Assembly: GCA_030649995.1 (NCBI GenBank)
Contig: JAUSEV010000032.1
Coordinates: 1-46,241, forward strand
Source of the DNA: Candidatus Uhrbacteria bacterium
GTDB lineage: Bacteria; Patescibacteriota; Patescibacteriia; 2-12-FULL-60-25
Direction of reading: 5' to 3'
Length of the DNA: 46,241 nt
How positions within the stretch are numbered: the first letter of the stretch is position 1; each line of letters starts with the position of its first letter. The notes beneath the pieces are model-generated. The model worked only from the letters and a program-made list of their open reading frames with translations, searched no databases and was not told the origin of the DNA. Positions 1 through 46,241 of the stretch are shown in pieces. The translations under genes and the position numbers were made by a program.

Positions 1-140
1 CCCCATTTACTCATCGACTTGTGACAGGTCGGGCAATGTTTTTTTGTGACGATTAGGGATCATATTCCCTAATTATTTCAGAACGGAGCTACATCTACAA
101 GAAAAACAACTAAATCACCAACACGAAATGTCTATTAGCT

Positions 141-183
141 CCATAGTAACAAACTTATGCTATCGCGCGAAGTTGTCACGGGT
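141..183 (+). repeat. direct repeat, copy 1
   Basis: A 43 bp sequence beginning CCATAGTAACAAACTT and ending ACGGGTG. It recurs at 454-497 with only a few changes. The unit contains an inverted repeat (GTAACAA-CTT against AAG-TTGTTAC) that pairs fully, apart from one bulge, in copy 2 and has one mismatch here. A T-run (TGTTTTTT) follows this copy. Function is unknown. Confidence 0.75.
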
Positions 184-453
184 GTTTTTTGGGCGATTTT
201 GCGAGAGGTTCTGTCATCTTAAGCCAGGATGCGCGATTTTTTTGCGAGCATTGACGAGCTTTTTCATGGTCTTTTCTATTTTTCTTAAAAGCTGTCGTCC
301 GTTTGGATTGGAATGGCAAACAAAAAAGCTGGGTTTTAACAGCTTACGATAAAAATCCTGTGCTAGAGGGGGGAATTCCCCCCCCTCTCCGACGCAGACT
401 TCTGGCGGGGCACCGGTTAACACATCGCGTAATATTACGATACTACACACTTT

Positions 454-497
454 CCATGGTAACAAACTTATGCTATCGCGCGAAGTTGTTACGGGGT
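454..497 (+). repeat. direct repeat, copy 2
   Basis: Second copy of the unit at 141-183, starting 313 bp later. Its inverted arms GTAACAA-CTT and AAG-TTGTTAC pair with a single bulged base around the loop ATGCTATCGCGCG. The unit could be a protein-binding site, a hairpin or a scar of a mobile sequence; the sequence does not decide between them. Confidence 0.75.
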
Positions 498-556
498 GGC
501 TGTAGATGGATTTTGTATACTGTAGAAGAAGGTACCGAGCACCTATGCGATATTGT

Positions 557-604
557 CTAAAAAGAAAGAGGCGGGGTCACAGTGCGTTGCACCATAACCC
601 CGCC
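557..604 (-). terminator. rho-independent terminator of cassette gene 1
   Basis: Read on the minus strand, GGCGGGGT pairs with ACCCCGCC. The loop holds a second small hairpin (GTGC AAC GCAC). A T-rich tract (TCTTTCTTTTT) follows. It lies about 45 bp after the stop of the GC-rich gene at 647-1595. Confidence 0.75.
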
Positions 605-646
605 AAGAATTTTGCAGCGATCCGCCTGATGGCGGGGAAAACCAAG

Positions 647-1595
647 CTACGTGACCGACACCTGCCTGAAGACGGAGAGAGCCGCCGAGTCGCACCCACC
701 CGCGCTGAGGTCCCTGTGGCCGAACTCGAGCTTCGAGTCGAACGCGCTGACGTAGAGCGAGCACCCGGGGCCCCGCCACTGGAACGAGGCGAGGTCCTGC
801 ACGGGGGTGTTGCCATCGCGGCAGAGCACCTTCGTGTGGAGGATCGTCGCCATCAGGCTGTCGAAGCCACCCAGCGCGAACCTGTGCTTCGCGGGGAGCG
901 TCTTCATGAGGGCGCGGTCGCCCTCGATGCCGATGCCCTGGAAGACGGCCGGGAAGATCCAGCCGAAGATCGGGCCCACGCGGAGCGCGGAGACCAGCCG
1001 GAGCTGGCTCTCGTCCACGATGGTGACCTGGCCGTCGGTGTCGTTCTCACGGTAGTCCACGAAGTTGCGGCCATTGAACTGCTCCTCGTAGGCCGCCTTG
1101 ATGGCCGGCTTGAAGAACTCGTGGATGACCTTGCCGGGGTTCTGGACGTCGATGTCCATCTGCGGCAGGAACCACGGGAGGCGGATGCCCCGGCTGCGAT
1201 CCTTCACCTTGAACAGGTTCGAGACCTGATCGTCGGCGGAGATCTCCTCCACGAGCGCGCGACAGACTATCCTCCATCTGCGCGGCCGAGGGGAGCTTGG
1301 TGCCCTTCGGGAGGTACAGCCCGCCGCGCTTGATGAACGACTCGAAGTCGAACTTGCCCTCCGGCTGCTCCCAGTAGTAGTTCGGGTTCAGGTCGACGTG
1401 ACCGAATTCGAAGCTCTCGGGGATGAAGAGGCGGACGTTCTTGCCGATGCAGAGGCGGATCACCTGCTCGAGGGTGACCTTCGAGCGACCAGCCTTGACG
1501 TCCTCCCAGGCGTCGCGGCCGCCGAGGCGGTTGATGACGGCGAGAACGTCGAGCGCATCGATTCCCTTGACCAGATCCAACGGATTGTTGCCCAT
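647..1595 (-). pseudogene. GC-rich cassette gene 1, unknown protein, frameshifted
   Basis: A protein of about 314 residues is split over two minus-strand frames. The first frame starts at 1595 with MGNNPLDLVKGIDALDV and runs to about 1258. The second continues from about 1257 (LVEEISADDQVSNLFKV) to the stop at 647. One missing base in the stretch TCGCGCGCTCG (about 1255-1265) explains the break. The start has a good Shine-Dalgarno sequence (GGAAGGAG) 8 nt before ATG, which native genes here lack. Base composition differs from the neighbours: 781-840 has 40 G/C of 60. I recognise no domain. The product looks soluble and globular, with no signal peptide or membrane segment. It sits between its own promoter (1717-1747) and terminator (557-604). 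The frameshift may be real decay, a programmed shift or an assembly indel. Confidence 0.7.
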
Positions 1596-1716
1596 AGCTC
1601 TGTCTCCTTCCAGGCGAGCATTTATGCTGGCCCAAAAAGCGTTGTGCCCCTAACCCCGGGGCCGGAGGGCTGTTCCTCGGATTGAGCTATTGATGATGAA
1701 AGGAACAACGTATCTA

Positions 1717-1747
1717 TATTTATTGCTTATTTGAGGACTTTAGTCAA
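1717..1747 (-). promoter_or_regulatory. promoter of cassette gene 1
   Basis: On the minus strand TTGACT (1742-1747) is followed after 18-19 bp by ATAAAT/TAAATA (1717-1723). A leader of about 115 nt then leads to the Shine-Dalgarno and the ATG at 1595. The -35 is strong. The exact -10 register is uncertain. Confidence 0.5.
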
Positions 1748-1808
1748 CCTACATTATTTACGACAATCCAAAAACAAAAACACCTCCCGTTTTTCGGAAA
1801 GTGTTATC

Positions 1809-1845
1809 GTGCCCTTCAACTCCACTTCGTTTCGTTCAGGACACC
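1809..1845. repeat. short dispersed repeat related to the dnaG insert
   Basis: The sequence GCCCTTCAACTCC followed by CGTTTCGTTCAGGACAC resembles the common CCCTTCGAC...CTCAGGGC dispersed repeats of bacteria. A related core is found in frame inside dnaG at 28922-28955. It lies in the intergenic space between cassette 1 and tRNA-Glu. Confidence 0.4.
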
Positions 1846-1877
1846 TAAAAATCCCCGATTGTGGGGATTTTTAGGTG
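1842..1877 (-). terminator. terminator hairpin abutting tRNA-Glu
   Basis: A perfect 15 bp stem, CACCTAAAAATCCCC (1842-1856) against GGGGATTTTTAGGTG (1863-1877). Its distal arm includes two bases of the encoded CCA tail of tRNA-Glu. The A-tract and T-tract flank a G/C core, so it could act in both directions. Confidence 0.8.
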
Positions 1878-1950
1878 GTAGCTCGTAGGGGAATCGAACC
1901 CCTATTGACGGCTTGAGAAGCCGCTGTCCTAACCGTTAGACGAACGAGCC
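1876..1950 (-). tRNA. tRNA-Glu (CTC anticodon)
   Basis: A full cloverleaf can be folded on the minus strand. The acceptor GGCTCGT pairs with ACGAGCT, the anticodon stem GCGGC/GCCGT holds loop TTCTCAA (anticodon CTC), and the T stem AGGGG/CCCCT has loop TTCGATT. The CCA is encoded. The gene is 75 nt and is followed immediately by a terminator. No convincing promoter is seen directly upstream, where repeats lie; it may be read from the S23 gene. Confidence 0.95.
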
Positions 1951-1960
1951 ATGGGTGATG

Positions 1961-1992
1961 AGCTTCTTAGGCTTTAGCTGGTAGCTTCTTAG
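1961..1992 (-). repeat. GCCTAAGAAGCTA-type repeat, left flank of the S23 gene
   Basis: Contains AGCTTCTTAGGC and a second AGCTTCTTAG. The inverse complement of the same words lies at 2352-2385, so the S23 gene sits between inverted copies of one repeat. The core GCCTAA resembles the GCCTANN heptamers at 31088-31275. Confidence 0.65.
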
Positions 1993-1993
1993 A

Positions 1994-2350
1994 TTACAGA
2001 AGGGAGATCATCTTGTTAAGCATTTTCATAACTTCAGTTAACAGGTCTTTTGCTTTTATTTTTTCGACACTTTTCCCAAAGTCCAACCTATCCGCTATCT
2101 CTATTTGCGTTTCCAACTCCGCACCCGATCCGTAGGCAATGATCAAAAATTGACGATAGTCTTTCTGGCTCCCTCGCCTTCTCCCTTCTGCGATGTTCGA
2201 TGGAATCGAAACCGCGCAACGTCTCATCTGATTGGTAAGACTATATTTTTCTTCTTCCGGAAAGCTCTTGGTCAATCCGTAGATAAGGACGACCAAATCC
2301 ATGGCTTTTTCCCAAACGATCAAATCCTTGTATGAGTGAATAGTTTCCAT
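1994..2350 (-). CDS. four-helix bundle protein (S23 / 23S rRNA intervening-sequence protein family)
   Basis: 118 residues beginning METIHSYKDLIVWEKAMDL. The pattern of a conserved N-terminal SYKDLxVW, then RRxAVSIPSNIAEG (about residues 43-57) and a YxxFL helix, is the signature of the S23 family, which folds as a four-helix bundle. Members were first seen encoded inside intervening sequences of 23S rRNA genes and also occur as free-standing genes, as here; their biochemical role is not settled. The gene lies between inverted copies of a repeat (1961-1992 and 2352-2385), the right copy ending against its ATG. That suggests it can move or has been inserted. No Shine-Dalgarno is present. tRNA-Glu is downstream on the same strand. 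Confidence 0.9.
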   Translation of the reverse strand: METIHSYKDLIVWEKAMDLVVLIYGLTKSFPEEEKYSLTNQMRRCAVSIPSNIAEGRRRGSQKDYRQFLIIAYGSGAELETQIEIADRLDFGKSVEKIKAKDLLTEVMKMLNKMISLL

Positions 2351-2351
2351 A

Positions 2352-2385
2352 CTAACGCCTAAGAAGCTAACGCCTAAGAAGCTAT
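2352..2385 (-). repeat. GCCTAAGAAGCTA-type repeat, right flank of the S23 gene
   Basis: Two 15 bp units, CTAACGCCTAAGAAG, in tandem on the plus strand, inverted relative to 1961-1992. The repeat overlaps the stop codon of the upstream Mur ligase (2382-2384) and touches the S23 start codon. Confidence 0.7.
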
Positions 2386-3734
2386 CTGCGTTTCCATGCC
2401 GCTTCCTGCCTTACCAACAATTCACTCGCGCGTTGCGGCTCCAACATCAACGCTTTTATGACGCGCTCCATGCGCACGCCCTTGGAATCAAGCCTGCCTT
2501 CCGATGCTTTTGCGAGAATAACGTCGCCGGGGCGAATCCATTCGCGTAAAAATTCCGCGGCCTCTGGCGTATCATCAAAAATTTTTATTTGCTCTTCCTT
2601 CATGCCGTTTGCGAGCGCCCCCTCGACCATAGCCGGCGCGAGTGTACCACAGGCGACAAAAAAATCAATTCCCCGCTTGGCCGCTTCCGAACCGACGAGT
2701 CGATGCATGCCTTGTGATTGATCGCCGAGTTCACGCATCTCGCCCAAGCAGACAATGCGGCGCTGCGATTCCAAAAGCGGCATCGTCGCTAAATCTCGAA
2801 TGGCGGATAAAACCGCCGCCGGCGAGGCGTTGTAGGTATCGTCAAGAAGCGTCGTATGTTTGATGCCCGAGATCATGCGCGTACGACCGGGCAACGGATG
2901 GAAATGGTTTGGCAAATCTTGAATCGGATCAAGACCAAGATCCAGCGCGACGCCGACAGTCACAGCTGCTGCCACGGCAAAAGCGATAGGTGTCCCAAAC
3001 ACACCCTGAATCCGCAACGTGCGCAAACGATTTAATGATTCGAGTTGAATTTCCAATCCCGTGGGTACGCGACCATACTCATTTTCCTCCGTCAATACTT
3101 GAACTCGAATCAATCGAACCTCCGCGCCATCCACAGAACCAAAGGTGATGATAGGCGCGGCCGTCAGATGTCGCATGGCAAACACTCGTGGATCATCCAT
3201 ATTGAGAATAGCTGTGCCATTCGATTTGAGCGCTTTGACTAACGTCGCTTTTTCTTCGGTAAGAGCTTGCACCGAAGAATAGTTGGTGAGATGCACGGGG
3301 GCGATCGAGTCGCCTTCGGGTGTGACGGCCGTGATCACTGCCACATCAGGTGGAGCGATCGCCACCAACCGCGCCAAATCGCCGGGATGATCCGCCGCCA
3401 TCTCAAAAACAAACGTGCGAATGCCCGTGGATCGCCAACCGTGAGAAATACACCATGCCGTCGAGAGTAGCCGCCACCAAGCAAGAAACGATCGTCCCGG
3501 AGCTTCGTGACCAAACACCGTGAGCGCAACGCCTAAATCATTGTTATAGCTTTTTGGCGAGACGCGAGTTTTGCTGGTGACAGGATCGTCAGCGTTGAGC
3601 AACGCGGCGATCGCGCGTTTCGTTGTTGATTTTCCAACGGTGCCGGTGATGGCGATAACGAGCGGCCGTTCACGTTTGATCGTCTCGGCCGCGCGACTAA
3701 CGAGCCAGCGTTCAAGAATATTGAGAAGAGACAT
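2382..3734 (-). CDS. murF: Mur ligase, MurF type (UDP-MurNAc-tripeptide--D-Ala-D-Ala ligase)
   Basis: 450 residues. The central ATPase domain starts almost at once, with the P-loop GTVGKSTTK at about 31-39 and the NNDLGV motif at 64-69. EEKATLVKAL follows at 160-169 and NMDDP at 178-182. The C-terminal domain carries DDTYNASPAA (298-307) and GEMRELG (331-337), both typical of MurF, which adds D-Ala-D-Ala to the peptidoglycan precursor in the cytoplasm. In ordinary MurF the P-loop lies near residue 105, so the N-terminal UDP-binding domain appears to be missing or replaced; the C-terminal part is longer instead. It follows the transpeptidase gene by 22 bp in the same direction, a fragment of a division/cell-wall cluster. 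The ligase family is clear; the exact substrate is inferred. Confidence 0.85.
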   Translation of the reverse strand: MSLLNILERWLVSRAAETIKRERPLVIAITGTVGKSTTKRAIAALLNADDPVTSKTRVSPKSYNNDLGVALTVFGHEAPGRSFLAWWRLLSTAWCISHGWRSTGIRTFVFEMAADHPGDLARLVAIAPPDVAVITAVTPEGDSIAPVHLTNYSSVQALTEEKATLVKALKSNGTAILNMDDPRVFAMRHLTAAPIITFGSVDGAEVRLIRVQVLTEENEYGRVPTGLEIQLESLNRLRTLRIQGVFGTPIAFAVAAAVTVGVALDLGLDPIQDLPNHFHPLPGRTRMISGIKHTTLLDDTYNASPAAVLSAIRDLATMPLLESQRRIVCLGEMRELGDQSQGMHRLVGSEAAKRGIDFFVACGTLAPAMVEGALANGMKEEQIKIFDDTPEAAEFLREWIRPGDVILAKASEGRLDSKGVRMERVIKALMLEPQRASELLVRQEAAWKRR

Positions 3735-3756
3735 AAAAAATATCAGATTGAATCAA

Positions 3757-5520
3757 TTATTTTGTGACCGGTCGTTCCGGCGGGATTTGAAAATAGTCGA
3801 GCAAAAATTTTGCCAGATCGCCGAACACCGGTGCGGCCGATGATTCCGCGAATTTTACGGTGCGCGGATGATCGAGCTTTACGATCATCGCAAACCGCGG
3901 ATTATTTGCCGGCGCAAAACCGGTAAAAGAACCGATGGTGGCATCTTCATAATACCCCCCTCGTGGATCCGGAATTTGAGCGGTTCCGGTCTTGCCGGCC
4001 ACATAATATCCCGGCACACCGGCACGGTTCCCATGGCCTCGTTCTACCACGCTGATCAACATCGCGGAAATCAAACGAGAGGTTCGAGAAGAAATCACTT
4101 GTCGCACCACCTGCGGCTTGGTGACTTCCACCTTGCCGTCCGGATGACGAATCTCTTGCACCAAATACGGACGCAAAAGTTTTCCTCCGTTTCCCAATGC
4201 CGCGTACGCCGCAACCATCTGCAACGGAGAAACGGTGATTCCTTGCCCATACGAGGCGGTCGCCGGAAAAACTTTTCCTTTTTGACTGAGAGAAGAAATA
4301 TCGCCGCGCGTTTCCGACAAAAGATCGATCAAAGTTTTTTCCCCAAAACCAAAACGCGATACATAATCTTTAAAGACATCGCGTCCGACCAGTTGCTCAA
4401 CGTAAATAGCTCCGATGTTAAGAGACTTTTCCAAAAGTTGAGTCATGGTTTGTACTCCATGCCCCTGCTTATCTGAATTTTTTATCACATGTCCGTCGAT
4501 CGTGACTTCTCCCGAATCAAAAAAAGTCGTGCTTGGAGTGATCTTTCCCGTATCCAAGCCGGCGGCTATCGTGATGGCCTTAAAAATGGAACCGGGTTCA
4601 AATTGATAAAAGGTAGCCGGATTATTTAGCACCGCTAAATCCTTGATCTTTCCGTAATTTTGCGGATCAAAATCCGGCGTGGAACACAACGCGAGCATAG
4701 CCCCTGTTTCCGTATCCATAATCCCGATGGTTCCGCCATCGGCATCAAACTCCCTGACAGCGGCTTGAATTTTTTTACAGGCGGTGTATTGAATGGTGCG
4801 ATCAATGGTGAGCACCAAATCCGAACCGTCTTTTGCTTCTTTAAGCTGCCAATTTCCAATCGTTAATCGGCGACCCGCCGCATCTTTTTCCGCCATGAGC
4901 GAACCGGCTTCACCGGAGAGTATCTTATCGTACATGCCTTCCAGTCCATATTTTCCCACACGTTGATTTTCATCATCCTTCGCGACAAAACCCAATACAT
5001 GACCGCCGATCCCCTCCTCCGGAAACAATCGTGACAAGCTTTTTGTGATGCCTATCCCCCGCAAACGGCGTTCACGAATTTTGATGATCGTTTCCAAGGG
5101 GACGTCTTTGCTTATGACCATATACGAACTACTGCTCATCGCGAGCTTAGCATGGAGTTCTTCCTCCGGCAGGCGAAGAAGATCGGCCAAATCTTTAGCC
5201 GTAGATTGCGCGTCCTTTATTTCTTTTGGAGCCGCAAAAATTTGCCACACATCTCGATCTTTGGCGATCGGATGGAGCGCGCCATCTCCTCGATCTTTTA
5301 CATAAATGGTTCCGCGTCTGGGGATGAGAGCGGATTGAATTTCATGCTGATCCGCGGCCAAAACGTGATAGATATTAAAGTCCAACACCTGTAATTGAAA
5401 AAAACGGCCGATAAGCGCGAGTCCTGCCAATAAAAAACCAACCGTCAACCACATCAGGCGATATTCAAAAATGTGTGACCGACCACCTTCACGCGGCTGC
5501 GGTCGCGATCGATAACGCAT
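3757..5520 (-). CDS. ftsI: penicillin-binding protein 2 / FtsI septal peptidoglycan transpeptidase
   Basis: 587 residues. A short basic N-terminus is followed by one membrane segment (about 22-43). The PBP dimerisation region follows (RRGTIY at 68-73, LGFVAKDD near 176-183), then the transpeptidase domain. All three catalytic motifs are visible: SIFK with the nucleophilic serine at 311, SLN at 366-368 and KTG at 510-512. The protein cross-links peptidoglycan at the outer face of the membrane. There is no PASTA domain. The start ATG at 5520 has no Shine-Dalgarno and is preceded by an ACAGNNN heptamer array (5527-5572). It is read together with murF. Class B PBP is certain; a septal (FtsI) rather than elongation (PBP2/MrdA) role is inferred from the context with murF. 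Confidence 0.92.
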   Translation of the reverse strand: MRYRSRPQPREGGRSHIFEYRLMWLTVGFLLAGLALIGRFFQLQVLDFNIYHVLAADQHEIQSALIPRRGTIYVKDRGDGALHPIAKDRDVWQIFAAPKEIKDAQSTAKDLADLLRLPEEELHAKLAMSSSSYMVISKDVPLETIIKIRERRLRGIGITKSLSRLFPEEGIGGHVLGFVAKDDENQRVGKYGLEGMYDKILSGEAGSLMAEKDAAGRRLTIGNWQLKEAKDGSDLVLTIDRTIQYTACKKIQAAVREFDADGGTIGIMDTETGAMLALCSTPDFDPQNYGKIKDLAVLNNPATFYQFEPGSIFKAITIAAGLDTGKITPSTTFFDSGEVTIDGHVIKNSDKQGHGVQTMTQLLEKSLNIGAIYVEQLVGRDVFKDYVSRFGFGEKTLIDLLSETRGDISSLSQKGKVFPATASYGQGITVSPLQMVAAYAALGNGGKLLRPYLVQEIRHPDGKVEVTKPQVVRQVISSRTSRLISAMLISVVERGHGNRAGVPGYYVAGKTGTAQIPDPRGGYYEDATIGSFTGFAPANNPRFAMIVKLDHPRTVKFAESSAAPVFGDLAKFLLDYFQIPPERPVTK

Positions 5521-5526
5521 AGGGAC

Positions 5527-5572
5527 ATTACAGGTTACAGGTTACAGGTTACAGATGACAGCTTACAGCTTT
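5527..5572. repeat. heptamer array ACAGNNN upstream of ftsI
   Basis: Six consecutive 7 bp units starting ACAG (ACAGGTT three times, then ACAGATG and ACAGCTT twice). The same ACAG-led heptamers occur twice inside dnaE (16207-16241 and 16712-16746). Confidence 0.85.
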
Positions 5573-5601
5573 GAGCCGATCGTTTCCAGATGTTCTCGTG
5601 T

Positions 5602-5631
5602 TTGACGTTTCATGCTCCATGCTCCATGCTT
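5602..5631 (+). promoter_or_regulatory. putative promoter with heptamer spacer (CATGCTY array)
   Basis: TTGACG (5602-5607) is followed after exactly 17 bp by CATGCT (5625-5630). The spacer itself is made of CATGCTC heptamers. The ATG at 5640 lies 9 nt after the -10-like hexamer. The same arrangement is found in front of dnaG (29616-29644). The -10 match to TATAAT is weak, so this rests mainly on the two-fold recurrence. Confidence 0.45.
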
Positions 5632-5639
5632 CAAGACAT

Positions 5640-6290
5640 ATGTCCAACGATCTTCAGCCTTTTATCAAAGAAGCTCTCACGGCCCACATTCCGCGCGCAA
5701 AGATCAAAGAACAGTTGATCGCCGCCGGTTGGCAAGAAGATGAGGTAAAAAACGCTTTGGATGCCTATGTGGATAGTGACTTCCCGATTCCTATCCCTAA
5801 ACGCCGTCCATACCTTTCCGCCCGTGAAGCGTTTCTTTATCTCGTACTCTATATGAGTTTGTATGTCAGCTCATTTAGTTTGGGTACGTTGTTTTTTCAA
5901 TTCATCAACCGTTGGCTTCCTGACCCGAGCCGCGGCACCTACTCGTATGAAAGTTTCGGCTCGCTTGAGACGATCCGCCAGGCAACCGCCGCGCTCATTA
6001 TCACGTTCCCCGTCTTCATGCTCATTTCATGGATCCTGGCCAGAAGCGGCGCGCTGGATCCGGAAAAGCGAGGATCTAAAATCCGCAAATGGCTGACCTA
6101 TATTACCTTATTTATTGCCGCGGGTGTTATCATCGGCGATCTGATCGCGCTCGTATCCAACGTGCTTTCAGGAGAACTGACGATGCGCTTTGTCCTAAAA
6201 ATCCTGACGGTCCTCGCGATCGCCGCCAGCATCTTTACCTACTATCTCCTTGATTTGCGCAAGGAGGAAAAAGACGCAACCATCGCCTAG
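5640..6290 (+). CDS. DUF5671-like multi-pass membrane protein
   Basis: 216 residues from the ATG at 5640; the upstream in-frame extension is only repeat sequence. Residues 1-45 form a soluble helical part (SNDLQPFIKEALTAHI, then IAAGWQEDEVKNALD) like a small helical motif often fused to DUF5671. Four hydrophobic segments follow at about 63-85, 110-135, 148-172 and 185-205. The pattern and order match DUF5671 membrane proteins common in Patescibacteria, whose function is unknown. The next gene starts 6 bp later and a third follows 4 bp after that, so the three are probably one transcript. A putative promoter with a heptamer spacer lies directly upstream. The family assignment is from memory of the pattern and is moderately sure. 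Confidence 0.75.
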   Translation: MSNDLQPFIKEALTAHIPRAKIKEQLIAAGWQEDEVKNALDAYVDSDFPIPIPKRRPYLSAREAFLYLVLYMSLYVSSFSLGTLFFQFINRWLPDPSRGTYSYESFGSLETIRQATAALIITFPVFMLISWILARSGALDPEKRGSKIRKWLTYITLFIAAGVIIGDLIALVSNVLSGELTMRFVLKILTVLAIAASIFTYYLLDLRKEEKDATIA

Positions 6291-6295
6291 CCGCT

Positions 6296-6712
6296 ATGAA
6301 ATATCCCAAACTCCACCGCGCCTACGCGATCGCGATCACGCTCATCGTGGCGGTCAGCGTCGCAGCGGGACTTTTTGTCGCCGGTTCGCCGACCAAAGAA
6401 CGGCTGCGCAGACTCGATGAGCAACGCGTCCAAAGTCTGGAACAAATCCGCTCCGTCGTAAACGATCACGCGGCCAGGCTAAACACTCTTCCCGCGAGTT
6501 TGTCCGACACCTCCGGATCGCTCTACATCGATCCGAGAATCCTTGGAGGCATAGAATACCGTGTCCTCTCAACGTCCACGTATGAGCTCTGCGCCACGTT
6601 TGAAACGGACGGGCCACAAGAACCCTACGCCTATCCGTATCCGAAACGTGTCGAAAACGCGCCCTTTTGGAAGCACGGAACCGGACGCGTCTGTTTTTTG
6701 TTAACAAAATAA
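6296..6712 (+). CDS. unknown single-pass membrane protein
   Basis: 138 residues. Residues 8-30 (YAIAITLIVAVSVAAGLFVAG) are one hydrophobic segment near the N-terminus. A helical stretch (about 32-60) and a small extracytoplasmic domain with two cysteines (near 98 and 134) follow. The arrangement, a positively charged start, an N-terminal helix and a short folded tail, is pilin-like, but there is no prepilin cleavage site that I can support. It lies 6 bp after the DUF5671-like gene and 3 bp before the next gene, and no Shine-Dalgarno is seen. Product unknown. Confidence 0.75.
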   Translation: MKYPKLHRAYAIAITLIVAVSVAAGLFVAGSPTKERLRRLDEQRVQSLEQIRSVVNDHAARLNTLPASLSDTSGSLYIDPRILGGIEYRVLSTSTYELCATFETDGPQEPYAYPYPKRVENAPFWKHGTGRVCFLLTK

Positions 6713-6715
6713 TCC

Positions 6716-7150
6716 ATGACCCACTCATTTGTTTCTTTCTCTTTGCCGCGCCAAGAATTGCCGGAACTCTACCGGTCGCTCGCGACGTCTTTTATGATCG
6801 AACAAATTTTAAGAAACGAGCAAGGACTTGAACCCGTTGACCCTCCCCTTTTTCTGCAGAACGTTGAACGGCTTTTGCGCGTCGCGGGAGAATCACCCTC
6901 CTCGCTCATGGAACAAGCGGAAGAAGAGCTGTGGGCTCATGCCTGGTATATTTATACCGATGAGTGGGCGTGGTTTCGAGCCAAGGAGGACGTGATGCGG
7001 GAACTCGGAGAACGCCTCTCGCGCACAAAACATGATGTTCTTGATCGCCTCGTGGAAAAAACCTATCGCAAAAAATTCGATCAGTATGTGGCGGAAATTG
7101 ATATGCAACCAAAAGTTTCGATGGCGCAACCGCAAAAAAAGAAAAAGTGA
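6716..7150 (+). CDS. unknown soluble protein
   Basis: 144 residues, helical and acidic in the middle (SSLMEQAEEELWAHAW), with a lysine-rich tail (QPQKKKK). There is no membrane segment or catalytic motif I recognise. It is the third gene of the DUF5671 group, separated from the previous stop by 3 bp. Its TGA stop (7148-7150) overlaps the extended -10 element proposed for the next gene. It could be a protein that works with the two membrane proteins before it, but nothing in the sequence says how. Confidence 0.7.
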   Translation: MTHSFVSFSLPRQELPELYRSLATSFMIEQILRNEQGLEPVDPPLFLQNVERLLRVAGESPSSLMEQAEEELWAHAWYIYTDEWAWFRAKEDVMRELGERLSRTKHDVLDRLVEKTYRKKFDQYVAEIDMQPKVSMAQPQKKKK

Positions 7151-7156
7151 TATACT
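7148..7156 (+). promoter_or_regulatory. extended -10 promoter, leaderless start
   Basis: TG-A-TATACT is an extended -10 element ending 7 nt before the ATG at 7164, so transcription would start at or next to the start codon. No -35 match is present, as expected for extended -10 promoters. Confidence 0.5.
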
Positions 7157-7163
7157 GGATGAC

Positions 7164-8501
7164 ATGAAATCGCACATACACAAAGACGCGTGGGTGGTCT
7201 CCGTCAATTTAGGGTACGGCCACGAGCGCGCGGCGTTTGGATTAAAAGATCTTGCGTATGGAAAAATCATCACGGCAAATGACTATCTCGGCATCCCAAA
7301 ATCGGAAAAAAATTTGTGGCTGCGAACACAAAAACTGTATGAAACCGTTTCGCGCTTGCAACCGATTCCCTTTATCGGGCAAGCGATCTTTAATCTCATG
7401 GATCATTTTCAGGAAATTGATCCGTTTTATCCGCGCCGAGATTTGAGCCAACCTAATTTGCAACTGAAAGAAATTTATCATCTCATTGAGCATAAGGGTC
7501 TGGGGAAACATTTGATTGAAGTCGCGTCAAAAAAAAACATCCCTTTTATTTCCACATTTTTCGCCCCGGCGTTTGCCGCGGAAGTGTACGGCTATCCCGG
7601 TGACATTTACATCGTTTTGTGTGACGCGGACATCAGTCGGACATGGGCGCCGCGGGATCCAAAAAAAAGTCGTATCAAATATTTCGCGCCCAACGGACGC
7701 GTGGTCGAACGGCTCAAACTTTACGGCGTTCCCGAAGATCATATTTTTTTAACGGGTTTTCCCCTGCCAAAACAAAATATCGGCGGACCCGAAGCGAACA
7801 TCGTTAAACGCGACTTGGCAGCCCGCATTTGCAATCTTGATCCCCAAGGAATCTTCATCAAAAAATATCAAGAGACTCTCCAGCATCAACTGGGACCATC
7901 CTTGTGTCATTTTCGTTCCACCCATCCGCTCACCCTCACTTTTTCCGTCGGTGGAGCCGGAGCGCAAAAACAGTTGGGTTTGATTCTTCTTACGAGTTTA
8001 CGAAACAGCCTTTTGCAAAAAAAAATTCGTCTCAATCTGGAGGTTGGAACAAAAAAAATCATTGGTGACTTTTTTCTCGCCGGCGCAAAAAAATTGGGGC
8101 TCAAATCCCTGCTCGGATCCTCTCTCCATATTCATCAGTATCCGGATCGAGCAACGTATTTCCAAAATTTCACCCGCACGCTCCGTACCACCGATATTTT
8201 GTGGACAAAACCCAGTGAATTGTCTTTCTACGCAGGTCTTGGACTTCCGATTATCATGGCCCCTCCTATCGGATCACAAGAAGATTTTAACAAAGTGTGG
8301 CTTAAAACGGTAAACGGCGGACTCTCACAAAACGATCCGCGCTATACCAACGAATGGTTGTTCGATTGGATAAACTCCGGCGGCTTGGCGCGTTTTGCCT
8401 GGAACGGTTATATCGAAGCACCCACGCACGGTGCCTATCGCATCGAAAGCATCATCACCGGAGAAAAAACCCCGCTCGCGGAATTGCCATTGATCGTGTA
8501 G
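7164..8501 (+). CDS. unknown conserved protein, possibly GT-B-like glycosyltransferase
   Basis: 445 residues from the ATG at 7164; an in-frame extension to 7032 would overlap the previous gene. The N-terminus WVVSVNLGYGHERAAFGLKD resembles the GYGHxRA loop of GT-B enzymes such as MurG and diacylglycerol glucosyltransferases. The middle has SVGGAGAQKQ (after about 250), like the GGxGxxxx turn of the second Rossmann domain. The C-terminal part has TKPSELSFYAGLGLPIIMAPPIGSQE, reminiscent of the nucleotide-sugar-binding region (TKPSxxxxE and PP-x-G-Q-E). This suggests a GT28-like fold, but no single motif is decisive and the substrate is unknown. No membrane segment is present. A leaderless start from the TATACT at 7151 is likely. 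Confidence 0.65.
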   Translation: MKSHIHKDAWVVSVNLGYGHERAAFGLKDLAYGKIITANDYLGIPKSEKNLWLRTQKLYETVSRLQPIPFIGQAIFNLMDHFQEIDPFYPRRDLSQPNLQLKEIYHLIEHKGLGKHLIEVASKKNIPFISTFFAPAFAAEVYGYPGDIYIVLCDADISRTWAPRDPKKSRIKYFAPNGRVVERLKLYGVPEDHIFLTGFPLPKQNIGGPEANIVKRDLAARICNLDPQGIFIKKYQETLQHQLGPSLCHFRSTHPLTLTFSVGGAGAQKQLGLILLTSLRNSLLQKKIRLNLEVGTKKIIGDFFLAGAKKLGLKSLLGSSLHIHQYPDRATYFQNFTRTLRTTDILWTKPSELSFYAGLGLPIIMAPPIGSQEDFNKVWLKTVNGGLSQNDPRYTNEWLFDWINSGGLARFAWNGYIEAPTHGAYRIESIITGEKTPLAELPLIV

Positions 8502-8515
8502 CGATGTTCGAACCC

Positions 8516-8608
8516 GAAACCCCCTCAATCCCCCTTATCAGGGGGAGGTCGAAAAACCCCCTGATAAGGGGGAAAGGGGGTTTCCGGTGGGATTGTGCGC
8601 ACAATCCC
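8516..8608. repeat. palindromic repeat (CCCCCTTATCAGGGGG family) plus second palindrome
   Basis: CCCCCTTATCAGGGGG and CCCCCTGATAAGGGGG stand inverted to each other, bounded by GAAACCCCC and GGGGGTTTC, so the whole 71 bp can fold into a long hairpin. It is followed at 8589-8608 by the perfect 20 bp palindrome GGGATTGTGCGCACAATCCC. Related copies lie at 16982-17072, 45335-45415 and 45817-45849. It separates two convergent genes and may serve as a terminator. Confidence 0.8.
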
Positions 8609-8622
8609 TTTGCGAAAAAGAG

Positions 8623-8874
8623 TTACTGATACCCATACGTATTGGTGGAACTTTCCGGCGTGGTGGCTGAGTTTGGCGCAGTCATCTGAAAATCTTGCAG
8701 CCGATGCGTTTTATATAAATAGACGATGATCGTCACGGCGACCACATAAATCAATAAAAAAATTCCCACGATTTTAAGAAAAGCGTGTTCATCTTCTACC
8801 ACTTCCGCGCCGATATTCGCGATCACTAACGCGACGATAAGCAACAAAGTTGTAATAATCAAAACAATGATCAT
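8623..8874 (-). CDS. small two-helix membrane protein, unknown
   Basis: 83 residues. Residues 2-22 (IIVLIITTLLLIVALVIANI) and 34-54 (KIVGIFLLIYVVAVTIIVYL) are hydrophobic, and a polar Ser/Thr-rich tail with QMTAPNSATT follows. There is no motif beyond the two membrane helices. It stands alone, convergent with the gene at 7164-8501 and upstream of tRNA-Val on the same strand. It is a typical small membrane protein of reduced genomes; the reading frame is supported by its strongly biased hydrophobic content. Confidence 0.65.
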   Translation of the reverse strand: MIIVLIITTLLLIVALVIANIGAEVVEDEHAFLKIVGIFLLIYVVAVTIIVYLYKTHRLQDFQMTAPNSATTPESSTNTYGYQ

Positions 8875-8970
8875 AGATACTGATGCTATCTTATATCACG
8901 TTGAAGAAAAAATTTCAAGCTGTGTGCTGGCTGTGCCACGTGAATCCAGCGAAAGCAAAACCAAGGGGAG

Positions 8971-9003
8971 CCCCGTAAAATCCCGCAAGGCGGGATCACG
9001 GGG
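8971..9003. terminator. hairpin downstream of tRNA-Val
   Basis: CCCCGT...ATCCCGC pairs with GCGGGAT...ACGGGG with small internal mismatches. It lies beyond the principal terminator at 9004-9040 and may back it up. Confidence 0.45.
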
Positions 9004-9040
9004 CACGTAAAAATCCCTGCTTTCGCGGGATTTTTACGTG
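9004..9040 (-). terminator. terminator hairpin abutting tRNA-Val
   Basis: A 14 bp stem, CACGTAAAAATCCC (9004-9017) against GGGATTTTTACGTG (9027-9040). The distal arm includes two bases of the tRNA CCA tail. It has the same design as the hairpin after tRNA-Glu (1842-1877): A-tract, G/C core, T-tract. Confidence 0.8.
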
Positions 9041-9115
9041 GTGGACGTTGCAGGATTCGAACCTGCGACCTTTCGAATGTGAATCGAACGCTCTAACCAA
9101 CTGAGCTAAACGTCC
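9039..9115 (-). tRNA. tRNA-Val (CAC anticodon)
   Basis: A cloverleaf folds on the minus strand. The acceptor GGACGTT pairs with AACGTCC, the D stem is GCTC/GAGC, the anticodon stem TTCGA/TCGAA has loop TTCACAT (anticodon CAC), and the T stem GCAGG/CCTGC has loop TTCGAAT. CCA is encoded. It has its own promoter at 9136-9164 and a terminator directly behind. Confidence 0.95.
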
Positions 9116-9135
9116 ATGACTATCAAAGTGCCAAG

Positions 9136-9164
9136 ATCATACAAAAAGAACGCGCCAATGGCAA
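9136..9164 (-). promoter_or_regulatory. promoter of tRNA-Val
   Basis: On the minus strand TTGCCA (9159-9164) and TATGAT (9136-9141) are separated by exactly 17 bp. The -10 lies 20 bp before the tRNA 5' end. Confidence 0.8.
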
Positions 9165-9195
9165 GAATGGCGCGGATGAGCTAGTATTTTCTGAT

Positions 9196-9885
9196 ATGTC
9201 ATCATCAGCCTTTTCCGGGGATAAAAAAGTTGGACAGTCACTCTTACACTCGCTCGAACAAAAAGCCATCGCATGGACGGTCCCCAAAATTCCTCATGGC
9301 ATAGAAACCTATCATCTTACGCTGACGACCATCCCCATCTGTATTTTCATTCTTCTTTTTAGTTATCTGGCAAAAAACGATCTGCGCTGGCTGTGGGGTG
9401 TATCGGTGATGATTCTCGCGCAGTATATCACCGACTCTCTTGATGGATCATTGGGGAGGTATCGTCAAACCGGTCTGATCAAATGGGGCTACTACATGGA
9501 TCATTTTTTGGATTATATTTTTTTGTGCTCCATTTTGACCGGCTACAGTCTCATGCTTCCCGACGCTTTCAAGGATCTCCAATTTTTCTTACTCATCATT
9601 TTTGGAGCGTTCATGGTCAATGCCTACCTGGCGTTTGCCGCGACAAATGAATTTCGTATCTCCTATCTCGGGGTCGGCCCCACGGAAGTTCGGTTGATCT
9701 TTATCGCCGTCAATACGCTCTTGATCCTTCTTGGTCGCACGCATTTGGCTCGTCTTTTGCCGTTTGTCTTAATCTTCTCGTTTCTTGGCCTGTGCATGGT
9801 CGTCTATCAAACTCAAAAACGCATTTGGAATATGGATATGGAACAAAAACGGTCAACGCATCACGATCATGCTGCCGACCATTAA
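9196..9885 (+). CDS. CDP-alcohol phosphatidyltransferase family membrane protein
   Basis: 229 residues with about six hydrophobic segments. The family motif is present: DSLDGSLGRYRQTG at about 80-93, continuing to G, D and D in GYYMDHFLD (98-106). This fits D-x2-D-G-x2-(A/G)-R-x8-9-G-x3-D-x3-D, with Gly in place of the usual Ala. These enzymes join a CDP-activated alcohol or diacylglycerol to a second alcohol in the membrane, making phospholipids. The exact substrate cannot be told. The start at 9196 is 8 nt after a -10-like TAGTAT (9182-9187), again without a Shine-Dalgarno. The 3' end overlaps the start of prmC by 17 bp, so the two are co-transcribed. Confidence 0.85.
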   Translation: MSSSAFSGDKKVGQSLLHSLEQKAIAWTVPKIPHGIETYHLTLTTIPICIFILLFSYLAKNDLRWLWGVSVMILAQYITDSLDGSLGRYRQTGLIKWGYYMDHFLDYIFLCSILTGYSLMLPDAFKDLQFFLLIIFGAFMVNAYLAFAATNEFRISYLGVGPTEVRLIFIAVNTLLILLGRTHLARLLPFVLIFSFLGLCMVVYQTQKRIWNMDMEQKRSTHHDHAADH

Positions 9886-10783
9886 CCAAACCCTGCGCGA
9901 AGCGGCCAAGCGCTTGACCCGTCTCCTCAAAAATTCCGATCAAGCTTGGCTCGAAACCGAACTTCTCTATTCTCATGTTCTTAAGAATTTGAGAATAGAT
10001 TTGATTACCCATGGTGACCGATCGCCCTCATCTCATCAACAAAAAAAATTTGAAAATCTCATTCGGCGACGTTTGCATCACGAACCCCTCGCCTATCTCA
10101 TGGGTTCACAAATGTTTTGCGGCCGAGAATTTTTGGTTGATCATCGCGTGTTAATCCCCCGCCCCGAAACCGAGTTACTTATTCAGCGGGCGATTCCTCT
10201 CCTTGCGAAGGAGACTTCGGTCGTGAGCTCAGTCGAAACGAGGTTAGGTGAGGTTGTTGTGTGGGACGTGGGCACTGGTTCCGGAGCCGTTGCCATTACC
10301 ATAAAAAAAGAACGACCGGATGTCACGGTCATCGCATCAGATATTGACGAACGTGCCCTCACTCTCGCCAAAAAAAATGCCCGCCGCCTCAAAGCCAAAG
10401 ACATTAAATTTATCCACGCTGATTTATTAGACAAAAAAATTGAGGACGTGCTTTCATCTAAACACTTCCTCGTGATTGCCAACCTTCCTTACCTCCCGTT
10501 GTCTGATAAGAAAAAACTCGCCCCCGATGTCGTTCGTTTTGAACCAACCCAAGCACTCTTCACGAAAGAAGATGGATTATATTTGATTCACCGTCTTCTC
10601 CATCAACTTTCCGATTTCATTACGCATAACTCATTACGCATAACTCATTACATTTTTCTCATCGAATTCGATCCGCCACAAGCCTCGCGTTTAATGTTAC
10701 TCGCCAAAATATATTTTCCTCAAGCCTCCATCACCATCCACAAAGACCTCTGCGGAAGAAACCGGTTTCTCGAAATTTCCTAA
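9869..10783 (+). CDS. prmC: peptide chain release factor N5-glutamine methyltransferase PrmC
   Basis: 304 residues. The N-terminal helical domain ends with LAYLMGSQMFCGREFLV (74-90). RPETELL (98-104) precedes the SAM-binding Rossmann domain with DVGTGSGAVA (133-142), DIDERAL (158-164) and the catalytic NLPY (205-208; usually NPPY). It methylates the GGQ glutamine of release factors. Two stretches look like repeat insertions. Residues about 110-129 are read from a palindromic element (10197-10254). The segment ITHNSLRITHY is read from a CATTACG/CATAACT heptamer array (10618-10652), just before the last beta strands. Both fall where PrmC proteins have surface loops. The ATG overlaps the end of the phosphatidyltransferase gene. 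Confidence 0.92.
   Translation: MLPTINQTLREAAKRLTRLLKNSDQAWLETELLYSHVLKNLRIDLITHGDRSPSSHQQKKFENLIRRRLHHEPLAYLMGSQMFCGREFLVDHRVLIPRPETELLIQRAIPLLAKETSVVSSVETRLGEVVVWDVGTGSGAVAITIKKERPDVTVIASDIDERALTLAKKNARRLKAKDIKFIHADLLDKKIEDVLSSKHFLVIANLPYLPLSDKKKLAPDVVRFEPTQALFTKEDGLYLIHRLLHQLSDFITHNSLRITHYIFLIEFDPPQASRLMLLAKIYFPQASITIHKDLCGRNRFLEIS
10197..10254 (+). repeat. palindromic element inside prmC
   Basis: TCTCCTTGCGAAGGAGA is a palindrome, followed 25 bp later by AGGTTAGGTGAGGTT. The inverse complement of the same two blocks stands at 45224-45258, in front of uvrA. Here the element is read in frame and adds about 20 residues between RPETELL and the SAM-binding strand. Confidence 0.65.
10618..10652 (+). 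repeat. heptamer array inside prmC
   Basis: Five 7 bp units in tandem: CATTACG, CATAACT, CATTACG, CATAACT, CATTACA. Read in frame they encode a short loop near the PrmC C-terminus. Confidence 0.85.
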
Positions 10784-10793
10784 AGTCAGATTT

Positions 10794-10869
10794 TGGTGGG
10801 TTCGGCGGGAATCGGACCCGCGACCTTGGGCTTAAAAGGCCCCTGCTCTACCAACTGAGCTACGAACCC
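10794..10869 (-). tRNA. tRNA-Lys (TTT anticodon)
   Basis: On the minus strand the acceptor GGGTTCG pairs with CGAACCC, D stem GCTC/GAGC, anticodon arm GGGGC-CTTTTAA-GCCCA (anticodon TTT), T stem GCGGG/CCCGC with loop TCCGATT, and CCA encoded. It is convergent with prmC, 10 bp away. Unlike tRNA-Glu and tRNA-Val, no terminator hairpin is seen directly behind it. Its promoter is at 10891-10919. Confidence 0.95.
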
Positions 10870-10890
10870 ACGTTTGAATTTCCGTTCACT

Positions 10891-10919
10891 ATTCTACTGA
10901 CATTCTCTTTTTTAATCAA
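10891..10919 (-). promoter_or_regulatory. promoter of tRNA-Lys
   Basis: On the minus strand TTGATT (10914-10919) and TAGAAT (10891-10896) are spaced by exactly 17 bp. The -10 ends 21 bp before the tRNA. Confidence 0.75.
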
Positions 10920-10938
10920 GTGATTGGATCATTCGCGA

Positions 10939-10967
10939 ATGACATCAACCAAAAAAAATGTTATTCT
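10939..10967 (+). promoter_or_regulatory. promoter of the GT4 gene, leaderless start
   Basis: ATGACA (10939-10944), 17 bp spacer, TATTCT (10962-10967). The ATG at 10977 follows 9 nt after the -10, which predicts a leaderless mRNA. Confidence 0.55.
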
Positions 10968-10976
10968 GGTATAGAC

Positions 10977-12089
10977 ATGCGTATTTTTTTTATCGGCGCA
11001 AAAGGGTTTCCCGCCGCAACCGTTCCCGGCGGAGGCGGGGTTGAGCGTCATGTGGAAGAAGTGGCGGTTCGATTGGCCGAGCGCGGTCATCAAGTCTTTG
11101 TCTATGCGCGTGATTATACGGTTGACCCGCGGCGTAAAAAATTCAAAGGTGTTCATATTATTCCCCTCTTCTCATGGCGCAGCAAAAATATCGCCACCAT
11201 CTCACACGTTTTTCTCGCAACCATGCATGTCCTCTCGCAACGAGCGGACATCATCCATTACCACGGCATCGGACCGGCAACGCTTGCGTGGATTCCGCGT
11301 CTGTTTAAGCCGCGAGCAAAAATTATCGTCACCTTTCACAGCCGCGATCGCATGGATCCTAAATGGTCATGGTTTGCGCGTACATATCTGGCTTTTGGCG
11401 AATGGGCGGCGCTCTCTTTTCCGCATCAGACGATCGTGGTGTCGCATGTGCTGCAAATTTTTTGTCAAAAATTGTACGGCCGTCGCACCATCTATATTCC
11501 GAACGGCGCGGAGGTTCATAAAAAAGAAGGAACGTCCTTGCTCAAATTATTTGATGTGATGCCCAATCAATATCTTTTGAGCGTTGGACGTTTGGTGGCA
11601 AACAAAGCGTATGATGTGGCCATGCAAGCGTATAAAAAAGTGGATTCGACCATGCCATTTCTGATTGTCGGTGACGCGGAATATGCAACCGCTCACGTGG
11701 AACATTTGGCACACCTCGCCGCGCAAGACCCGCGCGTCCACCTTGTCGGTCATCAAGATGGCAAGGCGCTCCATCAGCTCCTCGCACATTGTTATGCTTT
11801 TATCCATCCATCCCGCGCCGAAGGACTCTCAACGGCAGTGCTCGAAGCCATGGCGCATGGCAAAGCGGTTATCATGTCCAACATCAAAGAAAATATGGAG
11901 TTGATAGACCATAGCGGCATCGCTTTTCGTGTGGACGATCGCCGCGCTTTGCAAAAAACGCTCGAGTGGGTCGTGCAAGATACGACGATGATCCGAGAGC
12001 GGGGTCTGCGAGCGCAAAAAATCGTGCGGCAAAAGTATTCCTGGGACTCGGTTGTCAGAAGGATCGAAGAGGTGTACACTTCAAAGTAG
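10977..12089 (+). CDS. glycosyltransferase family 4 protein
   Basis: 370 residues. The N-terminal Rossmann domain starts MRIFFIGAKGFPAATVPGG with the glycine-rich loop and GVERHVEEVAVRLAERGH, the usual GT4 acceptor-binding part. The linker has YIPNGAEV (about 177-184). The donor domain has LLSVGRLVANKAYDVAMQA and the E-x7-E motif region (PSRAEGLSTAVLEAMAHGKAVI, about 282-303). These enzymes move a sugar from a nucleotide donor to a lipid or glycan in the cytoplasm. The acceptor is unknown; surface glycan or glycolipid synthesis fits the nearby GT2 gene. There is no membrane segment. The start at 10977 fits the promoter at 10939-10967. A palindromic repeat separates it from the translin-like gene. 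Confidence 0.88.
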   Translation: MRIFFIGAKGFPAATVPGGGGVERHVEEVAVRLAERGHQVFVYARDYTVDPRRKKFKGVHIIPLFSWRSKNIATISHVFLATMHVLSQRADIIHYHGIGPATLAWIPRLFKPRAKIIVTFHSRDRMDPKWSWFARTYLAFGEWAALSFPHQTIVVSHVLQIFCQKLYGRRTIYIPNGAEVHKKEGTSLLKLFDVMPNQYLLSVGRLVANKAYDVAMQAYKKVDSTMPFLIVGDAEYATAHVEHLAHLAAQDPRVHLVGHQDGKALHQLLAHCYAFIHPSRAEGLSTAVLEAMAHGKAVIMSNIKENMELIDHSGIAFRVDDRRALQKTLEWVVQDTTMIRERGLRAQKIVRQKYSWDSVVRRIEEVYTSK

Positions 12090-12092
12090 ATT

Positions 12093-12157
12093 TGTCATTC
12101 TCGCGAAGGCGGGAATCCAGTCGGAGGGATGGATCCCTGCCTCCGCAGGGATGACAG
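12093..12157. repeat. TGTCAT...ATGACA dispersed palindromic repeat
   Basis: Starts TGTCATTCTCGCGAAGG and ends GCAGGGATGACAG. Related copies at 17794-17885 and 24208-24266 share GGAATCCA, GGATCCC and CCTCCGCAGG blocks. It fills the gap between two co-directed genes. Confidence 0.8.
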
Positions 12158-12164
12158 AAATTTT

Positions 12165-12755
12165 ATGCTGAATAAAACACAGATCAAACAGATTATCAAA
12201 CGGATGCGGGGTTTAGATCGAACGCGACGGAGCTTGCAAGCTTTGTCATCGGAAATTCTCGCCGCGAGCAAGCGCGCCATTTTTGCCTATCATCGGGATG
12301 ATCAAAAAGCCGCGCAACAAGAATTAGCCATCGCGCAACAGAAGCTCAAAATGGGTTGGCGTTTCGTCAAACAAGAACCGCGCATCACGTATGACGGAAG
12401 TTGGCGCGCGGCGCAAGAAGAATTCGCCGAAGCGCACTTGCTTTCGCAATTCATTAAAACCGGCAAGGTCGGCCATGTGCCTGAGGTGGCGGACGATCCG
12501 GAAATTTTGTTGGGCGGTTTGTCCGATCTAACAGGTGAACTCGTGCGTCGCAGCGTTCGCGTGGCCGGACAACGTGACCGTGCAGCCGTAGAAAAAATGT
12601 TTTACGCCGTGGATGAAGTTGTAGGTTTTCTTTTACAAATGGATCTCACGGGTCATTTACGAACGAAAGTGGATCAAGCAAAGCAAAATTTGCGTAAGTT
12701 GGAAGAAATTCGATATGACTTGGCGATTCGATCACCCAGCAGGAGTCATGATTGA
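12165..12755 (+). CDS. translin / TRAX family protein
   Basis: 196 residues, all helical, no membrane segment. Two parts recall the translin family: an N-terminal RTRRSLQALSSEILAASKRA helix pair, and the C-terminal half DLTGELVRRSVRVAG, then LLQMDLTGHLRTKVDQAK and LRKLEEIRYDL. The latter match the conserved LxGELRR and LRRKxD...LExxRxDL motifs. Translin and TRAX bind and cleave RNA in eukaryotes; archaeal and scattered bacterial homologues are less studied. I cannot confirm the TRAX catalytic acidic residues. The start at 12165 is just behind the palindromic repeat. The 3' end overlaps the GT2 gene by 8 bp, so both are probably translated from one mRNA. The family call is from pattern memory. 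Confidence 0.72.
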   Translation: MLNKTQIKQIIKRMRGLDRTRRSLQALSSEILAASKRAIFAYHRDDQKAAQQELAIAQQKLKMGWRFVKQEPRITYDGSWRAAQEEFAEAHLLSQFIKTGKVGHVPEVADDPEILLGGLSDLTGELVRRSVRVAGQRDRAAVEKMFYAVDEVVGFLLQMDLTGHLRTKVDQAKQNLRKLEEIRYDLAIRSPSRSHD

Positions 12756-13398
12756 TAAAAATCAAATAGCGGCGATCGTACCGGCGTACAATGAAGAGCT
12801 GACAGTCGGTACCGTTGTGCGCACGCTCGTGAAAAGCGGATTTTTTTGTGAGGTCATTGTTGTGTCTGACGGTTCCACCGATCGAACCGTGGAATGCGCT
12901 CGCGAGGCCGGCGCGTCAAAAATCATCACCTCGGATCAAAAATTGGGAAAAGGCTTAGCCATGCGTCGAGGAGCACTGGCGACGGACGCGCCGTTTATCT
13001 TTTTTTGCGACGCGGATCTTCTGGGCTTACGCGTTGAACATGTGTCATCGCTGATCGAACCCGTGCTTTCCGGCGCTGTGGGCATGTGCGTGGATCTTCA
13101 TGATCGAGGCACGCGCATCACTTGGTTGATGCGATACCTGCCCTTGATTGGCGGCGAACGCGCTTTGTCACGCGAATGGTTTTTGATGATTCCTGAAAAA
13201 TTTTTGCGCGGCTATCGCGTGGAAATCGCCATGAACGCTTTTATGCGCGCTCGGGGCTTAAAGATCAAAGCCATAAAGTTGGAAGGGCTGCGCATTCGAT
13301 CGAAGATGCAAAAAATCGGCTTTTGGCGCGGATGCATCGCCTATATAAAAATGACGCTTGAGCTCGCTCACGCATTGTGGCAAACTGAACGAAGATAA
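12748..13398 (+). CDS. glycosyltransferase family 2 protein
   Basis: 216 residues. The GT-A fold is clear from AAIVPAYNEELTVGTVV (residues 8-24), VVSDGSTDRTVE (43-54), GKGLAMRRGA (74-83) and the metal-binding DAD (96-98) in FFCDADLLGL. This pattern is that of dolichyl-phosphate mannose synthase-like and UDP-glucose transferases, which load a sugar on a carrier lipid or glycan. It lacks C-terminal membrane helices, so it is a soluble, short form. It starts inside the end of the translin-family gene (ATG overlapping its TGA). With the GT4 gene it suggests a small surface glycan or glycolipid pathway. Confidence 0.88.
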   Translation: MIDKNQIAAIVPAYNEELTVGTVVRTLVKSGFFCEVIVVSDGSTDRTVECAREAGASKIITSDQKLGKGLAMRRGALATDAPFIFFCDADLLGLRVEHVSSLIEPVLSGAVGMCVDLHDRGTRITWLMRYLPLIGGERALSREWFLMIPEKFLRGYRVEIAMNAFMRARGLKIKAIKLEGLRIRSKMQKIGFWRGCIAYIKMTLELAHALWQTERR

Positions 13399-13445
13399 TT
13401 CTCTCTTTCGAATCTTCGCAGGCCTTGCGCCGTCAGCGAACTTTT

Positions 13446-16400
13446 ATGTCCGATCCATCCCCTTTTGTTCATCTGCACGTACATTCGATGTATTCGTTGT
13501 CCGATGCTTTAGGAAACGTAAATGACATCGTCGAACGAGCCAAAGAGTTGGGATTTGATGCCATCGCCCTCACCGATCATGGAGGTTTATACGGCGCGGT
13601 GGAGTTTTTTGAAGTGGCAAAAAAAAGAGGCATCAAACCTATTTTTGGAGTAGAGGCTTTTCTTGCCCCGCATAAGCATACGGACAGACGTCCCGGTATT
13701 GACTCGCGAGCCTATCATTTGACCCTTCTCGCGGAAACTTATGAGGGTTACAAAAACCTTCTGCGATTGGTTTCTCTCTCCTATGTGGAAGGTTTTTATT
13801 ACAAGCCGCGCATGGATAAGGATCTGCTGCGTCAATACGGGAAAGGGCTCATCGCTCTTTCCGGTTGCTTAAAAGGAGATGTGCCGCAAGCCTGCCATGC
13901 CAATGATCTCAAACGCGCCGAAGAGCTTGTACGTGAATATCAAGAAATTTTCGGCGAACAAAATTTTTTTCTCGAGCTCGTTCATCACCCTGAATCGCCG
14001 ACGCAAACGGAGGTCAACGAACGTTTAATCGGTCTGTCAGAAACAACGGGAGCACCGATCGTTGCCACGAAAGACGTGCACTATCTTCATCCGGATGATC
14101 GGGAAGCGCAAGACGTGCTCGTCTGTATTCATGAAGGAAAATTGTTAGACGAACGGAACCGTCAGTCCATGTCCACGCTGGATTTGTCGATGAACTCGGC
14201 GGAGGAAATGGTGAAGGCGTTTTCCGACCATTCGGAAGCCATTGCCGCGACGCGCACAATTGCCGATCGCTGCCAAGTTGAATTTGAAATTGGAAAATTT
14301 CTTTTGCCAAAATTTGATGTCCCTCTCGGTGAAACAGACACCTCTTATTTGCTCAAACTTTGTATGCGGGGATTGGACGAGCGCTATCCGGATCCAACAC
14401 TACGAGAAGAAGCTCGCGTGCGAATGGAATTTGAGCTATCCACCATCACGCGCATGGGGTATGACGCGTACTTTCTCATCGTACAAGACTATATTGTCTG
14501 GGCAAAAAATCATGGAGTGATCGTGGGCCCGGGTCGCGGATCCGCCGCCGGTTCGGTAGTCGCTTATGTTCTCAAAATCACCAATCTTGATCCGTTGCGT
14601 TACGGTTTGCTGTTTGAGCGTTTTCTCAATCCCGATCGTATTTCCATGCCGGATATTGATACGGATTTTGATGATGTAAAACGAAAGGACGTAATTGAAT
14701 ACGTCATGAAAAAATACGGAAACGACCATGTCGCCGGCATTATCACTTTCGGTACCATGGCAGCCCGCGCCGCGGTTCGTGACGTCGGTCGCGTGTTGGG
14801 AATGCCGTATGCGGAAGTGGATCATATTGCCAAATCCGTTCCCCCGCCGGTTCAAGGCAAACACATTCCTCTAAAAAAATCGATCAAAGACGCGCCGGAA
14901 CTTCGCGCCCTGTACGAGAGCGATCCGCGCGTCAAACGATTACTTGATTTGGCCATTCGATTGGAGGGCACAACCAGACACGCTTCACAACACGCCTGCG
15001 GAATCGTGATTACTCCGCAACCGCTCGTGGAATATGCGCCGTTGCAAAAAGCCCAAGGAGGAGACGTGACTCACGTGATCCAATACTCTCTCCATTCCGC
15101 CGAAGAAATGGGTCTTTTGAAAATGGATTTTTTGGGTTTGTCCAACCTGTCCGTCATTCGCGATTGTTTGGAAATCGTTCAAGCCGTGCATGGCGCGGAA
15201 ATCAACATTGATACGATTCCTCTGGATGATCCGTTGACGTTTACCTTGCTTGGTCGCGGGGAAACCACCGGAGTTTTCCAACTGGAATCCGAGGGGATGA
15301 AAAAATATATTCGTGAACTCAAGCCAACCGTGATCGAAGATATTATCGCCATGGTCGCGCTCTATCGGCCGGGGCCGCTGGGTTCCGGGTTGGTGGAAAG
15401 TTTTATTTTGCGTAAGCATGGCAAGGAAAAAGTGGCGTACATGCACCCGCTTGCGGAAAACGCTCTGAAAAACACCTACGGGATCCCCGTCTATCAAGAG
15501 CAGGTCATGCAAGTCGCAAAAGATCTTGCCGGCTTTACCGGCGGCGAGGCCGATACGTTGCGCAAAGCCATGGGGAAAAAAATAGCCAGATTGATGGTGG
15601 AAATGCGCGCCAAATTTGTGATGGGGTCCGTGGGAAACGGGGTTAAACGGGAAATCGCCGAAGCGATCTTCACGCAATTCGAAGAGTTCGCCGCGTATGG
15701 TTTTAATAAATCGCACGCCGCTTGTTACGCATTGATCGCCTATCAAACCGCCTATCTGAAAGCGCACTATCCGGATGCGTTTATGGCGGCGCTCCTCAAT
15801 TCCGATTGCACCAACTTGGATCGCGTCACCATCGAAGTCGAAGAATGTCGACGCATGGGGATGGAGGTCTTGGCTCCGGACATTAACGAATCCTTTGCGA
15901 AATTTTCCGTGGTAAGGGGCACCAATAAACTCCGTTTTGGCTTGCTCACAATCAAAGGTCTGGGGGACGACGTGGTTGAGGTGATGATCAAGGAACGAAA
16001 AACGAACGGGCCATACAAAGATCTCGCGGATTTTTTATCGCGCATCAATCATCACGCGTTCAATCGCCGCTCGCTTGAGGTGTTGATTCGTTCCGGAGCT
16101 TTGGATCGGTTTGGCGAACGCAATGCCCTCAATATAAACATTGAGGGGTTACTTGATTTTCACCGCCGTCTCTCACAAGAAGCCTCATCAGGTCAGGTGA
16201 ATTTATTTAGCTTACAGCTTACAGGTGACAGCTTACGGGTTCCAACGCTTCCATTAAAACCGGCGCCGGAAGCGACCAGTCGTGAAAAATTGATGTGGGA
16301 AAAGGAACTTTTGGGTCTGTATGTTTCGGCGCACCCTTTCCGCGAATACAGCGATCGTCTGCCCGGATTATTGACGCCGATTTTGGAGTTGAAAGATCGG

Positions 16401-16976
16401 AAGCGAGAAAAAAGCGTACGCATCGGCGGGATCATTGGTTCTGCGAAGAAAATTTATACGAAGAACAACGAACCCATGGTGTTTCTCAAGCTGGAAGACT
16501 TGGGCGGGGACGTTGAAGTGGTGGTTTTTCCGCGCGTGTATCGCGACAAACCGGAACTGTGGGAGGCGGATCGGCTGGTCGTAGTGGCCGGTCGCGTACA
16601 AGAAAAAGATGGGGAGCTAAAATTTTTGGCGGAATCCGGATATGAACTGACACCGGATAATATTGATGAAGTAGCAAAGTACATCACTCACACGACACTG
16701 GAAAGCGATCCTAAGCTTACAGCTCAAAGCTTACAGCTTACAGCCACCCAACAAGCTATCACCATTCATTTGCGAGCGCAGTTGCCGGAATCTTTGTTAC
16801 AAAAACTGAAAGAAATTTTCAATCGCCACCCAGGTTATTATCGTGTGTACTTTGTGATGGAAAACGAACAAGGAAAACAAAAAATTCTGTCGAATGATCG
16901 CATCGCGTTTAATGATTTGATCGTAAAAGAGATTGAACAGATTTTGGGACAAGGAACGGTGAAGGTTGAAGTCTAA
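13446..16976 (+). CDS. dnaE: DNA polymerase III alpha subunit (replicative polymerase)
   Basis: 1176 residues from the ATG at 13446; a TTG seven codons earlier is possible. The PHP domain opens with HLHVHSMYS (9-17). The polymerase core has GPGRGSAAGS and the catalytic PDIDTDFDD (402-410), with fingers motifs such as ALYRPGPLGSG and KSHAACYALIAYQ. A helix-hairpin-helix region follows, and the OB fold (VRIGGIIGSAKKIYTKN) is near the C-terminus. Length is that of the DnaE1 type. Two linker segments are read from ACAGNNN heptamer arrays: SLQLTGDSLRV (16207-16241, between the finger and OB regions) and LTAQSLQLTAT (16712-16746, after the OB fold). No Shine-Dalgarno is present. The gene stands alone between palindromic repeats. 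Confidence 0.97.
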   Translation: MSDPSPFVHLHVHSMYSLSDALGNVNDIVERAKELGFDAIALTDHGGLYGAVEFFEVAKKRGIKPIFGVEAFLAPHKHTDRRPGIDSRAYHLTLLAETYEGYKNLLRLVSLSYVEGFYYKPRMDKDLLRQYGKGLIALSGCLKGDVPQACHANDLKRAEELVREYQEIFGEQNFFLELVHHPESPTQTEVNERLIGLSETTGAPIVATKDVHYLHPDDREAQDVLVCIHEGKLLDERNRQSMSTLDLSMNSAEEMVKAFSDHSEAIAATRTIADRCQVEFEIGKFLLPKFDVPLGETDTSYLLKLCMRGLDERYPDPTLREEARVRMEFELSTITRMGYDAYFLIVQDYIVWAKNHGVIVGPGRGSAAGSVVAYVLKITNLDPLRYGLLFERFLNPDRISMPDIDTDFDDVKRKDVIEYVMKKYGNDHVAGIITFGTMAARAAVRDVGRVLGMPYAEVDHIAKSVPPPVQGKHIPLKKSIKDAPELRALYESDPRVKRLLDLAIRLEGTTRHASQHACGIVITPQPLVEYAPLQKAQGGDVTHVIQYSLHSAEEMGLLKMDFLGLSNLSVIRDCLEIVQAVHGAEINIDTIPLDDPLTFTLLGRGETTGVFQLESEGMKKYIRELKPTVIEDIIAMVALYRPGPLGSGLVESFILRKHGKEKVAYMHPLAENALKNTYGIPVYQEQVMQVAKDLAGFTGGEADTLRKAMGKKIARLMVEMRAKFVMGSVGNGVKREIAEAIFTQFEEFAAYGFNKSHAACYALIAYQTAYLKAHYPDAFMAALLNSDCTNLDRVTIEVEECRRMGMEVLAPDINESFAKFSVVRGTNKLRFGLLTIKGLGDDVVEVMIKERKTNGPYKDLADFLSRINHHAFNRRSLEVLIRSGALDRFGERNALNINIEGLLDFHRRLSQEASSGQVNLFSLQLTGDSLRVPTLPLKPAPEATSREKLMWEKELLGLYVSAHPFREYSDRLPGLLTPILELKDRKREKSVRIGGIIGSAKKIYTKNNEPMVFLKLEDLGGDVEVVVFPRVYRDKPELWEADRLVVVAGRVQEKDGELKFLAESGYELTPDNIDEVAKYITHTTLESDPKLTAQSLQLTATQQAITIHLRAQLPESLLQKLKEIFNRHPGYYRVYFVMENEQGKQKILSNDRIAFNDLIVKEIEQILGQGTVKVEV
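16207..16241 (+). repeat. heptamer array 1 inside dnaE
   Basis: Units ACAGCTT, ACAGGTG, ACAGCTT, ACGGGTT (16214-16241), preceded by one degenerate unit. Same ACAG-led family as the array upstream of ftsI. Read in frame as SLQLTGDSLRV. Confidence 0.85.
16712..16746 (+). repeat. heptamer array 2 inside dnaE
   Basis: Units ACAGCTC, AAAGCTT, ACAGCTT, ACAGCCA (16719-16746). Second ACAG-family array in the same gene, read in frame as LTAQSLQLTAT. Confidence 0.85.
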
Positions 16977-16981
16977 CCTCG

Positions 16982-17072
16982 GAAACCCCCTGCCCCCTTG
17001 TCAGGGGGTTCTGACGTACGACCTCCCCCTGACAAGGGCGAAGCTGAGCTTAGCTCTGGGAATGAGGGGGTT
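16982..17072. repeat. palindromic repeat (CCCCCTTGTCAGGGGG family)
   Basis: GAAACCCCC, CCCCCTTGTCAGGGGG, CCCCCTGACAAGGGC and GGGGGTTTC are arranged as an inverted unit, between convergent dnaE and livF. It may work as a bidirectional terminator. Same family as 8516-8586 and 45335-45415. Confidence 0.8.
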
Positions 17073-17777
17073 TCATTTCCCCAAATATAACGCGCGCATT
17101 TTTTCCGGGTTCTTTAATTCTTTTGCGGGTCCATCAAATACGATTTTTCCGCCGGCCATCAAATAGCCTCGCGAGGCGATCTCGAGCGCCAAGTGGACGT
17201 TTTGTTCCACCATCAAAATCGTCATCCCCTGTTCCACCATGCCGCGCAGGTTGTGAAAAATTTCCGTTATGGTTTTTGGCGCCAAACCGAGCGACGGCTC
17301 ATCAAGTAAAAGCAACGACGGTCTCATCATCAATCCGCGCGCGATAGCGAGCATTTGACCTTCGCCGCCGGAGAGCGATGCAGCCGCCTCGTTCATTTTT
17401 TCTTTTAATGCGGGAAAATGTTCCAACACAAAGCCCATGTTTTCGACGAGTGTGTGACGATGGTTGATAAGGAAGCCACCCATCTCTAAATTCTCGCGCA
17501 CGGTCATGCTGGGAAAATTGATGCGACCCTGCGGAACATAGGCGATGCCAAGTTCCAATAGTTCGTGCGTGTGAAGCGAGCTGATGTCGCGATCGCGAAA
17601 CGTCACTTTTCCATGATGAACCGTGGCAAGCTTAAAGATCGCTTTGAGAACCGTTGACTTACCCGCGCCGTTTGGCCCCAATAAACAAACGATTTCCCCT
17701 GCTTCAATTCCAAGATCCACGTCATGGATGACCTGTGATTTGCCATAGCCGGCGGAGAGATGGGAAACATGGAGCAT
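17073..17777 (-). CDS. livF: branched-chain amino-acid type ABC transporter ATP-binding protein LivF
   Basis: 234 residues, typical for LivF. Walker A is LLGPNGAGKST (33-43), the signature LSGGEGQMLAIARGL (about 134-148), and Walker B LLLLDEPSLGLAP. The HLALEIASRGYLMAGGKIVFDG ending is characteristic of LivF-type subunits. It powers uptake together with LivG on the LivHM permease at the cytoplasmic membrane face. It is the last gene of the livHMGF order. A TGTCAT-type repeat separates it from livG by about 115 bp, so it may still be read from the same promoter. Confidence 0.93.
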   Translation of the reverse strand: MLHVSHLSAGYGKSQVIHDVDLGIEAGEIVCLLGPNGAGKSTVLKAIFKLATVHHGKVTFRDRDISSLHTHELLELGIAYVPQGRINFPSMTVRENLEMGGFLINHRHTLVENMGFVLEHFPALKEKMNEAAASLSGGEGQMLAIARGLMMRPSLLLLDEPSLGLAPKTITEIFHNLRGMVEQGMTILMVEQNVHLALEIASRGYLMAGGKIVFDGPAKELKNPEKMRALYLGK

Positions 17778-17793
17778 AAATTTATTTTTTTCT

Positions 17794-17885
17794 TGTCATC
17801 CTCGGGCGAGTCCGACGAGACCCGGGGATCCATCGGATGAATTCCTGCCTCCGCAGGAATGACAAAAGAAAGAACAAGAATGACA
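17794..17885. repeat. TGTCAT...ATGACA dispersed palindromic repeat
   Basis: Starts TGTCATCCTCGGGCGAG and ends CCGCAGGAATGACAAAAG, with a further AATGACAAA at 17879-17885. It lies inside the liv operon, between livF and livG. Confidence 0.75.
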
Positions 17886-17893
17886 AAAAAGTT

Positions 17894-18637
17894 TCATAGT
17901 TGCGCTCCCAAATACGCATGCAACGTATCAGGGTCTTGTTGAATTTCTTTTGGCGTTCCGTGAGCGATCATCCGACCGTGATCCAACACGATCACCTCAT
18001 CAGCCAATGGCATAATAAATTCCATATCATGCTCAATCACAAAAACCGTTTCCCCTTGTTCACGTAATTTCCGTAACACATGAGAGATGGTTTCTCGCAC
18101 CACAGGATTTACTCCGGCGACAGGTTCATCGAGGAGCATGAGTTGATGCGGATGGATCATGGCCATCGCGATTCCCAAAAGCTTGCTTTGACCATACGAG
18201 AGATCAGCCGCGGGTTTATTGAGTGGCGCGTCAAGACTCACCCTATCCAAAACTTCGCGGAGATGTTTATGTTTTTCCGTTTTCGTCTCTCTTTTGAAAA
18301 AAATATTTCTCCAAAAAAGATCATCATCGCGCTCTAACGCAAGAAGCAGATGATCTTCGACCGTCAAATTACGAAAGGGGCGTGAAAGCTGGAAACTGCG
18401 AGCCAAACCGCGGCGCGAACGTTCTTCGATCGAAAGAGCGGTGATATCATCCGCGTCCAACATGATCGAACCGCCATCGGTTTTCATGGTCCCGGAAATC
18501 AGATTAAACAGAGTTGTTTTTCCCGCGCCGTTGGGACCGATGAGTGCCGTAATTTTTCCGCGAGCAATCTTAAACGACACGTCATCAACGGCATGAAGTC
18601 CGCCAAAAGATTTCCGAAGTTTATTCACGGTCAGCAT
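17894..18637 (-). CDS. livG: branched-chain amino-acid type ABC transporter ATP-binding protein LivG
   Basis: 247 residues. Walker A ALIGPNGAGKTTLF is near residue 31, the long LivG-specific insertion has GLARSFQLSRPFRNLTVEDHL (77-97), the signature is LSYGQSKLLGIAMAM, and Walker B is LMLLDEPVAGVNP. The H-loop is EHDMEFI. The signature reads LSYGQ with SKL where most LivG proteins have QRR. The product works as a heterodimer with LivF. Its start overlaps livM by 17 bp, a sign of coupled translation. No Shine-Dalgarno is present. Confidence 0.93.
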   Translation of the reverse strand: MLTVNKLRKSFGGLHAVDDVSFKIARGKITALIGPNGAGKTTLFNLISGTMKTDGGSIMLDADDITALSIEERSRRGLARSFQLSRPFRNLTVEDHLLLALERDDDLFWRNIFFKRETKTEKHKHLREVLDRVSLDAPLNKPAADLSYGQSKLLGIAMAMIHPHQLMLLDEPVAGVNPVVRETISHVLRKLREQGETVFVIEHDMEFIMPLADEVIVLDHGRMIAHGTPKEIQQDPDTLHAYLGAQL

Positions 18638-19508
18638 AGGCGGAAGGAAGTTCGACCGTTCCCAAAATTCCTTTGGGACGAAACATCACGACGAGGAGGA
18701 GGAGAAGCGAAAAAATGATTCCGCGGATGGCTCCGAGAATGTCCGAAGGAAGGTTGACGAATACGCGGATCATTTCCGGAAGGAGCGTCAGAATAAAAGC
18801 TCCGATGATGGTGCCGGGCACGGAAGCAAGACCCCCGACAAAGATCATTGAAAGGACAAAGACGAGTTGATGAATAAAAAAGGAAGCCGGATCAATAAAA
18901 CGGATAAAATGAGCCAGAAGAGCTCCGGCAAGGCCGGCAAGAGCTCCGGAAACGATGTGAACGATCATTTTTACTCGAAACATACGCTTGCCTAAAACCC
19001 GCGCGTGCAATTCTTCGTCACGAATGGCTCCAAGAACGCGCCCAAATGATGAATGGGTGAGGCGATACAGAAAGAGAGTGGTCAATAGCAAAAGGATGGT
19101 GACCAAAAAAAGAAAGCGACGATCATCATAAAAAAATTCCGGTCGAGGAATACCCGGAATTCCCAAAGCCCCTCGCGTCACCGAATTCCAATTTAACCCG
19201 ATGGCGTAAACGGTAAAATTAAAACCCAATAAAATGATGGCCAGAGCATCGCCTCGAATGGTGCGGATGAGAATACCAACGAACCCGGAGATAAGAGCGG
19301 CTAAGATCATCCCGGCGATGATTCCGACAAAAACCGGTAAGTGGTATTCCGTTGTTAAAATCGCGCTCGTATAGGCTCCAATGGAGAGGAACCCCATAAA
19401 TCCAAGGTTGATCAAACCGCCCCAGCCGAGCGTCAGGTTCAAAGCCAATCCGGCAATACCGTAGATGGCGAATAATACCAAGAGAAAAATGATAAAATCG
19501 ATGATCAT
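18621..19508 (-). CDS. livM: branched-chain amino-acid type ABC transporter permease LivM
   Basis: 295 residues with about eight hydrophobic segments. GLALNLTLGWGGLINLGFMGFL near the N-terminus and GALAGLAGALLAH further on (about 190-202) match the LivM permease signature, including the EAA-like loop that contacts the ATPases (GAIRDEELHARVLGKRM, about 160-176). The product forms the membrane channel with LivH. It overlaps livH by 4 bp and livG by 17 bp. The family transports branched-chain amino acids, but also urea and other small amides, so the substrate is inferred. Confidence 0.92.
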   Translation of the reverse strand: MIIDFIIFLLVLFAIYGIAGLALNLTLGWGGLINLGFMGFLSIGAYTSAILTTEYHLPVFVGIIAGMILAALISGFVGILIRTIRGDALAIILLGFNFTVYAIGLNWNSVTRGALGIPGIPRPEFFYDDRRFLFLVTILLLLTTLFLYRLTHSSFGRVLGAIRDEELHARVLGKRMFRVKMIVHIVSGALAGLAGALLAHFIRFIDPASFFIHQLVFVLSMIFVGGLASVPGTIIGAFILTLLPEMIRVFVNLPSDILGAIRGIIFSLLLLLVVMFRPKGILGTVELPSAYADRE

Positions 19509-20383
19509 ACGATTCTTTTTTTCTTTCCTAAAATTCCGTTTGGACGAATCAACAAAACAACGAAGGTGAGAAGAAAACTGCTAAAATCAACCCAACTGAC
19601 ATTCCAATAATAACCGGTCAACGCCACAATCGTTTCCGTGCTCAAACTGCCCAAGATGGCTCCGCCAATGGATCCGACACCCCCAAGAATCGCGCGAAAA
19701 ATCATTCGGACGGTGATCATGATCCCCATGGAAGGATCAAGATTATACTCAATGGCAAATAAAATTCCGGCAATACCAGCCAAAAATGAACTGATGCCGA
19801 AAGCAAGCATGCGCATTTTACGGCTGGCGATCCCCACGACTTCCGCCACCTGCTCATGATCGGCAACGGCGCGCAAAGCCTTGCCTGTTTTTGTTTTCTT
19901 CAAAAGAAGAATAAAAATAATCAAAAGAATGGGAATCAAAACAAGAATACGAATCTCATGATCGGTAAAAATGACCGGTCCGAATTCATGAACCGTTCCT
20001 TGCAAATCGGCAAAACTTTTTGGAGCCGAACCGAAGATCGCCAGAAGAATATTCTGGATGATCAGAAGGACGGAAATGGTTGCCACAAGCATACCCGCGG
20101 CGGAAACGATTCCATGTTCGCGCATACGCTCATGAATTTGAGCGTTGATGAATAACCCCGTAAGAATGGCGATGGCAATCGCTAGGAGACTTGCCGACCA
20201 GATGGGCCAATGCCAAAGAGAGTATCCGGTATAAAATCCATAGCCGGCGACGATCACAACGCCGCCATTTGCCAAATGCAGTACGCGCGTTACGGAATAG
20301 GTCAAACTGAAACCGGCCGCAATCAAAGCAAACAACAAACCCGGTATCAGAACATTAGAAATCAGTTGGAGGATCAGATCCAT
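19505..20383 (-). CDS. livH: branched-chain amino-acid type ABC transporter permease LivH
   Basis: 292 residues from the ATG at 20383 (MDLILQLISNVLIPGLLFAL). An upstream TTG frame would run through the promoter and is not used here. The sequence GLLFALIAAGFSLTYSVTRVLHLANGGVVIVAGY is the classic LivH N-terminus. About eight membrane segments follow, and AVADHEQVAEVVGIASRKMRML is the loop that docks the ATP-binding subunits. This is the first gene of livHMGF. A near-consensus promoter (20403-20431) lies 19 nt upstream. Confidence 0.93.
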   Translation of the reverse strand: MDLILQLISNVLIPGLLFALIAAGFSLTYSVTRVLHLANGGVVIVAGYGFYTGYSLWHWPIWSASLLAIAIAILTGLFINAQIHERMREHGIVSAAGMLVATISVLLIIQNILLAIFGSAPKSFADLQGTVHEFGPVIFTDHEIRILVLIPILLIIFILLLKKTKTGKALRAVADHEQVAEVVGIASRKMRMLAFGISSFLAGIAGILFAIEYNLDPSMGIMITVRMIFRAILGGVGSIGGAILGSLSTETIVALTGYYWNVSWVDFSSFLLTFVVLLIRPNGILGKKKRIV

Positions 20384-20402
20384 AGCGGGAATAATGCCAA
20401 AG

Positions 20403-20431
20403 ATTGTACTAAGCGGCAGATGCTTTGACAA
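20403..20431 (-). promoter_or_regulatory. promoter of livHMGF
   Basis: On the minus strand TTGTCA (20426-20431) and TACAAT (20403-20408) are separated by exactly 17 bp. The start codon at 20383 follows 19 nt after the -10. A 20434-20461 hairpin touches the upstream edge. Confidence 0.75.
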
Positions 20432-20433
20432 AT

Positions 20434-20461
20434 AACCCCGCCTCTTACGAGAGGCGGGGTT
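20434..20461 (-). terminator. hairpin between livK and livH
   Basis: AACCCCGCCTC (20434-20444) pairs perfectly with GAGGCGGGGTT (20451-20461) around TTACGA. On the minus strand it would end livK transcription, although the following T content is modest (GTTATTTGTC). It lies just upstream of the livH -35. Confidence 0.6.
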
Positions 20462-20463
20462 AG

Positions 20464-20591
20464 GGTCAATACTCCGCAGCTTGCTGCGTGAGCCTATCTG
20501 TCATCCTGAGTGAAGTCCGACGAAACGAAGGATCTTCGACCGATCGGATCCGAAGATTCTTCACTCCATCGAATGACGTTCAGAATGACAG
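20464..20591. repeat. composite TGTCAT...ATGACA repeat with second hairpin
   Basis: The core 20498-20591 begins CTGTCATCCTGAGTGAAG and ends CAGAATGACAG. It is preceded by GGTCAATACTCCGCAGC, which forms a small hairpin with GCTGCGTGAG. The full composite recurs inverted at 25466-25594 and, more degenerate, at 33224-33350. It lies between livK and livH. Confidence 0.85.
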
Positions 20592-20638
20592 AGTTTTAAT
20601 TTAGGATTGATACCTCGTCAGCTCTGCTGCGGGGTGGT

Positions 20639-21853
20639 TTATTTCATGTCAAACACTCCAATGCTTGGCACATCGCCATTCGTGATCTTTTTGATGCTGA
20701 ATGATTTCCAAACAACATCTCCATTTTCGTCCAAAGTCATGTTTTTTAAGCCTCCTCCGCTCCAATCCGTGAGCTTGGCGAGCGCCGCTTGAATTTTCAC
20801 GCCGTCATTTCCATATTTCTCGATCATCTCCTTAAAGAGATAACCTTCGCTGTAAGCGATCGTTTGCATAAATGGAAACGCCAGATCCTCGTTATACTTT
20901 GCTTTAAAAGCCGCGGTAAATTTGGCCGCGCCTTCCGCTTTTTCGTCAAAAAACGCCTCAAATCCGATCACGCCTTCAAGCACATCCTTATTGTTTTTGG
21001 CGATCTCGCGGCCGATCAAAATTTCAGCCGTGAGGAGAGGGGCCACAATTTTTTGATCTTTCAGAGCTTTCACAAGAGCAATGCCTTCCGTTGGAAGTTG
21101 GACCACAATATACACGACGTCCACTTTAGCATTTTTAATCTTGAGGGCCTGGGTTCGAAAATCGGTTGTTCCGCTGTTATAAGATTCGTCCACCGTAACC
21201 TCGCCGCCGGCGTTTTTGAATGATTCAACGAAGACTCGATGCAAGCCTTGGGCATAATCCGTATTCGCCGTAATCACCGCGGCCTTTTTCGCCTTGAACG
21301 TATCCATCGCGTAACTGGCCGCCACCTTTCCGGCTAAAGCGTCTGACGGATAAAACCGGAACGCGTAATCCCCGCCTTTGGTCGTAAGATCAGGCGAGCT
21401 TGCCGATGGTGAGAACACGACGACTTTGTTTTCGTTGGCGATCGGGGTAAAACCAAGCGTTTCTCCGGAGCAAGTGCCTCCGATGATTATCTGCACCTTG
21501 TTGATGCTAATCAATTTTTGCGCTGCCGCGGCTCCGCCCTTGCCGTCGCAATTTCCGTCTTCATAAGCGACCACCAACTTTTTTCCACCAACACCGCCGG
21601 CGGCATTGATTTCTTCGGCGGCCAACATCGTCGCTTTTTGGAGCGGGATGCCGTACGCGGCTGCGTCACCGGTTAAAGGACCGATCCAACCGATCGTCAC
21701 CTCGCTGCTTTCCACGACCTTTGGAGCGACCGGGGCTGTGGCAACGGATTCGGACTTTTTGTCGTTCGTCTTGTTGGGTTGGTTAAATATCAAATAGCCC
21801 AAACCGACCACGATCACGATCCCGATAATCCACCAAATCGCATTGTTCTTCAT
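20639..21853 (-). CDS. livK: branched-chain amino-acid type substrate-binding protein LivK, membrane-anchored
   Basis: 404 residues. Residues 6-23 form a hydrophobic anchor, and a polar linker follows to about 50. The mature domain starts VTIGWIGPLTGDAAAYGIPLQKATMLAAEEINAAGG, the hallmark of the type I periplasmic-binding fold of the Leu/Ile/Val class. There is no lipobox cysteine, so the protein is tethered by its N-terminal helix, as suits a cell with one membrane. It captures the ligand outside and passes it to LivHM. It is separated from livH by a repeat and has its own promoter (21885-21914). The ligand is not certain from sequence. Confidence 0.92.
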   Translation of the reverse strand: MKNNAIWWIIGIVIVVGLGYLIFNQPNKTNDKKSESVATAPVAPKVVESSEVTIGWIGPLTGDAAAYGIPLQKATMLAAEEINAAGGVGGKKLVVAYEDGNCDGKGGAAAAQKLISINKVQIIIGGTCSGETLGFTPIANENKVVVFSPSASSPDLTTKGGDYAFRFYPSDALAGKVAASYAMDTFKAKKAAVITANTDYAQGLHRVFVESFKNAGGEVTVDESYNSGTTDFRTQALKIKNAKVDVVYIVVQLPTEGIALVKALKDQKIVAPLLTAEILIGREIAKNNKDVLEGVIGFEAFFDEKAEGAAKFTAAFKAKYNEDLAFPFMQTIAYSEGYLFKEMIEKYGNDGVKIQAALAKLTDWSGGGLKNMTLDENGDVVWKSFSIKKITNGDVPSIGVFDMK

Positions 21854-21884
21854 AATGAATAAAAAAACTAAGATTTATGGTCAG

Positions 21885-21914
21885 AGTTTAGCAAAAGTCT
21901 CTCAAGATAGGCAA
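21885..21914 (-). promoter_or_regulatory. putative promoter of livK
   Basis: On the minus strand TTGCCT (21909-21914) and TAAACT (21885-21890), spacing 18 bp. A short leader leads to the ATG at 21853. Confidence 0.5.
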
Positions 21915-21948
21915 GAAAACCGTCAAGATGTCCTGTGGATGTTTTTAC

Positions 21949-21977
21949 ACGACAAACCGACAAAATCGTGCTAAAGT
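21949..21977 (+). promoter_or_regulatory. putative promoter of the secreted protein gene, leaderless start
   Basis: ACGACA (21949-21954), 17 bp, TAAAGT (21972-21977). ATG at 21986 follows 8 nt later. Confidence 0.45.
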
Positions 21978-21985
21978 AAAAATCT

Positions 21986-22420
21986 ATGCCACGTGTGTTA
22001 AATTTCCTTCAAAAATCAATGGTTTTTTTGATGTTTGGATTATTTCTGCTTCCGATTGGTGTCGGAGCAAAAGCTCCTCCCGGCGCAACCCGTTGTCTCA
22101 CAAAAGAAATGAAGCTGCTCAACCAACGGGCGGTGACGCAAATGGCAAAAGATATTCAGAAATTTGGAACGGGCCATGAAGCGGCGGTCAAACTCTATCG
22201 AGAGAAATTGACCATCATTTGGAAGGCTATGTCAGAACCCTACTGCGGATACGGAAGTCGAGGAATGCGAGCCGTACGCGGTTCCTTTACGAAATCCGTA
22301 AACAAAACCCGCGCGCAGTTTTTAGCGGCCACCAAACGTCCATCACTCACGCATGTCAGTTCAACCAGCACGACGAGGCTTGTTAATACCACGGTGACAA
22401 CAACCTCTTTGATGCGGTGA
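21986..22420 (+). CDS. small secreted protein of unknown function
   Basis: 144 residues. An N-terminal signal peptide is clear: basic MPRVLNFLQKS, hydrophobic MVFLMFGLFLLPIGVG (12-27), then AKA as a likely cleavage region. The mature part is basic and helical, with cysteines in ATRCLTKE and EPYCGYGS that could form one disulfide. The C-terminal tail is rich in Ser and Thr. No family is recognised. It stands alone, divergent from livK, with a palindromic repeat behind it. Confidence 0.7.
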   Translation: MPRVLNFLQKSMVFLMFGLFLLPIGVGAKAPPGATRCLTKEMKLLNQRAVTQMAKDIQKFGTGHEAAVKLYREKLTIIWKAMSEPYCGYGSRGMRAVRGSFTKSVNKTRAQFLAATKRPSLTHVSSTSTTRLVNTTVTTTSLMR

Positions 22421-22424
22421 CTCT

Positions 22425-22517
22425 TGTCATTGCGAGAAGGAGTCCGCGACGACGAAGCAATCTCCCTGCGGCCATGGGGAGATTGCCGCGCTTCGTATGA
22501 CTTCGCTCGCAATGACA
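22425..22517. repeat. TGTCATTGCGAG-type dispersed repeat
   Basis: Starts TGTCATTGCGAGAAGGAG, has GACGAAGCAATCTCC and its inverse GGAGATTGCCGCGCTTC, and ends CTCGCAATGACA. This type, with GCAATCTCC cores, is known from many unrelated bacterial genomes. It lies between convergent genes. Confidence 0.8.
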
Positions 22518-22529
22518 AATCAAGCGAGG

Positions 22530-23441
22530 CTATCTCCTAATATACTTCCCCACCGCTAACCAAGAGATGACGGTGGTCAGTCCGATCAAACTGCCACCCT
22601 CAATCAAAAGAATCAACGGCCACTGACCGACAAAAAAAGCTGCCAAACCGGAATCTTCGCCGTCTAAAAGCGGTCGCAGGCTTGGTTCAAGCCAAATGAT
22701 GATAAGACCAATCGCGATCGCGGAAAAAACAAGGGTGAGCATGGCCAACCACAAACCCTCTAAAATAAACGGTCCGCGAATAAAAGACGAGGATGCGCCT
22801 ACGAGACGCATGATGGAAATTTCTTCCCGTTGAGTGTAGATCGCGACTCGAATGGCATTAAACGCGATGAGCAAACCAAAAAGAGAAAAGATGGCGACCA
22901 GCGCGGCTCCGATGAGGCGCACGCTGCGACTCACTTCTCTTACTCGCGCGATAGCGACCTGATGATCGTCATAGGTTTGTTTTTGGATAAACGGTTTGTA
23001 TTGAGGGCTTTGAACCGCCTGGGCTAAAAACGGATAATCATCGGATTGTTTCGCTTTGATCACCAGTTGAGCACCCAAAGGATTTCCGTTTAATTCATCC
23101 AATGCCGCCAAACCCTTTGGGTCATCGGCGTGCCGGATTTTAAAGGCCGTAAGCACCTCCGCGGCCGTTACAAAACGCACGGAACTCACCTGCGGCAAAG
23201 ACGTTAAATAAAAACGCGCTTGATTGACGATCGCTTCGGAAGTCGCGGGTTCAAAAGCGACCGTCATATCTACTTTATTTTCCAAAAGCGTTACGACGCG
23301 TTCCAGCATGGCATTGACTCCCAACAAAATATTGACAGACAAGAGCGCCATCATAAACACAAAAATCGTGGCAATCGCGATCCACGCGTTACGCGTAAGA
23401 TTTTTCCACGAAGCGATAAAGATTCTCCAGAGTGTTATCAT
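22530..23441 (-). CDS. ftsX: cell division protein FtsX (ABC permease-like)
   Basis: 303 residues. The first membrane segment (about 21-43) is followed by an extracytoplasmic domain (about 45-170) and three further segments, near 175-200, 225-250 and 272-292. This is the FtsX topology. TLLENKVDMTVAFEP and VRFVTAAEVLTAFK match the FtsX extracellular domain, and EISIMRLVGASSSFIRGPFILEG the conserved loop before helix 3. With FtsE it controls peptidoglycan hydrolases at the division site. It is the second gene of ftsEX, separated from ftsE by a GARATAN heptamer array (23449-23483). Confidence 0.92.
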   Translation of the reverse strand: MITLWRIFIASWKNLTRNAWIAIATIFVFMMALLSVNILLGVNAMLERVVTLLENKVDMTVAFEPATSEAIVNQARFYLTSLPQVSSVRFVTAAEVLTAFKIRHADDPKGLAALDELNGNPLGAQLVIKAKQSDDYPFLAQAVQSPQYKPFIQKQTYDDHQVAIARVREVSRSVRLIGAALVAIFSLFGLLIAFNAIRVAIYTQREEISIMRLVGASSSFIRGPFILEGLWLAMLTLVFSAIAIGLIIIWLEPSLRPLLDGEDSGLAAFFVGQWPLILLIEGGSLIGLTTVISWLAVGKYIRR

Positions 23442-23448
23442 AAAAAAT

Positions 23449-23483
23449 GAAATACGAGATAGGAAATACGAGATAGGAAAAGA
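23449..23483. repeat. heptamer array GARATAN between ftsE and ftsX
   Basis: Units GAAATAC, GAGATAG, GAAATAC, GAGATAG, GAAAAGA. The same family is found inside dnaG at 28269-28303. Confidence 0.85.
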
Positions 23484-23489
23484 AGCGAT

Positions 23490-24170
23490 TTATAAGACAT
23501 ACTTTCCTTGTGCAAGATCGGAGAGAATTTTTCCGTCTTTGAGGGTGATCACTCGACGTCGCAAACCGTTGACGACCTCGCGGTTGTGCGTTACGAGAAT
23601 GACCGTTGTTCCAAAATGATTTATTTTGAGCAAGAGCTCCATAATATCGTGGGTGTTCATGGTATCCAAATTGCCGGTCGGTTCATCCGCCAATAAAATT
23701 TTCGGGCGATGGACAAGCGAACGAGCGATCACCACGCGCTGCTGCTCCCCTCCGGATAATTGCACGGGAAAACGATGCGCCTTGCCCTCGAGTCCCACGA
23801 TTTTTAATACTTGAGGCACGATTTCCCGTATCCGTTTTTGCGGCGCACCGGCTACCTCCAAAGCAAAGGTGACATTTTCATACACGGTTTTTTTCTGAAG
23901 GAGTTTGTAATCTTGAAAAATCACCCCGATTTGACGGCGCAGTTCCGGAATCTCGTGCGAACGAATCCGCGTAATATCCCAACCGCCCACGAGAACGCGA
24001 CCATGGGTCGGCGGCTCTTCCGCGATCATAATTTTTGCGAGCGTTGTTTTTCCCGCCCCGCTTTGACCGACAATGGATACAAACTCCCCCGCCTCAATTT
24101 TCAGAGAAACATCTTGCAGGGCGACACTGTCCGGATGATAAATTTTTGTGATGTGCTCCAAGTGGATCAT
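23490..24170 (-). CDS. ftsE: cell division ATP-binding protein FtsE
   Basis: 226 residues, the usual length. Walker A GQSGAGKTTL (34-43), Q-loop GVIFQDYKLLQKKTV (87-101), signature LSGGEQQRVVIARS and Walker B ILLADEPTGNLD are all intact. DYKLLQKKTVYENV is the FtsE-typical stretch after the Q-loop. It works on the inner side of the membrane with FtsX. It is transcribed ahead of ftsX, and no Shine-Dalgarno is present. Confidence 0.95.
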   Translation of the reverse strand: MIHLEHITKIYHPDSVALQDVSLKIEAGEFVSIVGQSGAGKTTLAKIMIAEEPPTHGRVLVGGWDITRIRSHEIPELRRQIGVIFQDYKLLQKKTVYENVTFALEVAGAPQKRIREIVPQVLKIVGLEGKAHRFPVQLSGGEQQRVVIARSLVHRPKILLADEPTGNLDTMNTHDIMELLLKINHFGTTVILVTHNREVVNGLRRRVITLKDGKILSDLAQGKYVL

Positions 24171-24207
24171 GGGGACATGATAACATGAAAGAAGAATCCT
24201 TGATGAT

Positions 24208-24266
24208 TGTCATTCCTGCGGAGGCAGGAATCCATCCGCTGGATCCCCGCATTCGCGAGGATGACA
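24208..24266. repeat. TGTCAT...ATGACA dispersed palindromic repeat
   Basis: Starts TGTCATTCCTGCGGAGG and ends CGCGAGGATGACA. It shares blocks with 12093-12157 and 17794-17885 and lies between the malic enzyme and ftsE. Confidence 0.8.
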
Positions 24267-24270
24267 AACG

Positions 24271-25413
24271 CTAGCCACTAACACTCCTTGCCACCGTCTC
24301 CATCAATCCCGGTTCAAACATGGACGGAATAAAGTGCTCGGCGGTCGGATCTTTGATGACTGAGGCGATTGCTTGGGCCGCGCGCAGCTTGATTTCATCC
24401 GTCACTTTTTTGATGTTTTGATCGAGCATGCCACGAAACAAACCCGGATAACAGAGCGCGTTATTGATTTGATTGGGAAAATCGCTGCGACCCGTGGCAA
24501 TGACCGCCGCACCGGCCTCTCGCGCCTCATCCGGCAAAATTTCCGGCACGGGGTTGGCGAGCGCAAATACGATCGACTTTGGCGCCATGGATCGAATAAG
24601 CTCTGACGAAAATGCGCCAGCCGCAGAGACCCCGATCAACACGTCTGCTCCGCGCGCGACATCTGTTAAAGGACCTGATTGATGAGCGCGGTTCGTCAAC
24701 TCCGCTAAAATCTTTTTTTCTTCATTCAAACCATCGCGTCCTGTATAAATGGCGCCTTGACGATCAACGATGACCATGTCTTGAACTCCGGCTTTGATGA
24801 GTAAACGCGTGACCGCAAGCCCCGCAGCTCCGGCACCGTTCATCACTAACCGAATCTGATTGATCTGCTTTCCTACGACTTTCAGCGCGTTGATGAGTCC
24901 GGCGAGTACGATGATGGCGGTTCCGTGTTGATCATCATGCATCACGGGAATATCCAGCGTCTCTTGCAATCGCTTTTCAATTTCAAAACACCGAGGCGCG
25001 GAAATATCCTCAAGTTGAATCGCACCGAAAGAAGGCGCGATCGCGATAACGGTCGTCACAATTTTTTCTACGTCTTGCGTTCCAAGGACGATCGGTACCG
25101 CATCGATATTTGCAAAGCGTTTAAAAATCGCGCACTTCCCTTCCATCACCGGCAACGCCGCGGCCGGACCGATGTTGCCAAGACCGAGAACCGCGGATCC
25201 GTCAGACACGACCGCTACGGTATTTTTCCGCCAAGTCAGTTGATCAACCTCCTCCGGATGTTCCGCAATCAATTTTGATACGGCACCGACACCCGGCGTG
25301 TACACGAGCGTCAAATCATGTATCTGATCGATCGCCACTTTTGCTCGCATTTCTATTTTTCCCTTCCACTCACGATGTTTTTGAATGGATTCGCGGGCGA
25401 TTTCATCAAACAT
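24271..25413 (-). CDS. malic enzyme (malate dehydrogenase, oxaloacetate-decarboxylating)
   Basis: 380 residues from the ATG at 25413 (MFDEIARESIQKH); an in-frame TTG further up is less likely. The N-terminal catalytic part has LTLVYTPGVGAVSKLI and the lysine region KNTVAVVSDGSAVLGLGNIGP. The metal-binding site is in VMHDDQHGTA, and the NAD(P)-binding domain follows with VMNGAGAAGLAVTRLL. The C-terminal phosphotransacetylase domain of long MaeB forms is absent, so this is the short bacterial type. It converts malate to pyruvate and CO2. No other central carbon gene is nearby. The cofactor preference cannot be told here. Confidence 0.93.
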   Translation of the reverse strand: MFDEIARESIQKHREWKGKIEMRAKVAIDQIHDLTLVYTPGVGAVSKLIAEHPEEVDQLTWRKNTVAVVSDGSAVLGLGNIGPAAALPVMEGKCAIFKRFANIDAVPIVLGTQDVEKIVTTVIAIAPSFGAIQLEDISAPRCFEIEKRLQETLDIPVMHDDQHGTAIIVLAGLINALKVVGKQINQIRLVMNGAGAAGLAVTRLLIKAGVQDMVIVDRQGAIYTGRDGLNEEKKILAELTNRAHQSGPLTDVARGADVLIGVSAAGAFSSELIRSMAPKSIVFALANPVPEILPDEAREAGAAVIATGRSDFPNQINNALCYPGLFRGMLDQNIKKVTDEIKLRAAQAIASVIKDPTAEHFIPSMFEPGLMETVARSVSG

Positions 25414-25465
25414 AGTTTTTCCAGTGTGCGTGGTGGGAGCAAAAAAAGCAAGCAAAATAAAAACT

Positions 25466-25594
25466 TTGTCATTCTGAACGTAATTCTATGGAGTGAAGAA
25501 TCTCCGGATCCGATCGGTCGAAGATCCTTCGTTTCGTCGGACTTCACTCAGGATGACAGATGACTCACGCAGCAAACTGCGGAGTATTGACCCT
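25466..25594. repeat. composite TGTCAT...ATGACA repeat, inverted copy
   Basis: The core 25466-25560 starts TTGTCATTCTGAACG and ends CTCAGGATGACAG. The tail ACTCACGCAGCAAACTGC then GGAGTATTGACCC runs to 25594. It is the inverse complement of the unit at 20464-20591. Confidence 0.85.
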
Positions 25595-25626
25595 AAAAGA
25601 AAAATGAACTCCCCCGCAGATCAACT

Positions 25627-26136
25627 TCATTTTACTTCCAAGATCTTATACACCGTTTCTTTTTCTTCCGTTTTTATCGTGACGCTCTCTCCCATCGCGT
25701 GACCGATGAGCGCGGCGCCGAGCGGGGAAACATTTGAGATGCGGCCACGTGAGGGGTTGGATTCGCGCGCGCCAACGATTTGATAAACCTTCTTTTTCCC
25801 GTTGACGGCGAGTGTGACGGTTGAGCCGAGACCGATGCTCCCATTGGGATTTGCGTCATTTTTGATAATCGTCGCGCGCATCAAACGATCTTTCACGATA
25901 AAAAGACGATCGTTGATGCGCCGCAAACGAAACTTCGCTTCTTGATATTCAGCGTTTTCGGAAAAATCCCCAAGCTGCGCCAAACGACTCACATCTTCGA
26001 CAGCTTCCGGCTGCTCACGTTGCAATTTTTTGAGTTCATTTTTCAGTCGTTCAAAACCGGCCGGGGTCAACTGATTCGCTCCATCTTGATCATCCCGAAC
26101 TTTGAGCGTCTGTGCTCTCCTTTTTGGAATTTGCAT
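25627..26136 (-). CDS. greA: transcription elongation factor GreA
   Basis: 169 residues from the ATG at 26136. The N-terminal coiled coil is LTPAGFERLKNELKKLQ, then the acidic tip region DVSRLAQLGDFSENAEYQEAK. The C-terminal FKBP-like domain has GLGSTVTLAV and ISNVSPLGAALIGHAMGE. GreA inserts its coil into the secondary channel of RNA polymerase and rescues backtracked complexes. The protein has about 20 residues (MQIPKRRAQTLKVRDDQDG) ahead of the usual start, part of which may be spurious. It overlaps the end of the DoxX-like gene by 47 bp, last in a dnaG-rpoD-doxX-greA run. Confidence 0.93.
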   Translation of the reverse strand: MQIPKRRAQTLKVRDDQDGANQLTPAGFERLKNELKKLQREQPEAVEDVSRLAQLGDFSENAEYQEAKFRLRRINDRLFIVKDRLMRATIIKNDANPNGSIGLGSTVTLAVNGKKKVYQIVGARESNPSRGRISNVSPLGAALIGHAMGESVTIKTEEKETVYKILEVK

Positions 26137-26497
26137 AATGAGGTGATGAAGAAAGGGATTCGACGAAGATCGACCCAGCCAAAAACAGAATAGCCACATC
26201 ACGCGCAAAAATATCCGTGAAGCCTGCTTGAAACCAGAGCGAGCTGACGATTTCGAGCATGATGATGACGGCGAGAGCCGCGGAGATTCGAAGAAGAAAA
26301 CCGAACAGCACGGCCAGACCGACGAGAATCAGCGCCGCGCCATGCACGCGTACCAGTATGAGCGGGTCGATGAGGTGCGTGGCGAACGATGGAACAAAAC
26401 CCGCCCAATAGGCGGGATTTGCCAATTCCCAAATACCAAACGACACAAACACAAAAGCCAGACCAAAACGACGAAGGAGGGTAGAAAGTCGAGACAT
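26090..26497 (-). CDS. DoxX-like small membrane protein
   Basis: 135 residues from the ATG at 26497, directly behind the rpoD stop. Four hydrophobic segments are visible (about 8-25, 48-70, 72-95 and 100-120). RFGLAFVFVSFGIWELANPAYW near the start and VRVHGAALILVGLAVLFGF match the DoxX/DoxD-like pattern. Such proteins are linked to quinone or sulfur redox, but the role in this lineage is unknown. It starts 1 bp after the rpoD stop and overlaps greA, so it is co-transcribed with both. Confidence 0.75.
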   Translation of the reverse strand: MSRLSTLLRRFGLAFVFVSFGIWELANPAYWAGFVPSFATHLIDPLILVRVHGAALILVGLAVLFGFLLRISAALAVIIMLEIVSSLWFQAGFTDIFARDVAILFLAGSIFVESLSSSPHYANSKKESTDAQSSG

Positions 26498-26498
26498 A

Positions 26499-27758
26499 TT
26501 AGTAGTCGGCAAGTTTACGGATGACTGGATGCTGTTGGATTTTTTCCAGCGCCTTGGCTTCGATCTGACGGATGCGTTCGCGCGTCACGTCAAATTCTTT
26601 TCCCACTTCTTCCAAGGTGTGCGCCACGCCATCGACGAGACCAAACCGCATTTCCAAAATTTTCTGCTCGCGCGGGTTTAAATCCTTAACGACGTCCTTG
26701 ACGTAACCGCGCAACAGTTGAAGCGCGGCGGCGCGATCAGGCGTCACGTTTTTTACATCTTCAATAAAATCTTCCAGCGTGGAATCTTCGTCATCTTCAC
26801 CGACGGATGTTTCGAGCGAAACGGTGTCTTGAGAAATTTTGATGATGTGCCGAACTTTATCCACTTCTTGACTCATTTCCGCGGCGATTTCTTCCGGCAA
26901 CGGTTCGCGTCCCAACTCTTGAATCAGCTCACGTTCCACCTGCTGAAACTTGTTAATGGTCTCCACCATGTGTACCGGAATACGAATGGTACGAGATTGA
27001 TCGGCGAGCGCGCGCGTGATCGCCTGCCGAATCCACCAGGTAGCGTAGGTGGAAAATTTAAACCCTTTTCGATACTCGAATTTTTTGACGGCGCGAAACA
27101 GTCCGATATTTCCCTCCTGAATCAAATCGAGAAGTGATAATGACTTGCCAGTAAATTTTTTCGCAATAGAAACGACCAAACGCAAGTTGGCTTCGATCAA
27201 CATTTTTTCCGCTTCTTTTTCCAACTTTTCTTTTCGTTTGGCCAAAGCGACTTCTTGCTCCCCTGTGAGCAATGGAATTTTTCCGATCTCGCGCAAATAA
27301 ACCTGAATCGAATCCGCGGTCAAATCAAACGGATCGGGTTTACCGCGTTTGCTTTCGTCCGCGCTGTGCAACCCCTCCATGATTTCCATGCGCTCCTTTC
27401 CGCGGCCCAAGATCCCCTCTTTTTGTTCCACAATGTTAATGCCCGCGGCATCCAAGCGATCAATAAATGCCTCATACACATCCAAATAATCTTCCACGTC
27501 CGTGAACGTGTATAAAATTTCATTCTCGGTAACAAACCCGCGCGTGCGAGCTTTATCAAACAAACGATTGACGATGTTCGCTTCCGGCGCATGGATTTTT
27601 ACATACGCGAGGGCACGCGGACGCGCTGTCTGTTTAGACAAAATTTTATTCTTCTTCGACGGGACGACCTGTTTCTTTTTTGCGGCGGGTCGCGCGTGTT
27701 TGGAAGAAGTTTTTGAAGGATAAAATTTCTTCTTTGTTTTTTTCGTTTTCTTGGTCAT
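26499..27758 (-). CDS. rpoD: RNA polymerase primary sigma factor RpoD
   Basis: 419 residues. A lysine-rich N-terminus (1-50) is followed by a region 1.1-like helical part (about 50-115) and region 1.2 ([20 protein letters not shown], 142-161). Region 2 has [40 protein letters not shown] and [20 protein letters not shown], the -10-reading element. Region 3 follows, then region 4 with [19 protein letters not shown], the -35-reading helix-turn-helix. The intact primary type fits the TTGNNN-17-TANNNT promoters seen in this window. It stands 30 bp behind dnaG, as in the classical macromolecular synthesis operon. Confidence 0.97.
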
Positions 27759-27788
27759 AAAAAATCACGGCTTATCAAGTTTCAAACC

Positions 27789-29606
27789 TTAAAGCAAGTT
27801 CTTAAATTGTTCCAAAAGTTTGGCGATCTGCCCTTCATCACCCACGCGTTCGGCCTGCCGCATCTCGTCTTCAAGACGCGTGCGCTCTCGCGTGGTACGA
27901 AGACGGCGCATGGCGGCAACTCCGACCGCAAGTTCGCGTTGGAGTTTGTCGATCGCCCAATCTTGAAATGTTTGCTCACCGAGCAACGCTAAAACATTGA
28001 ATATCTTCGTCTCGTCCGGTGTGAGCCCTGCCGGAGGACGGATAGCCGACCCGGAAAAAGGATCCGCGGTGGCTGGTAAAGATTCATCCAGATGATAACG
28101 CTCTTGCAAGATCGTGTAAAGAGCGGCGTGTTCCGCCTCTCCCCACTCCTCCGGTGCAACCCCCAAATCTTGCGTTCCCGTTTGCCAAATCTCCGGACGA
28201 TACAACATCAAAGCAAATAAACGCTGTTCAAATTCTCGCTGATGATCTCTTGGCAAAGGTTCAGTCTTTGTATTCTTATTTCTTATTTCGTATCTCATAT
28301 CTCCTTTCTGTTTCCCCATGACTTCTCTCAACGTTTCTTCTCTCACGTCTAAATCCACAGCCAATTTCTTGAGCCAATGATCACGCTCCACCGGATCAAT
28401 GATGTGGCGAATTTCCATGAGCACCTCTCGCGCGATATTTTTTTTATCTTCCGGTTTTTCTGCATGGCGGTTGCGAAACGCTTGGCGATAGATCCATTCC
28501 ATAATGCTGATCGCATGAGCGATCGCGTCTTTCCAAATCTGCGGATCTTTCCGCACCGCTTCGTCCGGATCCTTTCCTGCTTCCGGTGGTAGCGTGATAA
28601 TTTTGATGGAAAAATCCTGCTGCCGCGCCAAATCCAAACCGCGCAAGGTCGCCGCATTCCCGGCCGCATCTTGATCAAACGCGATCGCTAAATTTGAGGT
28701 GAATCGTTTAAGCAAAGCGAGTTGTTCGACCGTGAGCGCGGTTCCACTCGCGGCCACAACATGGTTCACGTTGAACTGATGCGAACTCACCACATCCATA
28801 TTCCCCTCCACGATCACCGCAAGATTTTGACGACGGATTTCCCCTTTCGCTTTGTCGAGTCCATACAACAGAGAAGACTTATGATAGATCGGTGTCTCCG
28901 GAGTGTTGACGTACTTTGCTTCCTTATGCCCTGAGCTTGTCGAAGGGGCCTTATCATCTAACAATACGCGCCCCGTAAATCCCACGACATTGCCATGCAC
29001 ATCCGCGATGGGAAACATCACCCGATCGCGAAAACGATCGTACACGCCGTTTCCCCGATCGCTTTTGATGGAAAGCCCCGCTTGGATAAGCTCATCCGCG
29101 GTCACGCCATTTTTGATGAGCGCGTCCGAGAGCGCGGTCCATTCACTCGGCGCGTATCCAAGCTTGAACAGATCAGCTGTTAGATCATCCACGCCGCGTT
29201 GTTTGAGATATTGACGCGCGTGCTCCGCCTGCGGAAGTTGCGCAAGGGCAGACCTCAAAAAACGCACCGCCAAATCGTTAACCTCTTGCAACCGTTTACG
29301 CGCGCTGGCTTTTTGTTGATCAAATTTTGGCAACACCACGCCGGTTTTTTGCGCCAACAATTCCAACACTTCGCGAAACTCCATTCCCTCAATTTTTTCC
29401 ACAAAAGAAAAATGATCGCCGCCCTGATCGCACCCGAAACAGTGCCACGATTGCCGAGGCCGCGAAACATAAAATGACGGCGTCTTTTCCTGATGAAACG
29501 GACACAACGCCTTAAACGCGCCGCTGCCGGCAGGCTTGAGCGGCAGATACTCGCCGATCAAATCGGCGATATCTAGGCGCGATTTGATTTCTTCGGGAGC
29601 GTCCAT
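27789..29606 (-). CDS. dnaG: DNA primase DnaG
   Basis: 605 residues from the ATG at 29606; an upstream extension is repeat sequence. The CHC2-type zinc finger is CPFH (35-38) and CFGC (56-59). The primase core then leads to the Toprim domain with VIVEGNMDVVSSHQ (264-277) and AFDQDAAG (309-316). The C-terminal part is a helicase-interaction domain. Residues about 219-229 (KAPSTSSGHKE) come from a dispersed CCCTTCGACAAGCTCAGGG-type repeat (28922-28955), next to KYVNTPETPIYHK; other DnaG proteins have nothing there. Another stretch (GDMRYEIRNKNTKTE) is read from a GARATAN heptamer array (28269-28303). It is first in the dnaG-rpoD-doxX-greA run, divergent from dnaB. Confidence 0.96.
   Translation of the reverse strand: MDAPEEIKSRLDIADLIGEYLPLKPAGSGAFKALCPFHQEKTPSFYVSRPRQSWHCFGCDQGGDHFSFVEKIEGMEFREVLELLAQKTGVVLPKFDQQKASARKRLQEVNDLAVRFLRSALAQLPQAEHARQYLKQRGVDDLTADLFKLGYAPSEWTALSDALIKNGVTADELIQAGLSIKSDRGNGVYDRFRDRVMFPIADVHGNVVGFTGRVLLDDKAPSTSSGHKEAKYVNTPETPIYHKSSLLYGLDKAKGEIRRQNLAVIVEGNMDVVSSHQFNVNHVVAASGTALTVEQLALLKRFTSNLAIAFDQDAAGNAATLRGLDLARQQDFSIKIITLPPEAGKDPDEAVRKDPQIWKDAIAHAISIMEWIYRQAFRNRHAEKPEDKKNIAREVLMEIRHIIDPVERDHWLKKLAVDLDVREETLREVMGKQKGDMRYEIRNKNTKTEPLPRDHQREFEQRLFALMLYRPEIWQTGTQDLGVAPEEWGEAEHAALYTILQERYHLDESLPATADPFSGSAIRPPAGLTPDETKIFNVLALLGEQTFQDWAIDKLQRELAVGVAAMRRLRTTRERTRLEDEMRQAERVGDEGQIAKLLEQFKNLL
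28269..28303 (-). repeat. heptamer array inside dnaG
   Basis: On the minus strand GAGATAT, GAGATAC, GAAATAA, GAAATAA, GAATACA. Same GARATAN family as the ftsE-ftsX array (23449-23483), here translated. Confidence 0.85.
28922..28955 (-). repeat. dispersed repeat read in frame inside dnaG
   Basis: The plus strand reads GCCCTGAGCTTGTCGAAGGG, a palindrome-like repeat common as intergenic DNA in many bacteria. Here it encodes APSTSSGHKE without breaking the frame. Confidence 0.8.
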
Positions 29607-29615
29607 ACGGGATGA

Positions 29616-29644
29616 AGCATGAAGCATGAAGCATGAAGCGTCAA
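29616..29644 (-). promoter_or_regulatory. putative dnaG promoter with heptamer spacer (CATGCTT array)
   Basis: On the minus strand TTGACG (29639-29644), 17 bp, CATGCT (29616-29621). The spacer consists of TTCATGC heptamers. The ATG at 29606 is 9 nt after the -10. Same geometry as 5602-5631. Confidence 0.45.
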
Positions 29645-29663
29645 ACACTGCCATCCGCTTCTC

Positions 29664-29692
29664 TTGCGTCCTTCAGCCATCATGTCTAAGAT
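29664..29692 (+). promoter_or_regulatory. dnaB promoter, leaderless start
   Basis: TTGCGT (29664-29669), 17 bp, TAAGAT (29687-29692). The ATG at 29702 is 9 nt after the -10. Confidence 0.6.
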
Positions 29693-29701
29693 AGCCGCGA
29701 T

Positions 29702-31105
29702 ATGTCTTCTCTGGAACGCTTGACCCCCCAAAACATCGAAGCCGAACAATCCTTGCTCGGTTCCCTGTTGCTAGATAAGGATGCCATGATACGCGTGTCA
29801 GACGTGGTGGCGCCGGAAGATTTTTATATCGACAAACATCGCAAAATTTTTGAGGCCATGCAGGATCTGTATCGCCGCAACGAACCCATTGATCTTTTAT
29901 CCCTGGGCAATCGCTTGCAAGAGCGTGGCGATTTGGAAACCGTCGGCGGTCGAGCGGAATTAATCGGGCTCGCCAACGCCGTTCCCACTGCGAGCCATGT
30001 TGAGCATTACGGTCAGATCGTACAAAAAAAAGCCACCTTACGTCGGCTCTTGCATGCGGCGAGCGATATTTCCGCTCTGGGATATGAACAGGCGGAAGAT
30101 GTGGAGGTGGTGCTTGATCAGGCGGAACAACGTCTCTTTAATGTTTCGCAAAAATTTCTCAAACGCACGTTTACGCCCATCCGCGACGTGTTGGCCGATG
30201 CCTTTGATCGTATTGATGAACTGCATCGAGAAAAAGGAAAATTGCGCGGAATTTCTTCCGGCTACGTCGATCTCGATAATTTGCTGGGAGGATTGCAAAA
30301 AAGCGATTTGATTGTGCTGGCCGCGCGCCCTTCCTGCGGAAAAACCTCGCTCGCGCTCGATATCGCGCGGCAAGCCGCGGTCAAGCATAAAGTTCCGGTG
30401 GGGATTTTTTCTTTGGAAATGTCCAAAGAGCAGCTCGTGGATCGCATGATCTGCGCCGAAGCGAATGTGGATTTGTGGAAGATGCGCACCGGCAAACTTT
30501 CCGATAGCGGAACGAATGATGATTTCCCGCGCATCGGTCACGCGCTTGGCGTTTTGTCCGAAGCGCCGATTTATATCGACGATTCCGCGAGCGCCAACAT
30601 CATGGAAATCCGCACCAAAGCGAGACGCTTGCAGATGGAGCATGGTTTGGGACTTTTGATTATTGATTATCTTCAGTTGATGGAAAGCCGTACAAAAAAT
30701 AATGATAACCGCGTGCAAGAAGTTACGGAAATCACGCGCGGACTCAAAGCGATCGCGCGCGAGTTAAACATTCCGGTCATGGCATTATCCCAGCTCACGC
30801 GTAGCGTAGAATTGCAAAAACCCGCCATCCCACGCCTGGCGCATTTGCGCGAATCCGGCTCCATCGAACAAGACGCGGATGTGGTGATGTTTATTTATCG
30901 TAAAGCCGCGGATAAAAATTATCGACTCGAAGATCTTTCTCCGGAAGAACAACATCTCGCCGAGATTCACATCGCCAAACATCGCAACGGCCCAACCGGT
31001 CTGGTCAAACTCTTTTTTGACGCGGCACGCACCAGTTTTCGTAATCTGCAAAAACCCGATGCCCGCGCTCCCTTGCCCCCACCGAGTTTAGGCGCTAGGC
31101 TTTGA
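29702..31105 (+). CDS. dnaB: replicative DNA helicase DnaB
   Basis: 467 residues. The N-terminal domain has NIEAEQSLLGSLLLD (11-25), typical of DnaB, and a linker helix leads to the RecA-like motor with GISSGYVDLDNLLGGLQKSD. The nucleotide-binding loop is AARPSCGKTSLALDIA (the P-loop carries Cys, as in some other lineages). Walker B is LGLLIIDYLQLM, and motif H4 is PRLAHLRESGSIEQDADVVMF. The enzyme unwinds DNA ahead of the polymerase as a hexamer. The last residues (LGARL) and the stop codon are read from a GCCTANN heptamer array. It is divergent from dnaG, which encodes its primase partner. Confidence 0.97.
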   Translation: MSSLERLTPQNIEAEQSLLGSLLLDKDAMIRVSDVVAPEDFYIDKHRKIFEAMQDLYRRNEPIDLLSLGNRLQERGDLETVGGRAELIGLANAVPTASHVEHYGQIVQKKATLRRLLHAASDISALGYEQAEDVEVVLDQAEQRLFNVSQKFLKRTFTPIRDVLADAFDRIDELHREKGKLRGISSGYVDLDNLLGGLQKSDLIVLAARPSCGKTSLALDIARQAAVKHKVPVGIFSLEMSKEQLVDRMICAEANVDLWKMRTGKLSDSGTNDDFPRIGHALGVLSEAPIYIDDSASANIMEIRTKARRLQMEHGLGLLIIDYLQLMESRTKNNDNRVQEVTEITRGLKAIARELNIPVMALSQLTRSVELQKPAIPRLAHLRESGSIEQDADVVMFIYRKAADKNYRLEDLSPEEQHLAEIHIAKHRNGPTGLVKLFFDAARTSFRNLQKPDARAPLPPPSLGARL

Positions 31106-31275
31106 GCTAGGCTCTAGGCGTTAGGCATTAGGCTCTAGCCTGATTCGATGCTAAAGCCTAGCGCCTAGCGCCTAAAGCCTAGAGCCTAGAGCCTAGAGCC
31201 TAGCGCCTAGCGCCTAAAGCCTAGAGCCTAGAGCCTAGAGCCTAGAGCCTAGAGCCTAGAGCCTAGAGCCTAGAG
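31088..31275. repeat. long inverted heptamer array TAGGCNN / GCCTANN
   Basis: The left arm (31088-31139) is made of TAGGCNN heptamers (NN = GC, TT, TC, GT, AT). The right arm (about 31153-31275) has 17 GCCTANN heptamers. Their variable dinucleotides read GC GC AA GA GA GA, the same six again, then GA to the end. A block of six heptamers (42 bp) has thus been duplicated. The arms can pair into a long hairpin around a loop of about 15 nt. The array overlaps the dnaB stop and ends 8 bp before the ybaB ATG. Confidence 0.9.
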
Positions 31276-31283
31276 TCCAACCT

Positions 31284-31577
31284 ATGTTCAACAAACTCAA
31301 ACAATTTAAACAAGTAAAAGAAACTCAAGCCATGTTGCGAAAGGAAGCGGTTGATGGAACCGCTGGCTGGGGAAAGGTCAAAGTGACTGTCAATGCCGCT
31401 TTACAAGTCACAAACGTGCAGATTGATCCGGACGCGCTCGCCAATCGCGAATCATTGCAAGGCATGATCAAAGAAGCGGTCAATGACGCGCTCCCCAAAG
31501 CCATCCGTTTGATGCAGAAAACGGTAAAAGAATCCGGAAACGAAGAACTTCTGCGTCAGTTATCTCCCAAATCATGA
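31284..31577 (+). CDS. ybaB: YbaB/EbfC family nucleoid-associated protein
   Basis: 97 residues. The central part GWGKVKVTVNAALQVTNVQIDPDAL is the YbaB fold signature (GxGxVxVxxxGxxxxxxxxIDP). The C-terminal helix has NDALPKAIRLMQKTVKE. It binds DNA as a dimer and is nearly always found next to recR, as here. The start at 31284 lies right after the heptamer array, without a Shine-Dalgarno. Its stop overlaps recR by 4 bp. Confidence 0.93.
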   Translation: MFNKLKQFKQVKETQAMLRKEAVDGTAGWGKVKVTVNAALQVTNVQIDPDALANRESLQGMIKEAVNDALPKAIRLMQKTVKESGNEELLRQLSPKS

Positions 31578-32182
31578 AGCTCCCGCAACCCATTAACGAT
31601 GCCGCCGCGGCTTTTGATGGGCTGCCCGGAGTTGGGCCGCGAGCCGCTTTGCGTTACGCCTACTGGCTCGTGACTCAACCGAAAGAGGCTCTACAGCGGT
31701 TTGCTCGATCCATCTCCGCGCTGGCCGATCAAATGAAAATTTGTGACACCTGCCACGATTGGTCGGAAACTTCCCCCTGCGAGGTGTGTCGCGATTCCGG
31801 ACGCGATGCCTCGCTTTTGTGCGTAGTGGCAACCAGTCAAAATTTGCAAGCGATCGAGGAGACCGGAATTTTTAAGGGGCACTATCACGTTTTAGGCGGT
31901 TTGCTCGATCCGATCGAAGGCCGCACCCCGGAAACGCTCAACATCCCTTCTCTCTTAAAACGTCTTTCTATTCTCGATTCTCCATTCTCCATTCAAGAAA
32001 TCATTCTAGCTTTTGACGCGGACATTCCCGGTGATACGACCGCGCTGTATATTCGAAAACAATTGACCGGTGTGCCCGTGCGTATCACCCGTCTCGCGCG
32101 CGGATTGCCCACCGGTGCCGCCCTTGAATACGCCGATGCGTACACACTGGCCGATGCGCTGAAAAATCGAAGAGAAGGATAA
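31574..32182 (+). CDS. recR: recombination mediator protein RecR
   Basis: 202 residues. The helix-hairpin-helix is LPGVGPRAALRYAYWL (18-33). The four-cysteine zinc finger is CDTCHDW and CEVC. The Toprim domain follows (CVVATSQNLQAIEETGIFKG, then AFDADIPGDTTA), and a Walker B-like C-terminal region ends the protein. RecR with RecO loads RecA on gapped DNA. The segment RLSILDSPFSIQE is read from NNATTCT heptamers (31968-31995), in the linker between the zinc finger and the second Toprim strand, where other RecR proteins have VTEVILA-like sequence. Confidence 0.95.
   Translation: MKLPQPINDAAAAFDGLPGVGPRAALRYAYWLVTQPKEALQRFARSISALADQMKICDTCHDWSETSPCEVCRDSGRDASLLCVVATSQNLQAIEETGIFKGHYHVLGGLLDPIEGRTPETLNIPSLLKRLSILDSPFSIQEIILAFDADIPGDTTALYIRKQLTGVPVRITRLARGLPTGAALEYADAYTLADALKNRREG
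31968..31995 (+). repeat. heptamer array inside recR
   Basis: Plus-strand units CTATTCT, CGATTCT, CCATTCT, CCATTCA; on the other strand AGAATNN with NN = GG, CG and AG. Same family as the rplU leader (32507-32548) and the rsmH-ftsL junction (39057-39119). Confidence 0.85.
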
Positions 32183-32213
32183 AAAAGATCGCCTGAACTA
32201 GGCGATCTTTTTT
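32181..32213. terminator. bidirectional terminator between recR and rplU
   Basis: AAAAGATCGCC (32183-32193), loop TGAACTA, GGCGATCTTTTTT. The recR stop is at its left edge. The last rplU codons, including the stop (32198-32200 in the loop), lie inside the hairpin. Confidence 0.9.
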
Positions 32214-32500
32214 ATTTTTACTTTCGTGAATGGCTGTCTGTGTCCACGGCGACGAGTGTAGCGAGATTTTGCTTTATAATGCACGACGGTAATTTTTGGC
32301 GAGCGTCCCTGCTCCACGACTTCGGCCGTGACTTGAGAGGAAAGCATGGGCATCCCGATCTCAACGTTGTCGCCGTCAGCCTTAAGAAGCATCTCAAATA
32401 AAACCTCTTCATTCGGCTTGGCTTCAAGTTTTTCAATCTTCAAAACATCCCCCTCTTTAACAAGATATTGTTTCCCTCCGGTTTTGATAACGGCGATCAT
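32198..32500 (-). CDS. rplU: 50S ribosomal protein L21
   Basis: 100 residues: MIAVIKTGGKQYLVKEGDVL at the start, TVVHYKAKSRYTRRRGHRQPFTKVKI at the end, both classic L21. It binds 23S rRNA in the large subunit. In most bacteria rpmA (L27) follows directly. Here the gene ends in a terminator hairpin facing recR, and no L27 gene is near. The promoter (32569-32597) and a leader containing an AGAATNN heptamer array precede it. No Shine-Dalgarno is present. Confidence 0.97.
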   Translation of the reverse strand: MIAVIKTGGKQYLVKEGDVLKIEKLEAKPNEEVLFEMLLKADGDNVEIGMPMLSSQVTAEVVEQGRSPKITVVHYKAKSRYTRRRGHRQPFTKVKIKKIA

Positions 32501-32506
32501 AAGAAC

Positions 32507-32548
32507 AGAATTTAGAATTTAGAATATAGAATATAGAATATAGAAGCT
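32507..32548. repeat. heptamer array AGAATNN in the rplU leader
   Basis: Units AGAATTT twice, AGAATAT three times, AGAAGCT. It lies in the untranslated leader of rplU, starting 7 bp before its ATG. Confidence 0.9.
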
Positions 32549-32568
32549 GGAAGTTTGTAGTGGCCAAA

Positions 32569-32597
32569 AGGATACAAGGAAGCTCAAAATCTGTCAA
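32569..32597 (-). promoter_or_regulatory. promoter of rplU
   Basis: On the minus strand TTGACA (32592-32597, perfect -35) and TATCCT (32569-32574), spacing 17 bp. The leader is about 60 nt. Confidence 0.8.
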
Positions 32598-32604
32598 ACG
32601 GTTG

Positions 32605-32632
32605 AAATAAAAAAAGATCCCCTTAGGGGATC
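32605..32632 (-). terminator. terminator of cassette gene 2, containing its stop codon
   Basis: GATCCCCTTAGGGGATC (32616-32632), followed on the minus strand by an A/T run reading TTTTTTTATTT. The TAA stop of the gene (32623-32625) is the apex of the hairpin. Confidence 0.9.
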
Positions 32633-33099
32633 AAGAGAAGTTGACCGGAAGATGCACCGGATTCCCCGCGTGAGCGTTTGTTCACTCCCAGCTGAAAGAT
32701 CGGCTGCAGCAGGCGGCGATTCAGAACTTCGCAAAGCTCCGATGCCTGCAACGCCCTCACCAAAACCCGTCGCGCCGGTTCGTTCTTGGCCTCGCGTTCC
32801 AAGACAGTCAGGTCGAGCATGCGTTCCATCGGCTCGGCTTTGACCCCCTGGTTGTACACGTAGGTAAAGAGCCACTCCATGGCCTCCAGCATTCCCTCCA
32901 GTTCGGCCAAGGCCTTGAGAAAATTCCAGAGCCGGAAATGGTGGCGCCGAATATCCACTCCCCACGCAAACCCCAACACCCGTTCGTTCGCGCCCTCTTG
33001 CTTGAGAAACCTGCGACAGCCTCTCTCGCTGTCTGCCGGCGCAATCGAGAGCTCCGGGGGACATCCCTTACGCTTCGTCACCATCACTCCAATTCGCAT
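32623..33099 (-). CDS. GC-rich cassette gene 2, unknown protein
   Basis: 158 residues, MRIGVMVTKRKGCPPELSIA at the start. It is helical in the middle (FLKALAELEGMLEAMEWLFTYVY), with a basic C-terminus. No domain is recognised, and no signal peptide or membrane segment is seen. It has a strong Shine-Dalgarno (AGGAGGG) ahead of its ATG, its own promoter (33160-33189) and a strong terminator containing the stop codon. Base composition is GC-rich relative to neighbours: 32761-32820 has 36 G/C of 60. These traits are shared with the cassette genes at 647-1595 and 33644-33871 and set the three apart from native genes. It is probably horizontally acquired. Confidence 0.75.
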   Translation of the reverse strand: MRIGVMVTKRKGCPPELSIAPADSERGCRRFLKQEGANERVLGFAWGVDIRRHHFRLWNFLKALAELEGMLEAMEWLFTYVYNQGVKAEPMERMLDLTVLEREAKNEPARRVLVRALQASELCEVLNRRLLQPIFQLGVNKRSRGESGASSGQLLLIP

Positions 33100-33159
33100 G
33101 CGATCTCCCTCCTTCTGTGGTACGAAATTGATGGTTCAACCCCTTGCGAATGCCCAAAC

Positions 33160-33189
33160 TTTCTATCACACATCGCGTACAATCGTCAA
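33160..33189 (-). promoter_or_regulatory. promoter of cassette gene 2
   Basis: On the minus strand TTGACG (33184-33189), 18 bp, TAGAAA (33160-33165); an alternative register is GATAGA. About 60 nt of leader lead to the Shine-Dalgarno and ATG. Confidence 0.5.
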
Positions 33190-33223
33190 GAAAATCCTTG
33201 ATGCAAAAGCGCAAATAAAAGCT

Positions 33224-33350
33224 CTGTCATTCTGAACGCAATTCTATGGAGTGAAGAATCTCCGGATTCGACCGAAGATCCTTCGTTCCGCATAGCCTTC
33301 ACTCAGGATGACAGAGGATAACGCTAGCCAGAGTTGCGGAGTATTGACTC
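33224..33350. repeat. composite TGTCAT...ATGACA repeat, degenerate copy
   Basis: The core 33224-33314 starts CTGTCATTCTGAACG and ends CTCAGGATGACAG. The tail AGTTGCGGAGTATTGACTC matches the end of the composite at 25466-25594. Confidence 0.8.
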
Positions 33351-33362
33351 GGAGAAAAAAGT

Positions 33363-33402
33363 GACACATCAAACTTCCGCTATAGCTAGAGTTTGATGTG
33401 TC
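33363..33402. terminator. hairpin behind the DUF192 gene fragment
   Basis: GACACATCAAACT (33363-33375) pairs with AGTTTGATGTGTC (33390-33402). The loop carries GCTATAGC. It shares CAAACT, GCTATAGC and AGTTTG with the palindrome at 33996-34031, which follows the intact DUF192 gene. The two are probably copies of one 3' terminator. Confidence 0.7.
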
Positions 33403-33438
33403 GTAGAGAAATCGAGATAAAAAACTGCAACAACAAAA

Positions 33439-33528
33439 TCAAAATCGACTTCCGATATTCAACCCATACGCTTCCGCCTGTCCGGCGTTCAATTCCAAAA
33501 CTTGATCCGCGGGTTCGATGGATTGATG
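33439..33528 (-). pseudogene. 3' fragment of a duplicated DUF192 gene
   Basis: The minus-strand frame reads HQSIEPADQVLELNAGQAEA and ends GLNIGSRF with a TGA stop (33439-33441). This matches the C-terminus of the intact DUF192 protein at 34040-34507 (HQSIEPADKVLELNAGQAEA, then GLRVGS) but with its own ending, so it is the remnant of a paralogous copy. The rest of that gene is missing; homology stops at about 33528, where cassette 3 begins. Confidence 0.85.
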
Positions 33529-33571
33529 GGTGGTCCATTGAGGTTAGAATACGGGGTGACGACAAAAATCC

Positions 33572-33600
33572 TTGACTACTCGTGCAGGGCGTTATATAAC
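33572..33600 (+). promoter_or_regulatory. promoter of cassette gene 3
   Basis: TTGACT (33572-33577), exactly 17 bp, TATAAC (33595-33600). A leader of about 40 nt contains AGGAGG five bases before the ATG. Confidence 0.8.
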
Positions 33601-33643
33601 CGGAATACAAACCGACCATGGTTTGCTGCCACAGGAGGCTTCC

Positions 33644-33871
33644 ATGAACCCGATCTCGCCCGATGCAACCGCCGCTCCAACTCAGAGCTCACCTGCGACC
33701 GTAGAACATCGCATGAGCCTTCGCCTGAACCTTCGCATCCTCGGCGTCGGCTTCCTGGGCTTCAGTGTCGGAGGCACAGTCGTCGCACTCGAACTCAAGG
33801 GACACGGGGATTTCGCTTTCCCACTTGCGCTGCTCTACGTCGGCATCCTGTTCCGCTACCTCGCGCGGTGA
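33644..33871 (+). CDS. GC-rich cassette gene 3, small membrane protein, unknown
   Basis: 75 residues from the ATG at 33644, chosen because AGGAGG (33633-33638) lies 5 nt upstream. A polar N-terminus (MNPISPDATAAPTQSSP) is followed by two hydrophobic stretches, ILGVGFLGFSVGGTVVALEL (about 31-50) and FAFPLALLYVGILFRYL (about 57-73), separated by a short polar turn. No family is recognised. 33721-33780 has 38 G/C of 60. The gene has its own promoter and terminator (33932-33957) and sits exactly where a DUF192 paralogue is truncated, so it was probably inserted. Confidence 0.7.
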   Translation: MNPISPDATAAPTQSSPATVEHRMSLRLNLRILGVGFLGFSVGGTVVALELKGHGDFAFPLALLYVGILFRYLAR

Positions 33872-33931
33872 CACAAGAACCGCTCCCTCGTTCATTCCTC
33901 GGCACCGAACCGACCATCCAGCCGTCTGCAC

Positions 33932-33957
33932 AATGACCATACTCGGTCATTTTTTTA
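33932..33957 (+). terminator. terminator of cassette gene 3
   Basis: AATGACC, loop ATACTC, GGTCATT then TTTTTT. It lies about 60 nt after the stop codon. Confidence 0.85.
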
Positions 33958-33995
33958 TCTCTTCTAATTTTCAGCTTCTCCCAAACCCTCTCATC

Positions 33996-34031
33996 CTTTC
34001 AAACTGTGCGCTATAGCGCACAGTTTGAAAG
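33996..34031. terminator. 36 bp perfect palindrome behind the DUF192 gene
   Basis: CTTTCAAACTGTGCGCTA and its exact inverse make a 36 bp perfect palindrome directly behind the stop of the DUF192 gene. It is related to the hairpin at 33363-33402. The T-run is weak, so it may be a terminator or an RNA-end stabiliser. Confidence 0.75.
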
Positions 34032-34039
34032 ATCTTATT

Positions 34040-34507
34040 TTACCGAAATTCTGGAAGATTCGTGATACTGCCAACACGCAACCCATACGCTTCCGCCTGT
34101 CCGGCGTTCAATTCTAAAACTTTATCTGCGGGTTCGATGGATTGATGTCGCGCCAGAATTTGCCCCAGCTTTGACGCAGGGAGCGTCGCAATATCAACGA
34201 TAGTCCCTTGATTGATCCAGATAATGTCGAGTGGAAAACGCATGCCCTTCATCCAAAACGTATGGCGGCGCGTCTCCCCCATCTTAAACAACATTCCGTG
34301 ATCCAGAGGCATAGAATCGCGATCGCTTAATCCCTGACGAATGGCCGTTCGCGTAGAGACCATTTCGATGGTCAACGGTTTCCCATTTACCTCCACCGTT
34401 TCTATTCTCAAATTCTTAAGAACATGAGAATAGTTTTTTCGATAGATGACGAGGATCGCGACGACCGCGAGCGTACCGATCAAAAAAAGAAAAACGGGTT
34501 TTATCAT
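34040..34507 (-). CDS. DUF192 family protein
   Basis: 155 residues from the ATG at 34507; the frame extends upstream into the transferase gene and is not used. One membrane anchor (about 3-21) is followed by the DUF192 domain: IEMVSTRTAIRQGLSDRDSM, GMLFKMGETRRHTFWMKGM, then FPLDIIWINQGTIVDIATLP and VLELNAGQAEAYGLRVGS. DUF192 proteins are small exported or anchored domains of unknown role. The gene overlaps the upstream transferase by 4 bp (ATGA) and is last in the mraZ-rsmH-ftsL-clp run. A second, truncated copy of its 3' end lies at 33439-33528. Confidence 0.9.
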   Translation of the reverse strand: MIKPVFLFLIGTLAVVAILVIYRKNYSHVLKNLRIETVEVNGKPLTIEMVSTRTAIRQGLSDRDSMPLDHGMLFKMGETRRHTFWMKGMRFPLDIIWINQGTIVDIATLPASKLGQILARHQSIEPADKVLELNAGQAEAYGLRVGSITNLPEFR

Positions 34508-35562
34508 ACTTTTGGAATTCGCGATCGCTGCATTACGCGCACAAGAAACGGCAGGAGGATCGTGAGTCCCGCGAGCACGATCAACAATAAAACTTTGCCG
34601 CGCGTTTGAACGCCAAAGGCGGCAAGGCCGAATAAGAGAGCGATGGTCCACAAAATCATCACGACTTTCCGTTGCGACAAGCCGGCTTTCAGGAGTTTAA
34701 AATGTAAGTGCGTGTCGTCTCCGCGAAAGGGCGATGTGCCGCGAATCAAGCGACCAAACACAACAAGCGACGCGTCGGCCAAGGGAAGCCCAAGAGCCAT
34801 CAAAGCCGTCGCGACTTTTGCGCCGGAGACAATGGCTAGAAATCCAAGCGTGAATCCGGCGAGTGCGCTTCCGGCTTCGCCCAAAAATTGTTTTGCTGGA
34901 TAAAAATTGTGCGGCAAAAAACCAAGAAAAGCGGCACCGATCATCAAGGCTAAAACCGCGATCTCCGGTTGAGAATAGGCGTGACTCAATGCGAGTCCGG
35001 CAATCAATAACGTGGCGATCACCGTTTGGCCCGTCACCAAACCGTCCAACCCGTCAAAAAATTTCGTGGCAAAAGTAACGCCCAACAGCCACACGAGCGT
35101 AATGATATCTGCCGGAAATTTTAGCCAGGCCCACTGCCACCAGATAAGCGAGTAGCCACCATGACCGATCCATCGCGTGACCTGTTCGATCCGCGTTCCC
35201 GTGGCAATGACCACCACACACGCGACGGCATAGGCAAAAAAACGCAGCCACACAGGCAAACCAAAATAATCGTCCAAAACTCCAATAAAAAGAATCAAAC
35301 TGATGCCGATCAAAAATCCCGAAAACTGGGTCGGAAGAGTACGCCCGCCTTCTAACAAGTCAGGCATCTGTGTGGCGAGGAATAAAGCTCCCATGATCAC
35401 AAAACCGATCCCCACGCCACCCAAAAGCGGAATCGGTTTGGCGTGAATTTTTCTGCCGCCGGTCGGTTGGTCAAGAGCGCCGCTCCATCGCGCCAGGGCA
35501 CGCGTTAAAAATGCAAGTCCCCAGGAGAATGCGCCCGCCAAAACGATCCAAATCCACATCAT
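34504..35562 (-). CDS. MraY/WecA-type polyprenyl-phosphate sugar-1-phosphate transferase
   Basis: 352 residues with about ten hydrophobic segments. The motifs of the family are visible: LILFIGVLDDYFGLP (DD, near 94-98), FATKFFDGLDGLVTG and NFYPAKQFLGEAGSALAG, with the histidine motif in DDTHLHFKLLKAGLS. The enzyme moves a sugar-1-phosphate from a UDP-sugar to undecaprenyl phosphate in the membrane, either for peptidoglycan (MraY) or for a surface glycan (WecA). Two expected residues differ: the metal-binding GD of MraY is GE here, and the usual N before DG is K-F-F. The short HLHF form resembles WecA-type sites, but the place in an mraZ-rsmH-ftsL run would suit MraY. It overlaps clp and DUF192 by 4 bp each. 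Confidence 0.88.
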   Translation of the reverse strand: MMWIWIVLAGAFSWGLAFLTRALARWSGALDQPTGGRKIHAKPIPLLGGVGIGFVIMGALFLATQMPDLLEGGRTLPTQFSGFLIGISLILFIGVLDDYFGLPVWLRFFAYAVACVVVIATGTRIEQVTRWIGHGGYSLIWWQWAWLKFPADIITLVWLLGVTFATKFFDGLDGLVTGQTVIATLLIAGLALSHAYSQPEIAVLALMIGAAFLGFLPHNFYPAKQFLGEAGSALAGFTLGFLAIVSGAKVATALMALGLPLADASLVVFGRLIRGTSPFRGDDTHLHFKLLKAGLSQRKVVMILWTIALLFGLAAFGVQTRGKVLLLIVLAGLTILLPFLVRVMQRSRIPKV

Positions 35563-38282
35563 ATTTTTGTCGTGGCTTTTTCCACTCTCAAGTGTCCTCC
35601 GGGTTCCAAAACAATGATATCTCGCCGCGCCACTTCTTTGCGCAGCAGAAGATCCGCGAGCGCGTTATCAACCCTCTCTTGAATCTTGCGCCGCAACGGC
35701 CGCGCGCCAAAGAGCGGATCAAAACCGGCCTTGGCCAATTCTTCCACGGCCGCGTCTTCCGCGCGGAAGGTGATCCCCTCGCGATCCTCCAATCCTTTTG
35801 CCAGAGATCCGATCATGAGCCAGGCAATCTGCGTAACATCGTCGAGGGTCAACGGCTTGAACACGATGATGCCGTCAAAACGATTGAGAAATTCCGGACG
35901 AAAAATTCCTTTGAGTTCGCGTTCCAAAAGCGTGGTTTTAATCTGTTCGAGCAACGTTCCCGCTGCCACCTGATCTTGAATAAATTGCGTGCCCGCGTTT
36001 GAGGTGGCGATCAAAACCACATTGGTAAAATCCACGGTACGACCTACGCCGTCAGTCAGGCGACCATCATCCATTACTTGAAGAAAGAGCGTCAAAATAT
36101 CCGGATGCGCTTTTTCCAGCTCATCTAATAATACGATAGTGAACGGATTTTTTCGTACCGCTTCGGTCAGCAACCCTCCGCGCTCATCCCCGGGTATGCC
36201 GATCACGCGAGCGACTGACGTGTGATCTTGATATTCGGACATATCCAAACGAATCATCGCTTTCTCACTGCCAAAATATTCCGCGGCCAAAGCTTTTGCC
36301 AGTTCCGTTTTGCCGACGCCGGTCGGACCCATAAAAAGAAAGTTGGCGATCGGCCGCTTGCCCTCGCGGACACCGGCGCGCGCTCGACGCATGGCAGAGG
36401 ACACGGCCACGACGGCATCCTGCTGTCCGATCACGCGCTCATGCAAACGCGCTTCCAAATTCAACAATTTTTCCGATTCATCTTGCGTCACCGATTCGAC
36501 CGGTATGTTGGTCTTCTCATGCACGATGCGCGCCATGTCTTCTGCGGTGACAAACGTTTGTTCACCACGTTCTTTGCGCGCCAATACCGCCGCTTCTTTG
36601 GCGATCTCGAGCGCGCTTTCCGGCAAATGCCCGTCCGTGAGATAACGCGCGGCCAACTGCACCGCCTTCTCCAAAGCCGCATAAGAAAAAAAGACATGAT
36701 TCTGATATTCGATGTAGCCGCTCTTGGCCATGAGTACGCGGATCGCTTCGTCCGGTTCCATATCCGGCACATTCACCCGTACGAGCTTACTTCCCAACGA
36801 ACGCCGCTCAAGATAGGTGGTCCATGCTTGTGGCGTTGTCGTGCCAATCATAATGAAATAACCTTTGTCGAGCTCACTCGCCAGCGTCTCGGCCAGATCC
36901 ATAGGCCCGCCACCGCTCTCCCCCGTTAACGCTTCAATGCCGGAGAGAACAAGGATGATATTTCCGCTCATCCCAACCTCATGCAGCATCGCGAGCAATT
37001 GTTGCGCGGCCATGCCCGATTCCCCGACCGCCACGAGTTGCGGCAAATGAACGGACACCAGTCGTCGATCAAACAATTCCTGCGGCACGTCTTCCTCCAC
37101 CATGCGTCGAGCGAGCGCTTCGATGAGCGCGGATTTTCCCGATCCGGGTTGACCGACCAGTATGACCGAACGCCGACCGCTCTCGATCGCGCGCAATAAT
37201 TCCTCCATTTCTTTTTCGCGGCCGATCACCGGTCCGATGTAACCGTTGCGAGCCAAAAGCGTCAGATCCTCGCTATACCGATTAAGCAAAACCGTCTGCT
37301 GCGCGGTCATCGCTCGATTCATGGCCGTATTGGGTTTTAACGCCGCCAACGCCACAAATCTTGAGTGCTCCTCTTGCAACTGTTCTTGGATACGAATCCA
37401 TTCCATGACCTGCGACACGTGTTTGATTGGGTAGCCGCCCGCGTCCAACGTTTCCTGCAGCACCGGTTCGGCTAAAAGCGATTGCAAAAAAATCTGTGTG
37501 GCGCCAACGGTTTTTCTCCGTTCTTCCCGCGCTTGAAGATAGGATTGAAGCAAAACTTTTTTGGCCGCCAAAGATAAAAATGTTGGACTTCCGGCCGGAG
37601 CGCGACGAAGCAAACTCACCAATCCTTCTTTTATTTTTTCAAAATCCATACCCAACCTCGTCATAAAAATGCCGCCGGCGGAACTCGTGAGCGCGGCCGC
37701 AAAAAGATGTACCGGCTCAACTTCGATACGGCCGACTTTTTCCGCAAGCGCGTATGCCCGCTCCACCAATCCCCAAGCCGCCTCTTGAAAATGAGGAGAA
37801 ATCTCTTTGGCGTGATGCGGATCCGACACGGTCTTTTCCGCCAATCGCGCCAAATCGCGTTTTGATTTTCCCCAAGTCGGCAAAGGCTTTACCCGCTCGG
37901 AATACACGCGCAAACGAAAGAGAAGAAAACACAGCAGAAAAAATCCCAACCACAAAAATCCGCTTTCCCACGTGTGGGCACTCCAATAATCCCGCGTCGC
38001 TAAAACAAGAAAAGCGTTGGCGCGAGCCACGCCGAAAAAAAACAAACCGAAACAAGCAACAACGATGATCGCTAAAAACAGATGGAGGATGGCGTTTACC
38101 TTTAAGCGTAATTTCCGAAAACCAAAAGAGAAATGATCGGCCGCCGCGGTCCACACCAAATATCCATCCGGTGAAGAAACACCGACCCCCGCGCCACGGC
38201 AAGCGGAGCAGTTGATTGATGTCCGCGGATCGCCTTGGCAGGCGGGACAGAGCGTAAACTCGGGGATCGTGGAAGAGGCCAT
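35559..38282 (-). CDS. membrane-anchored Clp family AAA+ ATPase with N-terminal zinc ribbon
   Basis: 907 residues from the ATG at 38282. A zinc ribbon opens the protein (C12, C15, C25, C28). Two membrane segments follow (about 62-86 and 108-125), then a Clp N domain and two AAA+ modules. Module 1 has Walker A GQPGSGKSAL, but the Walker B region reads IILVLSGIEALTG, without the acidic residues. Module 2 is intact: GPTGVGKTEL, TIVLLDELEKAHPD and the sensor region NRFDGIIVF. The usual ClpP-docking (L/I/V)-G-(F/L) loop is not visible after module 2, and there is no long ClpB-type middle domain. It may be an unfoldase fixed to the membrane. It is co-transcribed with a membrane protein (38291-38665) and the division genes upstream. 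The role is inferred. Confidence 0.9.
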   Translation of the reverse strand: MASSTIPEFTLCPACQGDPRTSINCSACRGAGVGVSSPDGYLVWTAAADHFSFGFRKLRLKVNAILHLFLAIIVVACFGLFFFGVARANAFLVLATRDYWSAHTWESGFLWLGFFLLCFLLFRLRVYSERVKPLPTWGKSKRDLARLAEKTVSDPHHAKEISPHFQEAAWGLVERAYALAEKVGRIEVEPVHLFAAALTSSAGGIFMTRLGMDFEKIKEGLVSLLRRAPAGSPTFLSLAAKKVLLQSYLQAREERRKTVGATQIFLQSLLAEPVLQETLDAGGYPIKHVSQVMEWIRIQEQLQEEHSRFVALAALKPNTAMNRAMTAQQTVLLNRYSEDLTLLARNGYIGPVIGREKEMEELLRAIESGRRSVILVGQPGSGKSALIEALARRMVEEDVPQELFDRRLVSVHLPQLVAVGESGMAAQQLLAMLHEVGMSGNIILVLSGIEALTGESGGGPMDLAETLASELDKGYFIMIGTTTPQAWTTYLERRSLGSKLVRVNVPDMEPDEAIRVLMAKSGYIEYQNHVFFSYAALEKAVQLAARYLTDGHLPESALEIAKEAAVLARKERGEQTFVTAEDMARIVHEKTNIPVESVTQDESEKLLNLEARLHERVIGQQDAVVAVSSAMRRARAGVREGKRPIANFLFMGPTGVGKTELAKALAAEYFGSEKAMIRLDMSEYQDHTSVARVIGIPGDERGGLLTEAVRKNPFTIVLLDELEKAHPDILTLFLQVMDDGRLTDGVGRTVDFTNVVLIATSNAGTQFIQDQVAAGTLLEQIKTTLLERELKGIFRPEFLNRFDGIIVFKPLTLDDVTQIAWLMIGSLAKGLEDREGITFRAEDAAVEELAKAGFDPLFGARPLRRKIQERVDNALADLLLRKEVARRDIIVLEPGGHLRVEKATTKI

Positions 38283-38290
38283 AGGAATGA

Positions 38291-38665
38291 TCAAACGATC
38301 CCTCGATACAGAGACTGCAAAAAAAAGATCAAACAAAGAGGGGGAGCAAGAAGCCAAAAAATGATAAAAAGAAAATAGATGGCGGCCTCTATCGCATAGG
38401 CGATGAGGCGGCCCAAGAGAACAAAAAAACGCATGAACACGCTCACCAGCCTGCCGCTCCAATCCTCTTGCCCGTACATGGGCACAAAAAAATTCTTCAA
38501 CCAAATGTGAAACCGGTAGCTCGTCCATCGATAGGATAAGGCTTGACCGAAATAACGCAGTACGCCCCAAAAACCCACGGTGTACCACCACGCGGGAAAA
38601 TAAACGACGCTGCCAAAAAGATCAATAAAAAAATATTTTGCGATGGAACCGGTTCGAGAAATCAT
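38291..38665 (-). CDS. unknown membrane protein, partner of the Clp ATPase operon
   Basis: 124 residues with a high content of Trp, Tyr and Phe. Three hydrophobic stretches are visible: about 12-40 (FIDLFGSVVYFPAWWYTVGFW), 76-100 and 102-120 (IYFLFIIFWLLAPPLCLIFFL). No motif is recognised. It ends 8 bp before the clp start and both read in the same direction, so the two are likely partners; the pairing with a membrane-tethered Clp is the only clue to its role. Confidence 0.75.
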   Translation of the reverse strand: MISRTGSIAKYFFIDLFGSVVYFPAWWYTVGFWGVLRYFGQALSYRWTSYRFHIWLKNFFVPMYGQEDWSGRLVSVFMRFFVLLGRLIAYAIEAAIYFLFIIFWLLAPPLCLIFFLQSLYRGIV

Positions 38666-38689
38666 GCCACCATTAAAGCATAAAAACGA

Positions 38690-39055
38690 CTATTTTGCCA
38701 CCGCGTATCCCGTAGGCGCATCTAAAAACTCCATGTGATCGACCGGCACATATCCCAACGCTTTTACCTTTCCTTCCAATGAACGCAGGGTTTGCGCTTG
38801 AGCCGCTTGATTTTCCAACATGGACACATGTTCTTGCAACGCCTCGAGACGTTTTTCCAAAACACGCAGATGAAATCCTCGCGAAGCCGCCGCGTTGACC
38901 TGAAAAATATACACGCCAAAACACCCAAGAGTCGCTCCGAGGATCAAAATCGACCAAGCGGTTTTTCCGGCCTCACTCAACTTACGCCCAACGGGCATCG
39001 GCAAGTGTAATGTTTCGTGCGGTCGACTCATGGTGAGAGCAAAGGTTCGAGTCAT
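38690..39055 (-). CDS. ftsL: FtsL-like septum protein
   Basis: 121 residues from the ATG at 39055; another ATG at 39031 is possible, and the open frame further upstream is heptamer repeat. A short basic cytoplasmic part is followed by one membrane helix (about 34-54, WSILILGATLGCFGVYIF) and a coiled coil (about 58-95: LRVLEKRLEALQEHVSMLENQ), ending in a small extracytoplasmic tail with LGYVPVDHMEFLDAPTG. This is the FtsL/DivIC pattern. The position directly behind rsmH, where ftsL lies in other bacteria, supports the call; the sequence itself is fast-evolving. Confidence 0.78.
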   Translation of the reverse strand: MTRTFALTMSRPHETLHLPMPVGRKLSEAGKTAWSILILGATLGCFGVYIFQVNAAASRGFHLRVLEKRLEALQEHVSMLENQAAQAQTLRSLEGKVKALGYVPVDHMEFLDAPTGYAVAK

Positions 39056-39056
39056 A

Positions 39057-39119
39057 GGAATAGAGAATATAGAATATAGAATGGAGAATGGAGAATGGAG
39101 AATGGAGAATGGAGAATGG
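39057..39119. repeat. heptamer array AGAATNN between rsmH and ftsL
   Basis: Nine units: GGAATAG, AGAATAT twice, AGAATGG six times. It lies between the ftsL start and the rsmH stop (39121). Confidence 0.9.
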
Positions 39120-39120
39120 A

Positions 39121-40011
39121 TTATCGCTTCTGAATGGCGCGGAGTTTGGCGCTTCTGGCGCGGGGATTTATTTTTATTTCGGCTGGAGCGGGACACAGGG
39201 GCTTTTTTGTCAACACCTGAAATTCCGGCATGGATCGAAACGTGTGTTTGACGATGCGGTCTTCCAAAGAGTGAAAGGAGATAACGGCTAATCGCCCGCC
39301 GTTCGCGAGAATGTAACGTGAACCCTCAATCGCCTCTTTGAGCGCTTCGAGTTCATCGTTGACGGCGATGCGCAAGGCTTGAAAGGTGCGCGTAGCCGGA
39401 TGAATGCGTCCGCGCTCGTACGACGCGGGAACCGATGATCGGATGACCGTCACAAGATCAAATGTCCCGATGATGCGCGTGACGTTACGCGCTTTGACAA
39501 TACCTGCGGCAATGCGACGAGCGAATCTTTCCTCTCCATAATTTCGCATCATCTTTTCCAAATCTTGTTCGCTCCAAGCGTTGATGATGTCGGCGGCGGT
39601 CAGTCCATCCTCATTGGCTTTTGGACCAAAACGCATATCCAACGGTCCATCTTCCAAAAAGGACAAACCTTTGGCGCGATCCGCTAATGCATCTGACGAA
39701 AATCCGAGATCAAACAGAATTCCATCAAGCGGCGGGAGATGATGCTCGTCGGCGACGCGCCCCAGATGACGAAAATTTTCCTCCAACCCCTGCCAACGGT
39801 TACCAAACGAGGCAAAACGATCACCGGCGCGTTTGAGCGCCTCCCGATCAACATCGAGCGACCACACTCTGCCGTCAGGAGCGCAACGGCGCAGAAGTTC
39901 TTCGCTATGCGTTCCTCCTCCCAAAGTGGCATCCAGATATCGCCCACCGGATTTCACGTTAAGGACATGCATGGTCTCCTCAACGAGAACCGCTTGGTGG
40001 AGGGAGGGCAT
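39121..40011 (-). CDS. rsmH: 16S rRNA (cytosine(1402)-N(4))-methyltransferase RsmH
   Basis: 296 residues. The start HQAVLVEETMHVLNVKSGGRYLDATLGGGTHS carries the SAM-binding DATLGGGTHS (about 28-37). It continues with WSLDVDREALKRAG, DGILFDLGFSSDAL, LDMRFGP and NGGRLAVISFHSLEDRIVK, all typical of RsmH/MraW. It methylates C1402 of 16S rRNA in the ribosome P site. It follows mraZ with only an inverted heptamer array between (40015-40090) and is followed by ftsL, the conserved order of the division cluster. No Shine-Dalgarno is present. Confidence 0.96.
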   Translation of the reverse strand: MPSLHQAVLVEETMHVLNVKSGGRYLDATLGGGTHSEELLRRCAPDGRVWSLDVDREALKRAGDRFASFGNRWQGLEENFRHLGRVADEHHLPPLDGILFDLGFSSDALADRAKGLSFLEDGPLDMRFGPKANEDGLTAADIINAWSEQDLEKMMRNYGEERFARRIAAGIVKARNVTRIIGTFDLVTVIRSSVPASYERGRIHPATRTFQALRIAVNDELEALKEAIEGSRYILANGGRLAVISFHSLEDRIVKHTFRSMPEFQVLTKKPLCPAPAEIKINPRARSAKLRAIQKR

Positions 40012-40014
40012 AAT

Positions 40015-40090
40015 CAGTCATTAGACATTAGTCATTAGTAATTAGTAATTAGTCGGCCGAATGTCTAATGACTAATGTCTAATGTCTATG
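40015..40090. repeat. inverted heptamer array CATTAGT / ATGACTA with palindromic centre
   Basis: The left arm has CATTAGA, CATTAGT, CATTAGT, AATTAGT, AATTAGT. The right arm has ATGTCTA, ATGACTA, ATGTCTA, ATGTCTA. Between them lies CGGCCGA (palindrome CGGCCG). The right units are rotated inverse complements of the left ones, so the array folds as a hairpin. It separates mraZ from rsmH. Confidence 0.9.
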
Positions 40091-40092
40091 GT

Positions 40093-40524
40093 TCAAACCC
40101 CCAATCCCCCCAATCGTTCTGCAATGTTGTTGCCCTGCGCTTCGGTTTGCTGCGCATACATCTTCCATGTCGCCGCATCCCAAATCTCGAGACGATTGTA
40201 GAGACCGGCAACCACGGCATTCTTACTCAACCCGGCATAGGTTCGCAGATATTCCGGAATGTTGATGCGACCGGATGTATCAATCTCGACTTCCATGGCC
40301 CCGGCCAGCATCAAGCGAGCAAAGGCGCGCGTGTCTGCCTGTGACATTGGCAGATTGGCGAGCTTGACCGCCAGCGTCTCCCATTCTTTCTTGGTGTAAA
40401 GGAACAGACTACGATCCAATCCGCGCGTCACGACCGCTCCCTCTGATAAAGACACGCGAAATTTGATCGGAATGGCCAACCGACCCTTGTTATCCAGCGT
40501 GTGATGATATTCCCCGATAAACAT
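40093..40524 (-). CDS. mraZ: transcriptional regulator MraZ
   Basis: 143 residues from the ATG at 40524. Two SpoVT/AbrB-like half-domains are visible: MFIGEYHHTLDNKGRLAIPI (1-20) and DTSGRINIPEYLRTYAGL (near 85-102), each with the DxxGRxxIP motif. MraZ is the first gene of the division and cell wall cluster and represses its own promoter. Four TGG repeats with 10 bp period overlap the promoter upstream (40581-40633), which is the site MraZ would bind. It leads rsmH, ftsL and the clp group. Confidence 0.96.
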   Translation of the reverse strand: MFIGEYHHTLDNKGRLAIPIKFRVSLSEGAVVTRGLDRSLFLYTKKEWETLAVKLANLPMSQADTRAFARLMLAGAMEVEIDTSGRINIPEYLRTYAGLSKNAVVAGLYNRLEIWDAATWKMYAQQTEAQGNNIAERLGGLGV

Positions 40525-40580
40525 GGGAGGGTTTGGTGATAAAGAGAGTTTATTTGACGTAGGAGGCGCGCCAAAGCATT

Positions 40581-40633
40581 TCCCACTCTTTGCCACTAGC
40601 TTCCATTTTATGCCACCATTCTACATCGGTCAA
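40581..40633 (-). promoter_or_regulatory. mraZ promoter with MraZ operator (four TGG repeats)
   Basis: On the minus strand TTGACC (40628-40633), exactly 17 bp, TAAAAT (40605-40610). Four boxes stand exactly 10 bp apart: TGGCA (40611-40615), TGGAA (40601-40605), TGGCA (40591-40595) and TGGGA (40581-40585). They cover the spacer, the -10 and the start point. MraZ of E. coli binds TGGGN repeats at the same 10 bp period. Confidence 0.82.
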
Positions 40634-40736
40634 AGACTAGAAAAATCAAAAAATTTCTCTCATCAGAGAGAAATAATCGTTCTTTTTCTGTTCGCATGTG
40701 GATAATCACTTTTCCCACTTTTTCAATAACGGTGAT

Positions 40737-40779
40737 AATGGTGTCAGGTCCCGATTTTTAATCGGGACCTGACACCATT
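40737..40779. repeat. perfect 19 bp-stem palindrome at the uvrC 3' end
   Basis: AATGGTGTCAGGTCCCGAT pairs with ATCGGGACCTGACACCATT around TTTTA. The GGTGTCAGGTCCC type is known as a dispersed repeat in other bacteria, some of it linked to REP-associated transposases. Here it provides the last 11 codons and the stop of uvrC. Confidence 0.9.
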
Positions 40780-42006
40780 TGCGAGCATCCCTTTTCCGCG
40801 TAACTTACGATGATACACAAGAGCAAAGCGATGCGCTTCGTCACGTACGCGGATCAAAATATCTTTATATGGTTCGCAAGCGTGACAGAGTTCGCGATTT
40901 TCCCTCGAACATACAAGATCGTTACGCTTTCGCTTTTCGCCTTTTGCAAGACCGATGACTGGAATGGAGGACGAAAGTGCCGCTTCGACCGCGTGCACTT
41001 GCGGCAAGCCGCCGTCAATCAAAATCAAATCAGGTCGCCGCCACATATGTTTAAAACGACGAATGATCACTTCGCGAATGGACGCGACATCGTTTGATCC
41101 GACTACGCTCTTGATGCGAAATTTGCGATATTCAGTTTTAGCCGGCGCGCCATTCTCAAACACCACCATGGAAGCGACGGATGAGGTGCCGGAGATGTGT
41201 GAGATGTCGTAGCCTTCGATACGGCCGAAGAGATTTACAGAAGGTAATACGTTATGAGGATCATTCTCACGTTTGAGAATTGCCACATCTTGAATGTGTT
41301 CGAGCGCAAAAATTTTGTTGCGCAAATGCGCCGCTTGCTCAAAACGATGATCTTTGGCCGCTCGGTTCATCTCGCGCCGATATTGACGGAGCAGTCCGTC
41401 TTTTTTTCCTTGAAAAAACTTTATCAGATCGCGAATGGTTTTGGCATAGGACTGTTTATCAATGGCGTTGATACAAACACCCGGGCATTGTTTTAGGTGA
41501 ACGTAAAAGCATGGTCTTTTTTGCCCGGACGAGCAAGTTGACCAAGGAAAAATTTTTCGAATAAGATCAAGCGCAGCACGCAACGAGACGGCTGATGTGT
41601 ACGGACCAAAAACCGCTTTGTATTGCCTGATGCTCCCCTCTTCCAAATCCGTCCCACGAATCAATAATGGTTTTGGAAAATCTTCTTTGGTGATCACGAG
41701 ATACAAAAAACTTTTATTGTCTTTTTGCAACACGTTAAACGGCGGCCAATAATGTTTAATGAGATTCGCTTCGACGATCAAAGCTTCGATGACCGAGCGC
41801 GTCTCGATGTAATCGATCACGCGAATCTGCGACACCATTTCTTGAATACGCGCGTCATGCGGGTGAGTAAAGTACGATGTCACGCGCCTCTTAATCGAAG
41901 TCGCCTTGCCCACATAAATCACCTTTCCTTTTTCATTCTTCATCAAATACACACCGGGGGAATCGGGCAATGTTTGATTCTTGAGTTTGATGGAGGGAGG
42001 GATCAT
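40744..42006 (-). CDS. uvrC: excinuclease ABC subunit C, C-terminally short
   Basis: 420 residues. The GIY-YIG nuclease opens the protein (GVYLMKNEKGKVIYVGKATSI, 19-39). A cysteine cluster (STCSSGQKRPCFYVHLKQCPGVC), the UvrB-binding UVR motif (NRAAKDHRFEQAAHLRNKI, about 212-230) and the RNase H-like nuclease (GYDISHISGTSSVASMVVF, LILIDGGLPQV, RDEAHRFAL) follow. Typical UvrC is about 600 residues and continues with two helix-hairpin-helix motifs after YHRKLRGK. This one ends MLANGVRSRLKIGT, where the last 11 residues come from a palindromic repeat (40737-40779). No helix-hairpin-helix coding remains downstream. It makes both incisions of nucleotide excision repair with UvrA and UvrB; uvrA is close by. 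Confidence 0.93.
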   Translation of the reverse strand: MIPPSIKLKNQTLPDSPGVYLMKNEKGKVIYVGKATSIKRRVTSYFTHPHDARIQEMVSQIRVIDYIETRSVIEALIVEANLIKHYWPPFNVLQKDNKSFLYLVITKEDFPKPLLIRGTDLEEGSIRQYKAVFGPYTSAVSLRAALDLIRKIFPWSTCSSGQKRPCFYVHLKQCPGVCINAIDKQSYAKTIRDLIKFFQGKKDGLLRQYRREMNRAAKDHRFEQAAHLRNKIFALEHIQDVAILKRENDPHNVLPSVNLFGRIEGYDISHISGTSSVASMVVFENGAPAKTEYRKFRIKSVVGSNDVASIREVIIRRFKHMWRRPDLILIDGGLPQVHAVEAALSSSIPVIGLAKGEKRKRNDLVCSRENRELCHACEPYKDILIRVRDEAHRFALVYHRKLRGKGMLANGVRSRLKIGT

Positions 42007-42023
42007 GTTTTACAGTTAGCATT

Positions 42024-42116
42024 CTGTCATCCTGAGTGAAGTCAGACGAAACGAAGGATCTTCGGCCGACCGGATTCGAAGATTCTTCACTTCGTCCAAC
42101 TCCGTTCAGAATGACA
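42024..42116. repeat. TGTCAT...ATGACA dispersed repeat
   Basis: Starts CTGTCATCCTGAGTGAAG and ends GTTCAGAATGACA, without the second hairpin of the composite copies. It sits between uvrC and the GIY-YIG gene. A nearly identical copy is at 42479-42571. Confidence 0.85.
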
Positions 42117-42143
42117 AAATTTTTGAAACAAAAATCCTTCAAT

Positions 42144-42437
42144 TCAAAGCTCGAAAGATAAATCTTTCCATTCTGGATTCACCGATTCAATCAACTTATT
42201 TTTTTTCACTCTTGTCCAACCTTTAATCTGCTTCTCTCGGCTGATAGCTGCTCCGATGTCCGATGTCTCCTCATGATAGACGAGCTTATTGAGATTGTAT
42301 CTCGCCGTAAAACCCGAAACCTGTTTTTCTTTGTGTTGTTGCACTCTTTCCGCGAGATGACCTGTCACGCCAGTATACAAAACGGTATCTAACAGATTGG
42401 TCATGATGTGAACGGAATAGATATGTCCACGATGCAT
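42144..42437 (-). CDS. small GIY-YIG nuclease superfamily protein
   Basis: 97 residues: GHIYSVHIMTNLLDTVLYTGVTGHLAERVQQH at the start holds the Y-x(n)-YTG motif (in place of GIY and YIG) and the following arginine. FTARYNLNKLVYHEE has the conserved Y and E, and REKQIKGWTRVKKNKLI ends the fold. These short single-domain proteins (YhbQ-like) are widespread and mostly uncharacterised. It is flanked on both sides by almost identical TGTCAT repeats (42024-42116 and 42479-42571), which suggests the gene was inserted or moved as a unit. Confidence 0.9.
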   Translation of the reverse strand: MHRGHIYSVHIMTNLLDTVLYTGVTGHLAERVQQHKEKQVSGFTARYNLNKLVYHEETSDIGAAISREKQIKGWTRVKKNKLIESVNPEWKDLSFEL

Positions 42438-42478
42438 AATGAGTTCATCTTATTGACGTGACTAAACGATAAACCCTT

Positions 42479-42571
42479 TGTCATCCTGAGTGAAGTCAGA
42501 CGAAACGAAGGATCTTCGGCCGACCGGATTCGAAGATTCTTCACTCCATCGAATTTCGTTCAGAATGACAG
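42479..42571. repeat. TGTCAT...ATGACA dispersed repeat
   Basis: Starts TGTCATCCTGAGTGAAG and ends GTTCAGAATGACAG. Direct repeat of 42024-42116, flanking the GIY-YIG gene on its other side. Confidence 0.85.
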
Positions 42572-42603
42572 ATAAAAAATTCGCCATTGGTTTCATAACA
42601 AAG

Positions 42604-45219
42604 TTATTTTCTCCCCAGCACCCTCTTTAAATACTTCCCCGTGTAACTCTTTTCATTCTTCCCCACATCTTCCGGCGTTCCTTGCGCGATAATGCGACCG
42701 CCGCGATCCCCTCCTTCGGGACCGAGATCGATGATCCAATCCGCGTTTTTTATCACATCCAAATTGTGTTCGATGACGACGACCGTGTTGCCGCGATTGA
42801 CAAGGCGATGGAGCACTTCCATCAATTTACGAATATCATCAAAATGTAAACCCGTGGTCGGCTCGTCCAAAAGATAGAACGTTTTGCCCGTGTCGCGCCT
42901 TGACAGTTCAGTCGCTAATTTGACGCGTTGCGCCTCGCCGCCGGAAAGCGTGGTGGCTGATTGGCCCAGCTGCAAATATCCAAGTCCGACTTCTTCCAAA
43001 ATTTTTAACTTGTCATAAATGGACGGAATGTCGCGAAAAAATTTTGCCGCCTCTTCAATCGTCATCGTTAAAACTTCAGCGATATTTTTGCTGCGATATT
43101 TGACTTCCATGGTTTCACGGTTAAACCGCTTGCCCTTGCACACATCGCACGGCACATACACGGTCGGCAAAAAATGCATTTCAATCGCCAATTGTCCATG
43201 ACCCTCACAATGCTCACATCTTCCGCCGGATACGTTAAAAGAAAAGCGTCCGACTTTATAGCCACGCACGCGCGCCTCGGCCGTCAAAGAAAAAATCTCA
43301 CGCACATGATCCCAGATACCGGTGTACGTCGCCGGATTTGATCTGGGAGTGCGACCAATGGGCGATTGGTCAACATCCACAATTTTATCCAACCAATCCG
43401 CGCCTTCAATCGATTTGTGCGCGCCGGATTTAACGGTGGATCCGTTCAATCGCCGAGCCAGCTCTCGATAGAGAACGTCAATGAGCAATGTGGACTTACC
43501 CGAACCGGACACGCCGGTGACGCACGTAAATCGTCGCAGAGGAATTTTTGCCGTAAGATTTTTTAGATTGTTTTCCGTAGCACCTTTCACTGTCAACCAT
43601 TCAACCCGCGTCACCGGACGTCTCTTTGCCGGATAGGGAATGACCTTGTCGCCGCGGAGATACTCGCATGTGAGACTTTTTTTATCTTGTAAAACTTTCG
43701 GCATATCACCGGCCGCCACGATTTGTCCACCATGCTTGCCGGCTCCGGGACCGATATCAACAAGGTAATCGGATGCCGCGATCGTTTCCTCATCATGCTC
43801 AACCACGATGATCGTATTGCCGAGATCGCGTAACTTTTGCAATGTCTGAATCAACCGCGCATTATCCCGTTGATGCAAACCAATCGTAGGCTCATCAAGA
43901 ATGTAGAGCGTGCCAACAAGACGCGAACCGATTTGAGACGCGAGACGAATACGCTGCGCCTCACCGCCGGACAAAGAACCGGCGATGCGATTGAGCGTCA
44001 GATATTCCAAACCGACATCAAGCATGAATGACAAACGATTGATGATCTCTTTTAAAATCGGCTCCGCGATTGTGGTTTCATTTTTGCTCAACGTCAATCC
44101 AAGAAAAAAATCCGCGGCTTCGTTGATCGGCATGGCGGTAAATTCGACGATGCTCTTTTTTCCAACGAGAACATGCAGCGCTTCCGTGCGTAAGCGATTG
44201 CCGTGACACGCATCGCAGGGATCTTCGGAAAATAAAAACTTGGTGCCCAAACCGTGACACGATTCACAGGCACCGTAAGGAGAATTGAATGAAAAGAGAC
44301 GCGGCTCGATTTCTGGAAAAGCAAACCCGTCATCCGGACAGGAAAATCGCGCGGACATTAAATGCTCGCTTCCATCGTCCAAAATCGCCAGTACCGTGTC
44401 GGACGCGCGATCAAGCGCCATTTCCAACGCTTCATTGAGTCGCGATCGCAATGATTTATTGCCTTCGATGGGCCAACCGAGCGGTACGCTATCCACCACA
44501 AGCTCAATCGTGTGTTGACCATAGCGACTTAAAGGTACGCGTTCATTCAATTTGTAAAACTTTCCATCGATCCGCGCCTCCAAAAATCCACCTTCATAAA
44601 AATCCTGCAGCAGTTGGTGATACTCCCCTTTTCGACCACGAACGACCGGAGCGAGAATGAGAATTTCGTTTGATGATCTGGTAGGGGCAGACCCATGCGT
44701 CTGCCCTTCGACCGGCCGAGGGCGAACGCATGGGTTCGCCCCTACAGAACCTCGAACATCCACGCGGCTCGTCCTATGCGATTCATCCGTTTTTTTCAAA
44801 ACCAAATCCACCATCTCATCCACCGTCATCTTACGAATAGGCTTTTGACAAATGGGACAATGCGGATGGCCCACGCGCGCGTACAGTACGCGTAAATAAT
44901 CATAAATTTCGGTAATCGTCGCGACGGTCGAACGTGGGTTGGCCGAATGCGCTTTTTGATCAATCGAGATGGCGGGCGAAAGTCCTTCGATTTCATCTAC
45001 GTCCGGCTTGTCCATTTGCCCAAGAAATTGCCGCGCGTACGCCGAAAGCGATTCCACATAGCGTCGTTGACCCTCGGCGAAAATCGTATCAAACGCCAAA
45101 CTCGACTTGCCTGAACCGGACAAGCCCGTGAACACGATCATCTTGTTGCGCGGCAACTCAAGATCAATATTTTTGAGATTGTGTTCCCGCGCGCCTTTGA
45201 TAATGATTTTTTCTTGCAT
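42604..45219 (-). CDS. uvrA: excinuclease ABC subunit A
   Basis: 871 residues. The first ABC module has Walker [15 protein letters not shown] (32-45) and signature [11 protein letters not shown]. The second has Walker [12 protein letters not shown] and a second [11 protein letters not shown]. Zinc-binding cysteines occur in [14 protein letters not shown] and in [14 protein letters not shown]. UvrA with UvrB scans DNA for damage. An insertion of about 22 residues (157-180, [20 protein letters not shown] and so on) lies just before [17 protein letters not shown]; it is encoded by a 65 bp palindromic repeat (44681-44745) read in frame. The length is slightly below the usual 940. A repeat (45224-45258) lies right in front of the start. 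No Shine-Dalgarno is seen. Confidence 0.96.
44681..44745 (-). repeat. palindromic GTAGGGGC...GCCCCTAC element in frame inside uvrA
   Basis: GTAGGGGCAGACCCATGCGT at the left is the near-inverse of ACGCATGGGTTCGCCCCTAC at the right. The centre (TTCGACCGGCCGAGGGC) is G/C-rich. This type occurs widely as intergenic DNA in other bacteria. Here it is translated. Confidence 0.9.
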
Positions 45220-45223
45220 AGAC

Positions 45224-45258
45224 CGAACCTCACCTAACCTCTCCTTCGTAAGGAGAGG
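45224..45258. repeat. palindromic repeat upstream of uvrA
   Basis: CCTCACCTAACCTCTCC followed by TTCGTAAGGAGAGG; CCTCTCCTT pairs with AAGGAGAGG. The same blocks in inverse order are found inside prmC (10197-10254). Confidence 0.75.
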
Positions 45259-45334
45259 AATAAAAACGACAAAACGCCCCGCCAGTCGGGCTCACTGGAT
45301 GATAGAGGAAGGATTGAGGTCTGTCGAGAGTCGA

Positions 45335-45415
45335 CCGAAAACCCACCCCAGCCCTACCTTATCAGGGAGGGAGCTTCTGACATCCCCCTGACAAGGGGGA
45401 ATGAGGGGGTTTCCG
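45335..45415. repeat. palindromic repeat (CCCCCTGACAAGGGGG family) at the DUF559 gene 3' end
   Basis: Contains ACCTTATCAGGG, CCCCCTGACAAGGGGG and GAGGGGGTTTCCG. The last 18 or so codons of the DUF559 gene, including its stop, are read from it. Confidence 0.8.
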
Positions 45416-45865
45416 ATCGAGGGGTTTCCCCGCCAGTTCCTTTTTTCTCATACATACCTGTTCCATCAAATCTTCTGCCACCGATTCAAGACGTTGCAGA
45501 ACGTCTTGGTTTTCATAACGAATCACACGAATATCGAATTCCCCCAATCGATCCGTGCGTGTTTGATCATACTCGATTTGAGATGCATGAGAATCACCAT
45601 CAATTTCGATCACCAACAAAAGCTCCGAGCAATAAAAATCAACAATAAAACGATCAAGAGGCTTTTGCCGAAGAAATTTATAGGGAAGAAATTGCTTTCG
45701 TGATAAAACTTGATACCACATCTTTTTTTCAGCTTCTGTTGGACAACGACGATTTTTACGAGCTTTCTCTACCAAACGCGGATCGTATGGGATATAAAGA
45801 CGGTGAGTGGCTCGACCGAAACCCCCTCTTTCCCCCTTATCAGGGGGATGTTTAACGTATTTCAT
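45362..45865 (-). CDS. DUF559 / very-short-patch-repair-like endonuclease domain protein
   Basis: 167 residues. The core (about 35-130) is a PD-(D/E)XK-like fold of the DUF559 type: RRCPTEAEKKMWYQVLSRKQ, then KPLDRFIVDFYCSELLLVIEIDGDSH with the acidic residues D and E-x-D, and a YDQTRTDRLGEFDIRVIRYEN end. DUF559 proteins are related to Vsr mismatch endonucleases, but most are uncharacterised. Its N-terminus (MKYVKHPPDKGERGGFGRA) and C-terminus (KPLDRKPPHSPLSGG and so on) are read from two palindromic repeats (45817-45849 and 45335-45415). The true domain probably starts near THRLYIPYDPRL; other DUF559 proteins start there. Confidence 0.85.
   Translation of the reverse strand: MKYVKHPPDKGERGGFGRATHRLYIPYDPRLVEKARKNRRCPTEAEKKMWYQVLSRKQFLPYKFLRQKPLDRFIVDFYCSELLLVIEIDGDSHASQIEYDQTRTDRLGEFDIRVIRYENQDVLQRLESVAEDLMEQVCMRKKELAGKPLDRKPPHSPLSGGCQKLPP
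45817..45849. repeat. half copy of the CCCCCTTATCAGGGGG palindromic repeat
   Basis: GAAACCCCC, then CCCCCTTATCAGGGGG. It encodes the N-terminal residues of the DUF559 gene on the minus strand. Confidence 0.75.
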
Positions 45866-45892
45866 GCTTTTATTATAAACGGTTCAGAACGC

Positions 45893-45921
45893 TTGTCACA
45901 GCCCCTTCTTTCCGATATGAT
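45893..45921 (+). promoter_or_regulatory. promoter of tRNA-Ser
   Basis: TTGTCA (45893-45898), exactly 17 bp, TATGAT (45916-45921). The tRNA starts 31 bp after the -10. Confidence 0.8.
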
Positions 45922-45952
45922 CACCCACGCAGAATTAAAGATGAACAAGCAC

Positions 45953-46040
45953 GGAGAGGTCGCATAGTGGCCTAGTGCACTTGCTTGGAAAGCAAGCATA
46001 CCGCAAGGTATCGGGGGTTCGAATCCCCCCCTCTCCGCCA
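45953..46040 (+). tRNA. tRNA-Ser (GGA anticodon)
   Basis: 88 nt with a long variable arm. The acceptor GGAGAGG pairs with CCTCTCC. The anticodon arm is CTTGC-TTGGAAA-GCAAG (anticodon GGA), the variable arm ATACC-GCAA-GGTAT, and the T stem GGGGG/CCCCC has loop TTCGAAT. CCA is encoded. Confidence 0.96.
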
Positions 46041-46241
46041 AAAGTCGGAATTCAAATTTCCGCCAAAAATATGGTCGGCACGAAGTGCCGTCTGTTCTGC
46101 ATTCCCCCCAAAAAATCCTGATTCTGAAAGGATTCGCCACGCTCCGCGTGGCTCAAAAAGTACGGTTCGATCCTTAATTTGAAAGTTCGAACCGACTTTT
46201 TTGAACAAATGAAGTTTTTCTTCATTTGTTCCCTCGTTTGC
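46041..46241. other. region behind tRNA-Ser with hairpins, no gene
   Basis: No gene is seen. GCCACGCTCCGCGTGGC (46136-46152) is a hairpin. AAAAGT-A-CGGTTCGA pairs with TCGAACCG-ACTTTTTT (about 46156-46201), a likely terminator for the tRNA. GAACAAATGAAG and CTTCATTTGTTC (46203-46231) form a third hairpin. Confidence 0.5.

Follow-up and report, generated by a model that had tools for sequence, protein, structure and literature searches.

The DNA ahead of mraZ in this Candidatus Uhrbacterium (Patescibacteria; genome of 1.08 Mb, 99% complete) raises the question of whether the gene is controlled by its own product, and whether other regulators act on the same promoter. The window, that is the whole stretch of 46,241 nucleotides that was analysed, has the boxes TGGCA, TGGAA, TGGCA and TGGGA on the minus strand from 40615 to 40581, with an exact 10-bp period over a TTGACC-17-TAAAAT promoter, just as the original prediction described them. 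The segment 40581-40633 spans exactly the -35 element through box 4, and the boxes are placed at -5, +5, +15 and +25 relative to the first base of the -10 element (Table 1). The promoter pair was also recovered independently (10/12, 17-bp spacer). The window has a single instance of four TGGNA copies at period 10, and none of 100 shuffles has one.

Table 1. Coordinates of features at the mraZ locus, ordered from upstream to downstream (positions in the window)
Feature	Position	Strand	Remarks
Single upstream TGGGA	40713..40717	-	102 bp before box 1; possible auxiliary box
TTATCCACA, exact DnaA-box consensus	40697..40705	-	adjoins the GAAC repeat
GAACAGAAAAAGAAC, direct repeat GAAC-N7-GAAC	40679..40693	-	probable LexA operator, 78 bp upstream of box 1
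Hairpin and T-run, terminator-like	40653..40674	-	between the upstream module and the -35 element
-35 element TTGACC	40628..40633	-	mraZ promoter; most relatives have TTGACN, also 17 bp from the -10
MraZ box 1 TGGCA	40611..40615	-	within the -35/-10 spacer, directly before the -10
-10 element TAAAAT	40605..40610	-	17-bp spacer after the -35
MraZ box 2 TGGAA	40601..40605	-	shares the last T of the -10
MraZ box 3 TGGCA	40591..40595	-	near the inferred transcription start
MraZ box 4 TGGGA	40581..40585	-	10-bp register with boxes 1-3
mraZ	40093..40524	-	143 aa, ATG at 40524; PF02381 twice, 2e-40; TIGR00242 1.4e-43, above cut-off
rsmH (mraW)	39121..40011	-	next operon gene; PF01795 1.5e-96
ftsL-like small membrane protein gene	38690..39196	-	after rsmH; start uncertain

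The gene behind this promoter encodes a full-length MraZ with two MraZ-domain halves and a DxxxR motif in each (LDNKGRLAIP and DTSGRINIP), and both motifs are present in 183 of 203 relatives. The nearest named MraZ proteins are from Candidatus Uhrbacteria, Patescibacteria (82% identity), and a mycoplasma MraZ of solved structure is matched at ~1e-21. The ATG start is conserved among relatives. A longer GTG frame from 40596, which would overlap the boxes, is not taken as the start of mraZ. No Shine-Dalgarno sequence precedes this ATG (40525-40545, minus strand); a pyrimidine-rich CCCTCCC is found there, likewise in several relatives. A structured mRNA leader was rejected as well, since folding z-scores vary, no common fold was seen and the leader in the window is unstructured (z ~-0.1). 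One Patescibacteria assembly (JAHJFT) has two distinct mraZ loci (L114 and L154), representing either a duplicate or a mixed bin.

The genes that follow mraZ had been described as the division cluster, which overstates what is found. The order mraZ, rsmH and an ftsL-like gene is present, the product of the last giving a weak match to NCBIfam FtsL (1.4e-4, below cut-off). However, the genes further downstream are not division genes but encode a ClpC-like ATPase, a family-4 glycosyltransferase and a DUF192 protein, and ftsZ is located on another contig.

Lack of the boxes in close relatives had been named beforehand as one result that would refute the prediction, and the boxes proved to be conserved. 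In each of the 35 family members whose upstream DNA is readable, both congeners included, at least three in-register boxes precede mraZ, and the boxes are kept while the leader from array to start codon varies from ~7 to 154 nt among family members. At least three in-register boxes were also found in 58 of 80 named loci and in 54 of 69 loci drawn phylum-wide. Among 54 upstream regions of 300 nt, comprising the window and relatives, the maximum of in-register TGG was four in 30 regions and three in 15 (45/54 with at least three). Markov shuffles of the upstream regions gave three in 0.8% and four in none of ~10,800, and the 54 regions had almost nothing at TGG periods 7-9 and 11-15 or on the reverse strand; a chance origin of the array is thereby rejected.

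Relaxation of both the third and the fourth base of the boxes had been proposed, and this holds for the fourth base (C, A, C, G) but not for the third, which is G in all four boxes of the window and replaced (TGT) only in box 2 of both congeners (L013, L022). A set of 58 mraZ sites was selected for TGG at boxes 1, 3 and 4. Among these selected sites the AG before TGG is conserved, with G directly before TGG in 90-98% at boxes 1, 3 and 4. At the fourth base, G accounts for 79% at box 4 but only 57% at box 3. In 7 sites, both congeners among them, TGT stands as box 2.

The array resembles the direct (A/T)GTGGGN repeats that stand before mraZ in E. coli, where the period is also 10 bp, the regulator is of the same family and rsmH is the next gene. 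The E. coli K-12 boxes are AGTGGGA, TGTGGGG and AGTGGGA, with TGG at +14, +24 and +34 alone when counted from the first base of the -10, so the array in Uhrbacteria is like that of E. coli extended two turns upstream and straddling the -10 element. In other words, the three E. coli boxes all follow the -10, whereas Uhrbacterium has four, two of them around the -10, and a relaxed fourth base: TGG is found in 4/4 window boxes but the G of TGGGN in only 1/4. The site is very probably the MraZ autorepression operator, and as such belongs to a known kind, with its placement shifted relative to E. coli.

For Mollicutes, the MraZ site is given as AAAGTG[T/G] repeats (Fisunov et al. 2016, as cited in PMC8475190). 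Uhrbacterium belongs to a different phylum but is similar to Mollicutes in its reduced genome, single target operon, RRTGG core and tolerance of T at the third position, and the conserved AG before TGG fits both the E. coli boxes and the Mollicutes motif. There is one clear site per genome, as in M. genitalium, where the sole copy of the motif is at mraZ (PMC8475190). Repeats in the mraZ promoter region PmraBc of Burkholderia cenocepacia are described as a putative MraZ site (PMC7761207); this is a likeness by description, and PmraBc differs in being betaproteobacterial and in belonging to a long dcw operon. When the whole 1.08-Mb genome was searched for three RTGG boxes at a 10-bp period, only mraZ and one site in another context were found. 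A wider MraZ regulon was rejected because this other match, at C34:3731, stands alone as a G-rich tandem-like stretch, and in relatives because the extra four-box matches are scattered.

It is highly probable that the four boxes are an operator for MraZ, which when bound would block its own promoter. MraZ would form a ring, like its mycoplasma relatives of solved structure. We infer binding, repression and the ring-to-box stoichiometry: the TGG boxes are one helical turn apart and face the same side of the helix, and each would be contacted by one of several adjacent subunits. With box 1 inside the spacer and box 2 overlapping the -10 element, MraZ on its boxes would hide the core promoter and start site from RNA polymerase, resulting in negative feedback on mraZ, rsmH and the ftsL-like gene. 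As far as sequence can tell, the conserved autoregulation that was originally predicted is supported by the array, its register, its conservation, its overlap with the promoter, its near-uniqueness in the genome and the identity of MraZ. The departure of base 4 from the E. coli TGGGN in 3/4 boxes, the TGT of the congener box 2 and the position of the array relative to the -10, unlike that in E. coli, speak against it. The site would represent an MraZ feedback operator with a single target, kept across Patescibacteria, which have reduced genomes with little known regulation, and the precise map of an array straddling the -10 is testable.

The promoter may also respond to more than MraZ. A possible addition to the MraZ operator, not a replacement for it, is that the promoter is a composite in which a LexA operator at ~-88 and a DnaA-box-like site at ~-103 stand at fixed distance from the MraZ array, LexA helping or hindering the promoter; the chance of this is put at somewhat under one half. 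The 15-bp GAAC-N7-GAAC, or a one-base variant, is found in 27 of 35 family members. It lies exactly 78 bp (23 members) or 79 bp (4 members) before box 1, and the distance is fixed despite differing upstream genes, among which uvrC is frequent. The family's mraZ upstream regions contain 22 copies of GAAC-N7-GAAC, and the remainder of the same loci has none.

A close variant, GAACAAAAATAGAAC (reverse strand), is located just upstream of the lexA ATG in the same genome. The variant recurs in the promoter region of a gene that matches Bro-N weakly. When scoring was based on the mraZ set, the sites reached values not expected by chance (~107 kb of genome scanned). LexA is confirmed in the genome by its DNA-binding and S24 domains. 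Alphaproteobacterial LexA binds GTTC-N7-GTTC (PMC8565304), and PMC7739468 (with its ref. 52) names Patescibacteria among the LexA systems that use direct repeats. The GAAC repeat has the same form as these operators and, in this genome, stands directly before lexA. The motif at lexA, the likeness to GTTC-N7-GTTC and the citation of Patescibacteria thus make a LexA operator plausible. However, a terminator-like hairpin separates the LexA-like site from the promoter, the site itself has no clear promoter across it, and it is absent from 8 of 35 relatives.

The hairpin is preceded immediately upstream by TTATCCACATTGGAACAGAAAAAGAACA, which is shared in the family and of which the 15-bp GAAC repeat is a part. 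The arms of the hairpin covary in 27 genomes, with 80% paired in register compared with 35-52% when slid and 0/1000 shuffles, and it may not be only a terminator because the T-run is missing in some relatives. GTGG is aligned at the position of the single upstream TGGGA in most carriers of the upstream module. From ~-88, LexA might help the polymerase, prevent read-through or regulate a very short RNA. The sequence pattern suggests a possible SOS input into the division operon. If true, DNA damage, through LexA cleavage, would change expression of that operon. That the division genes answer DNA damage, and perhaps replication state, through a rigid composite switch together with MraZ feedback is a tentative proposal, rated a little below even. 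The LexA-like site at fixed distance gives a concrete hypothesis linking DNA damage to division. No description of such a link in these cells was found in the literature searched, nor of a LexA-like site 78 bp upstream of an MraZ operator with a covarying hairpin, the 2017 Patescibacteria network paper lying outside that literature.

On one strand or the other, 89 of 190 mraZ upstream regions carry an exact match to the DnaA consensus 9-mer, with 112 copies observed against 4.6 expected from third-order Markov shuffles. It also stands beside other promoters of the genome and is therefore not specific to mraZ, and outside the family it is hard to tell from an MraZ box (GTGGATAA). DnaA of B. subtilis binds at the ftsL promoter region, and the operon concerned also encodes RsmH (PMC8203912, PMC11019786). 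A replication origin at the DnaA-like box was rejected, since the window has no skew switch there and dnaA is on another contig. In about one fifth of promoters (e.g. L017, L039 and L046), TGTGGATAA is found ~55-56 bp downstream of the -10, past the last MraZ box; upstream of Patescibacteria mraZ this sequence is either a DnaA-like box or an outlying MraZ box. At another locus (L264; G000 C28 ~60365-60386) there is an inverted pair of TTATCCACA on a contig with several such boxes, possibly a replication-related site.

Far less probable is that the main role of MraZ here is activation or neutral binding and not repression. Overexpression of MraZ in M. gallisepticum is associated with increased FtsZ (PMC8475190), which fits such a role. 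However, deletion of mraZ in M. genitalium de-represses the cluster, the mutant over-expressing it, and repression is also reported for E. coli (PMC8475190). The overlap of the boxes with spacer, -10 element and start site likewise favours occlusion, and repression by MraZ is the reading that is kept.

The register with the -10 element was studied in promoters called without reference to TGG, which gave 147 promoters from 190 distinct upstream regions. TGG peaks at -26, -16/-15, -5, +5, +15/16, +25/26 and +35/36 relative to the first -10 base, and is found at -5 in 119 (81%) and at +5 in 92 of these 147 mraZ promoters across the phylum. The downstream boxes keep the 10-bp step in the family, with a 1-bp slip after +5 in many other Patescibacteria. 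Among 607 control promoter-like calls elsewhere in the same loci, TGG is at -5 in 2% and the array is absent, by which caller bias and a general promoter motif are rejected. Boxes 1 and 2 do flank the -10 at fixed positions, as a core-promoter motif would, but to read the TGG array as a trait of promoters or base composition in these genomes, and not as an MraZ site, is hardly credible given this difference at -5 and the continuation of the boxes to +36 at helical spacing, in a pattern found essentially only at mraZ.

Upstream of the operator module, at 40737-40779, there is a near-perfect inverted repeat, GGTGTCAGGTCCCGAT...ATCGGGACCTGACACC, that contains the end of uvrC. Further copies are found in the same genome on contigs C12 (587, 1892) and C46. 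A RAYT transposase behind the repeat was rejected, as the genome has no Y1 transposase. The uvrC gene itself (40744-42006) is short, encoding 420 amino acids with no Pfam domain past the RNase H domain, and its last codons derive from the inverted repeat.
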